Source: Cyanobacteria bacterium FACHB-471 (GTDB lineage Bacteria; Cyanobacteriota; Cyanobacteriia; Elainellales; Elainellaceae). Taken from it: a DNA stretch of 64,000 nt. The stretch is from the NCBI GenBank assembly GCA_014695345.1, contig JACJOC010000087.1, forward strand, positions 62,001 through 126,000. The letters run 5' to 3'. Below the pieces are notes generated by a model. That model had not been told where the DNA came from and searched no databases. It saw only the letters and a list, made by a program, of their open reading frames with translations. Position numbers and translations under genes: made by a program. How positions within the stretch are numbered: position 1 is the first letter of the stretch; every line of letters starts with the position of its first letter. Of the stretch, positions 1-64,000 are shown in pieces.

Positions 1-1
1 T

Positions 2-742
2 GCCACTCAGTTGGCTCCCGAAAATGCTCAGATCTGGTCATTATTGGGAAGTCTCTACCTGACCCCCGAAACGCTAGATCTAAACAAGGGCATTTCGGCT
101 TTGCAGCGGGCGCGGCGGCTAGACCCAGAGAATGCAGCAATTTTGTTTGCGCTTGGCTCAGCTTACTTTCAACTAGAAGACTACAACCGCTCGGTGGAAT
201 ACCTGCGGTCGGGGTTGGCGCTTGACGCGGAAGTGCCAGGTGCGCTGTTTGACCTGGGCAATGCCTACTACAAGCTAAATCAGTTTGACCAGGCGATCGC
301 CCAATACGAAAGAGCAGTAGAGCTAGACGAGGCTTTTTGGCCTGCTACAAATAACATTGGCTTGGTTCTGTATGAGATGGGCGATGTTGAAGGGGCGTTA
401 GAAAAATGGCAGGCAGCCTTAGAGGTTGATGCAAACCAGCCAGAGCCTCAGTTTGCGATCGCCGTCGTGACTTACGGTCAAGGCAATGTAGAAGCGGCCG
501 TTCAGCAAGCAGAAACCGCTCTCCGCCAAGATGATCGATACGCCGATGTAGAATTTTTGCGAGAACAGCTTTGGGGTGATCGCTTGCTCAACGATACTCA
601 AGCCCTCCTGCGACTGCCTCAACTTCAGGCGACTTTAGCTCAACTCAGCGGCACTAGTGCAACGACCGTCGAAATTGTGCCAGGTGGAGCTATTCCTGTA
701 CCCGACGGTACAGTGCCAAACCAGTCTACTCCTCCCCAGTAA
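2..742 (+). CDS. TPR-repeat protein (5' end outside window)
   Basis: The reading frame is open to the window edge, so the N-terminus is missing; the first possible internal start is TTG at 11. The visible 247 residues are back-to-back tetratricopeptide repeats: helix pairs with the W/L-G-Y-A-F-P spacing, such as ALGSAYFQLEDYNRSVEYL, DLGNAYYKLNQFDQAIAQYE and NNIGLVLYEMGDVEGALEKW, at least five units. The last 40 residues are a low-complexity Pro/Thr/Gly tail. TPR arrays are protein-binding scaffolds, so the partner cannot be read from this fragment. It could belong to an O-linked GlcNAc transferase-like or a purely structural TPR protein. A strong hairpin terminator follows 12 nt after the stop. 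Confidence 0.85.
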   Translation, partial: ATQLAPENAQIWSLLGSLYLTPETLDLNKGISALQRARRLDPENAAILFALGSAYFQLEDYNRSVEYLRSGLALDAEVPGALFDLGNAYYKLNQFDQAIAQYERAVELDEAFWPATNNIGLVLYEMGDVEGALEKWQAALEVDANQPEPQFAIAVVTYGQGNVEAAVQQAETALRQDDRYADVEFLREQLWGDRLLNDTQALLRLPQLQATLAQLSGTSATTVEIVPGGAIPVPDGTVPNQSTPPQ

Positions 743-754
743 TACTATTCCTAT

Positions 755-791
755 AAGAAAGGGCATCCCGCCCTGCGGGATGCCCTTTCTT
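755..791 (+). terminator. 17-bp hairpin terminator after the TPR gene
   Basis: Perfect inverted repeat: arms 755-771 and 775-791 with a 3-nt loop. The AAGAAAGGG side and CCCTTTCTT side give an A-run before and a T-rich run after the stem, typical of an intrinsic terminator usable from both directions. Confidence 0.8.
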
Positions 792-804
792 AAGAGCTAT
801 TTGT

Positions 805-845
805 ACAAAGAGAGGGCGTGGGCTTAGCCCACGCCCTCTCTTTGT
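805..845 (-). terminator. 20-bp palindromic hairpin between convergent genes
   Basis: Arms 805-824 and 826-845 are perfectly complementary around a single central base, with the core GGGCTTAGCCC. It sits just past the stop of the minus-strand GHL10 gene, so it can terminate that transcript. The core CTTAGCC recurs in the hairpin at 41839-41875, so it may also be a copy of a dispersed palindromic repeat. Confidence 0.6.
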
Positions 846-854
846 AAGAAGGCA

Positions 855-2027
855 CTAGCCCACTCTAGGACGAGTTACAGGCTGGCGAAATAGTGAACGG
901 AAGTCAGCATCGCGATCGCCCAGCGTTTCATAGAAAAAGAACGAAACGCCGGCAAACTGATGCTCTCGGACAGCCTGTACCTGAGTTTGAATTTGCTCCA
1001 TGCTGACCGGACGATTTCTCAACCCAGTCAAAACGCCAATACCAACAGGAATGTGAGATTTGGCAAGCTGAATTTCTGGACGCTGTAGCTCACTCGTAAA
1101 CCGCTCAAAATCATCTCGATAGACCTGAACGATTAGCTCTTCGATCAGCCCTTGCCGCTCCCAAGTGAACCAATCCTGCAAGTATGTTTCGTAGGCAAAT
1201 TCCCAGGGGTTAGGCGACAAAGAAACGATAGCGCGTGGCTTTCGCGCTTTGACCGTGCGGAAAACCTCGGTCATCAAGCTGGTAATCTTGTCTGCTCGCC
1301 ATCTGACCCACTCTAAATTATGAGGATCATTAGGCGGCAAACTGCCCCCGTGTTCCTGCTGGTAAAGCCGCACGGTGTAAGGGTCATACCCTAGCTCCAC
1401 GGGCATTCCAAAATGGTCATCAAACTGAATACCGTCTACGTCGTAGTTGGTGACAATTTCGTTAACCAGATCCAGCAGCATTTGCCGCACTTCTGGGTGA
1501 GTCGGGTTGAGCCAAACTCGCGGGTGAGTTCCTTCGTAGATGATTTGACTGCCGTCCAGCCGATTCGTTACCCAATCAGGATGACGACTAACCAAATCGG
1601 AGTCTGCGGGTGCCATCAGCCCAAACTCAATCCAGGGAATCACGGTCATTCCACGCCGATGACCCCGAATGACGGCTTCAGCCAACATGTCTCTTCTAGC
1701 AAGTCCTGGATGCGGATCAATCGATCGCCCCACGACTCGTTCTGCCACCCGACTGGGGTAAAGCGTGTAGCCCCAATTCCAAACGGTGGGATAGATCGTA
1801 TTAAAGTTCAGCCGCTTCAATCGTTGAATTGCTCGCCCCAGGTTTTCTCTGGAGAACAAAACATCGCTGTCAATGTTAGTTAGCCAGACTCCGCGCAGTT
1901 CTGTTGTGGGAGAGGTGAACGGAAGGGTAGATTGAGCGCTAACTGGGGGCAAAGAATGTCCAATCAGTGCCACTGCCAGTCCCACCCCTAAGAGAACTGT
2001 CAGCCACAGCCGACGATACCCGTTCAA
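855..2027 (-). CDS. GHL10-family secreted glycoside hydrolase-like protein
   Basis: 390 residues. An N-terminal hydrophobic segment (about 8-32, ending in VSAQS) looks like a Sec signal peptide. The rest matches the glycosyl-hydrolase-like 10 family (COG1649, TIM barrel): ELRGVWLTNIDSD near the start of the barrel, FNTIYPTVWNWGYTLYPS, a GMTVIPWIEFGLM strand, and the acidic barrel motif VDGIQFDDHFGMP. The family is thought to act on cell-wall or exopolysaccharide glycans, but the substrate is not settled and I infer only a periplasmic or extracellular role. Full length for the family. It is transcribed away from the neighbouring receiver gene across a 131-nt gap. Confidence 0.85.
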   Translation of the reverse strand: MNGYRRLWLTVLLGVGLAVALIGHSLPPVSAQSTLPFTSPTTELRGVWLTNIDSDVLFSRENLGRAIQRLKRLNFNTIYPTVWNWGYTLYPSRVAERVVGRSIDPHPGLARRDMLAEAVIRGHRRGMTVIPWIEFGLMAPADSDLVSRHPDWVTNRLDGSQIIYEGTHPRVWLNPTHPEVRQMLLDLVNEIVTNYDVDGIQFDDHFGMPVELGYDPYTVRLYQQEHGGSLPPNDPHNLEWVRWRADKITSLMTEVFRTVKARKPRAIVSLSPNPWEFAYETYLQDWFTWERQGLIEELIVQVYRDDFERFTSELQRPEIQLAKSHIPVGIGVLTGLRNRPVSMEQIQTQVQAVREHQFAGVSFFFYETLGDRDADFRSLFRQPVTRPRVG

Positions 2028-2158
2028 ATTGTCATCCTCACTCTCAAATCTTTTTCAGGTTTATTGCGTTATTCAAGCTGACTTGTACGATTGCCCTGGA
2101 GTTTCCTGAAATTGCCCCAATAAGTTGCCAAAATCTTGGCAAAATAGTACAAGGGTAC

Positions 2159-2557
2159 TTACTCGTTAGGTAGCAATGCCACGATCTGATCAACAAATTT
2201 CTGATGATCTACTACGGGTTTGGAGATGTAGTCATCAGCACCGCTCTGCTTCAAAAAGTTTTCGCGATCGCCCTCCATTGCGTGAGCAGTGACCAGAATG
2301 ATTGGTAAGCTAGCGGTTTGAGGATCAGCCTTCAACATCTGGGTGATTTTAATGCCGTCTACAGGTTTACCCTGGTAAACACTGCGAGACAGAGAAACAT
2401 CCATCAGAATGATATCTGCTCCCCTAGCGTGGGCAATTTCCATGACTTCATCCACGTTTTCTGTATGTTTAACCGCTAATCCACCGCGTTTGGTCAAAAT
2501 CTTGGAGAAAACACGAGCATTGATCAAGTCATCCTCCACAATTAAAACAGTTTTCAT
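2159..2557 (-). CDS. Stand-alone response regulator receiver (CheY-like)
   Basis: 132 residues, a single REC domain with no output domain. The acidic pair is at E8-D9-D10, the phospho-acceptor at D53 (ILMDVSLS), the switch Thr at T90 (ILVTAHAM) and the invariant Lys at K113 (YISKPV). The set is complete, so phosphorylation is expected. No histidine kinase is adjacent; the nearest is at 56761. Single-domain receivers act by binding a partner or within phosphorelays. The divergent gene is the topoisomerase subunit at 2803, with 245 nt between them. A weak hairpin (AGTAC/GTACT, about 2146-2159) with a T-run overlaps the stop codon region. Confidence 0.93.
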   Translation of the reverse strand: MKTVLIVEDDLINARVFSKILTKRGGLAVKHTENVDEVMEIAHARGADIILMDVSLSRSVYQGKPVDGIKITQMLKADPQTASLPIILVTAHAMEGDRENFLKQSGADDYISKPVVDHQKFVDQIVALLPNE

Positions 2558-2802
2558 GGCGCTTTCCTTTTTAGTTAATCTCAGGATGAAGCATGTTCAA
2601 GCCCTACGGTTTGATACTACTGCGAAATTTACCTTAAACCGCTCAGCCAAGTTAGTGAAACTAGCCAACCCTTTATACCTTAATCTCTATCTTTGCAAGA
2701 TATTTACACAGACCTATTGTTTGCGATCGCCTAAATTAGCTTACTGAGCTTGTAGGACAGTTACAGGACAAGTGATTCGGAATTTCAGAAGGAAAAGAAC
2801 TC

Positions 2803-5337
2803 ATGGCTAAGCAGCTTGACATGCTCCCCTCAGGACAAGTAATTGCAACCGCACTGCATACGGAGGTGCAGCGGTCGTACTTAGAATACGCCATGAGTGT
2901 AATCGTAGGTCGTGCCCTGCCCGACGTGCGAGATGGGCTTAAACCCGTACATCGGCGCATTCTCTACGCTATGCACGAACTGGGTTTGACCCCCGATCGC
3001 CCTTACCGCAAATGTGCCCGCGTCGTTGGAGACGTGTTGGGTAAATATCACCCGCACGGCGACCAGGCTGTTTACGATGCCCTGGTGCGAATGGTGCAGG
3101 ATTTCTCTAGTCGCTATCCGCTGCTGGCAGGTCACGGCAACTTTGGCTCCGTAGACAACGACCCGCCAGCCGCAATGCGCTACACCGAAACGCGGCTTGC
3201 CTCCATTGGCAACGAAGCGCTGCTGACCGAAATTGGGGAAGCGACCGTTAACTTCATTGGCAACTTTGACAACTCTCAACAAGAACCCATCGTCCTGCCA
3301 GCCCAATTGCCTTTCCTGCTACTGAATGGCTCCTCTGGCATTGCGGTAGGTATGGCGACCAACATTCCGCCTCACAACTTGGGAGAGGTGATTGATGGTT
3401 TAATTGCGCTGATCGATCGCCCCGATTTGTCTGACGAACAGTTGCTCTCGCTGATTCCCGGACCAGACTTTCCCACGGGTGGGGAAATTGTCGGTACTGA
3501 AGGCATTCGAGAAGCCTACCTGACCGGACGAGGCAGCATTCCCATTCGAGGAATTGCTCAGTTTGAGGATGTGCAGGTGGGTCGAGGGCGGCACCGCCGG
3601 AATGCGATCATCATCACGGAGCTACCCTACCAGGTGAATAAAGCTGCCTGGATTGAGAAAATTGCTGAGTTAGTTAACCAGGGCAGAATCGAGGGAATCG
3701 CCGACATTCGAGATGAGAGCGATCGCGACGGAATGCGCGTCGTAATTGAGCTCAAGCGTGAAGCACAAGCACAGCGAATTCTTGACAAACTCTACAAACT
3801 CACGCCGCTCCAGAGCAACTTTGGCGTAATTTTGCTGGCTCTGACGGACGGGCAGCCTCGCCAGATGACCCTGCGCGACTTGCTGCAGCACTTCCTCACT
3901 TTTCGGGAAGAAACGCTCACTCGTCAGTACACCTATGAGTTGCAAAAAGCTGAAAGCGAAGTTCACTTACTGGAAGGTTCGCTAACTGCTCTGGAGAATC
4001 TGGATGCAGTCATTGAAATTTTGCGGAATGCACCAGACGGCAGCACAGCTAAGCTGACGCTTCAAGAGCGATTTGAGTTTAGCGATCGCCAAGCTGACGC
4101 AATTCTTGCCATGCCTCTACGCCGTCTCACCGGGCTAGAGCGGCAAAAACTGCAAGACAATTTTGACCAACTGACTCAGCGAATGCAAGAGCTACGCGAA
4201 CTGCTCAACAATCGGCGAGAGTTGCTCAAGGCGCTAAAAAAAGACCTGCGTACTCTCAAACGCAAGTACACTGACCAACGCCGTACCCGCATTCAAACCG
4301 AAGCAGAACGAGCTAAAGAATCAAAACGGTTGGCAGAAACGACAGTTGCAGAGGTCGAGACTGAGCAAGAAGTCGTTCTAGAATTTACCCACCGAGGCTA
4401 TGTCCGTCGCCTGACTCCAAGAGCCTATAAGCGACAGCAGTCTCAGGAAACCCAGAATGGCGCAACGCTAATCGAGGGAGATTTCACCGTTAAGGTAGAG
4501 ACTGCAACGACCAAGCAAGAACTACTCATTCTGACTCGCAGCGGTAAAGCTTATACCACTCTAGTGGGCGACATTCCTCAAACGCCCAGAAACTCCAAGG
4601 GAACGCCACTGATTACGCTTTTGCCATCGGCAGCTCATGGTGATCCAGAAACCATCATTGATCAGTTTATTGTGTCTGATGCGATCGCCAATCACGACCT
4701 GATCCTGCTGACCCGTCAAGGCAGAATCAAACGCCTGCCTCTATCGGAGTTTGCTAACCTGACTGGACGTGGACTGACTGCTCTCAAACTCAAAGAGGGC
4801 GACGAGCTACTGTACGTCATTCCCGTCGAAGCCGGAGAACATCTTGTTCTGGCAACGTCAGGTGGTCGAATGCTGCGATTTGAAGTGAGTGATCAGCAGA
4901 TCCCAGTTCAAAGCCGTACTGCACAAGGCTCAGCCGCAATTCGATTAGGCAAGCAGGAAAGGTTGGTTGGCTGTGTAGCACTCCAAGTCAAGGATGAAGT
5001 CTTCCTGGTTTCGGCTAACGGCTATGGAAAACGAATGCATGTTAGCGCCTTGCGGCTCGCTAACTGTGGAGATTTGGGACTTCAGGCAATCCAGTTTGCC
5101 ACTAAGACCGATACGTTAGTCGGAATTACCCCTGCGCTACCGGGAACAGATGCAACGCTGCTAACAGACGCAGATCGATTGGTGCTGTTGCCTTTAGCAA
5201 AGGTTGCGGTACAGGGCAAAGATGGCGGGGGCGATCGCCTCTTTAAGTCCAACAAGCGTGAAAAAGTCGTGACCGTAACGATTGTGTCATCCAGAACTGA
5301 TGAGCAAAGCGATGGCATGGACTCCGAAGAGTCTTAG
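2803..5337 (+). CDS. DNA topoisomerase (ATP-hydrolysing) subunit A, ParC/GyrA paralogue
   Basis: 844 residues. Type IIA topoisomerase breakage-reunion subunit: N-terminal winged helix with [13 protein letters not shown] (46-58), KYHPHGD (81-87) and the catalytic Tyr127 in AAMRYTE, then tower, coiled coil (about 380-520) and a C-terminal beta-pinwheel. At the position where DNA gyrase carries QRRGGKG, this protein has [12 protein letters not shown] (about 545-556), so the GyrA box that allows DNA wrapping is absent. It is therefore likely the topoisomerase IV-like paralogue that many cyanobacteria encode beside a true GyrA. It may be annotated gyrA in databases. A Shine-Dalgarno AAGGA precedes the ATG. 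The partner B subunit is not in this window. Confidence 0.9.
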
Positions 5338-5389
5338 TGAAAGGCTCTAGGTGAGAAATTCTAGTTAAAGCTGCGATCGCTCGAAATCA

Positions 5390-5584
5390 TTACTTCTGGG
5401 AAATTTGGTGGCTTAGGTGCGGGTGCATTTGAGAATAGTAAGTGTAGAGGGCAACCGCCTCTTGCTTATTCTCAACGGCATACTGCACTCTAATTCCATC
5501 TCCAAGCTGAATCACTAGACACAAACCAGAACCTTCGTCCTCTGCTCTTGCGCCGGTAAGCAGTTTCTTTTCCATGAGAAGCAT
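5390..5584 (-). CDS. Small hypothetical protein (64 aa)
   Basis: A short reading frame with a good Shine-Dalgarno: on the minus strand AGGAG lies six bases before the ATG, which argues that it is translated. The sequence is soluble, with an acidic middle (RAEDEGSG) and the segment CLVIQLGDGIRVQYAVENKQEA that looks like beta strands, followed by a His/Tyr-rich tail. I recognise no family. It is convergent with the topoisomerase gene and 52 nt from it. Confidence 0.55.
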   Translation of the reverse strand: MLLMEKKLLTGARAEDEGSGLCLVIQLGDGIRVQYAVENKQEAVALYTYYSQMHPHLSHQISQK

Positions 5585-6093
5585 GGGTCACTCCTAAAAA
5601 GCGAATGTTAAACACCAAAGTGACACCCTGATCGGTAGCTTTTTGCTCAAACAGCCGAATGAGAATGATTCTTTAGAATCTCCGCCTCAATTTCCGTCTG
5701 ATCAGCAAAAAATGTAGAAGCACGTAATGAATTCGATCGCATTTTGAATGAAACTAGTGGTCGGTTTGCTCAAGTCTTGGCTGGCGTTAGACTCAATTTT
5801 TACCTGCCAGAACTGTGAGACTAACTCAACCAAATTAGATTCAGCCGCTTCGTAGCGCTTTCCGTAACCGGCCTTATCAAGTTGCACCCTCACAATAGCT
5901 GAATTACCTCTCAGTGTAAGCACTCATTCAGGTGAACTCGTCCGGCCATGTGTATAAGGGTTGACCCCCCTAAAGAGAGGTTTTGTCAGGTTATTCAGAT
6001 AGATGCCGCTACTACTTTTCAGACAGCAAGGCTATTTTTTGAAGCAATAGGGGAAAATAAGCTGAAACACTAAACACTAAGCGTGGGTTCACT
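5585..6093. other. Intergenic region with one doubtful minus-strand frame
   Basis: About 500 nt between the small protein and the ABC ATPase. A 73-codon minus-strand frame at 5702-5923 (GTG start) has partly protein-like sequence (AIVRVQLDKAGYGKRYEAAESNLVELVSQFW) but ends in a hydrophobic, Cys-rich stretch and has no convincing ribosome binding site. It could be a real small gene or a remnant. The remainder is AT-rich and presumably holds the promoter of the gene at 6094. Confidence 0.35.
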
Positions 6094-7416
6094 GTGGCGC
6101 AGGTTGTTCTAGAGAACGTCTACAAAAGTTTTCTCCGGCATCAAAGCAGACAAACTAGCTTTGTGGCGGCAGGCGCTCTCGTGCCGCCTGTCGAAGAAGC
6201 ACTGGCTGAAACGCCAACGACCGCTTCAATGGTGAATGTCTTACGACGCATCAACCTGGAGGTCAAGGATGGCGAATTTATGGTGTTGGTGGGACCATCC
6301 GGTTGTGGCAAAAGTACTCTACTGAGACTGATTGCCGGATTGGAGCAAGTAACGGGTGGCAATATCTGGGTAGGCGATCGCCAGGTCAATGACCTGCCGC
6401 CCAAGCAACGCGACATCGCCATGGTGTTCCAAAACTATGCGCTCTATCCCCACATGACGGTTTACGACAACCTGGCATTTGGGCTACGCCGCACGAAGGC
6501 AGTGCACAACTCTGCTTCATCTCAAACTCTAAATGCCGAAGCTCAAACCAATCGCTTTGCCTGGACAGAAAATTTTTTGACCACGCTTACCCGTCCCCTG
6601 CCAAAACAATTGCGCTACTGGTCGCAGCAGGAGCGGGAAATTGATCGACGAATTCGCACCGTTGCCCAAATCCTGCAAATTGAACCGCTGCTCGATCGCC
6701 TGCCAAAACAGCTTTCAGGCGGACAAAAACAGCGGGTTGCTTTGGGACGGGCAATGGCACGAAACCCTCAAGTGTTTTTGATGGACGAGCCGTTGTCTAA
6801 CCTGGATGCCAAACTTCGCACCGAAACCCGTGCCCAAATCGTTAACCTTCAGCGCAAACTGGGTACTACAACCATCTACGTCACCCATGACCAGGTTGAA
6901 GCCATGACGATGGGCGATCGCATTGCCGTGATGAACGCCGGGCAAATTCAGCAAATTGCTGCGCCGCTAGAACTCTACAACCGACCTGCTAATCGGTTTG
7001 TGGCAGAGTTCATCGGTTCACCGCAGATGAATTTTTTGCCCGTTCAGGTCAAGGCACCGCTCCTGATAACCCATCCGCAGTTTCGGCTAACTCTCCCTCA
7101 AAGCTGGGAAACTGCACTGAGTCAATATGATGGGCGATCGCTCACACTTGGCATCCGTCCCGAACACCTGAGCCTTAGCGTTGCCGCTCCCAAAAACATT
7201 CCCGTTCGAGTAGAACGGCTTGAAGCGCTAGGTAATGAGACTCAACTGGTCTTAAATCTAATCGAATCTGCTACTCCATCTGAGCCAACTATTTTAAGAG
7301 CGCGAGTCGAGCCAGATCGAAGGGTCAGCTTGGGAGAAGAACTATGGCTAGCGATCGCCACCGACAAAATCCACTTATTTGACGCCCGGACGGGAGAGGC
7401 GATCGCCCACCGTTAG
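6094..7416 (+). CDS. ABC transporter ATP-binding protein, MalK/UgpC-type with two insertions
   Basis: 440 residues, GTG start. Walker A GPSGCGKST (67-75), Q-loop Q113 in MVFQNYALYPH, signature LSGGQ (207-211), Walker B FLMDEPLSNLD, H-loop TTIYVTHDQ, then a C-terminal TOBE/MalK-like domain (about 315-440) with the GIRPEH motif. This is the carbohydrate-importer class (MsmX/UgpC/MalK). It is longer than the usual 360-380 residues because of two insertions: about 30 residues after KSF (14-46) and about 50 residues (134-183) between the Q-loop and the signature, in the helical subdomain that contacts the permease. No permease or binding protein is adjacent, so it likely energises a transporter encoded elsewhere. 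Confidence 0.9.
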   Translation: MAQVVLENVYKSFLRHQSRQTSFVAAGALVPPVEEALAETPTTASMVNVLRRINLEVKDGEFMVLVGPSGCGKSTLLRLIAGLEQVTGGNIWVGDRQVNDLPPKQRDIAMVFQNYALYPHMTVYDNLAFGLRRTKAVHNSASSQTLNAEAQTNRFAWTENFLTTLTRPLPKQLRYWSQQEREIDRRIRTVAQILQIEPLLDRLPKQLSGGQKQRVALGRAMARNPQVFLMDEPLSNLDAKLRTETRAQIVNLQRKLGTTTIYVTHDQVEAMTMGDRIAVMNAGQIQQIAAPLELYNRPANRFVAEFIGSPQMNFLPVQVKAPLLITHPQFRLTLPQSWETALSQYDGRSLTLGIRPEHLSLSVAAPKNIPVRVERLEALGNETQLVLNLIESATPSEPTILRARVEPDRRVSLGEELWLAIATDKIHLFDARTGEAIAHR

Positions 7417-7571
7417 ACTACTCCCGATCCAGTTCTCCAATTTTGGACTCTCCGACCTTGCATTCTCCGATCTTGCACATGCTGCACCAAAGCGCATTTT
7501 CATCTAAAGCACTTGTAGACGAAATATGCATGAAGCTGTTCAGTGGATTGTTGCGACTTATAAAGCTGATG

Positions 7572-7589
7572 GTTACATTAGTTAACAAA
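7572..7589 (+). promoter_or_regulatory. HLR1-like element (RpaB site) upstream of hli
   Basis: GTTACATT, 2-nt spacer, TTAACAAA. The first octamer matches the HLR1 consensus (G/T)TTACA(T/A)(T/A) exactly and the second matches 7 of 8 at the required 2-nt spacing. HLR1 is bound by the response regulator RpaB in front of high-light genes in cyanobacteria. It ends 34 nt before the hli ATG. Confidence 0.6.
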
Positions 7590-7623
7590 GGTCGGCAAAC
7601 TATTGCAAATTGGAGTTCAAGTT

Positions 7624-7776
7624 ATGCAGAACGATAACCGCAACGCATGGAACTGGGGCTTCACTCGGGGAGCCGAAACTTGGAACGGTTGTCTAGCGAT
7701 GATCGGCTTCGCTTCTGCTGTCATCCTTGAATATGTCTCTGGTCAGGGTGTGCTTCATTTTTGGGGACTGATGTAG
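7624..7776 (+). CDS. hli: High-light-inducible protein (HliP/SCP), one-helix, variant motif
   Basis: 50 residues. It shows the Hli signature: [16 protein letters not shown] at the N-terminus, a single membrane helix from [15 protein letters not shown], and the conserved tail [12 protein letters not shown]. Family members bind chlorophyll and carotenoid through the ExxNGRxAM motif and dissipate energy or protect photosystem II assembly in the thylakoid. Here the motif reads ETWNGCLAM: the Arg that pairs with Glu in LHC-like helices is Cys, which a single C-to-T change (CGT to TGT) would give. An HLR1-like site upstream and a terminator downstream make it a monocistronic, probably light-stress-controlled gene. 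Confidence 0.88.
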
Positions 7777-7828
7777 TGTCTACCCAGGCGCTGCTTGCAC
7801 TGCAAATCAGGTAATTGCAAAGCTACAA

Positions 7829-7865
7829 GAAAAGTGCCCCCACAAAGCGTAGGGGCACTTTTTTA
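7829..7865 (+). terminator. Intrinsic terminator after hli
   Basis: Inverted repeat AAAGTGCCCC / GGGGCACTTT with an 11-nt loop followed by TTTTTTATT. It lies 54 nt after the hli stop and may also act on the convergent sigA transcript. Confidence 0.85.
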
Positions 7866-7917
7866 TTCCTTGGAACGTCAAATAGAGAGGTACATCTCCC
7901 TACTTCCAGACCAGTTC

Positions 7918-9039
7918 TTAACGGATATATTCCTTCAAAACGCTGTTGCGGTTTGGATGACGTAACTTCCGAAGCGCTTTTGCTTCAATCTGACGAATCC
8001 GCTCACGGGTGACGTTGAAGATTTGACCGATTTCTTCCAGGGTCTTCATCCGTCCGTCGTCTAGACCATAACGTAGGCGCAACACATCGCGCTCACGTGG
8101 GCTTAGGGTTCCTAAGACGCTCTCCAAGTCTTCCCGCAGTAAGTTCTTAGAAACTTGATCTTCAGGGGTTTCACCATCAGACTCGATAAAGTCACCTAGG
8201 CGAGAATCTTCTTCCTTACCGATCGGAGTTTCTAGGGAGATGGGCAATTGAGCCGACTTAGCAATAAAGCGCAGTTTCTCAATCGTCATTTCCATCCGAG
8301 TTGCAATTTCTTCCTCGGTAGGTTTCCGTCCCATTTCTTGAGAAAGCAATTTTGTGGTTTTCTTAATTCGAGAAATGGTTTCGTAGAGGTGGACGGGAAG
8401 ACGAATGGTGCGAGACTGGTCAGCGATCGCCCGTGTAATTGCCTGACGAATCCACCAGGTTGCATAGGTGGAAAACTTGTAACCCTTTTCATGGTCGAAC
8501 TTTTCAGCCGCCCGAATCAAACCTAAGCTGCCTTCCTGAATTAAGTCCTGGAAAGAAAGACCCCGGTTCATGTACTTTTTGGCGATCGAAACCACCAATC
8601 GAAGGTTTGACTGAACCATCTTGTCCTTTGCCCGGCGACCTACATGCAGGCGATGCCGAAAAGCAGGGAGAGGCATATCAACCGCGCTAGCCCATTCTTT
8701 GTCGAAAGGCTCACGCTCCAGATCCTGGACAAGCTGCTCACGAATTCTTTCAAGCTCAAGTAAATCTGCAATCTTACGAGCAAGTTCAATTTCTTCGTCT
8801 GCTCTCAGGAGTCGAATTCGACCGATTTCCTGTAAATAGAGCCGGATCGAATCCTCAGTGTAGTGTTTCTTTTTTGCTTGTGCCCGACGACGGTTGGTCT
8901 TTCCTTTAGTGACCTTTCCATCCTCTTCATCAGGCTGAGCATCAAAGATTTCGTCTCGATCATCTCCGTCCTCAATCAAAAGCTCTAGCTCGCTTTCGGG
9001 CTGGTCAATGGTTTCGAGTACGTCGTTAGCCTGGGTCAT
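7918..9039 (-). CDS. sigA: RNA polymerase principal sigma factor SigA/RpoD
   Basis: 373 residues, a group 1 sigma-70 factor. The acidic N-terminus with a Lys/Arg patch is followed by region 1.2 ([16 protein letters not shown], about 63-78), region 2 ([49 protein letters not shown]), region 3 and region 4 with the helix-turn-helix [20 protein letters not shown] near the end. Region 2.4 and 4.2 recognise the -10 and -35 elements. The length is short for RpoD generally but normal for cyanobacterial SigA. No N-terminal non-conserved insert is present between regions 1.2 and 2. Confidence 0.96.
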
Positions 9040-9610
9040 GCCGCGCTCCTCATGCTCCTTAGGTCAAAAGTCAAAGGCTTGTAAAAAACAGAAGGATAAC
9101 ATGAACTGCCTCTTTTGATGGAGGAATGTTCATGAATTTTCTTAGACGATAATTTGGACTCTTGCTATTCAGATTTTTAATTTAGTGTAGGCGGAGATTT
9201 CGTTCTCGCCCATACCAATCAGCAAGAGAACCAGTGCTTTGGATTTAGCACACAGTAATCAACAAGGCATACTTCTCCCAAGACATTCAGCATCGGGTAG
9301 AGGCACCAAGATGTAACTTGCCCTGCGAGTTTCGCAAAGATGTCTCCGATTGTAGCTTTTCTCACAAAATTTGCACGCCTTGATCTGAATTCTTGTTGCG
9401 AAAGGTGCTAATTGGTATCGCCCTTTCTAGAAAAGTCAGCGTTTCATAATAGTCCAACCAAGGTGGTGTCCTAAAAATTAAACGATACTTACAAGGTTAA
9501 CGAGGTTTTAGGCAGAGTTTGTTGTGATAAATAGCCTAACCAGATTCAGCCATTCTAATGAATCTCGGCAAAAAAAGGACAATAGTCTACAAAAATGTCT
9601 CAACCTAAGC
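9040..9610. other. 570-nt intergenic region upstream of sigA
   Basis: No frame on either strand shows protein-like sequence or a ribosome binding site. It should hold the sigA promoter(s) and leader. I see no strong hairpin, no direct repeat and no RNA gene that I can recognise. The stretch is AT-richer than the flanking genes. Confidence 0.6.
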
Positions 9611-10168
9611 TTATTTCTGCTGAGTCGTACCTGTACTGGGTTGAAGCGCTTTAAGCTGCTTAGCAAAAAGTCCGGCTCCCGTCCCAATTACAGCTAGTGA
9701 AAAGCCAAAGGTGCCTGCCCAGGATTGGTTCTCAAGCTGTAGCTGCAACTTTACCCGCTCAGGAGTTTGGAGAAATCGGTTGATATCTTCCGTTACCTCA
9801 GTTTTCCAGTCTCGTTGTGTTGGGGAAGAGCTGGTCAAAGGAATTTCGCCTGCATGGGTAAGCAAAACAACTTGATAGCCAACGTGGTAATGATGGCGGT
9901 GTAGTTGTGCCAGCTTTGCTTCGTGTAAATCGGTTAGCGCTATTTCTTGAGTGGTAGAAGCGAGAGGTCTATAGGTTGTTAGCTTACAGACTCCGTCGGA
10001 AGTCGTGTCTGCCATAAGCGAAGCTTGACGGTGACAGGTTAAGGTTGTGAAGCCACCCACACCCATCAGTACAATACCTGTCATTGAAAGCAGAACACCC
10101 AGTAGCCATACTCCCCCTGGTCGAGGAACTGAATAGTTTTTAGACTTAATTGGTTCTAGAATGACCAT
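9611..10168 (-). CDS. Hypothetical membrane protein with two TM segments
   Basis: 185 residues from the ATG at 10168; a TTG seven codons upstream is the alternative start. One membrane helix near the N-terminus (VWLLGVLLSMTGIVLMGVGGF) and one near the C-terminus (TFGFSLAVIGTGAGLFAKQ) flank a soluble domain of about 100 residues containing a His-rich HRHHYHVGYQVVLLTHAG strand region. Both ends are likely cytoplasmic, with the middle either periplasmic or lumenal. The pattern resembles small cyanobacterial membrane proteins with a PH-like loop, but I do not recognise a named family. Confidence 0.75.
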   Translation of the reverse strand: MVILEPIKSKNYSVPRPGGVWLLGVLLSMTGIVLMGVGGFTTLTCHRQASLMADTTSDGVCKLTTYRPLASTTQEIALTDLHEAKLAQLHRHHYHVGYQVVLLTHAGEIPLTSSSPTQRDWKTEVTEDINRFLQTPERVKLQLQLENQSWAGTFGFSLAVIGTGAGLFAKQLKALQPSTGTTQQK

Positions 10169-10269
10169 ATTTTGAAATTTTTGAGTCAATGTCTGCTGTT
10201 GACGCTTGCTCTCCTGCTTTCTCTAAATATGGCATTGTCACTGAGGGGGACATCACGCTAAGTAGATAG

Positions 10270-10527
10270 ATGCCTAAGAAACAGAAATTTCCTTACCTTG
10301 TAGGTTCTAGATGGACAGCCCAACAAACGACTTGGGGTTGGCGGCACTTTCAGGTGGTTAATCGTAAAAATGAGGGACGTTGGGTGTTTGCTGAGATGGT
10401 TGCAGCCTGTGACCCATCGGTTCGCTTTTGGCTGAATGCAAAACAGCTTAAGGATAGGGAGTTGTGGTTGGCGGGATGGCAATCGTTGCAAGAGAGGGGA
10501 GAGGAAGAGATAAGAGATGAAGGATGA
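10270..10527 (+). CDS. Small Trp-rich protein, TIGR02450 family
   Basis: 85 residues with five tryptophans before residue 70: the pattern GSRWTAQ..WGWRHFQVVNRK, RWVFAEMVAACDPSVRFW and ELWLAGWQSL matches the short Trp-rich conserved family TIGR02450, found in cyanobacteria and proteobacteria. The family's function is unknown. The frame ends in an acidic tail. It is divergent from the membrane protein at 9611. Confidence 0.75.
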   Translation: MPKKQKFPYLVGSRWTAQQTTWGWRHFQVVNRKNEGRWVFAEMVAACDPSVRFWLNAKQLKDRELWLAGWQSLQERGEEEIRDEG

Positions 10528-10646
10528 GCAAGGCTTGCTTATTCTTGGGATGATTTTGAATGTAAACTTTCAGCTTTGCGTTCAAAATCATTCAATTGTT
10601 AAGCAATGCTGAAGAGGAAGGGAAGGTTGGGCGGTAGAATTTTGAG

Positions 10647-13079
10647 ATGAAAAATTTGCATTTGCCTGCTGAAATTCCTGCCTGTTCCTGGAAGCGTCCG
10701 ATTGGTCAAGGGTGGGACTCGCCCTATAAGGTTCGCTACGAGAGTAATTTGGACGATGGTCCCTGGCATGGAATGCCTCTGGGTGGGTTTGGGGCTGGCT
10801 GTATTGGTCGTTCTTCGCGAGGAGATTTTAATCTCTGGCACATCGATGGCGGAGAGCACGTGTTTCAATCGATGCCCGCTTGCCAATTCAGTGTGTTTGA
10901 ACAAGCAGAGGGTCAAACTGCTGAAGCTTATGCGCTCTGTACTCAGGCACCTAACGATGGCAGTTTGAGCGCGTGGCAGTGGTATCCCGATCGGGCGGAA
11001 GCTAGCACGACAGGGGAGTATCATGCGCTCTATCCACGAAGTTGGTTTGTTTATCAGAATGTGTTTCAGGCGACGCTGACTTGCGAGCAGTTTTCGCCAG
11101 TTTGGGCGAAGAATTATCAGGAGACGAGCTATCCGATCGCCATTTTTGAGTGGACGGCACACAATCCGACTGACCGACCGCTAACGCTGAGCATTATGCT
11201 GACCTGGCAAAACATGGCAGGTTGGTTTACAAATATGCTCAAGTCGCCCAAGGTGCAGGTGCGGGATGACGGTAGCCCAGTTTATCAATATCAGCCGCGT
11301 TTAGGTGAGAGCAACGGCAATTCTAACCAGTGGAAAAGCGATCGCCACTTTGCAGGCTGCTTAATGGATCAGTCCGATCGCCAGGAAACACCTCAAGAAG
11401 GCGATGGACAGTGGGCGATCGCCACCCTAACAAACCCCAATGCAGAAACCTTTTACAACACTCGCTGGAACTCTGCTGGAGATGGAGCAGAACTCTGGCA
11501 GTCATTCTCTAAAGATGGTTCGCTGCAAAGTGTAGATGACCAAACTCCGGCTGCCGATGGTGAGCAGGTTGGTGTGGCGATCGCCGTTCGTTTTACTTTG
11601 GCTCCAGGTGAAACCCGAAAAATTCCATTTGTGTTGAGTTGGGATTTTCCGGTAACGGAGTTTGCCACTGGGATTAATTATTTTCGTCGCTACACAGACT
11701 TCTTTGGAACTAGTGGTAGAAATGCCTGGGCGATTGCTCAGACTGCTCTCGACTTATACCCCACTTGGCAGCAGCAAATTCAGACTTGGCAGCAGCCGAT
11801 TTTGGATGACCAGGATTTGCCCGACTGGTTCAAAATGGCGCTGTTTAATGAACTGTATGACTTGACTAGCGGCGGGACGCTTTGGAGTGCAGCAAGCGAT
11901 CGCGATCCAGTAGGTCAGTTTGCGGTGTTGGAATGTCTTGACTACCGTTGGTATGAAAGCCTGGATGTGAGGCTCTATGGTTCTTTTGCGCTAATGATGC
12001 TCTGGCCGGAGCTAGACAAATCGGTGCTGAGAGCTTTTGCGAGAGCTATTCCGGCAGCAGACGATACGCCGCGTGTGATTGGCTACTACTACACGATTGG
12101 GGCAGAAAGTCCGATCGCCGTTCGCAAAGCTGGAAACGCTACGCCCCATGACTTGGGCGCACCCAACGAGCATCCCTGGGAAAAGACTAACTACACTAGC
12201 TATCAAGACTGCAACCTGTGGAAGGATTTGGGCTGTGACTTCGTTTTGCAGGTTTACCGGAATTTTGTTTTAACGGGCAGTACGGATTATGAATTTTTGA
12301 TAGAGTGCTGGCCAGCAATTGAGCGGGCGATCGCCTACCTCAAAACCTTTGACCTGGATAACGATGGCATTCCCGAAAACTCTGGTGCGCCCGACCAAAC
12401 CTTCGATGACTGGCGGTTACAGGGAGTTAGCGCTTACTGTGGCGGACTGTGGATTACGGCACTAGAGGCGGCGATCGCCATTGGTCAACTCTTGCAGCAA
12501 TCAGATCCAGCCAATCCCCAATCCCTAATCCCTAACCCCCAATCCCTGATTTCCACCTACCAGACTTGGCTCACTCAATCCCGCCCCCTCTATCAGGAGA
12601 AACTCTGGAACGGACAGTACTACCGTCTCGATAGTGGCAGTGGTTCTGATGTCGTGATGGCAGATCAGCTTTGCGGACAGTTTTATGCCCGCCTGTTAAA
12701 ACTGCCTGACGTTGTGCCTACCGGTTGTGTTCGATCTGCTTTAGAAGCAGTTTACGAGGCTTGCTTCCTCAAATTTCACGATGGCAAATTTGGCGCAGCG
12801 AATGGAGTCAGACCAGATGGTTCTCCCGTTAATCCCAAGGACACTCATCCGCTAGAAGTTTGGACAGGCATCAATTTTGGCTTGGCTGCCTTCCTGGTAC
12901 AGATGGATATGAAAGATGAGGCGTTTCAAATTACCGAAGCTGTAGTCCGGCAAGTTTATGAAAACGGGCTACAGTTTCGCACACCAGAAGCGATTACCTC
13001 TGCTGGCACTTTTCGGGCTAGCCATTATCTCCGAGCAATGGCTATCTGGCTGATTTATGGAGTTTTGCGCCGCTTTTAG
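10647..13079 (+). CDS. GH116 family glucosylceramidase/beta-glucosidase
   Basis: 810 residues. The N-terminal beta-sandwich domain (Pfam GBA2_N) opens with MPLGGFGAGCIGRSSRGDF, and the C-terminal (alpha/alpha)6 barrel contains LECLDYRWYESLDVRLYGS and DNDGIPENSGAPDQTFD. By comparison with human GBA2 and bacterial GH116, E429 in the first motif is the nucleophile and D583 in the second is the acid/base, so the active site looks intact. GH116 enzymes cleave beta-glucosides, including glucosylceramide. No signal peptide, so cytoplasmic. Residues about 622-636 (NPQSLIPNPQSL) are encoded by a heptanucleotide repeat and look like an in-frame insertion between two barrel helices. Confidence 0.93.
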   Translation: MKNLHLPAEIPACSWKRPIGQGWDSPYKVRYESNLDDGPWHGMPLGGFGAGCIGRSSRGDFNLWHIDGGEHVFQSMPACQFSVFEQAEGQTAEAYALCTQAPNDGSLSAWQWYPDRAEASTTGEYHALYPRSWFVYQNVFQATLTCEQFSPVWAKNYQETSYPIAIFEWTAHNPTDRPLTLSIMLTWQNMAGWFTNMLKSPKVQVRDDGSPVYQYQPRLGESNGNSNQWKSDRHFAGCLMDQSDRQETPQEGDGQWAIATLTNPNAETFYNTRWNSAGDGAELWQSFSKDGSLQSVDDQTPAADGEQVGVAIAVRFTLAPGETRKIPFVLSWDFPVTEFATGINYFRRYTDFFGTSGRNAWAIAQTALDLYPTWQQQIQTWQQPILDDQDLPDWFKMALFNELYDLTSGGTLWSAASDRDPVGQFAVLECLDYRWYESLDVRLYGSFALMMLWPELDKSVLRAFARAIPAADDTPRVIGYYYTIGAESPIAVRKAGNATPHDLGAPNEHPWEKTNYTSYQDCNLWKDLGCDFVLQVYRNFVLTGSTDYEFLIECWPAIERAIAYLKTFDLDNDGIPENSGAPDQTFDDWRLQGVSAYCGGLWITALEAAIAIGQLLQQSDPANPQSLIPNPQSLISTYQTWLTQSRPLYQEKLWNGQYYRLDSGSGSDVVMADQLCGQFYARLLKLPDVVPTGCVRSALEAVYEACFLKFHDGKFGAANGVRPDGSPVNPKDTHPLEVWTGINFGLAAFLVQMDMKDEAFQITEAVVRQVYENGLQFRTPEAITSAGTFRASHYLRAMAIWLIYGVLRRF
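12512..12553 (+). repeat. Short tandem heptanucleotide repeat (STRR) inside the GH116 gene
   Basis: Six consecutive 7-nt units: CAATCCC, CAATCCC, TAATCCC, TAACCCC, CAATCCC, TGATTTC. This is the STRR type known from filamentous cyanobacteria. Because 42 nt is a multiple of three it does not break the frame. Confidence 0.8.
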
Positions 13080-13085
13080 TTAGGC

Positions 13086-13691
13086 TTAGTTTGCTGAAGT
13101 ATTGGTCTTGAGCTGAGCGGCTTTCAGCTCAAGCTGCTTTTTTTCGTACTCAAGTTGGTTTTTTTCTTGCTTCAAAGTTTCTTCCAGCTCTAGAATTTGG
13201 TCACGCTGAGCTTTTAGTTCTAACAGGTCTTGAATTTGCTTTTTTTCAAGCTCAAGCTGCTTTTTTTCTCGCTTCAGGTTTTCTTCTAGCTCTTGAATCT
13301 GGTCACGCCGAGCTTCCATTTCTAGAGCACGTCGCCCAAGCTCCTGGCTCTGTAGCGTGAGTGATTGTCGCCACTGTTCGGCCCGCTGTACTTCCTGCTG
13401 CAAAATTTCTGGGGTTACACCCGTTGCTAGATATTGCTGAATGATTTCAGTCAGCCAGTCTGCTGCATCCTGGATGTTTTCAACTTGTCGCAAATCATTC
13501 AGCTGAACTAGTAAAAGTGCCCCTTTACCCAGATCACATCCCTCTGCATAGACAGTATTATCTTCTTCAGAGAAAATTGCCCAGGCATGTTCGGCTTTTT
13601 GGTATGCAAGCAGTTGCAGTTTCGTCTTGCCGACAGCGTCTTTTTCCTGCACCTGAGCCAAATAGAGCATTTCAGCAACAAGATTAACCAA
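13086..13691 (-). CDS. Hypothetical coiled-coil protein
   Basis: 201 residues from a TTG; an ATG at 13670 is an equally possible start. The N-terminal 95 residues form a small globular domain (KLQLLAYQKAEHAWAIFSEED, GALLLVQLND), and residues about 100-195 are a long charged coiled coil rich in Gln, Glu, Lys and Leu. The coil holds an internal near-duplication: RRDQIQELEENLKREKKQLE is followed about 34 residues later by QRDQILELEETLKQEKNQLE. I do not recognise a named family. It is convergent with the GH116 gene, six bases from its stop. Confidence 0.75.
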   Translation of the reverse strand: MVNLVAEMLYLAQVQEKDAVGKTKLQLLAYQKAEHAWAIFSEEDNTVYAEGCDLGKGALLLVQLNDLRQVENIQDAADWLTEIIQQYLATGVTPEILQQEVQRAEQWRQSLTLQSQELGRRALEMEARRDQIQELEENLKREKKQLELEKKQIQDLLELKAQRDQILELEETLKQEKNQLEYEKKQLELKAAQLKTNTSAN

Positions 13692-13861
13692 TTCTTGAAT
13701 GACAGTATATCTTCATATCTTGTCTGACACCCAGCTAAAGATGTCTCGATTCTGTGAAGATATTCGAGTGGAGTCGAGGGAAGCCATTTATAAGAAGCAG
13801 GGGAATTACCTGATGCTTACAACCACCCTTTAACACCTTAGCGGGACCTGATCCGGATTAA

Positions 13862-13940
13862 ATGGTGTGGCTTACTGAATTTATTAAGGGAGCCTGATGT
13901 TTTCTGAAGACTAACCCTACTCAGTGAAAGCCACAACCAT
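13862..13940. other. Imperfect long hairpin between valS and the coiled-coil gene
   Basis: ATGGTGTGGCTTACTGA at 13862-13878 pairs with TCAGT..AAGCCAC..ACCAT at 13921-13940 with small bulges and a loop of about 42 nt. It lies immediately past the valS stop on the minus strand and could be the 3'-untranslated structure of that mRNA, but no T-run follows the stem. Confidence 0.4.
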
Positions 13941-13947
13941 CACAGGG

Positions 13948-16900
13948 TTAGAGACGGCTGATGCGATCGCGCAAAATCTCTGCCTGCTTCTCCGCCTCAG
14001 CGAGTGAATTCCTGGCTGCCTGAACCACATCTGCCGGAGCTTTATCGACAAATTTGGGATTGCTAAGGCGATCGCGCAGGATCTGGCTTTCGGACTCTGC
14101 TTTCGCTAAATCCTTTTTCAGCTTAGCTTGCAGCGCTTCTACATCTACTACGCCTTCCAGCGGAATGAGAACCTGCACCGTGCCCACGACTCCGGAGATC
14201 ATCTGCTGCTGGGGCAGCTTTTCGACCGTCAGCGTTTGGGTGGTGGCTATGGGTTGTGGCAGAGGATCTTGAGGATTGGAAGATGACGACATTTTGCCTG
14301 CAACTTGCGCTGTCACTGCGTCGAGTTGTTCGGCAAAGCCCTGACGGTCGGTCGCACGGATCAAGAAGCGGTAGATAAACCAGATGGTATACCCTAACCC
14401 AATCAGCTCCAGGAAGGGCGAGATCAGCAGCAGGCTATCTACAGCATCCAGCACACCCAGTGTGACTTTGACGACAATCAGCAGCGCCAGAATTAATCCC
14501 AGAGCGATCGCCGGTTTGCGGTACGGACTGAGTGTCTGGGTGCTAGGTTTGAGCGGACGTGGAACCACAGGACGTTCGATCGCTTCAATGGTCAAATTCT
14601 CAACTTTGGCTAGGTCTTTGATGTAGTCCTGCCCTCCGGTAAGGATTTGCTGTTCGCGATCGCTCTCTGTCTGCAAGTTTGTTTGAATCTTTATCCCTGG
14701 CTTAATGTCTGCCTCAGCCCGCAAGTTGCGAACCGTGCGAATGGTGCCAATTAATAGGTCAAACTGCGCTTCCAGATCAGCATCAATCAGGCTTTCGTCT
14801 ACTTCAGGGTAAGCCTGAAGTGCCAAGTACCGATTTTCTTCAGCCTGCGTGAGCGTATGCCAAACTTCCTCGGTGATGTGCGGCATAAACGGATGCAGCA
14901 GCCGCAGGATGCCGTCTAGCACATGGGCCAGCGTCTGCTGAGCAATTTCCCTAGATTTCAGTTCGGCTGGGCTGACTTCTGCCGACTGTGCCTTGAACAG
15001 TCTGGACTTGACTAGCTCAATGTACCAGTCGCAGAAATCGCCCCAGATGAACTCATACAGTCCTTTGGCGGCTTCACCCAAACCGTAGTTGTCGATGTCG
15101 TCGCGAGTTTGGCGAACTACCTGGTTGTAGCGGGAGAGAATCCAGCGATCGCTCAATTCCAACTCATCCGCCTGAGGTTTGCCTAATTGCTCTGGCGTTT
15201 TGCCGTCCAGATTCATCATCACAAACCGAGAAGCATTCCACAGCTTGTTGGTAAAGTTGCGCGATGCCTCGACTGAAACCGATTCGTCGGTCTTGCGGTT
15301 ATATTCCAGGCGAATGTCTTGACCCGCACCCGCCACTTCTCGAATCAGCGTATAGCGCAGTGCATCAGTGCCGTATTTGTCGATTAGAATCAGCGGGTCG
15401 ATGCCGTTGTTTGCCGATTTCGACATCTTTTTGTTGTTTTCATCCCGCACTAGACCGTGAATGTAGACCGTGCTAAACGGCATTTTTCCGGTAAAGTGCC
15501 CTGCCATCATGGTCATTCGCGCTACCCAGAAGAAGATGATGTCAAATCCCGTAACTAGCGTGGTTGTAGGATAGTAGCGCTCCAAGTCAGGCGTTTCCTC
15601 CGGCCAGCCCATTGTCGAGAAGGGCCACAGACCAGATGAAAACCAGGTATCTAGTACATCAGGATCTTGAGCAAGCTGAACGTTATCGCCAAACTGCTGT
15701 CGTGCTTGCTCCCAGGCATTTGCTTCACTGGTGGCAACGACAAACGGCGTGTCGTCGGTAATCTGCCCGTCAGTTTTGTTGATGGCGTACCAGGCAGGAA
15801 TTTGGTGCCCCCACCAGAGTTGGCGAGAAATGCACCAGTCTTTCAGGCTGACCAGCCAATCCCGATATACTTTCGTCCACCGTTCAGGTACGAAGACGGG
15901 ATCGTCCTGCTGATCGAGAAACTCTAGTGCCCGATCTGCCATAGGGCGAATTTTGACAAACCACTGGGTAGACAGCAGCGGCTCGATGGGTACTTTGCCG
16001 CGATCGCTATACGGCACTGTGTGGCGATAATCCTCTACTTTCACCAGGAAGCCTTCCTCTTCCAGGCGCTTTACCACGTTCTTGCGTGCCTCAAACCGAT
16101 CCTGTCCCTCAAACTCTCCCGCATTGGCGTTGAGTGACCCATCCTTGTTCATGATGTTGATGAAGGGCAGGTTGTGGCGTTTGCCCATCTCAAAGTCATT
16201 TGGGTCGTGAGCAGGCGTGATTTTCACACAGCCTGTGCCAAAGCTGGAATCAACATATTCGTCCGCAATAATCGGGATTTCGCGTCCCATAATTGGCAGT
16301 GTCAGCGTTTTGCCCACCAGATGCTTATAGCGCTCATCCTTAGGATTAACCGCTACGGCAGTGTCGCCCAGCATCGTCTCAGGGCGCGTCGTTGCAACTT
16401 CAACAGAACCGGAGCTGTCCGTCAGCGGATAGCGGAAATGCCAGAGGTGCCCGTTGACTTCCTGATTTTCCACCTCCAAGTCAGACACGGCAGATTGGCT
16501 GGCAGGACACCAGTTCACCAAATACTGGCCGCGATAGATTAGCCCTTCGTTGTAGAGACGTGAGAAGGCTTCCAGGACTGCTTTGGAAAGACCCTCATCC
16601 ATCGTGAAGCGTTCGCGTGACCAGTCGACGGAAACGCCTAGCCGCCGCAGTTGTCCCACAATGGTGCCGCCTGATTCTTTCTTCCATTCCCAAGCCCGTT
16701 CCAGGAAGGCTTCGCGTCCGACCTCGTCACGGGTTTTGCCTTGCGATCGCAACTCCCGCTCTAGGATTGTTTGCACCGCAATGCTGGCGTGGTCAGTTCC
16801 CGGTAGCCACAGAGTATTGTGCCCGATCATCCGGTGATAGCGCACCAGCGTATCGATCAGGGCATTTTCAAAGGCGTGACCCATGTGCAAGCTGCCTGTG

Positions 16901-17046
16901 ACGTTGGGCGGCGGAATCACGACGCAATACGGCTCACCCGGTTGATTAGGGTCTGCTTTAAAGACCTGATCTTCCTCCCAGTGCTGTTGCCATTTAGCTT
17001 CAGTCAAGGAGGGGTCGTATTGGCTGGGCAAGTTGGTTGCAGTCAT
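13948..17046 (-). CDS. valS: Valyl-tRNA synthetase with inserted CAAD membrane domain
   Basis: 1032 residues from the ATG at 17046; upstream codons lack family sequence. Class I synthetase: HIGH motif as HMGH in [15 protein letters not shown], editing domain ([16 protein letters not shown]), KMSKS as [10 protein letters not shown], anticodon-binding domain, and a C-terminal Leu-rich coiled coil ([18 protein letters not shown]). Between the anticodon domain and that coil lies about 110 residues with two membrane helices ([20 protein letters not shown] and [20 protein letters not shown]). This is the CAAD domain found appended to some cyanobacterial synthetases, where it anchors the enzyme to thylakoid membrane. 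Function: charges tRNA-Val with valine, with ATP. Confidence 0.97.
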
Positions 17047-17231
17047 GAAGGAAGTGGGAAAGTAAAAGGGCAAGCTCTTCAGTTTACTTAAAATTTTGCC
17101 ATGAGCGATCGCCAAGCTGCTCATCGAGAATTGTTTGAGTAAGCAGCGAAAAGGCGCAGACAGGGCTCATTTTCAGCTAAAACTCATCTAGGGTAAATAC
17201 ACTGCTGTTTAAGAATGAAATCAGGATTAAG

Positions 17232-17864
17232 TTGACAGAGACAAACCATCTGATAGTTTTTACCCGATATCCAGAAGTTGGCAAAACTAAAACTCGCTTA
17301 ATTCCAGCCTTGGGAGCAGCGGGCGCGGCTGCACTTCAGCGGCAGATGACAGAATTCACTCTGAAACGGGTGGAGAAGCTAGCTCAGCAGCAGGACAGGT
17401 TAAATTCCCCTCTATCTGTGGAAATTAGATTTGCGGGAGGCGATCGCTCCCTCATGCAAGACTGGCTTGGTTCTCGCTGGAGCTGTCAACCCCAAGCTAC
17501 AGGTGACCTAGGAGAACGAATGCGGCTTGCGTTTCAGTCTGCATTTGAGACGGGTAGCAAGCATGTTGTGACGATTGGGATAGATTGTCCCGGACTGGAT
17601 TCTGCCACGCTAGCACAAGCGTTTCAGGCATTGCAGGATCACGACTTGGTCTTAGGTCCAGCAACTGATGGGGGCTACTATCTGATTGGGCTGCGTTCCT
17701 TGGTTCCAGAGCTATTTAGCGGAATTGACTGGGGAACCGACCAAGTTTTTCGGCAAACTATAGCAGTCGCGAAGGCAAAGGAATTGGCGATCGCCACTCT
17801 CGCTCCCCTCACCGATGTTGATCACCCAGAAGACCTACCCATCTGGGAGGCAACCCAAGCGTGA
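17232..17864 (+). CDS. TIGR04282-family glycosyltransferase (DUF2064)
   Basis: 210 residues from a TTG start. It begins LIVFTRYPEVGKTKTRLIPALG, the nucleotide-binding signature of DUF2064/TIGR04282 proteins (GT-A-like fold), with the later GIDCPGL and DLVLGPATDGGYYLIGL motifs. Databases name the family arsenosugar biosynthesis glycosyltransferase or rSAM/selenodomain-associated transferase 1. Its stop overlaps the next gene's GTG as GTGA, so translation is probably coupled. The pair with the next gene is the usual arrangement. No methyltransferase or radical SAM gene of an arsenosugar pathway is nearby, so the substrate is uncertain. Confidence 0.85.
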   Translation: MTETNHLIVFTRYPEVGKTKTRLIPALGAAGAAALQRQMTEFTLKRVEKLAQQQDRLNSPLSVEIRFAGGDRSLMQDWLGSRWSCQPQATGDLGERMRLAFQSAFETGSKHVVTIGIDCPGLDSATLAQAFQALQDHDLVLGPATDGGYYLIGLRSLVPELFSGIDWGTDQVFRQTIAVAKAKELAIATLAPLTDVDHPEDLPIWEATQA

Positions 17865-18574
17865 GGCATTCACAGAATCGTTTCTCTTCTCCCAAGATTT
17901 CCATCATTATCCCAGTGCTGAATGAGGCAAATGTGATTCAGCAGATCCTCGACCAGATTCGCAGTTCTATCATTGAAATTATCGTTGTGGATGGCGGCAG
18001 TCATGATCGAACCGTTGAAATTGTGAAATCTTTGGGCGATCGCGTCATTCACTCAAGACCAGGGAGAGCCTATCAAATGAACGCTGGGGCAAGAGCCGCA
18101 AGCGGGGAGATTTTGCTGTTTCTCCATGCCGATACTCGGTTGCCAAAGGAATTCGCTGGTCTGATCTGCCAAACGTTAGCTCAACCCAAAACGATCGCCG
18201 GGGCGTTCGCGCTGAGGATTGACGGGCAGAATCCAGGACTCAGGTTGGTGGAGTGGGGGGTAAATATGCGATCGCGCTACTTCCAAATGCCCTATGGCGA
18301 TCAGGCACTATTTCTTAGAGCAGAAACTTTTCATCACTTTGGCCGCTTTCCAGAACTGCCAATCATGGAAGATTTTGAGTTAGTTCGGCGGCTGCGCCGA
18401 AAGGGGAAGGTGGCGATCACCCCTGCCTCAGTCCTCACCTCAGCCCGACGCTGGGAAAAGCTAGGGGTTATAAGAACAACGCTGCTTAACCAGGTGATTA
18501 TTGCGGCTTATTTACTGGGAATTTCGCCAGAGAAGATTGTGAGATGGTATCGGGGCGATCGCCGCCCTCGCTAG
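17861..18574 (+). CDS. TIGR04283-family glycosyltransferase 2
   Basis: 237 residues, GTG start overlapping the previous stop by four bases. A GT2 family enzyme: KISIIIPVLNEANVI at the N-terminus, IIVVDGGSHDRTVEI, the DxD-type motif in LLFLHADTRLP, and MPYGDQALFLR and MEDFELVRRLRRKG toward the acceptor site. It matches the TIGR04283 partner of TIGR04282. A weakly hydrophobic C-terminal stretch (VIIAAYLLGISPEKIV) may associate with membrane. Ends just before a strong bidirectional terminator. Confidence 0.87.
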   Translation: MRHSQNRFSSPKISIIIPVLNEANVIQQILDQIRSSIIEIIVVDGGSHDRTVEIVKSLGDRVIHSRPGRAYQMNAGARAASGEILLFLHADTRLPKEFAGLICQTLAQPKTIAGAFALRIDGQNPGLRLVEWGVNMRSRYFQMPYGDQALFLRAETFHHFGRFPELPIMEDFELVRRLRRKGKVAITPASVLTSARRWEKLGVIRTTLLNQVIIAAYLLGISPEKIVRWYRGDRRPR

Positions 18575-18578
18575 ATAT

Positions 18579-18624
18579 AAAACCGGGGATTGTAGAAAGC
18601 TATAGCTCTACAATCCCCGGTTTT
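18579..18624. terminator. Bidirectional terminator between convergent genes
   Basis: 18-bp perfect stem, AAAACCGGGGATTGTAGA at 18579-18596 and its complement at 18607-18624, with a 10-nt loop. The A-run before and T-run after the stem give termination for the glycosyltransferase operon and for the convergent DUF1517 gene. Confidence 0.88.
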
Positions 18625-18640
18625 GCATTACCTGAACAGA

Positions 18641-19597
18641 TTAGATCAACTTCAGGTCAGGATATTCGGTCAACAGATCTTCAGAGGAGAGCGTATCGTT
18701 CTCGTCCTGAGGAGTCCAAAGAACCTCAACCGCCAAAAGCTGCTCACTAGGAATCGCTCCAATCTGGCTTAAGGCACGGCGCAGGTCTTGCGTGTTGTTC
18801 ACAGCAGGGAGCTGCAACTTGTTCTGGGTAGCAACTAGGAGTGTGGCGACGATGTATTCGCCCGGTGCTGCCTGAACTAATTCGCCACCTGGTTCAGCCT
18901 TAACTAACGCACTTTGACTTGCTTGTCGAAGCTGGTTGTTAACGTTAGAGAGCGTTTCCTCGCTAAACTTGCTGCGCTCTGCCAGAGCCAAGCGATTGAA
19001 CTGAGCCTCAGCCGCTTCCAGACGGGCCTGCTGATTTTCAGCCGCACCATAAACCCAGTATTCGGGATGGCGCATGAGAGACAGGGTTGTCTCTTGAAGA
19101 ACTTGAGCTAAGCCCTCAGAGGAGCCTGTGTCGGCTGATCTGGCAATGCGATCGAAGTCAGTTTGCAGGGTTCGAGCATTTGCTAGGAGACCCACCTGCA
19201 CCCGGGCGACCGAGATTGAGGGACTGCTGCTGCTATAGCCTATTCCGTCTTCACCACCCTGAATTTGACGGAAGCTGCGAACCAGGAAGCTGGCAACTGA
19301 CAGGAAAATCAAAATTGAGAACAAACCGCCAAAACCACCGCCCACGCCAAAGAAGGGGATGATGAAGGGGAAGCCAAAACCGCCACCAGGATAGTATCCA
19401 CCACCTGGAGGAGCATAGGTGCGGCTCGGGGGTGCATAGGTGCGGCTCGGTGCAGCTCTAAAGCTACCGCCGCCAATACGACCACCTCTAGCTGCTAGGG
19501 CACCATCTGCCTGACTGAAAACCAGGGTAATGACTAAGCTAGCGAGGAGTAACGGTTTGAGAAGGGGTTTGATCAGTGCAAACAGTTTCTTGTACAT
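18641..19597 (-). CDS. DUF1517 family membrane protein
   Basis: 318 residues from the ATG at 19597; a TTG at 19615 is the alternative. N-terminal signal or anchor (KPLLLASLVITLVF..GALA), then a Gly/Pro/Tyr-rich stretch with tandem APPSRTY repeats, a second hydrophobic segment (GGLFSILIFLSVASFLVRSF), and the soluble DUF1517 domain (SISVARVQVGLLANARTLQTDFDRIA to the C-terminus). DUF1517 proteins are common in cyanobacteria and plastids and their role is unknown. The 335-nt leader contains several small hairpins. Transcription proceeds away from thiS. Confidence 0.87.
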   Translation of the reverse strand: MYKKLFALIKPLLKPLLLASLVITLVFSQADGALAARGGRIGGGSFRAAPSRTYAPPSRTYAPPGGGYYPGGGFGFPFIIPFFGVGGGFGGLFSILIFLSVASFLVRSFRQIQGGEDGIGYSSSSPSISVARVQVGLLANARTLQTDFDRIARSADTGSSEGLAQVLQETTLSLMRHPEYWVYGAAENQQARLEAAEAQFNRLALAERSKFSEETLSNVNNQLRQASQSALVKAEPGGELVQAAPGEYIVATLLVATQNKLQLPAVNNTQDLRRALSQIGAIPSEQLLAVEVLWTPQDENDTLSSEDLLTEYPDLKLI

Positions 19598-19931
19598 AAG
19601 ACTGTGCCTATCCAAGCTGAATTTAAAACTATATTTGGCTCTGGCTCTTCCAGTGGTTTTCTTAGGTGTTCTTTATGTTTTCGCAACTTATTGAGACAAC
19701 TAGCAACGGGCTAGAAACTCTTGTTCACGGTTACCTGGAAGAATCCAGCTCCACCACCCAAGGGTGAGGACCCATTTAATGAACTGCTTGTTAAGCAATC
19801 GTTACAAGTCACCACCTCTTTACTGTATCGCCTTCTAAGCCTTACAGGAAGCAAGCTTAAGGCAGATTTTAGGTGGATAACCGTACCCGTATAGACTGAG
19901 GAATCTCTAGGAAAATTTGCTGGTTTTGCAT
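19598..19931 (-). other. Intergenic region with a series of small hairpins
   Basis: No coding frame. On the minus strand it is the presumed leader of the DUF1517 gene and contains, in series, the inverted repeats CTTGT/ACAAG (19787-19808), CACCC/GGGTG (19755-19766), CTGGA/TCCAG (19735-19748) and CTAGC/GCTAG (19700-19714). Each is short, so a structured leader or small RNA is only a suggestion. Confidence 0.35.
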
Positions 19932-20159
19932 TTAGCCACCGCCAACGATGGTGACAATCTCAAGGCGATCGCCCTCTTGAATTTCCGTTTCCTGCCAAAA
20001 CTGGCGGTGCAAAATCTCGCCGTTATACTCCACTGCTACCAGGCGCGGATTCATGTTTAACTGTTCCAAAAATTGGGGCAACGGAGTATGAGGCGCACAG
20101 GCTTTCGGCTCCCCATTCACTTGCAGCGAAATAGAGTTTGAATTAGAAGCGTTAGACAT
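19932..20159 (-). CDS. thiS: Sulfur carrier protein ThiS
   Basis: 75 residues, ubiquitin-like beta-grasp. The start is SISLQVNGEPKAC, the middle NPRLVAVEYNGEILHRQFW, and the end GDRLEIVTIVGGG with the diglycine terminus that is adenylated and thiocarboxylated to donate sulfur for the thiazole of thiamine. The N-terminus is about eight residues longer than the minimal family. It lies 29 nt downstream of thiE on the same strand, so the two probably form one transcript. Confidence 0.93.
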   Translation of the reverse strand: MSNASNSNSISLQVNGEPKACAPHTPLPQFLEQLNMNPRLVAVEYNGEILHRQFWQETEIQEGDRLEIVTIVGGG

Positions 20160-20188
20160 GGCCTAAATCAATGCCTGAATGATTCTGA

Positions 20189-21274
20189 TCAATGAACATG
20201 ACTGCGAGTATCGCTTTCTCGAATTGTTTGGATTCGGGCTAGCTGGGAGACAAAGTATTGGGTGATTAAGGTGGGCTGCTCTGCCTGCATGATGGAACGA
20301 ACTACAGCAACTCGTTCTGCACGGGCAGACAGCACTTCACTCAAGTTGTCAGTGTCAATGCCGCCGATCGCAAACCAGGGAATGTGAGCATGTTCAGCTG
20401 CGTAGCGAACGTATTCCGGACCTGCGGCAGCTTTACCCGCTTTAGTAGGAGTCTCGTAAACTGGCCCAACGCCAACATAGTCTGCGCCTTCTCGCAATGC
20501 CCGATGCAGTTCATCTGGATTGGTCGTAGAACGTCCTACTAGGCGCTGCGGCCCTAAAATTTGTCGAGCTAACGAAATGGGAATGTCTTGTTGTCCTAAA
20601 TGCACTCCGTCTGCGTCTACAGCTAAAGCTAAGTCAACCCGATCATTCATGATGAACAGGGCGTCGTAACGGTGACAGATTTGCTTCAGCTTTTCGGCGG
20701 TGTGAATGCGGGTGGTGTCATCTGCGTTTTTATCGCGGTACTGCACCAGGCTTAGCCCACCCTGAAGGGCAGCTTCAACGACTGAGAAGAGATTGTCAGC
20801 GGGAGAGGTGACGAGGTAGAGGTGCGATCGCCTCAATTTCTGATGTCGCTGATGTCCCATCAGGTCGCTTTCGAGTGTGTAGACCCGATAGCGAATCTGC
20901 TTACAGGCGGCTGACAGGTCAGCATGATAGACCTTGCCATATTCCTCCAGTACCCGTAGGGCTTCCTGAATACGGCAGAAATTAGCCACCAATACGTCTC
21001 GCAAGCTAGAACGCTGTTCTTCTTGCGGGTGGGTTAGTTCTGTTCCTGGGTCGCCTGGGGTGTCTCGTGCCGTGCGAATTTCAAAACTGTGCCAGCGTGC
21101 TAACTCCTGCCGCAGATGCTTACACTCGTCGGTGAATTTGGTGCTATTTAACCCAAATCGACACCATTCTTCAACGATTCTCAACCCTTCACGGGCGCGG
21201 TCTAAATTGGCATCTAAAATTCGGTAGATCGCAGACTCCGAGAGCTTTTGCTGGCTATGTGTCTCACCCATCAC
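20189..21274 (-). CDS. thiE: Thiamine-phosphate synthase ThiE with N-terminal ThiD2-like domain
   Basis: 361 residues, a two-part protein. Residues about 13-140 (ILDANLDRAREGLRIVEEWCRFGLNS, VLVANFCRIQEALRVLEEYGK) form the helical domain found fused to ThiE in cyanobacteria. Residues about 145-350 are the ThiE TIM barrel: LVQYRDKNAD, FIMNDRVDLALAVDADGVHLGQ, LVGRSTTNPDEL, GADYVGVGPVYETPTKAG and WFAIGGI. The enzyme couples the hydroxymethylpyrimidine and thiazole phosphates to thiamine phosphate. No TPP riboswitch is visible upstream. Divergent from the beta-helix gene across about 200 nt. Confidence 0.94.
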   Translation of the reverse strand: MMGETHSQQKLSESAIYRILDANLDRAREGLRIVEEWCRFGLNSTKFTDECKHLRQELARWHSFEIRTARDTPGDPGTELTHPQEEQRSSLRDVLVANFCRIQEALRVLEEYGKVYHADLSAACKQIRYRVYTLESDLMGHQRHQKLRRSHLYLVTSPADNLFSVVEAALQGGLSLVQYRDKNADDTTRIHTAEKLKQICHRYDALFIMNDRVDLALAVDADGVHLGQQDIPISLARQILGPQRLVGRSTTNPDELHRALREGADYVGVGPVYETPTKAGKAAAGPEYVRYAAEHAHIPWFAIGGIDTDNLSEVLSARAERVAVVRSIMQAEQPTLITQYFVSQLARIQTIRESDTRSHVH

Positions 21275-21458
21275 AACATTCCTATTAATTACTCATCCTA
21301 ACAGCCGAACGGAATTTGCTAATTGATGGTGATTGTTTCTAGTTGCAAAAAAGTTACAAAAACCTCTAGCTGATTGGCGCTGAATGTATTAAAACTGTTG
21401 CAATCGTGATCAGATGGTAAGTCTGCCGTTTGTTGTGGTGCCGATGGTTCCTGGTGTC

Positions 21459-21464
21459 GGGAGG
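21459..21464 (+). promoter_or_regulatory. Strong Shine-Dalgarno that fixes the start at 21472
   Basis: GGGAGG lies seven bases before the ATG at 21472. The earlier TTG at 21430 and the later ATGs have no comparable site, so the ATG at 21472 is preferred. Confidence 0.7.
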
Positions 21465-21471
21465 ACAGTTA

Positions 21472-23733
21472 ATGAGCGTTGTTTGTTGCCCCAATCCGCA
21501 AGATATGTTCTTTAGCGTATCGATGTTGCCCGTTCGAGCGCTGGTGCAGTTAGGGTGGGTTGCCGCAGTTGTAATTGGCATGGGGGGTGTGAGTGCGATC
21601 GCCCCCCTCAGCACTCAAGCCCAAACCATTCCCCAAACCCAACCAAACTCGATTGAGATTGCTCAAGCATCGGCTCCAAGCTCAGCGAATCTGTTATTCG
21701 TCAACCCGACTTTGGGCAACGATAGCAATAACGGCAGCAGCCAGCAAAGCGCCCTGCGAACGATTACCCAGGCACTTCAGAATGCACAATCCAACACAGT
21801 CATTTTGCTGTCACCAGGAACTTACAGCGCTGAGTCAGGAGAAACCTTTCCACTTGAGCTGAAATCCGGTGTGACGATTCAAGGAGAGCCGGGAGCAAGG
21901 GGACGAGGAATTGTGATTCAGGGCGGAGGAACGTTTCTCAGCCGGACTTCTGCTAGCCAGAACGTGACGATTTTGGGCGAAGACGAAGCAGTGTTAACGG
22001 GAGTCACTGTGATGAATCCTAACCCTCGCGGTTATGGGCTGTGGATTGAGTCGAGCAGTCCGACGGTAAACAACAATACTTTCACGGGCAGCAGCCACGA
22101 CGGCATTTCAGTAACGGGAAATAGCGCTCCGGTGATTCGTGGCAATGCTTTTGTTCAAAATGGGGCCAATGGCATCACCGTTTATGGCACGTCTCGCCCG
22201 GAAATTCGAGAAAACGTGTTTGAACGAACCGGATTTGGCATCAACGTAAACGAGAATGCAGCGCCGCTAATCGTCGGCAATCAAATTCGTCAAAATCAGG
22301 ACGGCATTGTGGTGCAAGAAAATGCCCGTCCGACGCTGCGAGACAACGTAATTGAGTCCAACCGCCGGGATGGACTGGTGGCGATCGCCCAATCTTTTCC
22401 TGACTTAGGCACAGCAAACGAACCAGGCAACAACCAATTTCGTGACAATGCCCGTCAGGACGTAAACGCTAGTGCGACCAGTCAAGAAATTCCAGCATTT
22501 GGCAATCAGATAGCGAGCGATCGCACCACCGGACGAGTTGATTTGACTGGCGTTGCTCCTGCTCCTGCTGCTCCTGCTGCCCGTCCTGTACCCGTTGCAC
22601 GCCAGCCCCTCCCTGTGCCGTCTGCGATCCCACCTGCAACTCCATCTTCTACAACCTCGTCGGCTCCTGCTCCTGTGAGTCAACCTGCACCCTCCCCCGT
22701 TGCCACTCGTCCAACGGCTCCACCTAACTCAGAGGCAGGCTTTTCAGCCTTACCAAATTTAGAATCTGCACCAGCAGTCACACTCTCTCAGCCTCCAGCT
22801 TCTCAGCCTCCAGCTTCTCAATCTTCAGTTGCCCGACCTCCTGTCTCTCGACCTTCAGCTTCCCAACCTTCCGCCATTTCAGCCCAACCCCCTACTCCAG
22901 CAGCAATTCGCCCGAATGTAGCTATTCCCAGCACTGCTGATGCAGTTGAAATTCCGGTACCGCCACCATCAACTCAAATGACGCCCCCTGCCCGGAACCA
23001 GTCCCCTGCTCGACCCGGACAGACTACCCAATCTGCTCCAACTACCCAATCTGCTCCAACTGTCCGACCTGAGCAGACTGTCCGACCTGGGCAAGCTGTC
23101 CGACCACAGGTGCCTGCCCGGACAACTGCGGCAACTGTTCCTGCTGCAGATGCGCCAATTGAAATTCCCGTGCTGCCGCCTTCCAGTTCTTCTACACCCG
23201 CTCCGGCAGCGCAACCGATGCGAGAAGTTGTGGTGAGCCGTTCACCAGAGCGATCGCCCGGTGCCCCTTCCAACCGGACTGCAACTGCAACTGATGCTCC
23301 TATTGAGATTCCGGTGCCCCCTCCGGCTAGCGGTACGCCGACTCCTGCTCAGGCTCCTGTAGCTCCCAGGGCAGCAAATCCGGTGCGTTCTGCCAACCTG
23401 TTGCCTGTGCCGAGTGGAAATATTCCAGTTGGCAACATCGGCAGTTTGCCAACTATATCGGCGGCAAACAGTTCTTACAATCGCACCAGCATCTTGGGCA
23501 GTGGCAGCTACAGCGGCGGCGCGGCGTTTGTGCGCTATCGAGTCTTGGTGGAGGCGGATAGTGAGAGTATGCAGTCAGAAGTGCGATCGGTCGTTCCGGG
23601 TGCGTTCCGTACCTATGCCAACGGTCGAACGATGATGCAGGCAGGGGCATTTGGCGATCGCTCCCTTGCTGATGAAGCGGCCCAAATGCTAAACAGAAGC
23701 GGTTTTAGAGCAATGGTTCAGCCCGTAGACTGA
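21472..23733 (+). CDS. Secreted DUF1565 parallel beta-helix protein with SPOR-like C-terminus
   Basis: 753 residues. A hydrophobic segment (LVQLGWVAAVVIGMGGVSAI) ending in STQAQT looks like a signal peptide. Residues about 60-360 are DUF1565/right-handed beta-helix: LFVNPTLGNDSNNGSS, then coils such as ESSSPTVNNNTFTGSS, GNSAPVIRGNAFVQN and ENAAPLIVGNQIRQN. A long Pro/Ala/Ser-rich linker (about 360-660) carries a motif DA(V/PI)EIPV(P/L)PPxS three times, at about 490, 560 and 608. The last 80 residues (RYRVLVEADSES, QAGAFGDRSLADEAAQMLNR, GFRAMV) match a SPOR domain that binds peptidoglycan lacking stem peptides. Likely an envelope protein tied to the septum or cell wall. Confidence 0.85.
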   Translation: MSVVCCPNPQDMFFSVSMLPVRALVQLGWVAAVVIGMGGVSAIAPLSTQAQTIPQTQPNSIEIAQASAPSSANLLFVNPTLGNDSNNGSSQQSALRTITQALQNAQSNTVILLSPGTYSAESGETFPLELKSGVTIQGEPGARGRGIVIQGGGTFLSRTSASQNVTILGEDEAVLTGVTVMNPNPRGYGLWIESSSPTVNNNTFTGSSHDGISVTGNSAPVIRGNAFVQNGANGITVYGTSRPEIRENVFERTGFGINVNENAAPLIVGNQIRQNQDGIVVQENARPTLRDNVIESNRRDGLVAIAQSFPDLGTANEPGNNQFRDNARQDVNASATSQEIPAFGNQIASDRTTGRVDLTGVAPAPAAPAARPVPVARQPLPVPSAIPPATPSSTTSSAPAPVSQPAPSPVATRPTAPPNSEAGFSALPNLESAPAVTLSQPPASQPPASQSSVARPPVSRPSASQPSAISAQPPTPAAIRPNVAIPSTADAVEIPVPPPSTQMTPPARNQSPARPGQTTQSAPTTQSAPTVRPEQTVRPGQAVRPQVPARTTAATVPAADAPIEIPVLPPSSSSTPAPAAQPMREVVVSRSPERSPGAPSNRTATATDAPIEIPVPPPASGTPTPAQAPVAPRAANPVRSANLLPVPSGNIPVGNIGSLPTISAANSSYNRTSILGSGSYSGGAAFVRYRVLVEADSESMQSEVRSVVPGAFRTYANGRTMMQAGAFGDRSLADEAAQMLNRSGFRAMVQPVD

Positions 23734-23806
23734 GCCTTGATCTTTGCCAAAACCTTATTTTTTGAGGCAACCTAGTAGGTAAGGGTTACTGACCTGGATA
23801 GGGTTA

Positions 23807-24376
23807 ATGGCAAGGAACGAACTCCTCTCTCGCAGCTTTATGTTTCTCAGCTTTGCCACCGCAAGTTTATTGATTGCGGCGCAGTGGCAAGTGGGTTCGC
23901 CTGCCTCATTTAGTATTAAACTTCCCGGTTCTGCATCAGAGACAAGGATGCTTGCGGCTCATGCAAACGTTTCGACTGCGGCAGCAAGGACCGTTCGTTT
24001 AGTCATCGATTTGAGCGATCGCGAAGTTTCGGTTTACAAACAGGACAAACTGCACGTCACCTACCCCGTAGCAGTGGGGCAGGCAGGTTGGGAAACGCCA
24101 ACGGGCACGTTTCGCGTGACCGACATGGAGCCTCGCCCAAACTGGCAGCACCCCATTACCAAGCAGGTGATTCCGCCTGGACCAGACAACCCGTTGGGTT
24201 CGCGCTGGATTGGCTTTTGGGCAGATGATAGTAGCCAAATTGGGTTCCACGGCACCAACCAGGAAGACGGCATTGGACAGGCAATTTCCCACGGCTGTGT
24301 CCGAATGCTAAACCGAGACATTGAAGCGATGTTTGCTCAGGTCGCAGTGGGTACAACTGTCGTCGTTAAGCCCTAA
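23807..24376 (+). CDS. L,D-transpeptidase (YkuD domain)
   Basis: 189 residues. N-terminal signal-like segment (SFMFLSFATASLLIAAQW), then the YkuD catalytic domain: VRLVIDLSDREVSVYKQDK, TYPVAVGQAGWETPTGTF, and the active-site motif IGFHGTNQEDGIGQAISHGCVRM, in which the Cys of SHGCVR is the nucleophile and the His residues complete the catalytic set. These periplasmic enzymes form 3-3 cross-links in peptidoglycan or attach proteins to it. The neighbouring SPOR-domain protein upstream on the same strand, 73 nt away, also suggests an envelope role. Confidence 0.93.
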   Translation: MARNELLSRSFMFLSFATASLLIAAQWQVGSPASFSIKLPGSASETRMLAAHANVSTAAARTVRLVIDLSDREVSVYKQDKLHVTYPVAVGQAGWETPTGTFRVTDMEPRPNWQHPITKQVIPPGPDNPLGSRWIGFWADDSSQIGFHGTNQEDGIGQAISHGCVRMLNRDIEAMFAQVAVGTTVVVKP

Positions 24377-24421
24377 GATGCTTAGCAGAACCCGTTTCTC
24401 AAAGTTGCTCCAAGAAAAACT

Positions 24422-24697
24422 GTGACTCAAACTTACCAGGCTCGAATCTATGTTACGCTTCGCCCTTCAGTTCTCGATCCGGCGGGTACGGCCGTGCAGT
24501 CGGGGCTAAAGCATCTCGGCTACGACAACGTTGAGCGCATCAGAATCGGCAAATACGTTGAGCTAACCCTGACCGCCGCAGATGAAGCCTCCGCCAAACA
24601 GCAGCTTGATCGGATGTGTGACCAACTGCTGGCGAATCCAGTGATTGAAAATTATCGGTTTGAATTACTAGAAACGGCAGAGGCTAAGAGTTTATGA
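24422..24697 (+). CDS. purS: Phosphoribosylformylglycinamidine synthase subunit PurS
   Basis: 91 residues, GTG start. It has the PurS pattern: [30 protein letters not shown], then [14 protein letters not shown] and [14 protein letters not shown]. PurS bridges PurQ and PurL in the three-part FGAM synthase of purine synthesis. Its TGA overlaps the ATG of purQ by four bases, consistent with translational coupling. purL is not in the window. Confidence 0.95.
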
Positions 24698-25401
24698 AAT
24701 TTGGTGTGATTGTTTTTCCTGGTTCTAATTGCGATCGCGACGTAGCCATGGTGATGCGGAATTTGCTAAATCAGCCAACCCGAATGGTGTGGCATGAGGA
24801 AAGCGACCTGTCCGATCTGGATGTGATTATCATTCCGGGTGGCTTTAGCTATGGTGATTATTTGCGCTGTGGGGCGATTGCCCGCTTTTCACCCGCTCTG
24901 CAAGCTACCGTGCGTCATGCAGAACAAGGCAAGCTGGTGATGGGAATTTGCAATGGCTTTCAGGTGTTGACCGAAGCTGGACTATTGCCCGGAGCGCTGA
25001 TGCGAAATCGCGATTTGCACTTTATTTGCGATCGCGTCTCCCTCAAAGTAGAGCGCACCGATCTGCCCTGGACACAGGCATATCAAAAAGGGCAAGTTAT
25101 TACCTTGCCGATTGCTCACGGTGAAGGCTGCTACTACGCCGATGCAGACACCCTGTCAGCGCTAGAAGCCAACGGACAGGTGCTATTCCGCTATTGCGAT
25201 GCCTCTAGTGCAGTAACCCCAGCATCCAATTGCAACGGCTCTCTTAACAACATTGCTGGCATCTGTAACCGTCAGGGAAACGTGCTGGGGATGATGCCTC
25301 ACCCTGAAAGAGCATCCGACCCAGCCTTGGGCAATACAGACGGCAGAAAATTGTTTGAAGGGGTGTTGCTAGGATTGGGAGCGGTTGGAGCGAAGGGATA
25401 G
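24694..25401 (+). CDS. purQ: Phosphoribosylformylglycinamidine synthase subunit PurQ
   Basis: 235 residues, class I glutamine amidotransferase. [16 protein letters not shown] at the start, the oxyanion-strand motif [19 protein letters not shown], the nucleophile Cys in [11 protein letters not shown], and the catalytic His-Glu in MMPHPERA. It hydrolyses glutamine and passes ammonia to PurL. Overlaps purS and is followed by the HAD gene with only 7 nt from stop to preferred start, so the three are likely one operon. Confidence 0.96.
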
Positions 25402-25408
25402 GGAACAA

Positions 25409-26182
25409 ATGCCACTTATTCCTCTATCTCAAGCTTCCCAGAACAAACTAAAGCAGGTTCGCCTGATTGCGACCGACATGGACGGTACGCTAACTCAGCA
25501 GGGAAAGTTTACACCAAACTTGCTGCAAGCCCTGCAAGAACTGGCGATCGCCAACATTCCAGTTCTCATTGTGACGGGACGTTCGGCGGGTTGGGTGAAT
25601 GGACTGGTGAGTTATTTGCCTGTAGTTGGAGCGATCGCCGAAAATGGCGGTTTAGCTTACTTTCAGCCCGATATTAGTGAGATGATTGTGCCCATTTCCG
25701 ATCTGGTTAAGCACCGTCAAAAGCTAGCCCAGACCTTTGCAGACCTGCAAACTCACTTTCCGCATTTGCAAGAATCGAGTGATAACCGCTTTCGCCTCAC
25801 CGACTGGACGTTTGATATCCAAAAACTCACTGAAACGGAATTACAGTTTTTGAGCAATCGCTGTCAGGCTCAAGGTTGGAGCTTTACCTATAGCACTGTG
25901 CAATGTCACATTAAAACGCTGCATCAAGATAAAGCGATCGCTCTCACTCATGTTTTGCAGCATTATTTTGCTGATGTGCAACCTGAGCAGGTGCTAACCA
26001 TTGGTGACAGTCCTAATGATGAGAGCCTGTTTGATAGCGATCGCTTTCCCCTCTCGGTCGGTGTAGCAAATGTGCTGCACTATCGCGATCGCCTGATTCA
26101 TCAGCCTGCCTTTGTTACCCATGCCGCTGAAGCAGAGGGCTTTTGTGAAGTCGCCAGAAACGTGATTGAAGCCAATTGTTGA
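25409..26182 (+). CDS. HAD-superfamily type IIB hydrolase
   Basis: 257 residues from the ATG at 25409; an upstream ATG at 25385 would overlap purQ by 17 nt. HAD motif I is IATDMDGTLTQQG with Asp nucleophile and Asp+2; motif II is VLIVTGRSAGW; motif III Lys is in the HQDKAIALTHVL region; motif IV is TIGDSPNDESLFD. The cap between motifs II and III is of the IIB type seen in Cof-like and sugar-phosphate phosphatases. The physiological substrate cannot be told from sequence. Confidence 0.9.
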   Translation: MPLIPLSQASQNKLKQVRLIATDMDGTLTQQGKFTPNLLQALQELAIANIPVLIVTGRSAGWVNGLVSYLPVVGAIAENGGLAYFQPDISEMIVPISDLVKHRQKLAQTFADLQTHFPHLQESSDNRFRLTDWTFDIQKLTETELQFLSNRCQAQGWSFTYSTVQCHIKTLHQDKAIALTHVLQHYFADVQPEQVLTIGDSPNDESLFDSDRFPLSVGVANVLHYRDRLIHQPAFVTHAAEAEGFCEVARNVIEANC

Positions 26183-26289
26183 TATCAGGTGTAAGGGCGA
26201 TCGCGTCAAATGTCCAATATAGTTGTGCTAGTCTTGCAGGGATATATTCTCTGAAGTAGATCGCTTACTTGAATAACTACGAGAAACCG

Positions 26290-26748
26290 ATGAGTCTAAA
26301 AGATCGAATTACAGAAGATATCAAAACGGCGATGAAGGCGAAAGATAAGACTCGCCTGGAAACGGTTCGCAGTATCAAAAAAGTATTGCTAGAAAAAGAA
26401 GTGAGTGTTCGTCCTCAAGGGCAAACCGAACTAAACGAAACTCAAGAGCTTGAAGTGCTTGCCCAGCTTGCCAAACAGCGACGAGACTCAATCGAACAAT
26501 ATCAAAAGGCTGGACGAACTGATTTAGCCGATCAAGAAGCCCAAGAACTCACCATCATAGAAGAATACCTGCCTCAACAACTCTCAGACGAGGAAGTGAG
26601 CCAGGTAATCGATGAAGTAATTTCTAGAACTGGAGCCAGTTCTGCAAAAGATATGGGGAAGGTGATGGGCCCCGTGATGCAGCAACTCAAAGGTCGGGCT
26701 GACGGACAAAAAATTCAGGCAATGGTGAAAACTAAACTGAACGGTTAG
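26290..26748 (+). CDS. GatB/YqeY domain protein
   Basis: 152 residues from the ATG at 26290 (MSLKDRITEDIK), the length typical of YqeY; a TTG at 26269 is less likely. Diagnostic features are TRLETVRSIKKVLLEKE, LAQLAKQRRDSIEQYQKAGR, the EEYLPQQLSDEEV stretch and SSAKDMGKVMGPVMQQLKGRADG at the end. The fold is that of the tail domain of the GatB subunit of tRNA-dependent amidotransferase. The cellular function of the free-standing protein is unknown. Its stop overlaps the convergent gene by four bases. Confidence 0.95.
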   Translation: MSLKDRITEDIKTAMKAKDKTRLETVRSIKKVLLEKEVSVRPQGQTELNETQELEVLAQLAKQRRDSIEQYQKAGRTDLADQEAQELTIIEEYLPQQLSDEEVSQVIDEVISRTGASSAKDMGKVMGPVMQQLKGRADGQKIQAMVKTKLNG

Positions 26749-27422
26749 TACTGTGGTGTCTCTAAGTACGTCAGTTGTTCGCGAACCAGTTGGGCATTTG
26801 CTGTGTCACCTGCTTGCTCATAAAGCTCGATCGCCCGTTCGTAGCTCTCTACGATCGCCTCACGCTCTTCGGGACGAAGCTGCTGAGCTTGCGCTTGGAG
26901 TACATCTGCCCGGTCTAGATGAATTGCAGGCTGGCTAGAGTCAATCCGAATTGCTTCATCAAAAGCGGCGATCGCTGCTGCATAGTTGCCTTCCTGTCGG
27001 GCGGCGATACCCCGGTAATAAGCTTGGTCATAAGCAGTCGCATCAGCAACTACCAGTTCATAGCTACCACCTGTGCCAGAGAGAGAACGCGCAACCACTT
27101 TGTAGGTGCCGCTGGTTGGCAATGTGTAGACAATTGTAGAATTTAGTCCGCGAGCATAGTCGTCGTTATAGGCGATTTCTGCTCCATTGGGGTCGAGCAG
27201 TGTCAGCGTCGTATCAAAGTCTGGGCTGGTGACGGTGATCATCACAGACTGTCCTGCTTCTCCAGAGAAAGTATGTTCGCCTTCAGACGAACGTAATGTT
27301 CCCTCCTGCTCTAGCAAAGCTTGGGCACGAGCTGGATATGCAGGTAACAACAATGTGCCACTGAGCAAGGTTGCAGCGGCTATTAATACACCAATTTTTC
27401 TGAGCCGGAGTTGGTCAATCAT
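26745..27422 (-). CDS. Secreted PPC-domain and TPR protein
   Basis: 225 residues from the ATG at 27422. Signal peptide (VLIAAATLLSGTLLLPAYPARA), then a bacterial pre-peptidase C-terminal (PPC)-like beta domain, residues about 35-125: GQSVMITVTSPDFDTTLTLLDPNGAEIAYNDD and GTYKVVARSLSGTGGSYELVV. Residues about 130-225 carry TPR-like helices (AYYRGIAARQEGNYAAAIAAFDEAIRID). It is a close paralogue of the next gene on the same strand, so the two arose by tandem duplication. Role unknown; periplasmic protein binding is a reasonable guess. Confidence 0.86.
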   Translation of the reverse strand: MIDQLRLRKIGVLIAAATLLSGTLLLPAYPARAQALLEQEGTLRSSEGEHTFSGEAGQSVMITVTSPDFDTTLTLLDPNGAEIAYNDDYARGLNSTIVYTLPTSGTYKVVARSLSGTGGSYELVVADATAYDQAYYRGIAARQEGNYAAAIAAFDEAIRIDSSQPAIHLDRADVLQAQAQQLRPEEREAIVESYERAIELYEQAGDTANAQLVREQLTYLETPQY

Positions 27423-27481
27423 GAAAAGTAGCCTCAAATGAGTCTTGTGATAGTTAGGAGAAATGGATGTAAGAATCCCTC

Positions 27482-28162
27482 TTAAAAAGGCATCGGCTCA
27501 GGAGGAGGAGACGACTGGAGAAACTGAACGTAGTCTCGGTAAGACTGAGCTGAGTCCACTTCTCCCCGCTCTTCGTACAGGTCGGCTGCCCGCTCAAAAT
27601 CAGCGATCGCTGCTTCGGTATTCTCTCCTGTTGCGAGGTAAGCATTGCCGCGATCAATATAGGCAGAGGGCTCAGCCGGGTCAATCTCGATCGCTTCCCC
27701 AAAGGCGGCGATCGCCTCAGTAAAGCTGCCTGCTTGATATAGCGTTGTTGCTGAAGCGTAAGCTTGCTCGTACTCTGTCGCAGGATTCACTGTAACCGTG
27801 TATGCTCCACCATTTCCGGCAAAAGAGCGCACAATGACTCGGTACTCACCGTTGCTAGGTAAAGTTGCAATAATTCGAGAATTTAGGCTACCGCCGAAAT
27901 CATCGTTAAAGGCAATTTCTTGCTCACCCGGACCCACCAGGGCTAAGGTCGTATCGAAATCGGCGCTAGTCAGGTTGATGGTGACTGTTTGACCTTCAGT
28001 GCCCGAAAAAGTGTATTCGTTTTGGGCAGGTTGAATCGTGCCCTGCTGCCGAAAAATTTCATCAGCGTGAGCTTGACGGGGTAGCGCAAGTAGTGAGCCG
28101 CCAAAAGCAACCGTCATCGCCAGCATGAAACCTAGTTTTTTAGGTTGCAGCCATCTGTTCAT
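27482..28162 (-). CDS. Secreted PPC-domain and TPR protein, tandem paralogue
   Basis: 226 residues. Same plan as its neighbour: signal peptide ending ALPRQAHA, PPC-like domain (FSGTEGQTVTINLTSADFDTTLAL, RVIVRSFAGNGGAYTVTV), then TPR helices (QAGSFTEAIAAFGEAIEIDPAEPSAYIDRGNAY). The calcium-type acidic loop NDDFGG in the PPC domain is retained in both copies. The gene order and spacing (59 nt) suggest co-transcription. C-terminus is Pro-rich (SSPPPEPMPF). Confidence 0.86.
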   Translation of the reverse strand: MNRWLQPKKLGFMLAMTVAFGGSLLALPRQAHADEIFRQQGTIQPAQNEYTFSGTEGQTVTINLTSADFDTTLALVGPGEQEIAFNDDFGGSLNSRIIATLPSNGEYRVIVRSFAGNGGAYTVTVNPATEYEQAYASATTLYQAGSFTEAIAAFGEAIEIDPAEPSAYIDRGNAYLATGENTEAAIADFERAADLYEERGEVDSAQSYRDYVQFLQSSPPPEPMPF

Positions 28163-28539
28163 AAAAACGTACCTTCTGGTTGTGGATTCTGGAGTGTGGA
28201 TGAATGTGGACTTGAAGATAGCCCGGTTCTAGTTACTTCAACAGGAACTGAAGCATTTCCTGATAAATACCGCAGTATAAAGCAGTTCCCGGTTGACGAA
28301 TCAATATTTCTCGGATAAGCAATCTGAAGCTTTGTTGAGATGGCAATTTATTGTGCTGTGAAGGCGATCGCATATCGGACTCAAGATAGCCAAAACACTG
28401 CTCTACCAGCAGAAAGAGAAATACCCGGTAGATTACCGGGTATCAGGAACAGAAAAGAAATTACCTTGCAGCTAGCAACGCCCTAATAAGAGTGAATAGA
28501 CACTCACCCCACAAAGGTGAAAAATTCCTGCAAAACCTC
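28163..28539. other. Intergenic region, 377 nt
   Basis: Holds the promoter side of the PPC-TPR pair and the 3' end of the nucleotidase transcript. Apart from the hairpin at 28421-28443 I see no RNA gene. A 47-codon plus-strand frame at 28341-28484 overlaps that hairpin and looks fortuitous. Confidence 0.5.
28421..28443 (-). terminator. Terminator for the nucleotidase gene
   Basis: 10-bp perfect stem ATACCCGGTA / TACCGGGTAT with a 3-nt loop. Read on the minus strand it is followed by TTCTCTTTCT, about 100 nt after the stop of the nucleotidase gene. Confidence 0.65.
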
Positions 28540-30507
28540 TTAAGCTTTGCGCTTGCGCTGCCAGAGGGAACCTGCACCTAGCGCTCCAAACATTAGCATC
28601 GCCAGTGCAGAAGTGGGTTCTGGCACGGAGACACTTGGATCACCAGGTTCATCAGGTTCACCAGGTTCGCCAGGTTTACCGGGTTCGCCAGGTTCACTTG
28701 GCTCAGTCGGAATTTGATCCGTGGGAATTTCACCGACAAAGATGCGAGTGCTTGCATCTTCAGAATAGTCTTCTGCAGTAATTTCACCGCTCAGCACGCT
28801 GCTTACATAATCTTCAAGAGCTTGCTGGTAGGTAGTGCCCAAGTTGATAAAATCAGCACCACCAAAGGGATATTCATCCCCACCTCTAGCTAAGAAGTCG
28901 ATTGTTGCAATGGAAATGTTGGGTACGCCAGAGACAACTTGCCCGTCTTCCACAATCACAGTGCCGTCGTTCAAAATCACAGTTTTGACGCGTGTGCCAG
29001 TGGTTGTAATCTCACCTGTTACATCATCTGTAACCTGAGCTGTACCCGTTAGATCATAGGCAAACTTAAATCCAGAGATTTGGGCAAACCGTCCGTCTGT
29101 ATTTTCAACATTTGAAACAGCATTTTCCAGAATCAGTTTAAGTCGCTCTGCACTGACATCTGGCACGATGCTGACGAAGTTTGCAAACGGCAGAATGCTG
29201 AAAGTATCTAACTCTGTAAAATCACCTGCTGAGATGATGGAGTTGTTCCGAATGCCGCCTCCGTTCTGCAGAGCAATGGTAGGAGCCTCAACGCCAAAAT
29301 CATCTGCCAGGTCTGTGCCTGTTGCAAGTAGGGCGTCAGCAATCAGGTTGCCCAAGTTGGTTTCTTGGGTTCTTACTCCAGGTGTCCCAGCAGTGAAGTC
29401 GCCTCGCTGCCCGTTCAAGTCTACTTCGCTGGTTGCCAGAACGTTTTCTGCCAACGCTTCAACAGATTCCTGAACAGGCGCGATCGCCTCCGCTTGTACA
29501 CTGGGGTCAGGCGCAATCCCATCTTCTGCAAAAACACGAACAGGGCTACCGTTAAAGGAAACTACCTTCCCGGCATCGTCAAATTCAATCTCAAGTTGCC
29601 CAACATACTCATATCCTCCTGTCGTCGTGACTACAGGAATCGCATCACCATCAGCATTCGTTGCTTCTAACGGGAAAGGTCCAAAGGGTGCCGTGGTAGC
29701 GTCAGCAGGTAACAGAGGGTCGCCAGGATTTGCCAATAGTTCTTGACCGCCCCCAGAGACAATCACATCAATGCCGCTCAATTCTGAGGCAAGCGCTACG
29801 TCATTGTTAATAGACTGTAGCTGTGTCGTCAAAATGATTTTATTAACGCCTTGAGCTTCTAGAGCATTAATCTCTGCCTGCACTTCTGCGGCAACATCGT
29901 TAGGATTTTCGACAGTTACGTTTCGAGGACTGGAGATGAAGGGAAGTTCAGGCGTGATAGCTCCGATGATACCGATTCTCTCTCCGCCTTTTTCGACGAT
30001 TACGCTACTAGCAACTCGTCCTTGATCAACCAACGCTTGAAGCTGTGGTTCACCGCTGAAGTCCAAGTTTGCTGCTAAGAAGGGCACAGGAGTACTGAAC
30101 TGATCGCTACTGATGAAGTCAGCCAGGATTTCTGGTCCAAAATCAAAGTCGTGGTTGCCGAGGGCGATCGCATCGTAGCCAACTGCATCTAAGACAGCAG
30201 CGTCGTAAAACACGCCATCCTCAAGACTGGCATTGAAAGTTGTTCCTGGCAGAATGTTGTCGCCAGAGGCAATTGTGACGACTGCATCTGTGGTTGCGTT
30301 TGCTCTTAGCTGACTAATCAGCGTAGTAAATCGGGCAGCTCCTGCAATCTCACCATTGTCGCCAGCAGGCAAAAGCTTGGACTCAGCGTCATTGTTTTGC
30401 AGAAGCGTCAGTGTAAATGCCTGCGCCGGATCAGAACTCAGCAAACCGACCAGACTAATGACACCCGCAGTCAAAACTGAGGGTCTTATGAACTTGTAGA
30501 TAGTCAT
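28540..30507 (-). CDS. 5'-nucleotidase/metallophosphatase with PEP-CTERM anchor
   Basis: 655 residues. Signal peptide (LTAGVISLVGLLSSDPAQA), then a calcineurin-like metallophosphatase domain (LLQNNDAESKLL, ASGDNILPGT, AIALGNHDFDFGPE) and a 5'-nucleotidase C-terminal domain (ETNLGNLIADALL, ALQNGGGIRNN, LPFANFVSIV). A Pro/Gly/Glu linker of GEPGxPGEP repeats leads to VPEPTSALAMLMFGALGAGS..QRKRKA, a PEP-CTERM signal: VPEP, helix, then basic cluster. That implies export and processing by an exosortase. The expected activity is release of phosphate from nucleotides outside the cell, in line with the Pho-box-like promoter. A GGGAG ribosome binding site precedes the ATG. Confidence 0.93.
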   Translation of the reverse strand: MTIYKFIRPSVLTAGVISLVGLLSSDPAQAFTLTLLQNNDAESKLLPAGDNGEIAGAARFTTLISQLRANATTDAVVTIASGDNILPGTTFNASLEDGVFYDAAVLDAVGYDAIALGNHDFDFGPEILADFISSDQFSTPVPFLAANLDFSGEPQLQALVDQGRVASSVIVEKGGERIGIIGAITPELPFISSPRNVTVENPNDVAAEVQAEINALEAQGVNKIILTTQLQSINNDVALASELSGIDVIVSGGGQELLANPGDPLLPADATTAPFGPFPLEATNADGDAIPVVTTTGGYEYVGQLEIEFDDAGKVVSFNGSPVRVFAEDGIAPDPSVQAEAIAPVQESVEALAENVLATSEVDLNGQRGDFTAGTPGVRTQETNLGNLIADALLATGTDLADDFGVEAPTIALQNGGGIRNNSIISAGDFTELDTFSILPFANFVSIVPDVSAERLKLILENAVSNVENTDGRFAQISGFKFAYDLTGTAQVTDDVTGEITTTGTRVKTVILNDGTVIVEDGQVVSGVPNISIATIDFLARGGDEYPFGGADFINLGTTYQQALEDYVSSVLSGEITAEDYSEDASTRIFVGEIPTDQIPTEPSEPGEPGKPGEPGEPDEPGDPSVSVPEPTSALAMLMFGALGAGSLWQRKRKA

Positions 30508-30562
30508 GAAGTTTCTCCCTATCCGTGAATTTGCGGGAACCCTTCATGAAGCTATCGAGTTG

Positions 30563-30591
30563 AGGTTAAGTAGAGGTGTATTGAGGTTAAG
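30563..30591 (-). promoter_or_regulatory. Pho-box-like direct repeats upstream of the nucleotidase
   Basis: On the minus strand the octamer CTTAACCT occurs twice, at 30591-30584 and 30570-30563, with a weaker ATACACCT between them at 30581-30574, giving 10- and 11-nt periods. The cyanobacterial PhoB/SphR box is tandem PyTTAAPyPy(T/A) octamers spaced by 3 nt. The block ends 55 nt before the start codon. Confidence 0.62.
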
Positions 30592-30916
30592 CAAAGACCA
30601 AGAGATCAAGAATTTACTTAATCTTTATTCATCTATCCGTAGCTTTACTGCAACTTCACAAAAGTTGCTAGACATCCCCATAAACTCACTTGAAGCTCAA
30701 CTAATCGAGGCTGATCAAGTGTGTGGTCATTAGGCAGTGTTTAAAAACCTTTTGATTCTCCTTGACCCTCCTTAAAAAGGAGGGAACTAAACCGCTCAGA
30801 GTTCTCCTTGAAAGGGGGGAATTAAGGGGATCTTCAAGGTTAGGGCATTTACCCCAGGCTTTTAAAACAGGCCCTAGGGAGATTAGTATCAGGTACTCAT
30901 CACCACTGAGCCATAC
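30592..30916. repeat. Intergenic repeat-rich segment
   Basis: No gene seen. It contains the palindrome CCTCCTTAAAAAGGAGG (about 30770-30786), a related block CTCCTTGAAAGGGGGGAATT (about 30803-30822) and an inverted repeat TAGGGC/GCCCTA (30841-30846 and 30871-30876). Such CCTCC..GGAGG blocks are commonly dispersed in cyanobacterial genomes; this is from memory and was not searched. Confidence 0.5.
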
Positions 30917-31129
30917 TCAGTTGACTTTCCACCAGCCCAAACCAGGACCAAGGAATCGAACCACAACCCAGTAAGCAACCAAAAGACCAATCCCAACCCA
31001 TGCGCCACGGGTGCTGAGGTTGACAAATTGGCGGGCTTGACTCTTTTTGATCGGCAGCCACGAAAGGATATTCTCTTCCTGTCCGTACTTATCCCCCAAA
31101 GATTCCTTGCGGCGTTTTGCGTCTCCCAT
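30917..31129 (-). CDS. DUF2839 family protein
   Basis: 70 residues: MGDAKRRKESLGDKYGQEE at the N-terminus, LSWLPIKKSQARQFV, and a C-terminal membrane helix (GAWVGIGLLVAYWVVVRFL) ending GWWKVN. This is the compact DUF2839 pattern, which is nearly confined to cyanobacteria and plastids. The cytosolic, basic N-terminus and single C-terminal helix suggest a small tail-anchored membrane protein. Function unknown. An overlapping longer frame at 30889-31152 in another phase is not supported. Confidence 0.88.
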   Translation of the reverse strand: MGDAKRRKESLGDKYGQEENILSWLPIKKSQARQFVNLSTRGAWVGIGLLVAYWVVVRFLGPGLGWWKVN

Positions 31130-31276
31130 GTCTCTATCCCATCGAGTCTCACTAAACGTAGTCTGATGCTGATAATAACGTTTTGTCAGGAGCGATCGCC
31201 GTGAGTAAAGGGGGAATGAAAGTAAAGAAGTTTTGAGTTAATGCCAATTCCCTTGAATGCTGCCTATTCTGGAGCG

Positions 31277-32875
31277 CTAGTCAAACATGGAATAGTCTAG
31301 TTGAGTAAACAATCCAGGATCGACATAGTCGATACGGGCGAGGGGACTCAGGGCTGAAAGCACTTGATGTCCGTAGCTGCGATGGTTAACTCGGTTGTCG
31401 AGCAGAGCAACAACGCCCTGGGATTCACGCACAGGGGCGATCGCCCGCTGCAATTCGCTCAACGCTTCGGGCAAGAGATAAAGTCGGAACCAGTCCTGGC
31501 GATGCTTTTTGTAATAAGCCACTCGACCCGCCACCAGCGGTTCTTCCAAAGAGGGAATCGGTAATGTGGCAATCACCAGCAGATGAGGCGCAGGCAAGAC
31601 GGCTTGATTTTGTCGCCAAAATTCCCAACCCGTAACCAAAATGCCGTGATCGTCAAGGCAAGTTTTTTCAACTTGAACCCGTGAACCAAACTCGGCCGCT
31701 AATACTGAACCAACCTGAGCTTTCAGCGGTACATCGCCAATCAGTACAACGGTCAGACCTTGCCCGACCGTGCTGAGTCCTAGAAGCTCTCGCATCTCCT
31801 GCATCAGCGCAGGCTGGAAATGAGGGGTGTTGGGCATGGGCAGCCCATCAGGGAGGTAAAGCTGAATTAGCTCATTCTGGCGATCGGGTGAAAACTTGAT
31901 GCAGGTCAGATCTTCTAAACCAACGCGCTGCCGATACATAATTGCTTCTGGCTCTAAGTCCAGGGCACCGCCGATCAGCACGACAGGCTGTTTTGTCCAG
32001 ATGGGGGTTAATGCGGTCGCCACTTCTGCTGGACCACAGTGGAGAGAAAATTGACCTTGCCGTCTAGCAATTTCTGTCCAGGTGAATTGGTTTTCGGACT
32101 GCAAGCCTCGCCAGAAGTGATTCCAGGTTTCAGGCAGACAGCGCGATCGCCGCTCATTCTCCTTTTTCTTCTGCTCTGCGACCACACCATCCAGCCCAAT
32201 AGATGCCGCACTAGCAGTTTGTAAAGCTTCATGTAGCGAGTGCAAAATCCCCAGTTCTGGCGGTTCAACCAGATAGCAATTATGAGGATTAGCAGGATGC
32301 TGAAAGATCGAGCGCGTTAGCTGCACTCTGGCATCACGAATCAGTTCTGCCTGGTCAGGGCACGCCAGCATTAGTTGATCCCAATCCTGCGGCTGAATGT
32401 TGACGGTCAACAAATCGCGTGCCCAGATTTCTAAATCATCTACGCCGTCTAGAAGGGTGGGAATGCCATCGGGAAAGCGGCCCTGAGCAAACAGCCGATC
32501 GGTCAACCAGGACTGAGGAGAAGTCAGCAGCAGCCCTTCAAAATCTTTGCTGGGCCAGCGATCGCCCGTCTGAATTGCCTTATGAGTCGGAATCCACTGT
32601 CTCAGGCGCGGAATCTCAACCATCAGGAGCCGCTGCTGCACGGCTTCAGGTACCACCAAAATTGCAGAGCCTTGCCACAGCAGGGCAGGCATCAAGTAGC
32701 TAAGGCGGTAGCGCCCATGATAGCCAGAAGGAGTCCCCGCTTGAATCAACGCACTCCGCCCCAAGCGCAATGCACGGGCAACTAGCCGAGCCATCGTCAA
32801 ATGGTGCGGCCAATAGGGTTCGCCCTGCTCTCGCAGGAAAGCGCGGAGTTGCTGGTGGACTTCTACCTCAATCAC
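31277..32875 (-). CDS. DinG-like helicase homologue with degenerate ATPase motifs
   Basis: 532 residues, GTG start. The protein has the layout of a cyanobacterial DinG-type helicase family: MIEVEVHQQLRAFLREQG, an N-terminal RecA-like part, and a C-terminal helicase-like part (TGWEFWRQNQAVLPAPHLLVIATLPIP, LVAGRVAYYKKHRQDWFRLYLLPEALSELQRAIAPVRESQGVVALLDNR). Yet the Walker A position reads AGTPSGYHGRY (46-56) instead of GxGKT/S, and the motif II position reads LLDGVDDLE rather than DEAH. The final section keeps the conserved Arg-rich QRAIAPVR. I infer a protein that descends from DinG but may have lost nucleotide hydrolysis. Confidence 0.75.
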   Translation of the reverse strand: MIEVEVHQQLRAFLREQGEPYWPHHLTMARLVARALRLGRSALIQAGTPSGYHGRYRLSYLMPALLWQGSAILVVPEAVQQRLLMVEIPRLRQWIPTHKAIQTGDRWPSKDFEGLLLTSPQSWLTDRLFAQGRFPDGIPTLLDGVDDLEIWARDLLTVNIQPQDWDQLMLACPDQAELIRDARVQLTRSIFQHPANPHNCYLVEPPELGILHSLHEALQTASAASIGLDGVVAEQKKKENERRSRCLPETWNHFWRGLQSENQFTWTEIARRQGQFSLHCGPAEVATALTPIWTKQPVVLIGGALDLEPEAIMYRQRVGLEDLTCIKFSPDRQNELIQLYLPDGLPMPNTPHFQPALMQEMRELLGLSTVGQGLTVVLIGDVPLKAQVGSVLAAEFGSRVQVEKTCLDDHGILVTGWEFWRQNQAVLPAPHLLVIATLPIPSLEEPLVAGRVAYYKKHRQDWFRLYLLPEALSELQRAIAPVRESQGVVALLDNRVNHRSYGHQVLSALSPLARIDYVDPGLFTQLDYSMFD

Positions 32876-32977
32876 GAGCCTGGAGTTTTTCCACTAACGA
32901 ATGAACTTCATTGTGACACAAACCCTAAGACTCGCCATCCGCTACCATAAGTCCACCTGACTGAATGAGTGTATTCA

Positions 32978-33024
32978 GATTTTTGTGTAAATGTGGGCAG
33001 AATGCCCGCATTTACACAAAAATC
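32978..33024. repeat. 22-bp inverted repeat just upstream of tyrA
   Basis: Arms 32978-32999 and 33003-33024 (GATTTTTGTGTAAATGTGGGCA and its complement with one mismatch that can pair as G-U) with a 3-nt loop, ending 27 nt before the tyrA ATG. The T-run is at the 5' side and the A-run at the 3' side, opposite to a terminator. Confidence 0.75.
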
Positions 33025-33051
33025 AAATCAGTCTCACTGAATGGATTGGTT

Positions 33052-33903
33052 ATGAATATTGGGATTGTTGGGCTGGGTTTAATTGGCGGATCGCTAGCGT
33101 TGGATTTGCGGCATCAGCACACAATTTTAGGAGTCAGCCGTCGTCCTGAAACCTGTGAGCAGGCGATCGCCCGTCAAATCGTCGCTCACGCCAGTCCCGA
33201 CTTGGCACTCATGGCAAAAGCAGATGTAGTATTTCTTTGCACGCCACTGGGAGCAATCGAATCTACCGTGACGCAACTGCTCCCTCATCTTTCCTCCAGC
33301 ACCATCCTCACCGATGTAGGTTCGGTCAAGGGATCGGTGGTCGAGGCGATCGCCCCCCACTGGCAAAATTTCGTAGGCGGACACCCAATGGCAGGCACCG
33401 CCGAGAGTGGACTGAATGCGGCTCTGACAGGTTTATTCGTCAACCGACCTTACGTACTCACCCCGATCGACAGCACCCCCGCTAAAGCTGTAGAAACTGT
33501 GGCAGAACTGGCGCGATCGCTCCAAGCGCAGGTTTACCACTGTTCTCCTGAAGCTCACGATCGGGCAGTTGCCTGGATTTCTCACCTGCCTGTAATGGTC
33601 AGCGCTAGCCTGATTGCGGCCTGCTTGAGTGAATCCAGTGCAGAAGTCTTAGCTTTAGCTCAATCGATCGCTAGCTCCGGCTTTCGAGATACTAGCCGCG
33701 TTGGTGGCGGCAACCCAGAATTGGGCAGAATGATGGCGGAATACAACCAAGATGAATTGGTGCGATCGCTCCACGCCTACCGTCACCAGCTTAATCAGGT
33801 TATTACCCAAATCGAGCAGTCAGATTGGGATGCAGTGCAACAGCTACTCACTCAAACCCAAACCGCCCGTCCTCAGTTTTTGTCAGCCTCAGAAAAGGAA
33901 TAA
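33052..33903 (+). CDS. tyrA: Prephenate/arogenate dehydrogenase
   Basis: 283 residues from the ATG at 33052, since family sequence starts there: MNIGIVGLGLIGGSLALDLR (Rossmann GxGxxG). Later motifs are VVFLCTPLGAIESTV, the LTDVGSVKG segment, the catalytic His region GGHPMAGTAESG and PEAHDRAVAWISHLPVMVSASLI. Cyanobacterial enzymes of this type are usually NADP-dependent arogenate dehydrogenases making tyrosine, but substrate and cofactor choice are inferred. A plus-strand frame continues 29 codons upstream through the inverted repeat and is judged non-coding. Confidence 0.93.
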   Translation: MNIGIVGLGLIGGSLALDLRHQHTILGVSRRPETCEQAIARQIVAHASPDLALMAKADVVFLCTPLGAIESTVTQLLPHLSSSTILTDVGSVKGSVVEAIAPHWQNFVGGHPMAGTAESGLNAALTGLFVNRPYVLTPIDSTPAKAVETVAELARSLQAQVYHCSPEAHDRAVAWISHLPVMVSASLIAACLSESSAEVLALAQSIASSGFRDTSRVGGGNPELGRMMAEYNQDELVRSLHAYRHQLNQVITQIEQSDWDAVQQLLTQTQTARPQFLSASEKE

Positions 33904-33913
33904 CTTCTACAGC

Positions 33914-34474
33914 TCATGCAGTGCTGGAAGCAACTCCCTGTAGCTCGTCTAGTCGGGTCAGCACTTCAGTGCTGTGAATTGCTGGCTGCACGCCAATGTA
34001 GCGCTCCCGCAAAATGCCTTCTGGGTCAATTAAGTAGGTGTGCCGCAGCGAAACGTAACCCAGCCAGGAGCCGTATGCCTTACTAACTGCACCGTCCACG
34101 TCAGCCAACAGCGGGAACCGCAACCCCTCAGCGTCACAAAACTCAGCATGAGAATCGACATCATCGGCACTGATACCTAAAATCTGTGTATTCCTTTCCT
34201 GATACTGAGGTAGATCTTGCTGAAACCGACGCGCCTCCAGCGTACAACCGGACGTGAAATCTTTGGGATAGAAATAAACTACAACCCACTGCCCCCGGTA
34301 GTCCGATAGCGAGATCTCACCGTCACCTGTATTGGTTGGCAAAGTAAATTCTGGGGCAATCTGGTCGAGCGGTGGCTGCGTTCCGCCCAAAGCCAGGACA
34401 GATGGTGTAAAGCCGAGAGTGATTAGCGTGAAGCAACAAACAAAGAGAAGATGGAGCAGAAGGCGACGCGACAT
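33914..34474 (-). CDS. Peroxiredoxin Q/BCP family, exported
   Basis: 186 residues. A hydrophobic N-terminus (LLLHLLFVCCFTLITLGFTPSVLA) precedes the thioredoxin-like domain, so the enzyme is probably in the periplasm or thylakoid lumen. Motifs: PEFTLPTNTGDGEISLSDYRGQWVVVYFYPKDFTSGCTLE with peroxidatic Cys77, and a second Cys at 113 (HAEFCDAEG) that may resolve it. The BCP/PrxQ type usually has the second Cys five residues after the first; here position 82 is not Cys. It reduces peroxides with thioredoxin-type donors. Convergent with tyrA, 10 nt apart. Confidence 0.93.
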   Translation of the reverse strand: MSRRLLLHLLFVCCFTLITLGFTPSVLALGGTQPPLDQIAPEFTLPTNTGDGEISLSDYRGQWVVVYFYPKDFTSGCTLEARRFQQDLPQYQERNTQILGISADDVDSHAEFCDAEGLRFPLLADVDGAVSKAYGSWLGYVSLRHTYLIDPEGILRERYIGVQPAIHSTEVLTRLDELQGVASSTA

Positions 34475-35040
34475 GGGTAAGGGGTGAGCAAATCACAGCT
34501 GTGGGGTTAAGTTAACATAATTTTACAGAGATCTAGATGACTTCCACAGTTGATAAGTTTTTTAGAAGAAGTTGCGCGTTTGTTTGATCAACAACTGGGC
34601 TGATCTTCTAAGAAAGAGATAGAACTTACTTAGATGGCGATCGCCATGCCACAAACTCAGCCATCAGTTAATATCTTTAACACCGTGCATCTGCCACATA
34701 GCCGCACATACAGCAACCTCCAAAAGACTGGCGAGGATAAAAGAGGCTCGATCTGCCCAAATTCTCATAAGCCATCTCACAAATCATTTAGGGCTGCTAT
34801 AGTTTGTGAGATGAATCAGACCTTAAGTGAAAATGTGTTGCATTTCGCGCGCATAGTACCTGTTTCCAGAAGCTAGATATAAACTGAGTAACGATAGACT
34901 GCAACTCCTCATAGACTAAACTTCATCGCTTTAGAATCGAGGCAGTGTTAAGCCAAGTTACGTCAGCAACTTGATTTGATCAATTTGACTGAAGAAACTG
35001 AAAGTCTTTCAGCAAACTCGACAGTCCATGTATCTTCAGA
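34475..35040. other. Divergent intergenic region, 566 nt
   Basis: Between the peroxiredoxin and the giant Hsp70-like gene. An 80-codon plus-strand frame at 34634-34876 has no family resemblance and is not supported. There is an 11-bp inverted repeat CATCTCACAAA / TTTGTGAGATG (34773-34783 and 34803-34813, 19-nt spacer) that could be an operator or a hairpin. Confidence 0.5.
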
Positions 35041-38000
35041 ATGGCTTCCCCGCTACTTCTGAAAGATCTAGCCCTAATATTTAAAGCAGTAGCGGTAGCC
35101 CTGTTTTGGCTCCTACAGACCTGCATCATTTTAGTCAGGGATTTTATTGTGACTCCTCAAAAAGCTCAAATTCAAGCACTGATTAATGACATCGATAGAG
35201 TATTGGGTAAAGCCAGTCCTCGGTTGCCTTGGGTTATGTCCGGAGACGCAACCCAACAACGTCAAGTTTTAGAGCAAACTCGCAACTATTTAATTGCTCT
35301 TCAACAACAGGTGTCTGCGCCAGAATTTGAGCCAAGTAGTACGGGTGGTGATCTAGTTGCTTATGGTGCTTCAGCATCGTTGGGCGTTCAGCCGCAACCA
35401 GGACAGGGCGCAACTGTAGAATCAGCACAGCAAGTTTTGCAGGCTGTCTTGGAGGAGATGAGCTATTTGCGGGCAAACGTGATGCAGCCATTGCGCTCAG
35501 ACATTGAGGAGATGAGCCAGCGGCGAGAGAGCTTAGTTCAGGAGATCAAACAGCTTGAAGCCGAGCGACAGCAGTATGCGTTGCCCCAATCTGATGAGTT
35601 TTTCCAAACCTTAAGGGCACGTTTGCAAGAAGACCTGGCTGGGCAAATGACCCAAATGGTAGCCAGCCTGGAATCTGACAATGCAGAAATGGCTTTGGGA
35701 GCGGCGGATGAGGAGGGCGATTTAGAAGTATCGTCTCAGTCTTTGTTGACCCCCGCTCAACGCCTGAAACAGTTGCAAGCGATCCAGTCTCAGTCAGACC
35801 AACTGATTCTTAAGCTAGACACTACGCTTAGGGTTGTGTTTGACTCGCTCCAGGATAGTGTAAAGAGCTATCAAGAATCTCTAGGGCAGGGGCTTGAGCG
35901 AATGCACGGCTTTGGGCAGCAGGGTGAGGCTATGTTTGCCGCCTTGATGAGCCGCTTGGCTGGAGAATTGGGACGAGGAGCTTCTTCTTACCTTCAATCT
36001 TCAATTGAAACAACTGATTGGGAGCCGCGCCCAACTCTACAAGGAGTCGATCAACCAGTCTCATCTGGAATAACCCCCACCGATACGGTCGAGGACACCC
36101 TACCCCAACCTGGTCAGGTAACTGGAGAAGACCAATTAACTTCAGCAGATCAACTCTCTACTGAGCAGGTGAGTGATGCTGAAATTGACAAGTTATTGAA
36201 TGAACTGAATGAGATCGCTCCTTCCACAGCTTCAGATCAGACTTCGGAGCAAACAAATGTGGAAGACTCAATGTCTGCTTCTGCGGCTTCCGTTGACCCT
36301 GTTACTGATGCCGAACTAGAAGATCTTGACCTGCTGACCTTTGAGCTAGATGATTTGCCCTTGGAGGTTCCCCCTGATGCTGATGACACTACAGCATTCC
36401 AGGTCGGTGAGGACTTTCAACTGACTGAAGCAGGGATATCCACTTTTCCAGAGTCTTCGTCAGCAGAGAATACTACTCTGTTTCAGAACGATCAATTTGA
36501 GTTTCCGTTTGATGAGCCTCCTGCTGCTGATGCCAATGAGACAAATCTCACAGCAGCAGCTTCAGAACCACAGATCGCCGATTTAGATTCAGCCCTCGAT
36601 CTGCTCAATCAGCTTAGCGTTGAACTGCATGAAGAGCCTGGTGAAGACGAGCCAGAGTCAACGCCTGCCATTTTAGAGTCAGCGATTGTTCCCGAACCGC
36701 CTGACGAAGATGAATCTGAATTGCCCCCAACAGATTCGGTGGGGATGTCTGCGGCACCTGTTGCCTCACCCGACAACCTTTACAACCAGCTTGATGATTT
36801 CTATCAGAACATATTCGGTGCAGGTGAGAATGCCGCTGCTGAACAGTCTGAAGCTCGACTAACTGACCTTTCTCCCAGTGAATTAGCGGCTGATTTAGGC
36901 GTTGAGCCGATCGCTACGCCGACTTCCCCAGAGCCAGTGCAAGAAGCAAATATTCCTGGAGATCTGGTGAATGAAAGCAGTGAACAGGCGATCGCTCCCC
37001 TAGACGATGCGTTTCTCAGCAGCGAACTGAGCGATGAACTATTTGGTGGGTTGGGCGATCCATCTGAGTCAGTCGACGATACACTGCTTTCCCTTCCGCC
37101 AGAGGTTCTGGTGGATGAAACTTCAACAGACCAACCCTTAGAAGACTTTCCGCTCGACTTGGGGCTAGAAGATTTTCCACTGACCGATTTGTTGAGTGAA
37201 ACCGATCTGTTGAGTGAAACTGATTTGTTGAGTGAACCAGACAGCATTTCTGCCGAAGTTCCAGAGATGTCTTTGGCAGATGAGGAAATTCTGCCTGTTG
37301 TAGAAGATGAATCTGAGGATGTCACAGAAGAATTATTACCTCCGCCTCAGTCACAACCCACCCCTCCAGATGAAATAGATACGATTGCTAATCTGTCTGA
37401 TTTGCTGGGCTCGACTCCTGCTGAAGTTGAGCCTGAGATACAACCTGAGCTCACGGTTCAGCCTGAGGCGATCGCTCCCGTTGAAGATACCTACATCACG
37501 GCCGCTCCCGATGAAGACTTGCTGGTGACCGAAGAATCTCAAACCGATCCTCGCGTTGATCTTCAGCTCGATCCAGATGTCCTTGAGCAGTTGACGGCTG
37601 ACCTATCTAATCTAGAAGGTTTGCAGGGCAGCAACCTTTCTGCCTTAGAAGCAGATTTAGAAACGACCGAGTCACCAGATTGGACCTTCGTAGACTGGGA
37701 TGAAACAGAACCTGCGGTCGAGCCACCTCCAGCACTAGCTCCAGAGCCACTTTTAGAAGATACAGATTTCCTAGAACCAGAGATCGAGGCAGTTGAACCT
37801 GTCGTTGAGCCTTTACCCGAAGACTCAATTGAGGCGATCGTCTCCCCTGATGTGACTCCCTCTAGTTCTTCTGAAACACCCGACACGATTGACGATCTGT
37901 TTTTCCCCGATGCCTCAGATTTATCGGATTTGCTTTCCTATCAAGAAGCTCTTGCTGCTGAAGTCGCCGATCAGGAAATTAGCTCATTTGAGGACGAGGA

Positions 38001-41000
38001 GCTAGGAGATTTTGGCGATCGAGAATTAGATACCTTTACTAGCGGCTCCTTTACTGGTGGATTGAGTACAGAACTGCCACTGCTGGATCAGAACACGACC
38101 CTGTCCGATCTGTTTAGCCCTGAGCCTGATTTATCCACCGAATCAGATCTAGAACTAGAAGATGATCTGCTAGCTAATGATTTTGAAGATCTAACTTCCC
38201 CAGCTTCGTCTCAACGAGAAACCACCTTAGAAGAACTGTTTGCGATCGCTGAAGTCGATACTGCGGCTCCGCCACCCCCCCCTTCAGAGACAGAAACTTC
38301 TGACGTATTTGACCCGTCACTTGAGCAAAGCTCAGCAGAATCTTCCCAGCCCGACTACGACCTTGCGCTAGAAGACTTGTTTGCGCTACCTCCAGATGAC
38401 CTCGATGCAGCACCCCTTCCCGAGGGAGAATATGTGCCGACCGAGCAGGATGAGCTTCAGTTTACAGAACCCCCAAATTCTTCCTGGACGAGTGAAACAA
38501 CTCTGGAGGGGCTATTCGACCTGCCGGGTTCCGAAACTGCTCAACCCTCAGTTGAAATCCAAGAGCTGACCTTAAATGATTTTGTTCAAGAGGTTGCTGC
38601 TCCGGACGATGTGCCTGTTTCTCCTAGTCCGTCTGATCCGCTCGATGAATCCAGCTCAGCAGTGTTGGACTTTGCGGACTTTGAAAATCTAGAACCAGAG
38701 CAACCAAACATCCAAGAAGAACCTGATACGTTCACCCTGGAAGGACTGGATAGTCTATTTGAAGAGGTGTCTGAAGCAGAATCACAATCTTCCGCAGCAC
38801 CCTCTGATGAGCTTGACCTATCTACTGACTTTGAGCCATCTCCAGAACTGCAGGCTGCTTCTGAAGATTGGACGCTAGAGAATGTTTTTGCTGAACCCGA
38901 ACCGGCCGTCGAGTATGGCTCTGCAACTGATTTAGATTTTGATTTTCTAGAAGCAGTTCCGCCTGTCGAATATGGATCTACAACCGATTTATACACTGCC
39001 GACTTAGACTCATTAGATCTGCCTGACGTAGAGTATGGCTCTGCAACGGATCTGCCATCTTTTGAAGTGGATTCTGAGCCTGAAGCAATTTCCTCTCCTG
39101 ATCTTGATTTTTTGGGAATAGAACCAACAGACCCTGAAGACGCTGAAAAAAAAACTCTAAATTCAGACCTGACGGGGGTATCTGAACCTGATTTAGAGTT
39201 TACGGATGTAAATTTTGCGGATGCAGAGTTTGCAGAACTGACTTCGGACTTAGTCACCGAACCCGAGCTAGAAACAGAGCTCGAAGTCTTGCCAGATGAC
39301 AGTTCAGATGACAACCTAAGTTACCCCAGTGCTATGGAGGAGTCTGCGGAGCTTGAGTTGCCTGAGCTAGAGCCAGAGATAGTTTCTGGAGCAGAACTTG
39401 AGTTACCTGAACTGGAGCCAGAGATAACTCCCGAAGCAGAGACTGAGTTCGCCTTAGAGAATGGTCTGACTAATTCGACAATTGCCTCGGCAGATGACAT
39501 TTCGGCTGAATTGTCAGTCGAAGCGCCTATTGATATTCCTGAAGCTCCTACCGAAATCTCGGAAGAAGAGGGAGTAGACGATTGGAGCGATCGCCTTCCT
39601 GCTGATTTTGATCCATCTGACCTTCCTGCTGCCAGATTGGATGATGCTAACCCCTTCCCTGATATTGCATTGCTTGATCCTGGTTTTGGGCTGTCAGGTT
39701 TGGAGTCAGGGCTGCAAGGTGAAATTCCACCATCTGGAGAATCAGCCGAAGAACCAGTTGCTAAAGACTGGTATCTAGGAATCGATTTTGGCACAACCGG
39801 TATTTCTGCCGTTTTGCTCAACCGCTCAACCTGCGAACTTTACCCCATCTATTGGTCAGAGGCACGACCCCAAGATCAGGGCGGCTTCGTCGCAGATAAG
39901 TCTTTTCGGTTGCCTGCGATCGCCTATCTGTCAACCGGACGCGACACTCCAATAGATCCCAACCTGCCATCCCCAAACCAGGATCAGGCTGCCGTCACCT
40001 CAGTCGCAATTGGCTCTCTTGCCCTTGACCTCAACCAGCGCAATCAGTCTGGCGAAGCAAACTTTGATGCAGATTCTTGGAAGCTATTGCTGCGGGACTT
40101 TAAGCCCTATCTCAGTATTGGCGTTCCCCATTATTCTCCTCAAACATCGAGTTGGGAGCCTGTTTTGCAGTGGTCTGATCAACATCAGCTAGAGATGAGT
40201 TGGCTGCACCAGGCGTTACAAACGCTGTTGGCAACCCTCAGTCATCATCGCTTATCTACTCCCGCTCACTCAGCGCTGAGCTGTGCAGCCGTTGGACTAG
40301 ACGCAGCAACGTTTCAGACTGCCTTACGGCAACTTGCTGGTGTGGTCATGGGCTACCCTGCTAATTGGTCAGATACCTATAGCTTTAACATTCGAGAAGC
40401 AGTACTGGGAGCCCGACTGGTTGCCCATCCAGAGCAGATTTTCTTTATTGAAGATGCGATCGCCACTCTCCTATCGGGACTACGCAGTTCAGATGGTCGA
40501 GCCGTTGTGCTGCCCAACAATCTTTCTCAAAAACCCTACCTCTACAACACCGATTGGCAAGGCAGCACCCTGGTAATTAGCGCTGGGGCAAGTGTGACTG
40601 AGATGGCACTCGTTGACTTGCCTAGCGCTCTGCAAAATCTCACCTACCAAGATTTCACCTTACGCAGCCTTCCCTATGCCGGAAAAGCGCTCGACCAGGA
40701 CATCATTTGCCAACTGTTGTATCCCACCTGGTCACGCCAACCCCGTCGTTCTGACACTGCTTCTGAAGGTTACACGTTTAGCTCAGGACAAACTCCTAAA
40801 TCTCGTGCATTTGTAGATGGCTGGCACTGGCAACCAACCGAATCTAATTCTGAAACCATGACCTGGGCAAGTTTAGAACTAGAAAACTTAACTCTGCCCT
40901 CTGCTGGAGAGCCAGACCCCGTCAACCGACAGCGGCTACAGCAGCGGCTTGAAAGCTTACCCATGGGTCAAAGCCTACTGGACGCTGCAAGATACCTGAA

Positions 41001-41775
41001 ACTCATTTTGCAGCAGCAAGATCGGTTCAATCTAGAATTGGGCGATCAGCAGTGGACGGTGATGCGCCGAGAGTTGGGTAGCCGTGTGCTCCTGCCGTAC
41101 ATTCAGCGGCTAAACCGAGAATTAAATGCTTTGCTGACTCAGAGTGGTGTACCGATTCAATCGATTAATCAAGTGGTTTGTACGGGTGGTACAGCTTCCT
41201 TTGGGGCGATCGCCCGCTGGCTCAGGCAAAAGCTGCCAAATGCCACCATCATTCAAGACACCTACACTAACAGTCGGGCTGGTTCTACCCAGGAAAGCCG
41301 CCTTCCTACCTGTAGCCGAGTCGCGTATGGGCTAGCAACCTTACCTCTTCATCCCCAGGTACTCAACTTACCCCGGCAGCAATACAGCGACTATTTTCTG
41401 TTAATGGAATTGCTCAGAGCATTTCCTGACCAACCCCTCTCTCTCTCTCAAATCATGCAGATGCTAGAACGGCGGGGTATCAATACTCAAGCTTGCCGTT
41501 TGCACATCCTGGCTCTTCTAGAAGGACATCTTCCTCCTGGTTTGGTGCCCACTGAAAAGCACGTTGATTTGCTTGCTCAACAATCCAAGCAAAATCCAGA
41601 CTACCAAATGCTACTGGCGGCTCCATTGTTCCAAAAGCTCGACAGCCAAACCTATCGTCCTAATTACCAGCAGTGGAATCACTTCCGCAGTTATCTCAGC
41701 ACCATTACAGCCAGCACCCACCAAAAGCTGTCAGAGCCTCTCACCGTTGGGCTGAGCGTTTCTACTCAGGAATAA
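35041..41775 (+). CDS. Giant acidic protein with C-terminal Hsp70/actin-like domain
   Basis: 2244 residues. N-terminus: one membrane helix (about 11-36) then coiled coil (about 85-330, QRRESLVQEIKQLEAERQQ). Residues about 340-1570 are strongly acidic, Ser/Thr/Pro-rich and likely disordered, with recurring short motifs: TTLSDLF (1019), TTLEELF (1061), ALEDLF (1109), TTLEGLF (1153), TLEGLDSLF (1232), TLENVF (1278), VEYGS(A/T)TDL at 1290, 1309 and 1330, triple LLSETD at about 717, and tandem ELPELEPEI near 1440. From about 1576 an Hsp70-like ATPase begins: GIDFGTT (phosphate 1), EDAIATLLSGL (connect 1, 1804) and VVCTGGTASFGAIARWL (adenosine, 2045). The phosphate 2 position reads VISAGASVTEM and lacks the usual DxGGGT. 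No family name known to me. Base use matches the neighbours. Confidence 0.85.
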   Translation: MASPLLLKDLALIFKAVAVALFWLLQTCIILVRDFIVTPQKAQIQALINDIDRVLGKASPRLPWVMSGDATQQRQVLEQTRNYLIALQQQVSAPEFEPSSTGGDLVAYGASASLGVQPQPGQGATVESAQQVLQAVLEEMSYLRANVMQPLRSDIEEMSQRRESLVQEIKQLEAERQQYALPQSDEFFQTLRARLQEDLAGQMTQMVASLESDNAEMALGAADEEGDLEVSSQSLLTPAQRLKQLQAIQSQSDQLILKLDTTLRVVFDSLQDSVKSYQESLGQGLERMHGFGQQGEAMFAALMSRLAGELGRGASSYLQSSIETTDWEPRPTLQGVDQPVSSGITPTDTVEDTLPQPGQVTGEDQLTSADQLSTEQVSDAEIDKLLNELNEIAPSTASDQTSEQTNVEDSMSASAASVDPVTDAELEDLDLLTFELDDLPLEVPPDADDTTAFQVGEDFQLTEAGISTFPESSSAENTTLFQNDQFEFPFDEPPAADANETNLTAAASEPQIADLDSALDLLNQLSVELHEEPGEDEPESTPAILESAIVPEPPDEDESELPPTDSVGMSAAPVASPDNLYNQLDDFYQNIFGAGENAAAEQSEARLTDLSPSELAADLGVEPIATPTSPEPVQEANIPGDLVNESSEQAIAPLDDAFLSSELSDELFGGLGDPSESVDDTLLSLPPEVLVDETSTDQPLEDFPLDLGLEDFPLTDLLSETDLLSETDLLSEPDSISAEVPEMSLADEEILPVVEDESEDVTEELLPPPQSQPTPPDEIDTIANLSDLLGSTPAEVEPEIQPELTVQPEAIAPVEDTYITAAPDEDLLVTEESQTDPRVDLQLDPDVLEQLTADLSNLEGLQGSNLSALEADLETTESPDWTFVDWDETEPAVEPPPALAPEPLLEDTDFLEPEIEAVEPVVEPLPEDSIEAIVSPDVTPSSSSETPDTIDDLFFPDASDLSDLLSYQEALAAEVADQEISSFEDEELGDFGDRELDTFTSGSFTGGLSTELPLLDQNTTLSDLFSPEPDLSTESDLELEDDLLANDFEDLTSPASSQRETTLEELFAIAEVDTAAPPPPPSETETSDVFDPSLEQSSAESSQPDYDLALEDLFALPPDDLDAAPLPEGEYVPTEQDELQFTEPPNSSWTSETTLEGLFDLPGSETAQPSVEIQELTLNDFVQEVAAPDDVPVSPSPSDPLDESSSAVLDFADFENLEPEQPNIQEEPDTFTLEGLDSLFEEVSEAESQSSAAPSDELDLSTDFEPSPELQAASEDWTLENVFAEPEPAVEYGSATDLDFDFLEAVPPVEYGSTTDLYTADLDSLDLPDVEYGSATDLPSFEVDSEPEAISSPDLDFLGIEPTDPEDAEKKTLNSDLTGVSEPDLEFTDVNFADAEFAELTSDLVTEPELETELEVLPDDSSDDNLSYPSAMEESAELELPELEPEIVSGAELELPELEPEITPEAETEFALENGLTNSTIASADDISAELSVEAPIDIPEAPTEISEEEGVDDWSDRLPADFDPSDLPAARLDDANPFPDIALLDPGFGLSGLESGLQGEIPPSGESAEEPVAKDWYLGIDFGTTGISAVLLNRSTCELYPIYWSEARPQDQGGFVADKSFRLPAIAYLSTGRDTPIDPNLPSPNQDQAAVTSVAIGSLALDLNQRNQSGEANFDADSWKLLLRDFKPYLSIGVPHYSPQTSSWEPVLQWSDQHQLEMSWLHQALQTLLATLSHHRLSTPAHSALSCAAVGLDAATFQTALRQLAGVVMGYPANWSDTYSFNIREAVLGARLVAHPEQIFFIEDAIATLLSGLRSSDGRAVVLPNNLSQKPYLYNTDWQGSTLVISAGASVTEMALVDLPSALQNLTYQDFTLRSLPYAGKALDQDIICQLLYPTWSRQPRRSDTASEGYTFSSGQTPKSRAFVDGWHWQPTESNSETMTWASLELENLTLPSAGEPDPVNRQRLQQRLESLPMGQSLLDAARYLKLILQQQDRFNLELGDQQWTVMRRELGSRVLLPYIQRLNRELNALLTQSGVPIQSINQVVCTGGTASFGAIARWLRQKLPNATIIQDTYTNSRAGSTQESRLPTCSRVAYGLATLPLHPQVLNLPRQQYSDYFLLMELLRAFPDQPLSLSQIMQMLERRGINTQACRLHILALLEGHLPPGLVPTEKHVDLLAQQSKQNPDYQMLLAAPLFQKLDSQTYRPNYQQWNHFRSYLSTITASTHQKLSEPLTVGLSVSTQE

Positions 41776-42165
41776 GCCTCAATAGAAGGTGCTGTTGAGT
41801 GCAAAAATAGACTTCCTGCATGAATCATTTTTTGAAGCGCGAATGGGGGCGCGGCTTAGCCGTGCCCCCATTCGCACAGAGTTCTATATCCAAATCCAAC
41901 TGAGCGAGTTGAGCAATGCCGTGGAGTGATTAGACATTACGCCATAGCGCTTATACAGATTTTTATTTGCCAAACCCTAGATTTAACCTTGGCAAAAGCA
42001 GTTTTTTACGGAAGTTCAGTACATTAGAACTTTATAAAACTCCAATCCAGTTCAAAGATTGGGCAAAAGCAACCTATTTCCCTGGCTTGATCCAAGAGTT
42101 GCCTTTTATATTTACAGAAGGTTGACTTTCAGCCGACTGACCTGTAGAGGAGATGACCGCGAATC
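41776..42165. other. Intergenic region with a REP-like hairpin, 390 nt
   Basis: No gene. It holds the hairpin at 41839-41875 and an AT-rich stretch that is presumably the promoter side of the sugar transferase gene. Confidence 0.5.
41839..41875 (+). terminator. 17-bp hairpin after the giant gene (REP-like)
   Basis: Outer stem GCGAATGGGGGC / GCCCCCATTCGC (41839-41850 and 41864-41875) extended inward by CGGCTTAGCCG. It lies 63 nt past the stop. There is no T-run, so it may be a dispersed palindrome more than a terminator; its CTTAGCC core is shared with 805-845. Confidence 0.5.
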
Positions 42166-42864
42166 GTGATTACCACTTCCAACCCTCCTTCTTCCTTGTT
42201 AACTCACTCACCTGCGCTGACTCACTTGAATGAGATCATTGCCTCTTCCGCAGAGGTGCATCCTTCTGTAAATAGTAAGGCTAAGCGCCTGATTGATATC
42301 CTGGGAGCGCTGGTTGGTCTAGCAATCACCGCCCTTGTGGCAATCCCAGTGGCGATCGCCGTCCAGTTTGATAACCCTGGCCCAATCTTCTACAGCCAAA
42401 TCCGTTGTGGACTGAACGGCAACACCTTCCGCATTTGGAAGTTTCGCTCAATGGTTATCGAAGCTGATGCTCTAAAGCACCTGGTTCACAATCAGGCAAA
42501 GGGCAGCATTTTCAAAAACCGCAATGACCCCCGCGTCACCAGAGTCGGTCGCTTCTTACGCCGTACTAGCCTGGATGAATTGCCCCAATTTTGGAATGTT
42601 CTCAAAGGGGAAATGAGTTTAGTTGGTACCCGTCCCCCAACCGTAGATGAAGTGATGAAGTACAAGCGCCATCACTACAAGCGTCTACTGGTTAGACCTG
42701 GAATCACCGGGGAATGGCAGGCTAACGGGCGCTCTACCGTCGAGGATTTTGAAGACATCGTCAAAATGGACATCGCCTACCAGACAAAGTGGTCAATTGG
42801 CTACGACATTGCCCTCATCTGGAAAACGATTCAGGCAGTCCTAAATAAAAGTGGAGCTTACTAA
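42166..42864 (+). CDS. Bacterial sugar transferase (undecaprenyl-phosphate sugar phosphotransferase)
   Basis: 232 residues from GTG at 42166. One N-terminal membrane helix ([27 protein letters not shown]), then the conserved core: [27 protein letters not shown] with [32 protein letters not shown], and [15 protein letters not shown]. This is the catalytic half of WbaP/WcaJ-type initiating enzymes, which load the first sugar phosphate onto the lipid carrier for exopolysaccharide. The usual N-terminal multi-helix half is absent, so it is the short form (such as HepD-like proteins). A Shine-Dalgarno AGGAG lies about 14 nt before the GTG. Confidence 0.93.
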
Positions 42865-42901
42865 AGCTTGCATCTAAGCTTAGTTGAAGCATGAATCTAC
42901 A

Positions 42902-42928
42902 GGCGCACTGGAACCAGTGCGCCTTCTT
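42902..42928 (+). terminator. Terminator after the sugar transferase
   Basis: Perfect 10-bp stem GGCGCACTGG / CCAGTGCGCC with a 2-nt loop (42902-42923) followed by TTCTTTG. Confidence 0.85.
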
Positions 42929-42982
42929 TGTCTAGATTTCACAGGGTGTTTCACAAAAGCCCTCAGCCAATTCTGATCAGCC

Positions 42983-44032
42983 TCAGATCCAGGGTTCATC
43001 ATCGTCATCAATAGGTTGATCAAATTGAGCAGATTGATCTGGTTCATCGGAGCGATCGCCCCAATAATCTGAATCTACTGCCTTTGCCTCATGGGAAGAG
43101 CTCGTTGAATCTGATGGAGTTGTGTCTGGTGCCGGTGGTGAACTGTTGGGAGCATGTTTCACATCCGGATCAAAGATTTCCTCAGCCTGCACGGTTAGTG
43201 TTTGAATACCTTCTTCTACCTGTTTGCCTAGTGTTTGAGTCCTTTCTTTAAGCTGCTCTGCTAGGGTTTGGCTTTTTTCCTTTGCCTGTTGAGCTATGGT
43301 TTGAGATTCAGCCTTAATCTGTTCGCCAAACGTTTGCGCTCTGTCCTTTGCCTGCTGAGAGAGGAAATGGGCACGTTCTTTTGCCTGTTCTGCTAACGTT
43401 TGTAGCCGTTCTTTGGCTCCTCCAGTAGCAGATTGGGCGCGTTGGGTGAGCGATCGCCACTCCTGGGTTGCCTGCACATAATCCTCCTTCAGCACGTCCC
43501 CGGCCTTCGTCAGCCTTTGCTTAATGCCTTCCCGATACAGCGCACATTTGTGAGCCGTGGTTTCTGAAACCAGCACTCGCTTACTGCCAACGCTCAAAAT
43601 TTGTGTAGGCGGAAGCTGATACACATCCCCTGCAATGCCGCCCCAACCGCTAGAGATGAACAGGTATTGCGTAATCGCTCCCGTTTTCAGGTTAAACAAA
43701 TAATCGGTGATTCTGCCAATTTTGTTGCCTGCATCGCTCCAAATTTCGTGACCAATCACAGATTCCAGCTTTCGTACCTTATCGGCATCTGTTTCTTCTG
43801 GCTGCCCTTGGGTCAAAACCCCATTTGTACCCAAGGTTGAAAGTTGGGCTAGCTTAAATGCTGTCTTTTTAGCTCCCAAGAAGCCCGACTTGCAGACAAA
43901 CCCCAACACTTGATGTTTAGGAGGATGCATCCACAGCACTTCGACTCGTCCTAATTCTTCCAGGCTGTTGCGGTCAAGCACTAGCTGATTCAGCAACTCA
44001 CTTTGCTTGATTACCTCTGGTCGAGTAGTCAT
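42983..44032 (-). CDS. PRC-barrel protein with 11-residue LEA-like repeats
   Basis: 349 residues. Two PRC-barrel-like segments (about 8-75: ELGRVEVLWMHPPKHQVLGFV; about 88-155: VIGHEIWSDAGNKIGRITDYLFN). After a helical linker, residues 205-281 are seven consecutive 11-residue units: GAKERLQTLAE, QAKERAHFLSQ, QAKDRAQTFGE, QIKAESQTIAQ, QAKEKSQTLAE, QLKERTQTLGK and QVEEGIQTLTV. This period and composition resemble group 3 LEA proteins, which protect membranes and proteins under drying. The C-terminus is acidic and Pro/Ser-rich. PRC barrels bind RNA, rRNA-processing factors or photosynthetic complexes. I infer a stress-related cytosolic protein. Confidence 0.82.
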   Translation of the reverse strand: MTTRPEVIKQSELLNQLVLDRNSLEELGRVEVLWMHPPKHQVLGFVCKSGFLGAKKTAFKLAQLSTLGTNGVLTQGQPEETDADKVRKLESVIGHEIWSDAGNKIGRITDYLFNLKTGAITQYLFISSGWGGIAGDVYQLPPTQILSVGSKRVLVSETTAHKCALYREGIKQRLTKAGDVLKEDYVQATQEWRSLTQRAQSATGGAKERLQTLAEQAKERAHFLSQQAKDRAQTFGEQIKAESQTIAQQAKEKSQTLAEQLKERTQTLGKQVEEGIQTLTVQAEEIFDPDVKHAPNSSPPAPDTTPSDSTSSSHEAKAVDSDYWGDRSDEPDQSAQFDQPIDDDDEPWI

Positions 44033-44104
44033 ACAGCCCCAAGGTCAAACCATTTCTTGCATTACCTCAAGTCTATCCTAGAGGCTGGTTCCATCTTTAA
44101 AGCT

Positions 44105-44184
44105 GTAGGTTGGGTGAAGCAAAGCGAACCCTAACAATCGCAGGTATCTCGGTGTTGGGTTCCGCTGCACTCCACCCAACCTAC
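44105..44184. mobile_element. MITE-like 80-bp element
   Basis: Terminal inverted repeats GTAGGTTGGGTG (44105-44116) and CACCCAACCTAC (44173-44184). The interior has GCGAACCCTAACA and TGTTGGGTTCCGC halves that also pair. It resembles the GTAGGTTGGGT family of small non-autonomous repeats often seen in cyanobacteria. No coding content, lying between two minus-strand genes. Confidence 0.6.
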
Positions 44185-44216
44185 AAAAAGAAAATCCCCA
44201 GCCGAAGCCAGGGATT
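44185..44216 (-). terminator. Terminator of the minus-strand aldehyde dehydrogenase transcript
   Basis: On the minus strand AATCCCTGGC-TTCG-GCTGGGGATT forms a 10-bp stem with two G-U pairs and a UUCG-type loop, followed by TTCTTTTTG. It lies about 80 nt after the aldehyde dehydrogenase stop. Confidence 0.7.
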
Positions 44217-44298
44217 AAATCAGGGTGCATCTACCATTCCTTTATTCCCCATACACCCCTTCTATCAGGAAAGTTTTCGGCAAAGTTAGAAAATTATT

Positions 44299-45777
44299 CT
44301 AATTTGCTTCTCCTAAAACAACAGCGTGCCAGGGCTTGCGCTGTTCTCCAGTGTTGTCAAACACAACATGCTTGACGACGGTGTATTCCTCCAGCGCGTA
44401 GTAGGACATATCCTTGCCAATGCCACTTTCCTTGAAACCGCCATGAGGCATTTCACTGGCGATCGGGATGTGGTCATTGACCCAGACCGTACCGCACTCC
44501 ATCGCTGCTGACATTCGCATGGCTCGCTGCACGTTAAGCGTCCAAACGCTGCCTGCCAATCCGTAGGGCGTATTGTTTGCCAACTTAATTGCCTCAGCCT
44601 CGTCTAAGAAGCGATTGACTACCACGACTGGACCAAAGATTTCTTCACGAACACAGTTTGCATCTTCGGGCGCATCCACCAGGATAGTCGGCGGGTAGTA
44701 AAAACCTTCGCTCTCCGGCAGTTCACCACCCAAGGCGACTTTAATTCCTTGCTGACGGGCTTCTTCGACATAGCCTTTGACCTTGAGTCGCTGAGGTTCG
44801 CTGACCAGCGGACCGATATCTGTTCCTTCCTCGAACGGGTTACCGACCTTCACCTGTTTGGACAGATCAATAAAGCGGCTGAGGAACTGGTCAAATGCCT
44901 CGTTTTGCACATAAATTCGAGTGGCAGCAGTGCAGTCTTGCCCGCTGTTGACGTAGGAGGCTGCTACTGCCCCATGCGCTGCTGCCTCAACGTCCGCATC
45001 AGCAAAGACGACAAAAGGTGCTTTGCCGCCCAATTCTAGGGTGACGCGTTTGACCATTGGGCTGGCGAGTTCGGCGATGCGCTTACCCGTGCGAGTACTG
45101 CCCGTGAAGCTGATCATACGGGTGTTGGGATGGGTACAAATTGCTTCACCAACCTCGGCTCCCCCCGTGACGACGTTGATCAATCCAGCAGGGAAGCCAG
45201 AGTCGAGGGCAATCTTAGCCAGTTCAATCGTAGTGACAGGCGTATTGGGTGCGGGCTTAATTACAACGGCATTGCCTGCTGCCAGGGCTGGCCCAAGCTT
45301 CCAAATTGCCATCATGAAGGGATAGTTCCAGGGGGTAATTGCACCGACTACACCGATGGGTTCACGCCGAATCATACTGGTGTAGCCGCCGATGTAGCTT
45401 CCGGCAGCGGTGCCTTCTTGCCGACGCAGCACTGAGGCAAAGTAGCGCAGGTTGTCGATCGCAAAGGGAATGTCGCCTTCAACAGTTAGCTTCAGCGGCT
45501 TACCAGAATTTTGGCTTTCCAGCCTTGCCAATTCTTCGCTTTTAGCTTCCAGGGCATCACATAGTTTCAGCAGTGCTGCGCTGCGTTCTCCATAGGAAAG
45601 GGCGGACCAGGCGACTTGCGCTTGTTTAGCGATCGCCACCGCCTGATCAACATCTGCCTTACTTCCCAAAGCAACCGTTGCAAACACTTGTCCAGTTGCA
45701 GGATCAATTAGATCTTCGCTGCCTGTAGAGACGAGTTCTTCTCCAATCACCATTGGATAATGAATCAGCTTGTCCAT
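44299..45777 (-). CDS. Aldehyde dehydrogenase, aminobutyraldehyde/betaine-aldehyde type
   Basis: 492 residues from the ATG at 45777 (a TTG at 45795 lies upstream). NAD(P)-dependent ALDH: GVVGAITPWNYPFMMAIWKLGPALAAGNAVVIKPA, the glycine-rich ISFTGSTRTGKRIAELA, catalytic Glu in TLELGGKAPFVVF, nucleophile Cys in NSGQDCTAATRIYV, and EIFGPVVVVNRF. The overall pattern matches gamma-aminobutyraldehyde dehydrogenases such as PatD, which act in putrescine breakdown. The neighbouring PotA and PotC genes on the same strand support a polyamine link, though ALDH substrate prediction from sequence is uncertain. Confidence 0.92.
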   Translation of the reverse strand: MDKLIHYPMVIGEELVSTGSEDLIDPATGQVFATVALGSKADVDQAVAIAKQAQVAWSALSYGERSAALLKLCDALEAKSEELARLESQNSGKPLKLTVEGDIPFAIDNLRYFASVLRRQEGTAAGSYIGGYTSMIRREPIGVVGAITPWNYPFMMAIWKLGPALAAGNAVVIKPAPNTPVTTIELAKIALDSGFPAGLINVVTGGAEVGEAICTHPNTRMISFTGSTRTGKRIAELASPMVKRVTLELGGKAPFVVFADADVEAAAHGAVAASYVNSGQDCTAATRIYVQNEAFDQFLSRFIDLSKQVKVGNPFEEGTDIGPLVSEPQRLKVKGYVEEARQQGIKVALGGELPESEGFYYPPTILVDAPEDANCVREEIFGPVVVVNRFLDEAEAIKLANNTPYGLAGSVWTLNVQRAMRMSAAMECGTVWVNDHIPIASEMPHGGFKESGIGKDMSYYALEEYTVVKHVVFDNTGEQRKPWHAVVLGEAN

Positions 45778-45847
45778 AAAAACCTCTTGAATCAATGAAG
45801 AGTTAAAAATTCAAAGTGCAAAATTTGTAGAGTAGCGATATCGGTAG

Positions 45848-45890
45848 GGGCGAAGCATTCGGCACAAGAATTGTGCCGAATGCTTCGCCC
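45848..45890. repeat. Palindromic repeat (20-bp perfect stem) between potA and aldehyde dehydrogenase
   Basis: Arms 45848-45867 (GGGCGAAGCATTCGGCACAA) and 45871-45890 are exactly complementary around GAA. The outer part GGGCG(A/T)AGCATTCG recurs at 50132-50145, so this is a member of a dispersed family inside an operon. Confidence 0.7.
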
Positions 45891-45929
45891 GCACACCAAA
45901 TAGTGCTTCTTTAGGAAATGGATTTCGTA

Positions 45930-47015
45930 TCAGTCAGGGAGAAGGATGCATTCGTTAGCATTCCAGGAAAGGGACTGTTCGGGGCTGAGGTCTGCGGTCG
46001 AGCTGAGCTGAGTGACGGTGAGTAATCCGATGGGCGTTTCGACCTTAAGTTCAACGAGTTGACCAACATAGGTAACACTAGCAACTTTGCCAGAAAGTTG
46101 ATTGTCTGCTTTAGCAGTCTTAGCAGTTTCACTCAGGCACAGTCGTTCTGGACGAACCATCAGGGTTACAGCGTCGCCAATAGTGGGCGATCGCCCTGGT
46201 GAAGCTGCCCAAATCTTCGTTCCGCTAACCTCAACAGCAGCTGTTTCTCCGTTTGCTTCTAGAACTGTGCCTTTGAGAAAATTGGCTTTACCAATGAACT
46301 GAGCTACAAACAGCGAAGTGGGGCGATCGTAAATTTGCTTAGGAGTGCCAATTTGCTGCACTTGACCGTTGTGCATCACAGCGATGCGATCGGACAGCGC
46401 TAGCGCTTCCTCCTGGTCGTGAGTCACGTAGATGAAGGTAAGATTTGTTTGCTTTTGCAGATCGCGTAGCTCCTGACGCACTTCCTCCCGAATTTTGGCA
46501 TCCAGGGCAGACAGCGGTTCGTCCAGGAGTAACACTTTGGGACGGCTGATCAATGCCCTTGCCAGGGCAACTCGCTGTTGTTGTCCGCCAGAAAGTTGCG
46601 AAGGACGGCGATCGCCCATTCCTTTTAACTGAAACATCCGCAACGATTCCTCCACCCGCTCAGCAACTTCAGCCCGATTAGTTTTGGCAATTCGCAGCGG
46701 ATAGGCAATATTCTCAGCCACCGTCAAATGCGGAAACAGGGCATAGCTTTGAAACACGGTATGCACATTACGCCGATAGGGAGGCTGCTCCGTCACCTCC
46801 TCTCCGCCAATCCAAACTCGTCCATACTCAGGAATCTCAAATCCCCCAATCAACCGCAAAGTTGTTGTTTTGCCAGACCCGCTCGACCCCAACAGTGAGT
46901 AAAACTCTCCGGGCTGCACGTCAATCGTCACATCCCGCGCTGCAAAAATTTCCCCCGCTGCCGTCGGGTAAATCTTACTCACCCCTTCCAAATAAACAAC
47001 GCTACCATCCCTCAT
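45930..47015 (-). CDS. potA: ABC transporter ATP-binding protein, PotA-like
   Basis: 361 residues. Walker A GSSGSGKTT, Q-loop in VFQSYALFPHLTV, signature LSGGQQQRVALARAL, Walker B LLLDEPLSALD, H-loop FIYVTHDQEEA, and a C-terminal TOBE_2 domain (VTLMVRPERLCL). Best match is the spermidine/putrescine importer ATPase PotA. It starts 3 nt after the end of the permease gene, so the two are co-translated. The binding protein (PotD) and second permease (PotB) are not adjacent. Substrate is inferred from neighbours. Confidence 0.9.
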   Translation of the reverse strand: MRDGSVVYLEGVSKIYPTAAGEIFAARDVTIDVQPGEFYSLLGSSGSGKTTTLRLIGGFEIPEYGRVWIGGEEVTEQPPYRRNVHTVFQSYALFPHLTVAENIAYPLRIAKTNRAEVAERVEESLRMFQLKGMGDRRPSQLSGGQQQRVALARALISRPKVLLLDEPLSALDAKIREEVRQELRDLQKQTNLTFIYVTHDQEEALALSDRIAVMHNGQVQQIGTPKQIYDRPTSLFVAQFIGKANFLKGTVLEANGETAAVEVSGTKIWAASPGRSPTIGDAVTLMVRPERLCLSETAKTAKADNQLSGKVASVTYVGQLVELKVETPIGLLTVTQLSSTADLSPEQSLSWNANECILLPD

Positions 47016-47018
47016 TCT

Positions 47019-47831
47019 TCATCCCTCATCCCTTCCCACAACCCACTGACTCAGCAACACAATCCCCGTACTTGCTATTAATACCAGTGTCGCAACTGCG
47101 GCGATTTCTGGGGTAATGTCTGTTCGCAATCTGCCCCAGATTTCCATGGGCAATGTATTGTCTCGCCCAGTCAGAAAAATCGTCACGACCACCTCATCAA
47201 ACGATAATGTGAACGCCAGCAGCGCCCCTGAAACGATCGCACTGCGAATGTAAGGGAAGATTACACCGCGAAAAACCTGGGCTGGCTTTGCTCCCAAATC
47301 GTAGGCAGCTTCCTCTAGGCTCCGAGGAAACTGAGACAGCCGCGTCAAAATTGGCCCTAGCGCCACCGGCAGCCCAAATACGGCGTGCCCTAAAATCACT
47401 GTCCACAAGGAAAGCTCAAGCCCCAGGCTAGAAAAGTAAGCCAGCATTGCCACTCCTGTGACCACTCCAGGCAGCAGAATGGGCAAATTTAGCGCAATCC
47501 GAAAACTGGTTTTGCCGAAGAACTGATAGCGGTAAATTGCAAAAGCAGCTAGCAGCCCAAATCCAGTTGCCAAAAGGGTTGCCATTGCTGCTACTTGCAG
47601 CGAATTCCAGAGGGAGAGACGCAGGGAGCGATCGCCAAACGCCATCTCATACCAGTTAATAGTGAATCCCTTAAACGGCAGCGACAGAATTGCCGAATCA
47701 TTAAAACTGATGAAGATAAGAGTGGCGATCGGCAAATACAGAAAAGCGTAAACCAGGATTGTCCAGAGAGTTAAAAGCCAGGGTTGCTGCTGAGTGTGGC
47801 GTTTTTCCGTTGAAGAGGGAGCATTAGTCAT
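47019..47831 (-). CDS. potC: ABC transporter permease, PotC-like
   Basis: 270 residues with about six membrane helices, starting LTLWTILVYAFLYLPIATLIFISFND and ending IAAVATLVLIASTGIVLLSQWVVG. The cytoplasmic EAA loop EEAAYDLGAKPAQVFRGVIFP contacts the ATPase. The length and SFNDSAILSLPFKGFTINWYEMAF sequence fit PotC of the polyamine importer family. Its ATG overlaps the stop of the channel gene as TAATG, which predicts translational coupling. Normally PotC works with PotB as a heterodimer. PotB is missing here. Confidence 0.9.
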   Translation of the reverse strand: MTNAPSSTEKRHTQQQPWLLTLWTILVYAFLYLPIATLIFISFNDSAILSLPFKGFTINWYEMAFGDRSLRLSLWNSLQVAAMATLLATGFGLLAAFAIYRYQFFGKTSFRIALNLPILLPGVVTGVAMLAYFSSLGLELSLWTVILGHAVFGLPVALGPILTRLSQFPRSLEEAAYDLGAKPAQVFRGVIFPYIRSAIVSGALLAFTLSFDEVVVTIFLTGRDNTLPMEIWGRLRTDITPEIAAVATLVLIASTGIVLLSQWVVGRDEG

Positions 47832-49561
47832 TAGTAGTTAAGCTGCATCGCCAACGGAGCCGGGTTGACACGCCAAAGCTGCTCTAAATGGGTAGCGGGC
47901 ACCGTTAGATACAAAACATCTCCTGCATCTAGACTAACTTCTAGCAAATCCCATCCATGAATAGTTTGGCAGCGAGTTTCAAGATAAAGCGGTACAAAAT
48001 CAGCCGTCATCGCTGCTTCTTTCACTCGCCGACCACAAAAAGGATGCCCTGGTGTAATGATGGTCGCTAGCGCTACCCACAAACTATCAGCCGTCATCCC
48101 ATTTCCCAAGACTCTCCCACCCAGGGCTGCTGCTGCAAAAGAAGGAGCCGCAAGTTCGGCTGGGCTCAGAACCGCCTCAAAATCAAATACTTGCTGAGCC
48201 AGTGGCGCAAATTGGGGATCTTGATTGCGGACGATCACAGGTAATTTAGGAGCAAGTCCCTTGGCAGTTAGGGCAATTTCCAGGTTAGCCACATCATCGC
48301 TGGTGACAGCCAAAAGAGCTTCAGCTTCAGCAACATTGGCAGATTCCAGAGTCGCGAGAACGCTAGCATCTCCCTGAATCACCGGCACTTTAAGCGAGTG
48401 GGCAACATTCAAAAAACGATTGTTAGGGTCAGGCTCAATCACCACAATCTCACAGCCATTAGCGTGAAGGTGGTTGACGATTTGTACCCCAACTCCCCCT
48501 AACCCACAGATGATGTAGTGCTGACTATGGGGAATGCGGCTCGTGTTCCAAAGCTGCTTAAACCGGGTCCCCAAAACAAAGTCATTCAGCAGCGCGTAGC
48601 AAATTCCAATAACTGCTGCGCCAACCAGCATCATGACCACAGTAAAAACTTTGATACTTGCAGGAGCATGTTCCACAACACCTTCGTTGCCCCCAGCCCC
48701 CGTAATCATTCCTACAGAAAAGTACAGGGCATCTATGGGTGTGGTTTGCAGGTTTACTGCTGTGTAAGTGAGGGTTGCACCAAAAATCGTCGCTAATAGC
48801 ACCAACATCACGACAACGGTAGGCTGAACCTGCTGCTGAAACTGCCGCAGACCAAACAAAAACTCCGAAAACTTTTGCTTAAAGGTTTTACGAAAGCTGC
48901 GAACACTGGGTTGAGTTGCAACAATCAGGCGATCGCCTACCCGCAAAGACTGATCCTCAACCACCGCAGATATTAGATCCAATCTGCTATCCACGGGCAA
49001 GTAGTAAATCAACATGCGAGAACGGTCTTCCCATAGATCGGCTAGCTTCCGTCCCTTCCAGGGATGCGTTTCGTCGATGTGCTCCTCGTGAATCGGCCAG
49101 ATCTGGTGAAATAATCGCAACTGCCCGATCGCCCGATTGCCCATCGCGGCAAAGGCAAATACTGGCGCAGATAGAGCAGCGACGCTCATGCTGGCGTGGT
49201 CAGGTAGGGTGTGGTCAAGGCGATCGCCCAAACTGGTATTAAACAAACGGCTAATAATCCGAATTCGAGGATTTAGCACCCTTGCTTGAATCAGAACTGC
49301 CAGATTCAACGCATCATCGCGGGTTGCCAGCACCAGCGTATGAGCTTCCTTAACCCCTGCTGCCAAAAGCGTTCCAGCCGAGCGCAGATCTCCGACTACC
49401 ACATCGGCTTCATGATCTACATCTAGACCGTGCAGCTGTTCGCGCAAGACTTCCACCGGGGAGTCGCTAATCCCCACGACTAAAGCACCCTGCTGCTTCA
49501 ACAAGGAGAAAATTTTATAGCCAGTTCGACCTAAACCACAGACAATAATTCGGGTTTTCAT
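47831..49561 (-). CDS. Two-TM ion channel with N- and C-terminal RCK domains
   Basis: 576 residues. Residues 1-140 are a TrkA_N/RCK Rossmann domain (IIVCGLGRTGYKIFSLL), about 150-218 TrkA_C-like, 247-268 TM1 (PTVVVMLVLLATIFGATLTYTA), a pore loop about 273-295, TM2 303-327 (KVFTVVMMLVGAAVIGICYALL), then a second RCK domain from 348 (YIICGLGGVGVQIVNHL) with TrkA_C-like tail. The pore loop reads FSVGMITGAGGNEG, so the potassium filter TVGYG is absent. The RCK ends bind nucleotide or ions and gate the pore. It is the first gene of the run with potC, potA and aldehyde dehydrogenase. Confidence 0.85.
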   Translation of the reverse strand: MKTRIIVCGLGRTGYKIFSLLKQQGALVVGISDSPVEVLREQLHGLDVDHEADVVVGDLRSAGTLLAAGVKEAHTLVLATRDDALNLAVLIQARVLNPRIRIISRLFNTSLGDRLDHTLPDHASMSVAALSAPVFAFAAMGNRAIGQLRLFHQIWPIHEEHIDETHPWKGRKLADLWEDRSRMLIYYLPVDSRLDLISAVVEDQSLRVGDRLIVATQPSVRSFRKTFKQKFSEFLFGLRQFQQQVQPTVVVMLVLLATIFGATLTYTAVNLQTTPIDALYFSVGMITGAGGNEGVVEHAPASIKVFTVVMMLVGAAVIGICYALLNDFVLGTRFKQLWNTSRIPHSQHYIICGLGGVGVQIVNHLHANGCEIVVIEPDPNNRFLNVAHSLKVPVIQGDASVLATLESANVAEAEALLAVTSDDVANLEIALTAKGLAPKLPVIVRNQDPQFAPLAQQVFDFEAVLSPAELAAPSFAAAALGGRVLGNGMTADSLWVALATIITPGHPFCGRRVKEAAMTADFVPLYLETRCQTIHGWDLLEVSLDAGDVLYLTVPATHLEQLWRVNPAPLAMQLNY

Positions 49562-49746
49562 ATCAAAGCAACATTCAAATCTGGCGTTGCGGTTAGCAGA
49601 AATTCCACCAACTATTCAAACCCCAATTGTTTGCCAGTCTGGCTGAGGGAACTGTAGCTGAAAACACGACGTTACAAAACTTTGGGCGCGGTAGCCCTGC
49701 TTTACGGTGGGAACACTAGAGGAAAATTGAGCTATTGCGATTACCT

Positions 49747-50091
49747 ATGCACCGCCCTTCTGCCAAAGGCACGATTCGCCCCAAAATCAGCACCATGCCT
49801 CGCCCAAAAACAGAGGCAACCGCATTTCTTGATTTGTACAAGTTGGTGATTGAGAAGAAGCGACTTCAGCAAGAATTGCAGAGCCTTGAACAGCGACGAC
49901 AGCAAATTTCAGACCGAATTGCAGTTTTAGACGATCAGGTTGCTGAACTTGAAAACAACGTGCAGCAGATGCGAGAAGAAGTGCCGACTGTTGCCGCAGA
50001 ACCAACAATTCGATCATCTGTGAAAACGGCGAAGATGGCGATCGCTCCCTCTCCACCGGATACCTTCAATACCCTATTCCTCGAATATTAG
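49747..50091 (+). CDS. gvpV: GvpV-like gas vesicle accessory protein
   Basis: 114 residues from the ATG at 49747 (a TTG at 49735 and an ATG at 49795 are alternatives). The sequence RPKISTMPRPKTEATAFLDLYKLVIEKKRLQQELQSLEQRRQQISDRI is a short basic N-terminus followed by a helical coiled coil, as I recall for cyanobacterial GvpV. It lies tail to tail with gvpG, in the opposite direction to the rest of the cluster, whereas gvpV is normally co-directional. No biochemical role is established. It might be a different coiled-coil protein, but the location argues for GvpV. Confidence 0.68.
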   Translation: MHRPSAKGTIRPKISTMPRPKTEATAFLDLYKLVIEKKRLQQELQSLEQRRQQISDRIAVLDDQVAELENNVQQMREEVPTVAAEPTIRSSVKTAKMAIAPSPPDTFNTLFLEY

Positions 50092-50415
50092 ATTCGCACC
50101 ACCTTCTGAACAGTAGCGAGTGTCCTTGTAAGGGCGTAGCATTCGAGCAAAGGCTTTCAGTTTGTTTTGAGGTCTATCTGCCGAAGCCACGCCCTTACCC
50201 GTGTTGGGAAACAGATTTGTTTATTTGCTCGTTTCCAATCTCCAGCTTGAAATATTGGTTTGGAAGCTCTAGCTTCTCTGTTGGTAGTTGAAGAATTTGG
50301 AGCTTCTCTGAAGCGATTCCCAAGCCGGAGTGAGACGTGATCGGCGATCGCCTCATTAGGAGGCAGGTCCTCTGGAGTTGCATGATAAGGCGAAGCCTCG
50401 CAACGAGAATTTTAT
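50092..50415. other. Intergenic region between gvpV and gvpG
   Basis: Holds the repeat at 50128-50198. A 62-codon minus-strand frame (50195-50383) has no family resemblance and no ribosome binding site and is not called. The segment AAGGCGAAGCCTCGC near 50390 may be a further degenerate repeat copy. Confidence 0.5.
50128..50198. repeat. Degenerate palindromic repeat copy
   Basis: Outer arms GTAAGGGCGT (50128-50137) and ACGCCCTTAC (50189-50198). The following AGCATTCG matches the element at 45848 (GGGCGAAGCATTCG), and GCCGAAGCC appears near the right arm, so it looks like an expanded or decayed member of that family. Confidence 0.55.
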
Positions 50416-50673
50416 CTACTCAAGTTCCTGTTCTGCTGCTCTAGCTTCATCTTCTAGCGCTTGAATTGCCAACAGCAGTTCCTCTTCCTGGATTTCAAAT
50501 TCCTCTTCAGGAACTTCGCCCATGTCGAATGCGAGTTGGAGTGACAGCAACTGTTTGCTCAAGTTTTCCTTATCATCTAGGGCTGCGTTTGCCTGCTCTA
50601 GAACTTTATTGCCGACCCAGGCAATGCCACTGATAGGAGCTGTAATCGGTGTCAGGAGAAGATCAAGAAACAT
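50416..50673 (-). CDS. gvpG: Gas vesicle protein GvpG
   Basis: 85 residues from the ATG at 50673; a TTG four codons upstream would overlap gvpF. It has the GvpG pattern: MFLDLLLTPITAPISGIAWVGNKVLEQANAALDDKENLSKQLLSLQLAFDMGEVPEEEFE in three conserved blocks, then an acidic helical end. GvpG interacts with GvpF/L-type proteins during vesicle nucleation. It starts eight bases after the gvpF stop and is the last gene of the operon. Confidence 0.93.
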   Translation of the reverse strand: MFLDLLLTPITAPISGIAWVGNKVLEQANAALDDKENLSKQLLSLQLAFDMGEVPEEEFEIQEEELLLAIQALEDEARAAEQELE

Positions 50674-50681
50674 GGATTGCC

Positions 50682-51416
50682 TCAATTAAGTTGGACAAAG
50701 TTAAACGGAGCGGTGAAGCTGTTGTAGCGGATGCGGAGCCGCTCATCAAACTGCTGATCGAGGGCCTCAACCTGCTGGCTAAAGTAGGTTTCCTCATCCC
50801 AAGGAATCAGGTAAGCGGCGTTATAAATCATTGCGTCGGTCATTGCATCGTTTTCTACGACATCGATCGCCAATGAATTGAGGGTTCCCTGGAAAACCTC
50901 GATGATGCTCTGTTTGCGGTTTGCCATCGCCTGCTCGATCGCCTGCCCGATTTGCACGACCTGATCCATGCTGAGGGATTTTCCTTCGAGGCGATCGCGC
51001 TCCGCCAGCAAACCTTGATCTTCCTGGAGCAATGCTTCCAATTCAGCACTTGCATCCCAAAATACTTTTATGCCGACTTCGCGCCGTCCGTCCAGCTTGT
51101 TAAACAGTTCGCCTAAACCCTGACCCTGTGGCACAATAAGCTGCTGATTGACCGTTTCCCAATTCTCAATAATCAGCCCAAACTGTAGCGGCAACAGGGT
51201 TCGATATCCCTTCTCCATTGCCTGCTCCAGCACTTTCTCATGTCCTAACAGGTTGCGACGGCTGGCTAAATACCTTTCTTGCTGAGCTTCTGAATACAAG
51301 AAGACGAACTCGTCAATTGCATGAGTCTGTACAGGCTGACGGTCTAACCCCTCTAGATGCAAATTTGTTGGTCCTGGAGCGGGGAAAATGCCGTAGAGAT
51401 ATAAACCGTTTCCCAT
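50682..51416 (-). CDS. gvpF: Gas vesicle protein GvpF/GvpL
   Basis: 244 residues. MGNGLYLYGIFPAPG at the N-terminus, the conserved VLPLQFGLI-like segment RTLLPLQFGLIIENWE and the C-terminal AYLIPWDEETYFSQQVEALDQQF with RIRYNSFTAPFNFVQLN are characteristic of the GvpF/L family. GvpF is needed for vesicle nucleation and binds GvpA. Only one F/L copy is present in the window, although many clusters have two or more. A Shine-Dalgarno AAGGAG precedes the ATG. 40 nt downstream of gvpK. Confidence 0.93.
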   Translation of the reverse strand: MGNGLYLYGIFPAPGPTNLHLEGLDRQPVQTHAIDEFVFLYSEAQQERYLASRRNLLGHEKVLEQAMEKGYRTLLPLQFGLIIENWETVNQQLIVPQGQGLGELFNKLDGRREVGIKVFWDASAELEALLQEDQGLLAERDRLEGKSLSMDQVVQIGQAIEQAMANRKQSIIEVFQGTLNSLAIDVVENDAMTDAMIYNAAYLIPWDEETYFSQQVEALDQQFDERLRIRYNSFTAPFNFVQLN

Positions 51417-51456
51417 AATGAAAACTCCTTCAGACAGACGAAGCTGCGCTGGCTTA

Positions 51457-51927
51457 CTAAATTGGCTTGGAGGTCAGCACTAACTGCAATTTGGCGTGGA
51501 TCAGGTTGAGTTGAGCCAGTCCTAAGTCAACTTCTCCTTCCACCACCACTCCTGTGTTGAGCAGTCGGTCTAACAGTTCCAGAATGGATGGGTTCGCTGA
51601 AGCCTCACCTGGATAGTACCCATTTGACTTGGGAAGTAACGTCCCGATCTCGCCTAAGTCAATATTTAGATCTGCTGGGTCAATTTCAAAAATTTCGCAA
51701 AGCTGGACGACTTGTTCCTCTAGCTTTCGCAGGCTGTCTGCGGCTCGTTCTAAATCTTCGTCGCTCAGTTCTTTTGCTTCCATGCGGCGGATTATCTGAG
51801 CTTCCATAAGTTGCCGCACTAGCTCAACCACCGTCAGTAGCAAGGGAGCCAAACCCGAGTTGACTCCACTTTGCTCAGGAAGGGAGCTTTCAGGTGTGAG
51901 TTGAATCGGAGAATCAGAAGAAGCCAT
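51457..51927 (-). CDS. gvpK: Gas vesicle protein GvpK
   Basis: 156 residues. Diagnostic blocks are GLAPLLLTVVELVRQLMEAQIIRRMEAKELSDEDLERAADSLRKLEEQVVQL, FEIDPADLNIDLGEIGTLLP, and LLNTGVVVEGEVDLGLAQLNLIHAKLQLVL. GvpK is one of the proteins always required to build gas vesicles and may act in nucleation. The first 20 residues are an acidic, Ser-rich extension. It is nine bases downstream of the small ORF at 51937. Confidence 0.94.
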   Translation of the reverse strand: MASSDSPIQLTPESSLPEQSGVNSGLAPLLLTVVELVRQLMEAQIIRRMEAKELSDEDLERAADSLRKLEEQVVQLCEIFEIDPADLNIDLGEIGTLLPKSNGYYPGEASANPSILELLDRLLNTGVVVEGEVDLGLAQLNLIHAKLQLVLTSKPI

Positions 51928-51936
51928 GACGTAAGC

Positions 51937-52149
51937 TTAACGCTGGCGGGTTGGCGCTTGCTGAGATTTGTGTTGCCACTGCTGGTTACGCCATTGGCGA
52001 AGGGACTCCTGATCAAGCATTTCGGATTGTGCAGTCGCAATTCGTCCTTGCTCAGAAAGGAGGTGCGATCGCCCCAAAGACCGACAAGCCCGAAAGCTAG
52101 GAATCGTTCGCCTAGTGGCGATCTGCTTCATGGTTCTAAGCGTAATCAT
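51937..52149 (-). CDS. Small basic ORF between gvpJ and gvpK (gvpX position)
   Basis: 70 residues (or 64 from the ATG at 52131). The content is basic and Gln/Arg-rich (RTIPSFRACRSLGRSHLLSEQGRIATAQSEML, then LRQWRNQQWQHKSQQAP). The spacing fits an operon gene: 28 nt after gvpJ and 9 nt before gvpK. Nostocales clusters have a small gene called gvpX in this place, and I call this position equivalent, but I could not confirm sequence similarity from memory. It might also be a fortuitous frame in a compact operon. Confidence 0.5.
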   Translation of the reverse strand: MITLRTMKQIATRRTIPSFRACRSLGRSHLLSEQGRIATAQSEMLDQESLRQWRNQQWQHKSQQAPTRQR

Positions 52150-52177
52150 CTTTTTCAGTCCTTAACTTGCTAGGTTC

Positions 52178-52537
52178 TCAGGCTAAGTTTTCAGCCGCCT
52201 TTAGCGATCGCAATTCTGTTTCCAGGCTCTCAATTCTTGCCTGAAGCTGTTGGTTTGCTTCAAGCAATTGGCGCGACTGCCCGCTCAGATAAGGGTCATT
52301 TTCCCACCAGTTGATTCCCATTTCTTTGGCTTTGTCTACCGATGAGATCAGCAGGCGAATGCGAATGCTCAATAGTTCTGTAGACCCTACCGAGACAGAA
52401 ATATCCCCGGCAATTACAATGCCTTTATCGAGAACCCGTTCGAGGACATCCGCCAGAGTGGAACCTGAAGTAGACGTGCCAATTGCCCGATTGCCGCTAT
52501 TTCCACCAGCCATAGGACGAGCTTGAGTTACAGTCAT
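52178..52537 (-). CDS. gvpJ: Gas vesicle protein GvpJ
   Basis: 119 residues. The core [56 protein letters not shown] resembles GvpA but has the extended C-terminal helix ([22 protein letters not shown]) of GvpJ. GvpJ is a minor structural homologue of GvpA involved in shaping the conical tips. The gene overlaps gvpN by four bases. N-terminal 20 residues are Gly/Ser/Thr-rich. Confidence 0.93.
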
Positions 52538-53832
52538 ACTTCATCCTCGCTGGTAATGTGGATTTGGTAGGCAGAGATTGTTTCAGCAATGCTGGAATTA
52601 AACTGAATTCCCTGTTCGGTTAGTGATCGCAGTGCCGTCACGACTTGGTAGCGATTAATTCCTAAAGCTGCCTCAATTTGGGCAATTCGAGCGTCCTGAA
52701 ATTCCTGCAGATACTCATAAACTTCCCACTCAAACGGGACGCTTGACTCTGTGTTAGTGAAAGTCGAAAGTTCGTCAATTTCTAGATTTGACTCATCCTG
52801 CTTATTGCCGTTTGGCAAAGCGGACTGTTTTGTCAATTCACCTGATAGCACCTCAACTTCTGGATGTGCCTGGGACTGAGGACTAAAGATCAGAGTTTCA
52901 GGCTGTGACAGATCGCAATCTTCTAACAGGTCAGCGGGGTCAAGTTCAGGGCAAATGAGTTCGTTGAACAGTTCCCAGAGCAATTGAGTAGATTCGGCTA
53001 GCGATCGCCCTGTGCGAGAGAGCAAAACGTCGTGACAAATGTCGCGGAATTCGGGGTTTTCGGGCATCACCAGGATCTCGTGCTCATGGCAGACCTTGCC
53101 TACCATCAGGCAAGACCGCAAGCCTGAAGTTTTTTCCGCTCCAGTCTTAATCCGAAATGCTTTAACTAGGCTGACGATGATTGCAGCGCTTTCTCGATCG
53201 ATGCCAGTTTTCTGTACCACAATTTCCTGTTGGGTCAGTTCGTCCGGCTCTGGCATGTTGATTGTTATCAGGCGATCGAGCAAGGCATCCTGCGTTTCAT
53301 GAACACCACAATACTCTTCTGGATTTGAGGTGAAGATGGCACGAAAATGAGGATTAACTCGAATGTATTCGTTGCGATTACCGCTAGGAGGCAGCACCAG
53401 CAGCTTTTCTTCTAGTGCCGATAGCAGCACGTTGTTGACTTCCGGGCGAGAGCGGTTGAACTCGTCATAGACCAGGGTGAATCCTTCTCGGCAGGCAAGA
53501 GTTAGGCGAGAGTCAACCCAGTTTTGCCGCAGTTCGTCTTCAACTTTGACGACACTGTGAATGTAGTTATCGACTACTTTTTTGCGGGTGTAGCCAGTTT
53601 GGTTGCCAATCAGGTCGGAGGTTTTGAACTCGTCGTCGCCGAAAATCAGCATGATGGGACGACTAAGCAAATCTGCCAGGTGAAGTGCCAGGGTGGTTTT
53701 GCCAGTTCCGGCAGGTCCGCGCAGATGGACAGAGAAGCCGGACTGGAGATATCGTAAAGCTCTCGTTGCCACTCGCTCGACTGAGGGAGTGCTGACAAAG
53801 CGACGGGGGCGGGCTTGGAGAACGGTGGTCAC
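52534..53832 (-). CDS. gvpN: Gas vesicle AAA+ ATPase GvpN with C-terminal winged-helix-like extension
   Basis: 432 residues, GTG start overlapping the gvpC stop by four bases. MoxR-like AAA+ ATPase: Walker [10 protein letters not shown] (about 40-48), Walker [14 protein letters not shown], sensor-1 [10 protein letters not shown] and an Arg-rich end. Core GvpN usually spans some 280-350 residues; residues about 295-365 here are an acidic linker and about 365-412 a separate module, [38 protein letters not shown]. The same module occurs at the end of GvpC. GvpN is needed for vesicle growth to full width. Confidence 0.93.
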
Positions 53833-54779
53833 AGGCTTGCTTCCTCTTGAATCAGGTAGACGCGATCGCGCTGGGTTACTAATCCTTTCTTAATCAAGGA
53901 GCGGAGTGCATCCACGGCTTGAAAGCGATTGATGCCTAATGCGGTTTCAAGCTCGGTGAGGCGTGCCCCTTGCACCTGGTAAATGTGATAGTAGATTTCT
54001 TCTTCTAGCTGCACTGGGTCTTTTTGCAGCGAATTCAACGCTTGAGGAACTGATGTAACCTGAACGGGTTGAGGTCGAACTGGTGCAGTGGGTAAGGCTG
54101 GAGTAAGGGCGATCGTCACAGAATCTGCAATAGGTGAAACGCTATTTAATGCAGCAGAACTCGGTTCGGAACTGGCGCTAGAGCTACCATTTCCCCAGAT
54201 CATTGTTCGCAAACTGGTGCAGTAGTCGCGCAATTCGGTTCGCAGCGCGGTCATTTCGGCAAGTCGTTTAGCCCGATTTTGCTCAAGTTCTTGCTGTAGC
54301 TGATTTGCCCGGTCTTGGCGCATCAATTCCAGTTCAGAAAGGTAGGTCTGAACTTCTGAATGGAGCGATTCCATAAAGGCGGCTAGGTCTTGAGCTAACT
54401 GCATCTGGACTTGCGCCCGTTGCTGCTGGTTGGTTTCCAGTAACAGTTGAACTTCTGCCTGAATGGCTTGAACTTTAATCTTTAACTCTTGCCGCAAAGA
54501 AGCCACAGATTGACTCAAATTGATGTGAAAGTTGTGTAGCTCCTGAGCCAATTCTTGAGCCTGAACTTGTCGGCGATCGCTGAGATGACCCAGAAAAACT
54601 TGAGTTTCTTGCTGCAAGCCAAGCTGAAATAGGCTCAGATCATCTCGCAGTTGGGCGGCACTTTGTTGGCGCTGTTGTTGAAATGCGGCTAGGGTCTCAC
54701 GCACCTGCTGCTGACGTTGGGCTATTTCTTGCTGACGCTGTTGACGTTGTTCTTGCCATAAATCTTTGAGCGCAATCAC
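53829..54779 (-). CDS. gvpC: Gas vesicle outer-surface protein GvpC with C-terminal winged-helix-like domain
   Basis: 316 residues, GTG start set by the strong AGGAGGAG at 54786-54793. The N-terminal 37 residues are followed by 33-residue repeats (Q38-R70, Q71-V103, about 122-154 plus weaker units), rich in Gln with the usual FLxxLxxR-type spacing, that bind along the GvpA ribs and stiffen the vesicle. A Pro/Ser/Thr-rich linker (about 205-250) leads to residues 258-316: [51 protein letters not shown], a winged-helix-like module. Typical Nostoc GvpC lacks that end. The module may dock or regulate, but no role is known to me. Confidence 0.9.
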
Positions 54780-54785
54780 AAAAAT

Positions 54786-54793
54786 CTCCTCCT
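54786..54793 (-). promoter_or_regulatory. Strong Shine-Dalgarno of gvpC
   Basis: On the minus strand AGGAGGAG lies six bases before the GTG of gvpC, fixing that GTG as the start even though it is not an ATG. Confidence 0.8.
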
Positions 54794-54880
54794 GCGAGGC
54801 TAAGAATTAATGGTTAATGGGTTGATTGATTTAATCGATTAAGAGAAGTTCAGTTAAATTTATTTGACCCAAGAGAAAGA

Positions 54881-54901
54881 GGGGAGCCGGAGTAGCTCCC
54901 C
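54881..54901 (-). terminator. Hairpin just after gvpA
   Basis: GGGGAGC / GCTCCCC, 7 bp with a 7-nt loop, 15 nt after the gvpA stop. On the minus strand it is followed by TCTTTCTCTT. It may attenuate transcription or protect gvpA mRNA, giving more GvpA than GvpC and downstream products. Confidence 0.6.
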
Positions 54902-54916
54902 AATTTTGGGGATTTC

Positions 54917-55135
54917 CTAGGAGGCGGGAACGGCAGCTTGAGTGGTCAAACCGACTGCTTCGGCATACTTCAAGTAGGTTTCTACGGAAGCGATCACGAC
55001 GCGAGCTTCAATAGCTAGCAGTTCGATTCCAACAAGGGAAACGCGAACCCATGCGTCAACAACGATGCCTTTGTCGAGGATGCGATCAACGACTTCAGCC
55101 AAGCTAGAGGAGGAGTTTACTTTTTCAACAGCCAT
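54917..55135 (-). CDS. gvpA: Major gas vesicle structural protein GvpA
   Basis: 72 residues. Near-canonical Gvp[64 protein letters not shown], the alpha-beta-beta-alpha unit that polymerises into the rib of the gas vesicle wall. Only one copy is present, whereas several cyanobacteria have tandem copies. First gene of the operon, with a 262-nt upstream gap that should contain its promoter. The ribosome binding site is weak (AGGTAACTAAAC before ATG). Confidence 0.97.
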
Positions 55136-55397
55136 GTTTAGTTACCTACGAAATTCGTTGTGTTAGTAGAATCCGAAAATGCCCGACTTTCTGATACATA
55201 GACAGGCATTTCTCTAGAGCTGAGAGCGATCGCCCGGAAGCAAGTTGGCTCGGCGAAGACATCTAAACTCTGGAGATGTTCATAACATTCCCGATATTTC
55301 TGATCGATCAACAACGAGTTGTAAAAACAACAAGTCGATTGGTAACACCACTTAAAAATTTGTAAATCAGCTCACGGTTAATACAGCCTGATAGGAG

Positions 55398-56162
55398 TTA
55401 GGCCGTCTTAAAAAAGCGAATAATTTCGCGCACATGTTCTAGAAATTGACCGTCGGTGCTGAGTTGAGCGATCGCCCCCTTTGCTTCTCTCATGATTCGC
55501 TCGTGCTCTGCTTGGTTGGTTGCCTGTAGTTCTCGTAGTTGAGCATCTAGACGAATGCACTGCTGGCGGGTGGCTTCTAAATCTCGCTGCTGGGTCGATA
55601 CCCAGGAGGTTGACTCATTAGGATTAAGCTGTTCTTCCAGGCGTTTGATAGTTTCTTCAAGCGTGAAGACGCAAGCGCGCAGTTCTAGCACGTCCTCGCG
55701 TGGATACTTTATCTGCTGGCGAATCATTGTCAGCCGCATTGCTAGATACTGGTAAGTTCTGGCTGCTGGACGCAGCACTGTGAGCAACAATGCTGCCCCA
55801 GAACCGATGTAGCCGATCGCACTAATACCATTGGCAGCTAGGGTGTAGAGTCCAACCGCAGAAATCAGGTGAAGGGCGATCGCTACCCAGAGCGAAGCTT
55901 GAGCTACTTTTGCGGCGTATTCGACTTGCTTGACGTTTACCTCAATTCCTTTTTCTTCAGATTGGTCTGCCTCAGCTAACACTTCCTTTGCGTCGAAATG
56001 GACGTTCCAGGGCACTGTCACAATCACTAATAGCCATTCAAAGACAGCAATGCCAATAATCCAGTCGAGGAAGCTGCCTGTTGGAATGTGCAGCCATTGC
56101 AGCAGTCCAAATACCAGCAGCACCAATAGAGCAAATCCAAAGTTGAGTGCGATCGCCACCAT
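55398..56162 (-). CDS. Membrane protein with C-terminal coiled coil, upstream of gvpA
   Basis: 254 residues from the ATG at 56162 (GAGG about nine bases upstream); a TTG at 56183 is the alternative. Four membrane helices (IALNFGFALLVLLVFGLLQWL; FLDWIIGIAVFEWLLVIVTVP; ASLWVAIALHLISAVGLYTLA; AIGYIGSGAALLLTVL) are followed by a cytosolic region with a charged coiled coil (about 165-240, LEETIKRLEEQLNPNES, RDLEATRQQCIRLDAQLRELQ). I do not recognise the family. It lies upstream on the same strand as gvpA and might be co-regulated, but that is inference. Confidence 0.75.
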   Translation of the reverse strand: MVAIALNFGFALLVLLVFGLLQWLHIPTGSFLDWIIGIAVFEWLLVIVTVPWNVHFDAKEVLAEADQSEEKGIEVNVKQVEYAAKVAQASLWVAIALHLISAVGLYTLAANGISAIGYIGSGAALLLTVLRPAARTYQYLAMRLTMIRQQIKYPREDVLELRACVFTLEETIKRLEEQLNPNESTSWVSTQQRDLEATRQQCIRLDAQLRELQATNQAEHERIMREAKGAIAQLSTDGQFLEHVREIIRFFKTA

Positions 56163-56760
56163 TCTACTAACCTCTACTGCCAAAACGGTTGTTCCTCATT
56201 TTGAGCAGAGCAGGTCGCTGTGGTTGAGAAGCGTGTGATGGTTTTGATAGATCCACAGCGATCGCTAAAACCAAAGACTTGATTAGAACTTCATCCCATC
56301 TTTATCGAAATTTCTAATCTCCAATTTTCCTGGGAGTGAAAGAATACTTTTGAATTTCTGTTTGCCTTTCCTGTATTTTTGATCTAGCTGAAAGGGATAC
56401 ACTACAACCGTTTGAAAGCTTCCAAAGAAGCTAGATAAGCAGCATCTCGTAGCCCTAAATTTGATAGGAATCAAGGTCTTTGGAGCAAAAGTTAGCACAT
56501 TCCCTGAGTTAGATCACGACATTTCCAGCACATATACGGAGTCTTTGCTGAACAGACGTAGTAGGATCTACGTAGTAAGCAGAATAGGTAAATAGTAAAG
56601 TTATTTTCAATAGCATGACTGACTGATTGAAGGGCGCATCTCTCCGGTAACGTAAAACGTAAGAGAGTAGTAGATAGGGTGGGTTGTCTTTGGTAGATCG
56701 CTGGCTCCACCTCTGCTGACTGAAACGAATCGTTTCTAACCCTTCACTTTATAAAATGCT
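56163..56760. other. Divergent intergenic region, 598 nt
   Basis: Between the membrane protein and the histidine kinase. Minus-strand frames at 56283-56498 and 56492-56710 have no protein-like sequence and no ribosome binding site. Only a small CGTAG/CTACG hairpin around 56548-56563 stands out. Presumably contains two divergent promoters. Confidence 0.5.
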
Positions 56761-59097
56761 GTGTACTTAGGCAGTTCTTTATTTAAACTAACCCCAAAAC
56801 GCAATCGCTTTAAGTTTAAGCAAGCGACTCAGCGTACGCACCTACCGCTGGTGATTGCAATAACGCTATTGAGTGCAGCAGGTACGATGTTCTCTGTTTC
56901 ATCTGCAATTTTGTTGCACGGCTTCGAGCGCGTAGAAGCTCAGGCAATGCATCAGAACCTGGAGCGAGCTTTAGATGCGCTGAAGCAGGATTTTGAAATC
57001 CTTAGTACTACTGTACGAGACTACGCGGTTTGGGATGATACTTACGCGTTCATCACTAATAGAGATTCAGATTATGTCAAGCTAAATCTCAATCAAGCGA
57101 TGTGGGAAAGCTTTAACCTTCATCTCATTTTGATGGCGCGTCCTTCGGAGCAAGTTGTCTTCAGCCAAAGGCGTGATCCAATTAGCTCTGACATCACTTC
57201 TGTTTCTCAGGCTGTGCAAGATGCCGTTGTAGACAGCGGCATTCTTCATCATGCTGATGGCAAACCCCATTCTGGCATTGTGCTGTTGCCAGATGGTCCA
57301 ATGCTGATAGCGGCACATTCGGTGCTGACTAGCAATCTGGAAGGACCAAGTCGCGGCACTCTGGTGATGGGGCGCTACTTAGATGCGGCTGAGGTATCAC
57401 GTTTGTCTGAGCTGACACGCGTTTCGCTCGACCTGCGTCAGATCGCTGGATCACTACCCCCTGATTTTGAGGCTGCTCGTACCGCTTTATTCAATGGGCA
57501 ATCCAACTGGATACAGCCTTTAGATTCCGATGCGATCGCAGGTTACGTTCTAATCGAAGACATCCAGGAGCAGCCCACCTTGCTACTGCGGGCAGATATG
57601 CCCAGAGGTATTTATCAACAGGGGGTGCTGAGCTTGCGCTATTTAGGATTGTCGCTGCTCAGTTTGGGGACGCTGTTTGGGCTGGTAATCTGGCTGCTGT
57701 GGCGTAGACTGACCGCTAATATTATTGAGCGCGATCGCATAGAGCAAGCGCTGCTTCAAGAAGAGCGGTTTCGCAAGGTGTTTGAAGATGCGCCGATTGG
57801 GATGGCGATCGCTAACATCAGCAGCGGTCAAATCATGAAAGTTAACCATGCGTTGTGTGAAATGCTGGGCTACACCAGTGCCGAGCTAGAAGCAAAGACA
57901 GTGCAAGAAATCACCCACTCGGACGACTGGAACCAGAACTGCCACCTGTTCGAACAACTGATAGCGGGAGCGATCGCCAATTACCAAACTGAGAAGCGCT
58001 ACCTCAAGCAAAATCAGGAAACCCTCTGGGTAAATCTCACCGCAACGCTCATCCACAGCCCTCAGGGAAATGGGTGCTACATCCTGGGAATGTTTGAGAA
58101 TGTCACCGAACGCAAGCAAACGGAAGCGATTTTGCGTCAGTCTGAAGCAAAATACCGCAACCAAGCTGAACAACTAAAAAGCACCCTGGCTGAACTGCAG
58201 CAGACTCAGGCACAGCTTGTGCAGAGCGAAAAGATATCTAGCCTGAGCCAGCTTGTCGCTGGAATTGCTCACGAAATCAATAATCCCGTTAACTTCATCT
58301 CTGGCAATTTGACTCATGCTGATAGCCACATCCAGGACTTGCTGAATTTGATTCGGCTTTACCAAAAACACTATCCTCAACCGTCAGCCGAAATCTTGGC
58401 AAAGACGGAGTCCGCTGATCTGAACTTTTTGTTGGAAGATCTGCCAAAGCTATTTTCGTCGATGAAAGTTGGCTCGGAACGAATTCACCAGTTGATCTTG
58501 TCACTTTGCAATTTCTCCCGTCTGAATGAGGCAGACCTCAAGGCGGTCAACATTCACGAAGGCATCGAGAGTACGCTCATGCTGTTGGAAAATCGGCTCC
58601 AAGCTAATGATCTGCATCCAGCGATTCAGGTTGTCAAAGATTATGGCGATCTGCCGCTAGTAGAGTGCTATGCCAAGCAACTCAATCAAGTCTTTATGAA
58701 TATCCTGCTGAATGCAATCGAAGCGCTAGAACAAAAATGGAATGTTTCAGAAGAATGGCATCTGAGGGAAGGTCAGCCAGGAGAATGGCAGTCTCCTAAG
58801 ATCTGGATTCAAACCTTACTGAAGGGCGATCGCGTAATTGTGCAAATTTCAGATAACGGAACAGGTTTTTCGGAGCAGGTTAAAGCGCGGCTGTTCGATC
58901 CGTTTTTTACCACGAAGGCGATCGGTGAAGGCACAGGACTGGGGCTATCAGTAAGCTATCAAGTCATTGTCGGTAATCATCAGGGGCAGTTGCAGTGCTG
59001 CTCTACCCCTGGTCAAGGGGCTGAGTTTACGATTCAGATTCCCCTGCAAAGACAGTTGCCTCAGTGCCGTACCAGCTTTTTAAGCCGTTATAAGTAA
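56761..59097 (+). CDS. CHASE4-PAS histidine kinase
   Basis: 778 residues, GTG start. TM1 about 24-50, then a periplasmic CHASE4 sensor domain (about 60-250; DFEILSTTVRDYAVWDDTYAFI is its signature), TM2 about 285-312, PAS domain about 330-450 (FRKVFEDAPIGMAIANISSGQIMKVN, PAC end with WVNLTATLIHSPQGNGCYILGMFENVTERKQ), coiled coil, HisKA with phospho-His about 504 (GIAHEINNPVNF), N-box MNILLNAIEAL, G1 QISDNGTGF and G2 GEGTGLGLSVSYQ. A full membrane-bound sensor kinase. No response regulator is adjacent. Its 3' end overlaps the convergent HD gene by 18 bases. Confidence 0.92.
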   Translation: MYLGSSLFKLTPKRNRFKFKQATQRTHLPLVIAITLLSAAGTMFSVSSAILLHGFERVEAQAMHQNLERALDALKQDFEILSTTVRDYAVWDDTYAFITNRDSDYVKLNLNQAMWESFNLHLILMARPSEQVVFSQRRDPISSDITSVSQAVQDAVVDSGILHHADGKPHSGIVLLPDGPMLIAAHSVLTSNLEGPSRGTLVMGRYLDAAEVSRLSELTRVSLDLRQIAGSLPPDFEAARTALFNGQSNWIQPLDSDAIAGYVLIEDIQEQPTLLLRADMPRGIYQQGVLSLRYLGLSLLSLGTLFGLVIWLLWRRLTANIIERDRIEQALLQEERFRKVFEDAPIGMAIANISSGQIMKVNHALCEMLGYTSAELEAKTVQEITHSDDWNQNCHLFEQLIAGAIANYQTEKRYLKQNQETLWVNLTATLIHSPQGNGCYILGMFENVTERKQTEAILRQSEAKYRNQAEQLKSTLAELQQTQAQLVQSEKISSLSQLVAGIAHEINNPVNFISGNLTHADSHIQDLLNLIRLYQKHYPQPSAEILAKTESADLNFLLEDLPKLFSSMKVGSERIHQLILSLCNFSRLNEADLKAVNIHEGIESTLMLLENRLQANDLHPAIQVVKDYGDLPLVECYAKQLNQVFMNILLNAIEALEQKWNVSEEWHLREGQPGEWQSPKIWIQTLLKGDRVIVQISDNGTGFSEQVKARLFDPFFTTKAIGEGTGLGLSVSYQVIVGNHQGQLQCCSTPGQGAEFTIQIPLQRQLPQCRTSFLSRYK

Positions 59098-60348
59098 TGC
59101 TGGGTCAAGCTCACGTGGGTAGAGTAGCCAAGTCCGTTGCCAAGGCTGAATGAGTGTTTTCACTAAGGGTGACTGATCGCTAATTTCTTGCAATCCTGTA
59201 TCTGTTGCCAACTTGATGCCGCGTTGATAAAGCGTGTAGCCGTGACTCAAAGCCGTGCGAAGCCCTGCATAGTACTGGGTTTGGGAAAGGGGTGAAATGC
59301 CCGTTTTTGCGAACCAACCCTGCACCCGTTGCAACAGTTGAGCCTGCTGTGTGGTTTCTAAATGCGTGATATCTAAAGCTTTGAGTAAATCCCGATTTAA
59401 AAAGCGGCGGCACAAGTCTGCTAAAACCGGGTCGGTATGATGTTGCCAGCGGTGTAGATGATAGACAAACACACCGTCATCGGCATCTAGATACTGCGTC
59501 AGGGACAGTTGGTCGCAGTCCTCCTGAAGCCATGCCGTGACGACTTCATCTGCCTGCAAATTACTCAGGGCTAGCTGTTCTCGCGCTCGTTTGAAGGCGT
59601 GTTCTAGCACCCAAGTTGCTGCAACATTCTTGGGATGGTTGTAAACCTGAGCGTACATAAAGTAGCGGACAATCAGGTAATGCTCGATCGCCGCCATCCC
59701 TTTTCGTGCAACTACAAGCTGCTGACTCACGGGGTCATAGCTCATTGCCATGAGGATGCGATCGAGGTCTAGCTTGCCGTAGCTGGCTCCAGTAAAGTAA
59801 CTGTCGCGCATTAAATAGTCCAGGCGATCGCAATCTAACTGGCTAGAAACCAACTGCCACACTAGCGGCACAGGATGCTGTTTCTGGTAAACCTGCTGAA
59901 GCTGGTTCAATAAGTTAGGCTCAAACTCATCTAACAACTGCCTCACAGGAGCAGATTCTCGCAAGATGCGTCCTGTCCAGTACTCGTGGTGACAGCCAAA
60001 GATATCTTCGCAGGTGTGGCTGAACGGCCCATGCCCTACGTCATGCAGTAGGGCTGCACAAAGTACGGTTGCTCGGTAAGGTTTGAGCAGCGGGTAGTGA
60101 TGAGCAATGCGATCAAAGGCGCGACGGGCGATCGCCATCACGCCTAAAGAATGGGTAAACCGTGACCCTTCTGCCCCGTGAAAGGTGAGGCTGGCTGGAC
60201 CAAGCTGCCGAATTCGGCGCAACCGTTGAAAGGCTGGAGTGTCGATCAGCCGAATCAGCAGCGCCTCAACTGGGTCACTTTGATCAAGGGCGATCGCCCC
60301 ATGCAAGGGATCGTGATAGGTTCGCCCTGCGTTAGGCTGCACCTGCAA
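59080..60348 (-). CDS. HD-superfamily phosphohydrolase (COG1078)
   Basis: 422 residues from a TTG at 60348 (GTG at 60342 also possible). Motifs RTYHDPLHGAIALD, the metal-binding HD in CAALLHDVGHGPFSHTCEDIF, and DRLDYLMRDSYFTGASYGKLDLDRI are those of dGTPase/SAMHD1-like phosphohydrolases. Family members hydrolyse dNTPs or related nucleotides; the substrate is not predictable. The upstream end overlaps the ctpA stop by 17 bases, so translation is probably coupled. Confidence 0.93.
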   Translation of the reverse strand: MQVQPNAGRTYHDPLHGAIALDQSDPVEALLIRLIDTPAFQRLRRIRQLGPASLTFHGAEGSRFTHSLGVMAIARRAFDRIAHHYPLLKPYRATVLCAALLHDVGHGPFSHTCEDIFGCHHEYWTGRILRESAPVRQLLDEFEPNLLNQLQQVYQKQHPVPLVWQLVSSQLDCDRLDYLMRDSYFTGASYGKLDLDRILMAMSYDPVSQQLVVARKGMAAIEHYLIVRYFMYAQVYNHPKNVAATWVLEHAFKRAREQLALSNLQADEVVTAWLQEDCDQLSLTQYLDADDGVFVYHLHRWQHHTDPVLADLCRRFLNRDLLKALDITHLETTQQAQLLQRVQGWFAKTGISPLSQTQYYAGLRTALSHGYTLYQRGIKLATDTGLQEISDQSPLVKTLIQPWQRTWLLYPRELDPALLITA

Positions 60349-61567
60349 CCACCGTTTGCTGAGTCAACACATCTACCGCAGCCTGATACTGGCGATCGGC
60401 AGCCGTACCGACCTGGTCACGAGTAATTGGGTCGAGGGAAACAACCAAATCCGGCACGATGCCTTGACGATTAATGTCATGGTGATTTGGAGTCTCATAT
60501 TTGGCGATCGTCACTGCTAGCCCAGAACCATCCGATAGGTTAAACAGCGATTGAATCAGCCCTTTCCCAAAGGTTTTTTCGCCGACCAGCAAAGCCCGCC
60601 CATTGTCCTGCAATGCGCCTGCTAAAATCTCGCTGGCACTAGCAGTTCCCTGGTTGACTAGAACCACTAGTGGGTCATCGGTAATTGCCTGCCCAGTCGC
60701 GTCGAAACTATCTTGAATTCCCTGACGGTTGACCGTGTAGACAACAGTTCCCTGCTCTAACCAGAGTCGAGCGATTTCGATGCCTGCCTGCAATAGCCCA
60801 CCCGGATTGTTGCGTAAATCTAGAATGTAGCCTTCTGCTCCTTCTGCTTCCAAGTGGCTCACTGCATGGGCAAGTTCAGCCGTCGCGTTGGCATTGAATT
60901 GGTTCAGCCGAATGTAGCCGATCGCCTTTCCTTCTGATTGGGAACGCAACTCTGCATACACTGGGTTCAAACTGATGCGATCGCGCACTAGCTTTACCTC
61001 TATTGATTCAGATTCCGATCGCCCTACCTTCAGGGTGACCTCACTGCCAATCGGTCCCCGCATTCGCGCTGCCGCCTCGTCTAGCGTCAAAGTTGCAGTC
61101 GAGGACCCGTCAATTTCCAGGATGCGATCGCGGGGTTGAATTCCCGCTTGATCCGCCGGAGATCCTTCAATCGGTGCAATTACCCGCAGTTCACCAGTTT
61201 CCCCATCTTGGGCAATTTGTAAGCCTACGCCCGTCAATTCTCCAGACGTATTGGTTTGCAAGCTGCGATATTGGTCAGGCTTAAGCAACCGAGTAAACGG
61301 GTCGTTCAAACTCGCTAGCATCTGCTGAATAGCAGTATAAGTTTGCTCCCGGTTCTCTAAAGGTTGCTTCAGCGCCCGCTGCCGTACAAACCACCAGTTT
61401 TGGTGGTTAAACGTGTCATCTACGTAGGCTCGGTCTACAATCCGCCAGACCTCACTGAGCAACTTCTGCTCTTCAGTAAAAGCATTTGCGACTGGAATCC
61501 AACTGCCCAACACTATCAAAACCGACAATGCTAAAAGCAGTCCGATTCGAAAAAACTGTTTTCTCAT
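60332..61567 (-). CDS. ctpA: C-terminal processing protease CtpA (S41 family)
   Basis: 411 residues. Signal peptide (LLLALSVLIVLGSWIPVANA), then tail-specific protease fold: PDZ domain about 95-190 (GVGLQIAQDGE..VIAPIEGSPADQAGIQPRDRILEIDG), and the catalytic pair Ser310 in NQGTASASE with Lys335 in TFGKG. Relatives cleave the C-terminus of precursor D1 in photosystem II. Cyanobacteria have two or three Ctp paralogues, and the assignment to CtpA rather than CtpB is uncertain. It lies head to head with petB, as I recall for some Synechococcus. Confidence 0.92.
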   Translation of the reverse strand: MRKQFFRIGLLLALSVLIVLGSWIPVANAFTEEQKLLSEVWRIVDRAYVDDTFNHQNWWFVRQRALKQPLENREQTYTAIQQMLASLNDPFTRLLKPDQYRSLQTNTSGELTGVGLQIAQDGETGELRVIAPIEGSPADQAGIQPRDRILEIDGSSTATLTLDEAAARMRGPIGSEVTLKVGRSESESIEVKLVRDRISLNPVYAELRSQSEGKAIGYIRLNQFNANATAELAHAVSHLEAEGAEGYILDLRNNPGGLLQAGIEIARLWLEQGTVVYTVNRQGIQDSFDATGQAITDDPLVVLVNQGTASASEILAGALQDNGRALLVGEKTFGKGLIQSLFNLSDGSGLAVTIAKYETPNHHDINRQGIVPDLVVSLDPITRDQVGTAADRQYQAAVDVLTQQTVVAGAA

Positions 61568-61820
61568 AAAGCAGATCTTAAACTTAGGTAAAGACTTGTT
61601 GCCACAGGCTGACTGAGTCAGCGCAAATCTCGAAACGTCTGATCCCTATCCTTAAGCCTCAGCTACGAAAGTTAAAGAGAACATAGTAGCAAGATAGTAG
61701 CAAGTCTGAACCTAAAATCGCCTAACCTCTGCCCAAGAGAAGGTTTCGACCGTGAAATCTACCCAACGGCTATGTTACATTTTCTATTGACAGCAACACA
61801 TTTTTTGGAACTCTTGCTTC

Positions 61821-62489
61821 ATGTTTACTAAGCAGGTAACCGACTCGAAAGCTTACCAGTGGTTTGAGGAGCGCCTGGAAATTCAGGCACTGGCTGATGA
61901 CATCAGCAGCAAATATGTCCCTCCCCACGTTAATATCTTCTATTGCCTGGGTGGAATTACCCTGACCTGTTTCCTAATCCAGTTTGCGACTGGATTTGCA
62001 ATGACCTTTTATTACCGTCCGACTGTAGCAGAGGCGTTCGAGTCAGTTCAGTATTTGATGACCGACGTTAGCTTTGGTTGGCTGATTCGCTCCATTCACC
62101 GCTGGTCTGCCAGCATGATGGTGCTGATGATGATCCTGCACACCTTCCGGGTTTATCTGACGGGTGGTTTCAAGAAACCCCGTGAGTTGACTTGGGTAAC
62201 CGGCGTTATTCTCGCTGTAATCACTGTCTCCTTCGGTGTAACCGGCTACTCCCTGCCCTGGGATCAAATTGGGTACTGGGCAGTCAAAATCGTCTCTGGT
62301 GTTCCCGAAGCGATTCCTGTTGTAGGTACATTGATTGCTGATATGTTACGGGGTGGCTCCAGTGTGGGACAAGCAACGCTAACCCGCTACTACAGCGCTC
62401 ACACCTTTGTTTTACCCTGGCTGATTGCAGTCTTCATGCTGTTGCACTTCTTGATGATCCGCAAGCAGGGTATTTCTGGCCCCTTGTAG
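61821..62489 (+). CDS. petB: Cytochrome b6 (PetB)
   Basis: 222 residues, the standard cyanobacterial length. The covalently bound c' heme Cys is C42 here ([12 protein letters not shown]), the four heme-ligand His are in [15 protein letters not shown] and the later [19 protein letters not shown], and the C-terminus RKQGISGPL is typical. Thylakoid-membrane core subunit of the b6f complex that passes electrons from plastoquinol to plastocyanin. Followed by petD 149 nt downstream, so they form the usual petBD operon. Confidence 0.98.
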
Positions 62490-62638
62490 GTTTCAGACCT
62501 CACAAGGTTGGCAAATTGTATCCTTGGGTGGCAGATGTTGATTCTCTGATTTCGGTAAACTAGGCTGTAATTGTTGAACGGCACTGCTTAACCTTTCTTT
62601 ACTTCCTGTCTCAGACCCAAAGGAGAACACCATAGGCT

Positions 62639-63121
62639 ATGGCAACTGTTAAAAAGCCGGATCTTAGCGATCCCGCATTGCGCGAAAAACTCAAGAAGGG
62701 CATGGGTCACAACTATTATGGTGAACCCGCTTGGCCAAACGACCTGCTCTACATCTTCCCCGTTGTAATTCTGGGAACGATTGCTTGCTGCGTCGCCCTA
62801 GCCGTCCTGGACCCAGCCCTGACTGGAGAGCCTGCTAATCCCTTCGCAACTCCTCTGGAAATTCTGCCAGAGTGGTATCTCTACCCCGTATTCCAGATTC
62901 TCCGTATTCTGCCTAACAAGCTGTTGGGTGTTGCGGCGATGGCATCTGTCCCATTGGGCATGATCCTTGTTCCTTTCGTTGAGAGTGTTAACAAGTTTCA
63001 GAATCCTTTCCGTCGTCCAATCGCGACCAGCGTGTTTCTGTTTGGTACGCTCGTCACGATTTGGCTGGGAGTGGGTGCAACTTTCCCAATTGACAAATCT
63101 CTAACTTGGGGCCTGTTCTAA
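62639..63121 (+). CDS. petD: Cytochrome b6f subunit IV (PetD)
   Basis: 160 residues, exact family length. [46 protein letters not shown] and the plastoquinol-binding segment [32 protein letters not shown] are nearly invariant, with three membrane helices. It completes the quinol-oxidising site with PetB. A Shine-Dalgarno AAGGAGAA precedes the ATG. No other pet gene is in the window. Confidence 0.98.
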
Positions 63122-63177
63122 GAGAAAGCTGGGCTTTCCAGATTTTCTGGTTCTAAAGTTGTTTAGAATGCTCTTTT

Positions 63178-63234
63178 ACGCCTGTGTTGGTTTATTGGGA
63201 TGTGGGTGCATCTCCAGTAGGTCAACGCAGGCGT
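63178..63234 (+). other. Long hairpin after petD
   Basis: ACGCCTGTGTTG (63178-63189) pairs with CAACGCAGGCGT (63223-63234) with one G-U, around a 33-nt loop. A smaller stem GAAAGC/GCTTTC begins 3 nt after the petD stop. Either may mark the end of the petBD transcript, but T-runs are short. Confidence 0.45.
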
Positions 63235-63359
63235 TATGCGTTTTGAACCTGCAGCTTTTAACTAAAAGATGTGTTCTAATCTGTTGACTAAGACATCATT
63301 TTATTGCTAACAATGCGGCTAAGTAGGCAACTAATCAAAAAATTGGCTACTTAAGCTCA

Positions 63360-63839
63360 GTGGAATTTGAGTCCTGGCTGAGTGTGGGCATGTTGCAGCA
63401 CGATCATTTAATCGTTAAGAGTGATTTGAGCGTCTTGACGCACATCCAGGAGTGGTTCGACCAGTTTTGTCTGCGATATGCTGCCAAGTCGTTTTGGCTC
63501 AAAGAGCAGCATTATCCGATGAATCTGGCTTTGACTGAAGGATTTACGAATGCGGTGCGTCACGCTCATCACGAGCTTCCTTCAGAAACGACAATTGAGA
63601 TCGATTTGTGTCTCTGGAATGACCGGATGGAGATTCGCATTTGGGATCAGGGCAAGCCTTTCAACCCGGATGTTTTAGAAGAGCCTGAACCTGGTACTTT
63701 GCGGCAGGGGGGCTATGGCTGGTTTTTGCTCAGGCGGTTGGCTGATTATGTAGTTTATGAGCGATCGCCAGACAACAGAAATTGCTTATTAATCGTCAAA
63801 CACGCAACCAAAGAACAAACTGTGCCTGACAAGGGCTAA
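63360..63839 (+). CDS. RsbW-like serine-kinase / anti-sigma regulatory ATPase
   Basis: 159 residues from GTG (ATG at 63387 also possible). Histidine-kinase-like ATPase fold of the GHKL family: N-box NLALTEGFTNAVRHAHHELP, G1 motif IRIWDQGKPFNP, G2 GGYGWFLLRRLAD. That is the RsbW/SpoIIAB type, which phosphorylates STAS anti-anti-sigma proteins. In cyanobacteria such kinases often work with PP2C phosphatases and not with sigma-B. No phosphatase or STAS partner is nearby. Confidence 0.9.
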   Translation: MEFESWLSVGMLQHDHLIVKSDLSVLTHIQEWFDQFCLRYAAKSFWLKEQHYPMNLALTEGFTNAVRHAHHELPSETTIEIDLCLWNDRMEIRIWDQGKPFNPDVLEEPEPGTLRQGGYGWFLLRRLADYVVYERSPDNRNCLLIVKHATKEQTVPDKG

Positions 63840-64000
63840 CCAGATATAACGGGCTGATAAAGCTTTAGCGATATTTTTCTTAGTTGGATACAAAGATTCG
63901 GTTAATCCAGTAGGTTTTGGGATTGAGTTTGAGGGGGAGTTTGCTACGATTTAGCAGCTACCAGCGACCGCTTCTGCTAAAGAGATTCACCCATCTAAAT

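Follow-up and report, generated by a model that had tools for sequence, protein, structure and literature searches.

A widespread family of large cyanobacterial proteins with a predicted coiled coil, a long acidic linker and a C-terminal Hsp70-like domain

Introduction

The window analyzed here, i.e., the whole 64,000-nucleotide stretch of DNA from Cyanobacteria bacterium FACHB-471, contains one uninterrupted frame of 2244 codons (35041–41775, + strand) that ends in an Hsp70-like fold, raising the question of what a protein with its nucleotide-binding domain (NBD) placed last may do in the cell. Pfam and NCBIfam presented nothing above cut-off for the window protein, and PADLOC presented weak matches to coiled-coil proteins only; the statement of the first-pass annotation that no named family fits thus holds within these three resources.

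Reading Frame and Start Codon

While the frame is open over all 2244 codons, as first annotated, its translated part was corrected to 2208 aa. The features that define the start are as follows.

35149..41775, + strand: corrected coding sequence with a GTG start
35136..35140, + strand: Shine-Dalgarno-like CAGGG, 9–13 nt upstream of the GTG
35041..35148, + strand: in-frame extension with a hydrophobic stretch; unconserved, with stops in relatives and no ATG in two congeners

The codon aligned with position 35149 reads GTG at 87 of 101 loci and ATG at one, and 91 of these loci carry an in-frame stop at most 36 codons upstream. An alignment of 35 N-domains showed conservation starting at ORF residue 37, the Val encoded by this GTG, and an AAGG-type ribosome-binding element is located at −12 to −9 in approximately 80% of 83 loci. 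Two congeners keep the frame open upstream, but have GTC at the position of the window's ATG (35041). The hydrophobic stretch, initially annotated as a membrane helix, comprises ORF residues 11–32 and falls inside the extension; the conserved GTG, the upstream stops, the ribosome-binding element and the GTC of the congeners indicate that these residues most likely belong to an untranslated in-frame extension. As judged from these sequence comparisons, the first 36 codons, helix included, are almost certainly not translated, and 35041..35148 is probably a 5′ untranslated region. Rfam at the gathering threshold identified no RNA element. A hydropathy scan of the 2208-aa corrected protein found no membrane-like segment (maximum after residue 36 of 1.29, versus 2.19 in the extension), and the protein is probably cytosolic; a membrane tether is thus ruled out by the conserved start, after which no membrane segment is left.

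Distribution and Fused and Split Forms

The architecture is shared well beyond this genome, being widespread in cyanobacteria and often encoded by two adjacent genes. The search in other cyanobacteria that the first-pass annotation had suggested found homologues in 51 of 60 relatives and, class-wide, strong C-domain matches in about 157 of 291 genomes (counted as rows with a C-domain E below 1e-50); the gene is thus more than a chance open frame, and the family occurs in about half of the sampled cyanobacterial genomes. Carriers include Leptolyngbya, Nodosilinea, Nostoc, Anabaena, Calothrix, Fischerella, and Scytonema. Among the matches listed from a phylum-wide sample, none came from outside class Cyanobacteriia, and the class-wide search did not find the family in the 1.6–1.9 Mb genomes of family f2. 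A phage, plasmid or defence origin was also considered and rejected, as there were no phage or plasmid matches and PADLOC presented nothing beyond the weak coiled-coil matches.

The tree set contained 77 loci with one fused gene, the form found in the window, and 20 split loci, in which a coiled-coil/acidic gene adjoins an Hsp70-like gene; apparent gene overlaps at split or overlapping loci depend on a mechanical choice of start. Parsimony on the C-domain tree places seven changes between the fused and split states, at least four of which are forced by well-supported branches. This repeated interchange, together with the adjacency of the two genes when split, indicates that the N- and C-terminal parts behave as one functional unit.

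Fold of the C-Terminal Domain

39769..41355, + strand: Hsp70-like NBD, residues 1577–2105 (AlphaFold, Foldseek, hhalign to DnaKs of the same genome)

The first-pass annotation had placed an Hsp70/actin-type ATPase at the C-terminus and named structure prediction as a check; the predicted structure bears out both the fold and the unusual order. The AlphaFold model of the C-domain (50-sequence alignment) presented a pLDDT of 83.5 and a pTM of 0.87, and its best Foldseek match was to the DnaK NBD (E 2.6e-12, probability 1.00, TM-score on target 0.63). The 50 best PDB matches all belong to the Hsp70 family, with Ssz1, BiP, and Hsp110 just behind DnaK and TM-scores on target of about 0.57–0.66 for NBD-only Hsp70 chains; the best matches in a viral structure library were likewise Hsp70s.

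Sequence profiles support the fold independently. Pfam searches with 30 family members yielded weak matches to PilM_2 (22 members, best E 1.3e-5), HSP70 (PF00012; 6 members, best E 0.0016), BcrAD (5), and MreB (2), which in all cases represent one superfamily. No match reached the PF00012 gathering threshold, the window protein having no PF00012 match, and its PilM_2 (PF11104) score of 17.7 bits falls below the cut-off of 27 bits. A profile search against the PDB placed DnaK and PilM on top, PilM being second, and hhalign to the three ordinary DnaKs that the genome encodes besides the scaffold gave a probability of 82 (E 9.7e-6, 231 columns). The PilM matches, along with the shared actin-superfamily fold, would be compatible with a PilM/FtsA-like adaptor acting in type IV pilus or envelope machinery, binding the linker motif described below as a peptide ligand in a manner comparable to PilM–PilN; PilM_2 is both the commonest and the best single Pfam match. 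However, the match in the window is partial, being confined to roughly 90 residues in the common GG region, and PilM is absent from the 50 best fold matches; we consider an adaptor of this kind unlikely, and return to it with the gene neighborhood.

Nucleotide Site and C-Terminal Tail

Active-site residues were counted in 75 sequences aligned with DnaK.

39778..39798, + strand: phosphate-1 motif GIDFGTT (D in 74/75, G in 72/75, second T in 68/75)
40102..40104, + strand: Lys equivalent to the DnaK catalytic K70 (K in 70/75)
40450..40455, + strand: acidic pair at the connect-1 position, DnaK E171 region (first E in 70/75, second E/D in 71/75)
40579..40602, + strand: degenerate phosphate-2 loop, SAGASVTE versus DLGGGTFD (Asp in only 5/75)
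41185..41190, + strand: Gly-Gly of the adenosine motif (75/75 and 69/75)
41356..41772, + strand: mostly helical C-terminal domain with winged-helix-like secondary structure (DSSP of the model), replacing the Hsp70 substrate-binding domain

The family thus resembles Hsp70/DnaK NBDs, including the non-canonical Ssz1 and Hsp110, in fold, order of nucleotide motifs, and the phosphate-1, Lys, and GG residues, but differs in the C-terminal position of the NBD, the missing substrate-binding domain, the loss of the phosphate-2 Asp and GGG, and an identity of only about 12%. The phosphate-2 Asp is replaced in 70 of the 75 sequences (N in 34, S in 22). No substrate-binding β-sandwich follows the NBD in the AlphaFold model; in its place is a tail of 140 residues, predicted to be mostly helical, which is missing in L038, L059, and L066. 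Pfam detected nothing above cut-off in this tail, and a winged-helix identity, while compatible with the order of its secondary structure elements, was set aside for want of profile support.

Given the missing substrate-binding domain and the replaced phosphate-2 Asp, the C-domain is likely to bind nucleotide and not likely to hydrolyze it fast; hydrolysis would be slow or regulated, although the domain may tolerate the changes at phosphate-2 and may still hydrolyze nucleotide. There is a parallel in Ssz1, an Hsp70-fold protein that binds ATP and for which hydrolysis is not required. The same two features make it doubtful that the ATPase acts on bound clients, as had been proposed. Such activity would be expected of a genuine divergent Hsp70 chaperone, in which the linker or tail would do the work of the substrate-binding domain and clients would be handled at the expense of ATP. 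The NBD fold and the conserved Lys, connect-1 acid, and phosphate-1 motif are consistent with a chaperone, and Hsp70s do have specialized roles in cyanobacteria, given that in Nostoc punctiforme the DnaK1–DnaJ3 system (with GrpE) forms a link between type IV pili and the secretion of polysaccharide (PMC9239167). That system, while sharing an Hsp70-type ATPase, is described as a chaperone system of the DnaK type, partnered by DnaJ and GrpE, and, by the text of the paper, is other than the scaffold family. With the β-sandwich absent, the phosphate-2 Asp lost, the tail dispensable in three loci, and three ordinary DnaKs already encoded by the genome, a divergent chaperone appears improbable.

N-Terminal Domain

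35149..36075, + strand: N-terminal helical/coiled-coil domain, ORF residues 37–345 (alignments A2 and A4; all-helical AlphaFold model)

The coiled coil of the first-pass annotation was recovered as a helical region at ORF residues 126–324. The AlphaFold model of the 309-residue N-domain (32 sequences) contains helices only, the longest spanning domain residues 90–143, 148–185, and 202–288 (54, 38, and 87 residues); its pTM of 0.29 means that the helices can be read and their packing cannot. The domain probably oligomerizes, as suggested by this helix prediction. The same genome encodes a paralogue, L152 (627 aa), which has the coiled-coil core in common with the scaffold (32% identity over about 190 aa); in L152 this core is joined to an EamA transporter, where the scaffold has the linker and the Hsp70-like domain.

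Acidic Linker and Conserved Motif

36076..39768, + strand: acidic low-complexity linker, probably disordered, residues 346–1576 (composition; length variable in homologues)
36793..36819, + strand: conserved short motif DxLYxSLFG (DDFYQNIFG in the window), residues 585–593

The approximately 1200 acidic residues initially described were confirmed, with 331 D+E, 9 K+R, no Cys, and a net charge of −322 over residues 346–1560. The linker is probably disordered, as read from its composition and divergence, and its length ranges from about 400 to 1700 aa among homologues. Such a length bears on a further explanation, namely that the protein is a coiled-coil cytoskeletal protein of the CCRP kind with a polymerizing actin-like domain. 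CCRPs form filaments in cyanobacteria (PMC7002697), and the long helical N-domain (helices of 38–87 residues) and the actin-superfamily fold would both fit a protein of this type; however, an acidic linker of this length would probably hinder regular packing, and we consider a cytoskeletal role very unlikely. The family also differs from the CCRPs of that paper, whose text mentions neither Hsp70 nor DnaK, in its long acidic linker and Hsp70-like domain.

A single motif, D-x-[LF]-Y-x-S-L-F-G, stands out from shuffled linkers and is kept while the remaining linker diverges. The pattern Y..[LIVM]FG is present in 88 of 105 linkers, as one copy in all but one among those listed, and Y...FG was observed 89 times versus 0 expected from the shuffled linkers. 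In split species the motif is carried by the N-protein. Other ORFs of the fetched loci presented one match, at a locus with a fragmented copy of the same gene. Repeated "TLxxLF" motifs, which are obvious in the window, were rejected as a multivalent feature of the family; they are lineage-specific, since three or more copies occur in only 3 of the 105 linkers.

Gene Neighborhood

42166..42864, + strand: Bac_transf sugar transferase, the next gene downstream (Pfam; homologue nearby in 32/120 loci)

The first-pass annotation had asked whether the neighboring genes are conserved. The commonest neighbor is a CRP-family regulator located divergently upstream (70 of 120 loci), followed by DUF2232 (66/120) and a 408-aa protein (60/120), and a sugar transferase lies downstream in 32 of the 120 loci, congeners of the window among them, and likewise in the window. 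In the window genome, however, the gene orthologous to CRP, whose product is 83% identical to the L042 protein, is on another contig. At E < 1e-100, CRP was found in 41 of the 44 family-bearing genomes versus 12 of the 36 lacking the family, a co-occurrence that is suggestive and confounded by phylogeny. The 69 divergent intergenic regions presented no excess of TGTGA-N6-TCACA sites, which argues against CRP control of the family, and gene context is therefore treated as a lead only; with phylogeny as a confounder, the neighbors give a weak hint of a link to cAMP-CRP and to polysaccharide of the envelope. The PilM-like adaptor could draw on the same context, given that Synechocystis requires SyCRP1 for the biogenesis of its type IV pili (PMC2633013); against this, the recurrent neighbors include no pil genes, and the pilMNOPQ context was not found.

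Proposed Function and Significance

Taken together with its probable cytosolic location, the family may best be read as nucleotide-gated scaffolds with an oligomerizing N-domain, a linker bearing a docking motif, and a switching Hsp70-like domain lacking the substrate-binding domain, a proposal to which we give about an even chance. Such a protein would probably be an assembly switch under nucleotide control rather than a folding chaperone. The coiled coil would oligomerize and thereby create a multivalent assembly, the acidic linker would supply reach and charge, and DxLYxSLFG would be a putative docking site for a partner or for the Hsp70-like domain itself; nucleotide binding, and not a chaperone folding cycle, would switch the C-domain between contact-making and contact-releasing states. 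A more specific form of this proposal, which we regard as rather unlikely, is that the NBD, freed from a substrate-binding domain, is an ATP-gated receptor for DxLYxSLFG in its own linker or in the partner subunit, so that the coiled-coil array assembles and dissolves with nucleotide state.

The gene is large, widespread, and conserved in cyanobacteria, is unnamed, and had no paper that our literature search could find; it represents the use of an Hsp70 NBD separate from a substrate-binding domain and combined with a coiled coil and a very long acidic stretch that is probably disordered. Species with the split form offer two-subunit constructs made by nature, and the one conserved motif of the linker defines an interaction that experiments can address directly. 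If the NBD does act as an ATP-gated receptor for DxLYxSLFG, the Hsp70 fold would have been turned to a new purpose in about half of cyanobacteria.

Neighbors and relatives of the scaffold gene

Upstream of the scaffold gene, four other cyanobacterial loci (L042, L080, L137, and L143) carry a CRP-DUF2232-408 aa protein unit that is conserved across many cyanobacteria and whose 408-aa protein has no clear Pfam family; a separate coiled-coil protein (126 aa) is often encoded beyond this unit. In a complete genome assembled as a single contig (G004, locus L051), the N-protein (i.e., the coiled-coil/acidic part) is present, and no adjacent C-protein (the Hsp70-like part) was detectable beside it. 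The window's own genome also encodes an EamA/DMT transporter joined to a paralogous coiled-coil core (L152:1471-3354, C81), and many relatives have similar ORFs of 600-700 aa.

Two further features were annotated in the window:
44299-47831, aminobutyraldehyde dehydrogenase adjoining a polyamine-type ABC transporter ATPase
28540-30507, 5′-nucleotidase-like protein with a candidate PEP-CTERM tail just under the Pfam cut-off

The former genes probably serve putrescine uptake and breakdown; the latter protein possibly does end in a PEP-CTERM tail.

Reading frames and start codon

The Hsp70-like domain is broken in both congener genomes (L031 and L032) by an identical 1-nt deletion, which lies in a GGGG run (window 41203 equivalent) adjoining a GCGATCGC palindrome; because both loci contain additional single-base indels, this deletion is possibly an assembly error. 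In L033, L035, and L039/L073, the N and C parts are read in different frames and share 128-209 nt within the acidic linker; this overlap may reflect a recent frameshift, assembly error, or an internal start. At the equivalents of window 35149, 87 of the 101 loci have GTG and one has ATG, an unusually high conservation for a non-ATG start, suggesting that translation of the scaffold gene might be tuned.

Follow-up and report, generated by a model that had tools for sequence, protein, structure and literature searches.

RNA polymerase slippage on a conserved A run is proposed here to let one large cyanobacterial gene make two proteins, a short and a long one, both of which would carry docking motifs; we put the probability of this reading at roughly two in three. 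The gene lies in the window, i.e., the stretch of 64,000 nucleotides from Cyanobacteria bacterium FACHB-471 that was analysed, and it encodes a large, uncharacterised cyanobacterial protein, which comprises a coiled coil, an acidic linker with short motifs, and a domain that resembles the nucleotide-binding domain (NBD) of Hsp70. Judging from the sequences of its relatives, it is very probable that two proteins arise from this gene, a short one that lacks and a long one that bears the Hsp70-like ATPase part. Both the slip and its two products are predictions at this stage, albeit strongly implied by the conservation documented below.

In the proposed mechanism, RNA polymerase would slip on a run of 9 to 11 A's (A9-A11), adding or removing A's, and would thus generate a mixed mRNA population. 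One mRNA register would be read through to give the long protein with its Hsp70-NBD-like domain, while the other registers would reach a stop soon after the run, producing a short protein that consists of the coiled coil and the motif linker and lacks the ATPase-like domain. As the motif precedes the run, it would be present in both forms. The motif would dock one partner, and the slip ratio would set the share of the docking scaffold that bears the ATPase-like part. Since all registers would be represented in the mRNA pool, the length of the genomic run would be free to drift, resulting in a single ORF in the window and, in many relatives, two ORFs that overlap. The chances seem about even for a fuller picture, in which this slippage-controlled gene would be widespread in non-heterocystous cyanobacteria, stuttering would set the ratio of free scaffold to scaffold with an Hsp70-like nucleotide switch, the run would drift through three registers, and several lineages would have resolved the arrangement to a fusion or to overlapping genes.

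The gene and the layout of its product

The coordinates of the gene and its features are collected in Table 1. A first-pass annotation, made from the DNA letters, had drawn attention to recurrent short motifs in an acidic region; all of these motifs fall in the mechanically called ORF 35041-41775 (+), and every listed string was found again at its residue in that ORF, the numbering of which (not one based on the GTG) is used for residues throughout. The first 36 residues of the ORF are probably untranslated, the true start being the GTG at 35149, which is conserved among orthologues; stops often occur just upstream of the equivalent GTG in the orthologue frames. N-terminal anchoring in the membrane was considered and rejected, as the hydrophobic stretch lies upstream of this GTG, in a part where relatives often have in-frame stops. 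Translated from the GTG, the protein would lack a membrane helix at its N-terminus.

Table 1 Features of the gene, given as positions in the window
Feature	Position	Strand	Remarks
Whole gene	35149..41775	+	Conserved GTG (mechanical-ORF residue 37) to stop; from orthologue comparison
N-terminal all-helical coiled-coil domain	35149..36075	+	Predicted; AlphaFold2, 31-sequence alignment
Acidic, proline/serine-rich linker	36076..39762	+	Predicted disorder, from composition
Tandem LLSETD, two copies	37189..37224	+	Residues 717/723
TTLSDLF	38095..38115	+	Residue 1019
TTLEELF	38221..38241	+	Residue 1061
ALEDLF	38365..38382	+	Residue 1109
TTLEGLF	38497..38517	+	Residue 1153
TLEGLDSLF	38734..38760	+	Residue 1232; copy matching the family-wide FT[LI]EG[LM][DE]xLF
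TLENVF	38872..38889	+	Residue 1278
VEYGS(A/T)TDL, three copies	38908-38934, 38965-38991, 39028-39054 (block 38908..39054)	+	Residues 1290, 1309, 1330
A9 run	39146..39154	+	Proposed slippage site; in frame; encodes part of E-K-K-T
TAA, +1 frame	39158..39160	+	3 nt past the run; would terminate translation after loss of one A
TGA, other shifted frame	39183..39185	+	28 nt past the run; would terminate translation after gain of one A
ELPELEPEI, two copies	39355..39426	+	Residues 1439/1454
C-terminal domain, Hsp70 nucleotide-binding fold plus helical tail	39763..41772	+	Predicted structure

The AlphaFold2 model of the N-terminal domain contained helices only (mean pLDDT 72, pTM 0.29), and profile searches with this domain retrieved no confident family match. 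Identification as GrpE, a J domain or another known protein was rejected, given the absence of a usable profile match and the pTM of 0.29. The linker (residues 346-1574) is acidic, D+E making up 27% of it, whereas Lys occurs just three times and Arg six times; two of these three lysines are encoded by the A9 run.

The genome has one clear copy of the gene, the second match (E 9.5e-8) spanning 86 positions. In a class-wide sample drawn by software, 188 of 241 genomes matched at E 0.001, although some of the weaker matches may be other proteins of the same fold; 40 of the matched genomes were picked by hand for added loci. The nearest named relative on record is Leptolyngbyaceae cyanobacterium SM1_4_3 (L077). 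A link to the cell-division protein CyDiv was rejected, since CyDiv, as described in passages of its report (PMC4748335), is a different protein of 197 residues. Literature searches retrieved no paper on the gene or its slippage; for GeneTack (PMC3711429), this statement covers the main text, and the cluster tables may hold an unnamed entry.

A conserved A run between the motifs and the C-terminal domain

The A9 run is positioned between the motif region and the sequence of the C-terminal domain, within the uninterrupted ORF of the window. The first-pass annotation, which had placed the motifs correctly, overlooked the putative slippage site. The whole genome (7.15 Mb, both strands) has 10 A9 runs, and only one of the other nine lies well inside a coding frame, the rest being at frame edges, antisense or outside long frames. 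At the same place in relatives the run is A9-A11. For the counts of run, stop, start, motif and register that follow, 9 duplicate loci were dropped beforehand, and further duplicates were dropped for some of them, as they were for the counts of neighbouring genes and of RNA folds. A run of nine or more A's occurs at the junction in 62 of 116 loci, as opposed to 4 other sense-strand runs of this length in 1.67 Mb. It was found in all 29 loci of the window's family in which the junction is covered, in 14/14 loci of family f16, and altogether in 41 genera and 15 families, not counting f32. Locus L054 ends short of the junction and contributes nothing here. It is absent from families f13 (0/12) and f24 (0/4), the loci of which are single ORFs, from f21, f23 and f37 (0/1 each), and from two of the three loci of f20. 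The ATPase domains of these loci use 302 AAA and 296 AAG codons for lysine; since half of the Lys codons are thus AAG, the unbroken A run is not a mere constraint of the peptide.

A stop follows the run closely. Taking the frame that is +1 to the downstream ORF, 38 of 41 loci have a stop no more than 11 nt after the run, against 8.5 expected; when the loci were collapsed to genera, which was the only correction made for kinship, the count was 38/41 against 8.7 (P about 5e-23). The expected rates were derived from the parts of these genes that follow the run. The other shifted frame was not enriched in stops (10/41 versus 7.6 expected). After 20 loci had been added, the near stop was present in 57 of the 61 run-bearing non-heterocystous loci, the four without it being L045, L070, L072 and L181. 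Most telling are the uninterrupted genes, which also keep the near stop: 10 of 11 such loci do so, as does the window, the sole miss being L181, at a contig edge. Another uninterrupted gene is that of Leptolyngbya FACHB-8 (L080), with an A10 run. We consider this decisive in favour of a programmed function. In the heterocystous loci, a grouping that rests on the organism names of the records, the gene is uninterrupted, the run is often A10 in frame, and the near stop occurs in 2/21 loci (5.6 expected); since the near stop is mostly absent there, slippage may be unused in these organisms.

Split frames, registers and the choice of mechanism

At the run, the gene is split into two frames in 50 loci. 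The register of the upstream frame (ORF1) relative to the downstream one (ORF2) was determined for 61 loci: 39 are in frame 1, and 11 each are in frames 0 and 2. Congeners can differ, as do L178 (A10, frame 1) and L179 (A11, frame 2), or agree, as do the three loci of the window's own genus (the window, L033 and L053; frame 0), L037 and L039 (frame 0), and L040 and L041 (frame 2). Such a spread over every register is what slippage, which would serve all of them, leads one to expect, rather than a fixed -1 shift.

Alternatively, ribosomes could yield these two products through a -1 frameshift on A_AAA_AAA/G, in the manner of Escherichia coli dnaX, an explanation that we consider rather unlikely. 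A -1 shift would fit the 39 of 61 loci with ORF1 in frame 1, but would be needless in frame 0 and would miss the long product in frame 2, which together make up the other 22 loci. Signals that might stimulate such a shift are at most weak. A Shine-Dalgarno (SD)-like sequence lies upstream of the run in 17/62 loci (9.1 expected), and downstream RNA structure is slightly enriched, z falling below -2 in 8/62 loci versus 6/186 control windows, although downstream folding averages a z of only -0.41 (70 nt from +5) or -0.57. In the window itself a strong stem is predicted directly after the run (39146-39240, z -3.0), but it is not kept in the sister loci L033 or L053.

Homopolymers of 9-11 bases are error-prone, and the sister metagenome-assembled genomes (MAGs) L033 and L053 have in common a G deletion in the ATPase domain, in addition to other breaks; hence, the split could in principle be due to sequencing error or to decay of a gene, the protein always being one continuous chain. 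This is very improbable, as the run and its stop recur in so many genera and families, congeners agree on the frame in several genera, and split frames are also seen in single-contig assemblies (L041, L051, L068, L178, L182 and L185). Furthermore, sequencing errors would not place a +1-frame stop within 11 nt.

Just as improbable is that the two parts are separately translated proteins, with the start of ORF2 coupled to the stop of ORF1, as the ATG that overlaps the stop in L075, and that near or overlapping the ORF1 stop in the runless loci L076 and L206, might suggest, since the ORF2 of the split loci has no ATG, GTG or TTG before the conserved domain in 6/50, no ATG in 29/50 and no SD-equipped start in 36/50, and since coupling explains neither the A run nor the stop that is kept in uninterrupted genes.

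Slippage on the A run is thus preferred for the run-bearing loci, and three putative solutions are found among the lineages, namely, a slip site, a permanent fusion, and overlapping genes. In family f20, L205 has an A9 run with a stop 3 nt on, and L076 and L206 have two overlapping genes; apparently, the slip site and the two-gene arrangement have interconverted there.

Relation to known slippage systems

The closest parallel is dnaX of Thermus thermophilus, the model case, in which transcriptional slippage on an A9 run yields tau and gamma, according to passages of two reports (PMC1088944, PMC5009743). Like that gene, the one in the window has an A9 run within a continuous ORF, nearby stops in its shifted frames, and a predicted short and long product; however, it is another gene that encodes another protein, its run (A9-A11) and register (all three) vary by species, and its slippage is a prediction. 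In E. coli dnaX, a -1 ribosomal frameshift occurs on A_AAA_AAG, as given in passages of PMC5009743. This gene shares with it the short and long products and a stop right after the A-rich shift site, but has no consistent SD or stem stimulators, and a -1 shift would be of no use in the registers of 22/61 loci. A third parallel is offered by IS elements with A runs, including those of Nostoc sp. PCC 7120, in which runs of 8 to 10 A's join two ORFs (passages of PMC1088944): there too an A run of variable length joins two ORFs in a cyanobacterium, although ours is a chromosomal gene with one clear copy and not a transposase. The parts of PMC1088944 used here also indicate that, for a large share of bacterial genomes, selection against slippage can be seen at a length of nine A's; those of PMC5009743 name few cases of conserved programmed slippage in ordinary chromosomal genes, viz., dnaX and some secretion genes.

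If the proposal is true, it would add to these a case of slippage in at least 15 family-level groups, in a protein family without an assigned function, and automatic annotation may be calling the gene two genes, or a broken one, in many genomes. The loci would also provide a natural series of run lengths and registers for measuring slippage in cyanobacteria.

Conservation of the linker motifs

In the window, the pattern L[EDSN].[LVI]F was observed 6 times against 0.48 expected from shuffles of linker residues 346-1574 (P 0.00005), and LE.LF 3 times against 0.11 when the same residues were shuffled (P 0.00035); the excess held when shuffling was confined to blocks of 60 residues. As the patterns were composed after the list of motifs had been seen, these P values are optimistic, and it is the recurrence of the motif elsewhere, in other genomes, that provides an independent test.

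Such recurrence was indeed found. The motif counts excluded loci with an upstream reading frame of less than 500 codons, and the run-bearing loci were divided into a named set, mostly heterocystous, and the 53 loci outside it, which include the matchless L197 and L200 of family f32. In these 53, the core matched 129 times, whereas shuffling of their linkers led to an expectation of 22.1, and 31 of the 53 had the full FTLEGLDxLF-type motif, of the form [LIVF][ED].[LMI][DE].[LI]F. There are 1-5 copies per linker, five of them in L180, and the consensus of the full motif is FTLEGMDDLF or FTLEGLDxLF. The TLEGLDSLF copy represents the conserved core, and FT[LI]EG[LM][DE]xLF appears as a recurrent element of the same linker in many non-heterocystous cyanobacteria. 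The 59 loci without the A run had 36 core matches against 23.0 expected, with full forms in 2/59. The named set, with 22 run-bearing loci, had no full motif, its four core matches being all in L142 (Oscillatoria sp. Prado101), and the full motif was likewise not found in the heterocystous and f13 linkers. Thus, the full motif and the slip site largely co-occur by lineage (31/53 with the run versus 2/59 without), which shared ancestry can explain.

The motifs also persist where their flanks have drifted, as the first-pass annotation had anticipated for docking sites. Against the two sister loci, L053 and L033, 33/36 and 39/43 residues of the LExLF-type motifs were identical, compared to 245/464 and 258/483 of the rest; in other words, identity exceeds 90% in the motifs and is about 53% in the linker outside them. 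Conservation across many relatives is nevertheless restricted to this type. The VEYGS repeats are kept in L053 and L033 (27/27 and 26/27 identical), but the full VEYGSxTDL pattern was absent from all scanned loci outside the genus, and for this reason we regard VEYGSxTDL as a repeat of the lineage. The LLSETD and ELPELEPEI tandems were not found in any other locus scanned and are known from the window only.

These three resemble lineage-specific repeats, and the full motif is missing from the heterocystous and f13 linkers; the LExLF strings might themselves have arisen merely from a composition rich in leucine and acidic residues, or through expansion of local repeats, and not be docking sites. 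This is improbable in view of the excess of the core over shuffles of the very same linkers (129 versus 22.1 in 53 loci), the presence of the full eight-residue motif in 31/53 loci, and the identity above 90% in motif residues as opposed to near 53% in the flanks.

We favour docking: probably, or at least plausibly, the motif is a helix through which one specific partner binds. When eight genomes were scanned with a strict DNA pattern for TLEGxDxLF-like sequences, four gave matches, 9 in total, all of them at this gene, and absence of the motif from other genes in the eight genomes, within the reach of the strict pattern, is what docking of one partner would predict; the pattern misses looser copies, since the other four genomes gave no match. 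The idea that the motif is a docking code common to other cell proteins was rejected, as the strict pattern matched nothing else in the eight genomes. A short motif peptide, e.g., FTLEGLDSLFEEV, could be used as bait for the partner.

A second segment of the linker, DDWSDRLPADFDPSDLPAARLDDANPFPDIALLDPGFGL (window residues ~1513-1551), which is located just before the ATPase domain, is far better kept in the sisters than other parts of the linker.

The C-terminal domain

The folds of the domains are predictions. The model of the C-terminal domain (pLDDT 85) has the Hsp70 nucleotide-binding fold and is similar to the DnaK NBD (7rax), with Z 22.1 and rmsd 2.9 over 349 residues, but sequence identity to the Hsp70/DnaK NBD is only 16%. 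Pfam searches with 34 members retrieved no HSP70 family at E 0.001, and the best HSP70-type NCBIfam match of the window protein was HscA at 0.029. There are also differences in structure. The phosphate-2 loop motif of Hsp70s is GGG; here it is AGA (A1 consensus, by eye). The C-terminal tail is helical in the model, in which no counterpart of the substrate-binding beta-sandwich of Hsp70 is seen; beyond residue 530, DSSP assigned helices and two short strands to the tail, which was modelled within the domain and not alone.

Similarity to PilM, the actin-like protein of the type IV pilus, was also found, 7 of the 34 members matching PF11104 at E <=0.001 (best 5.4e-5), and profile matches to PilM in the PDB had E values of 0.011-0.012. 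However, the window protein scored 15.4 bits against a cut-off of 27, and the structure ranking was led by Hsp70 NBDs.

Gene neighbourhood and additional observations

Among 151 loci, the gene is preceded by a divergent Crp-type regulator in 92, a membrane protein in 83 and a CobT-like gene in 74, e.g., in L098 and L105; all family names of the neighbours were assigned by eye. This block is not found upstream of the gene in the window. The neighbourhood was considered and set aside as a clue to function, since it indicated no clear function and its upstream block is missing in the window. A sugar-transferase family is found downstream in 41 loci, including the window.

The deletion shared by the sister MAGs L033 and L053 changes GGGG to GGG opposite window position ~41200 and breaks the frame of the ATPase domain; together with the further gene breaks in these two, it may reflect decay, error or a second unusual site.

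Two other homopolymer regions were observed. At 13138-13267, the window has four T7 runs with similar flanks, a short array of repeats in the vicinity of the ORF 13086-13691. Elsewhere in the genome, the one other A9 run that lies well inside a coding frame (L158; G000:C27:17546-17554, minus strand) is on the coding strand, ~257 codons into an open frame of 760 codons, and is a further candidate slippage site.
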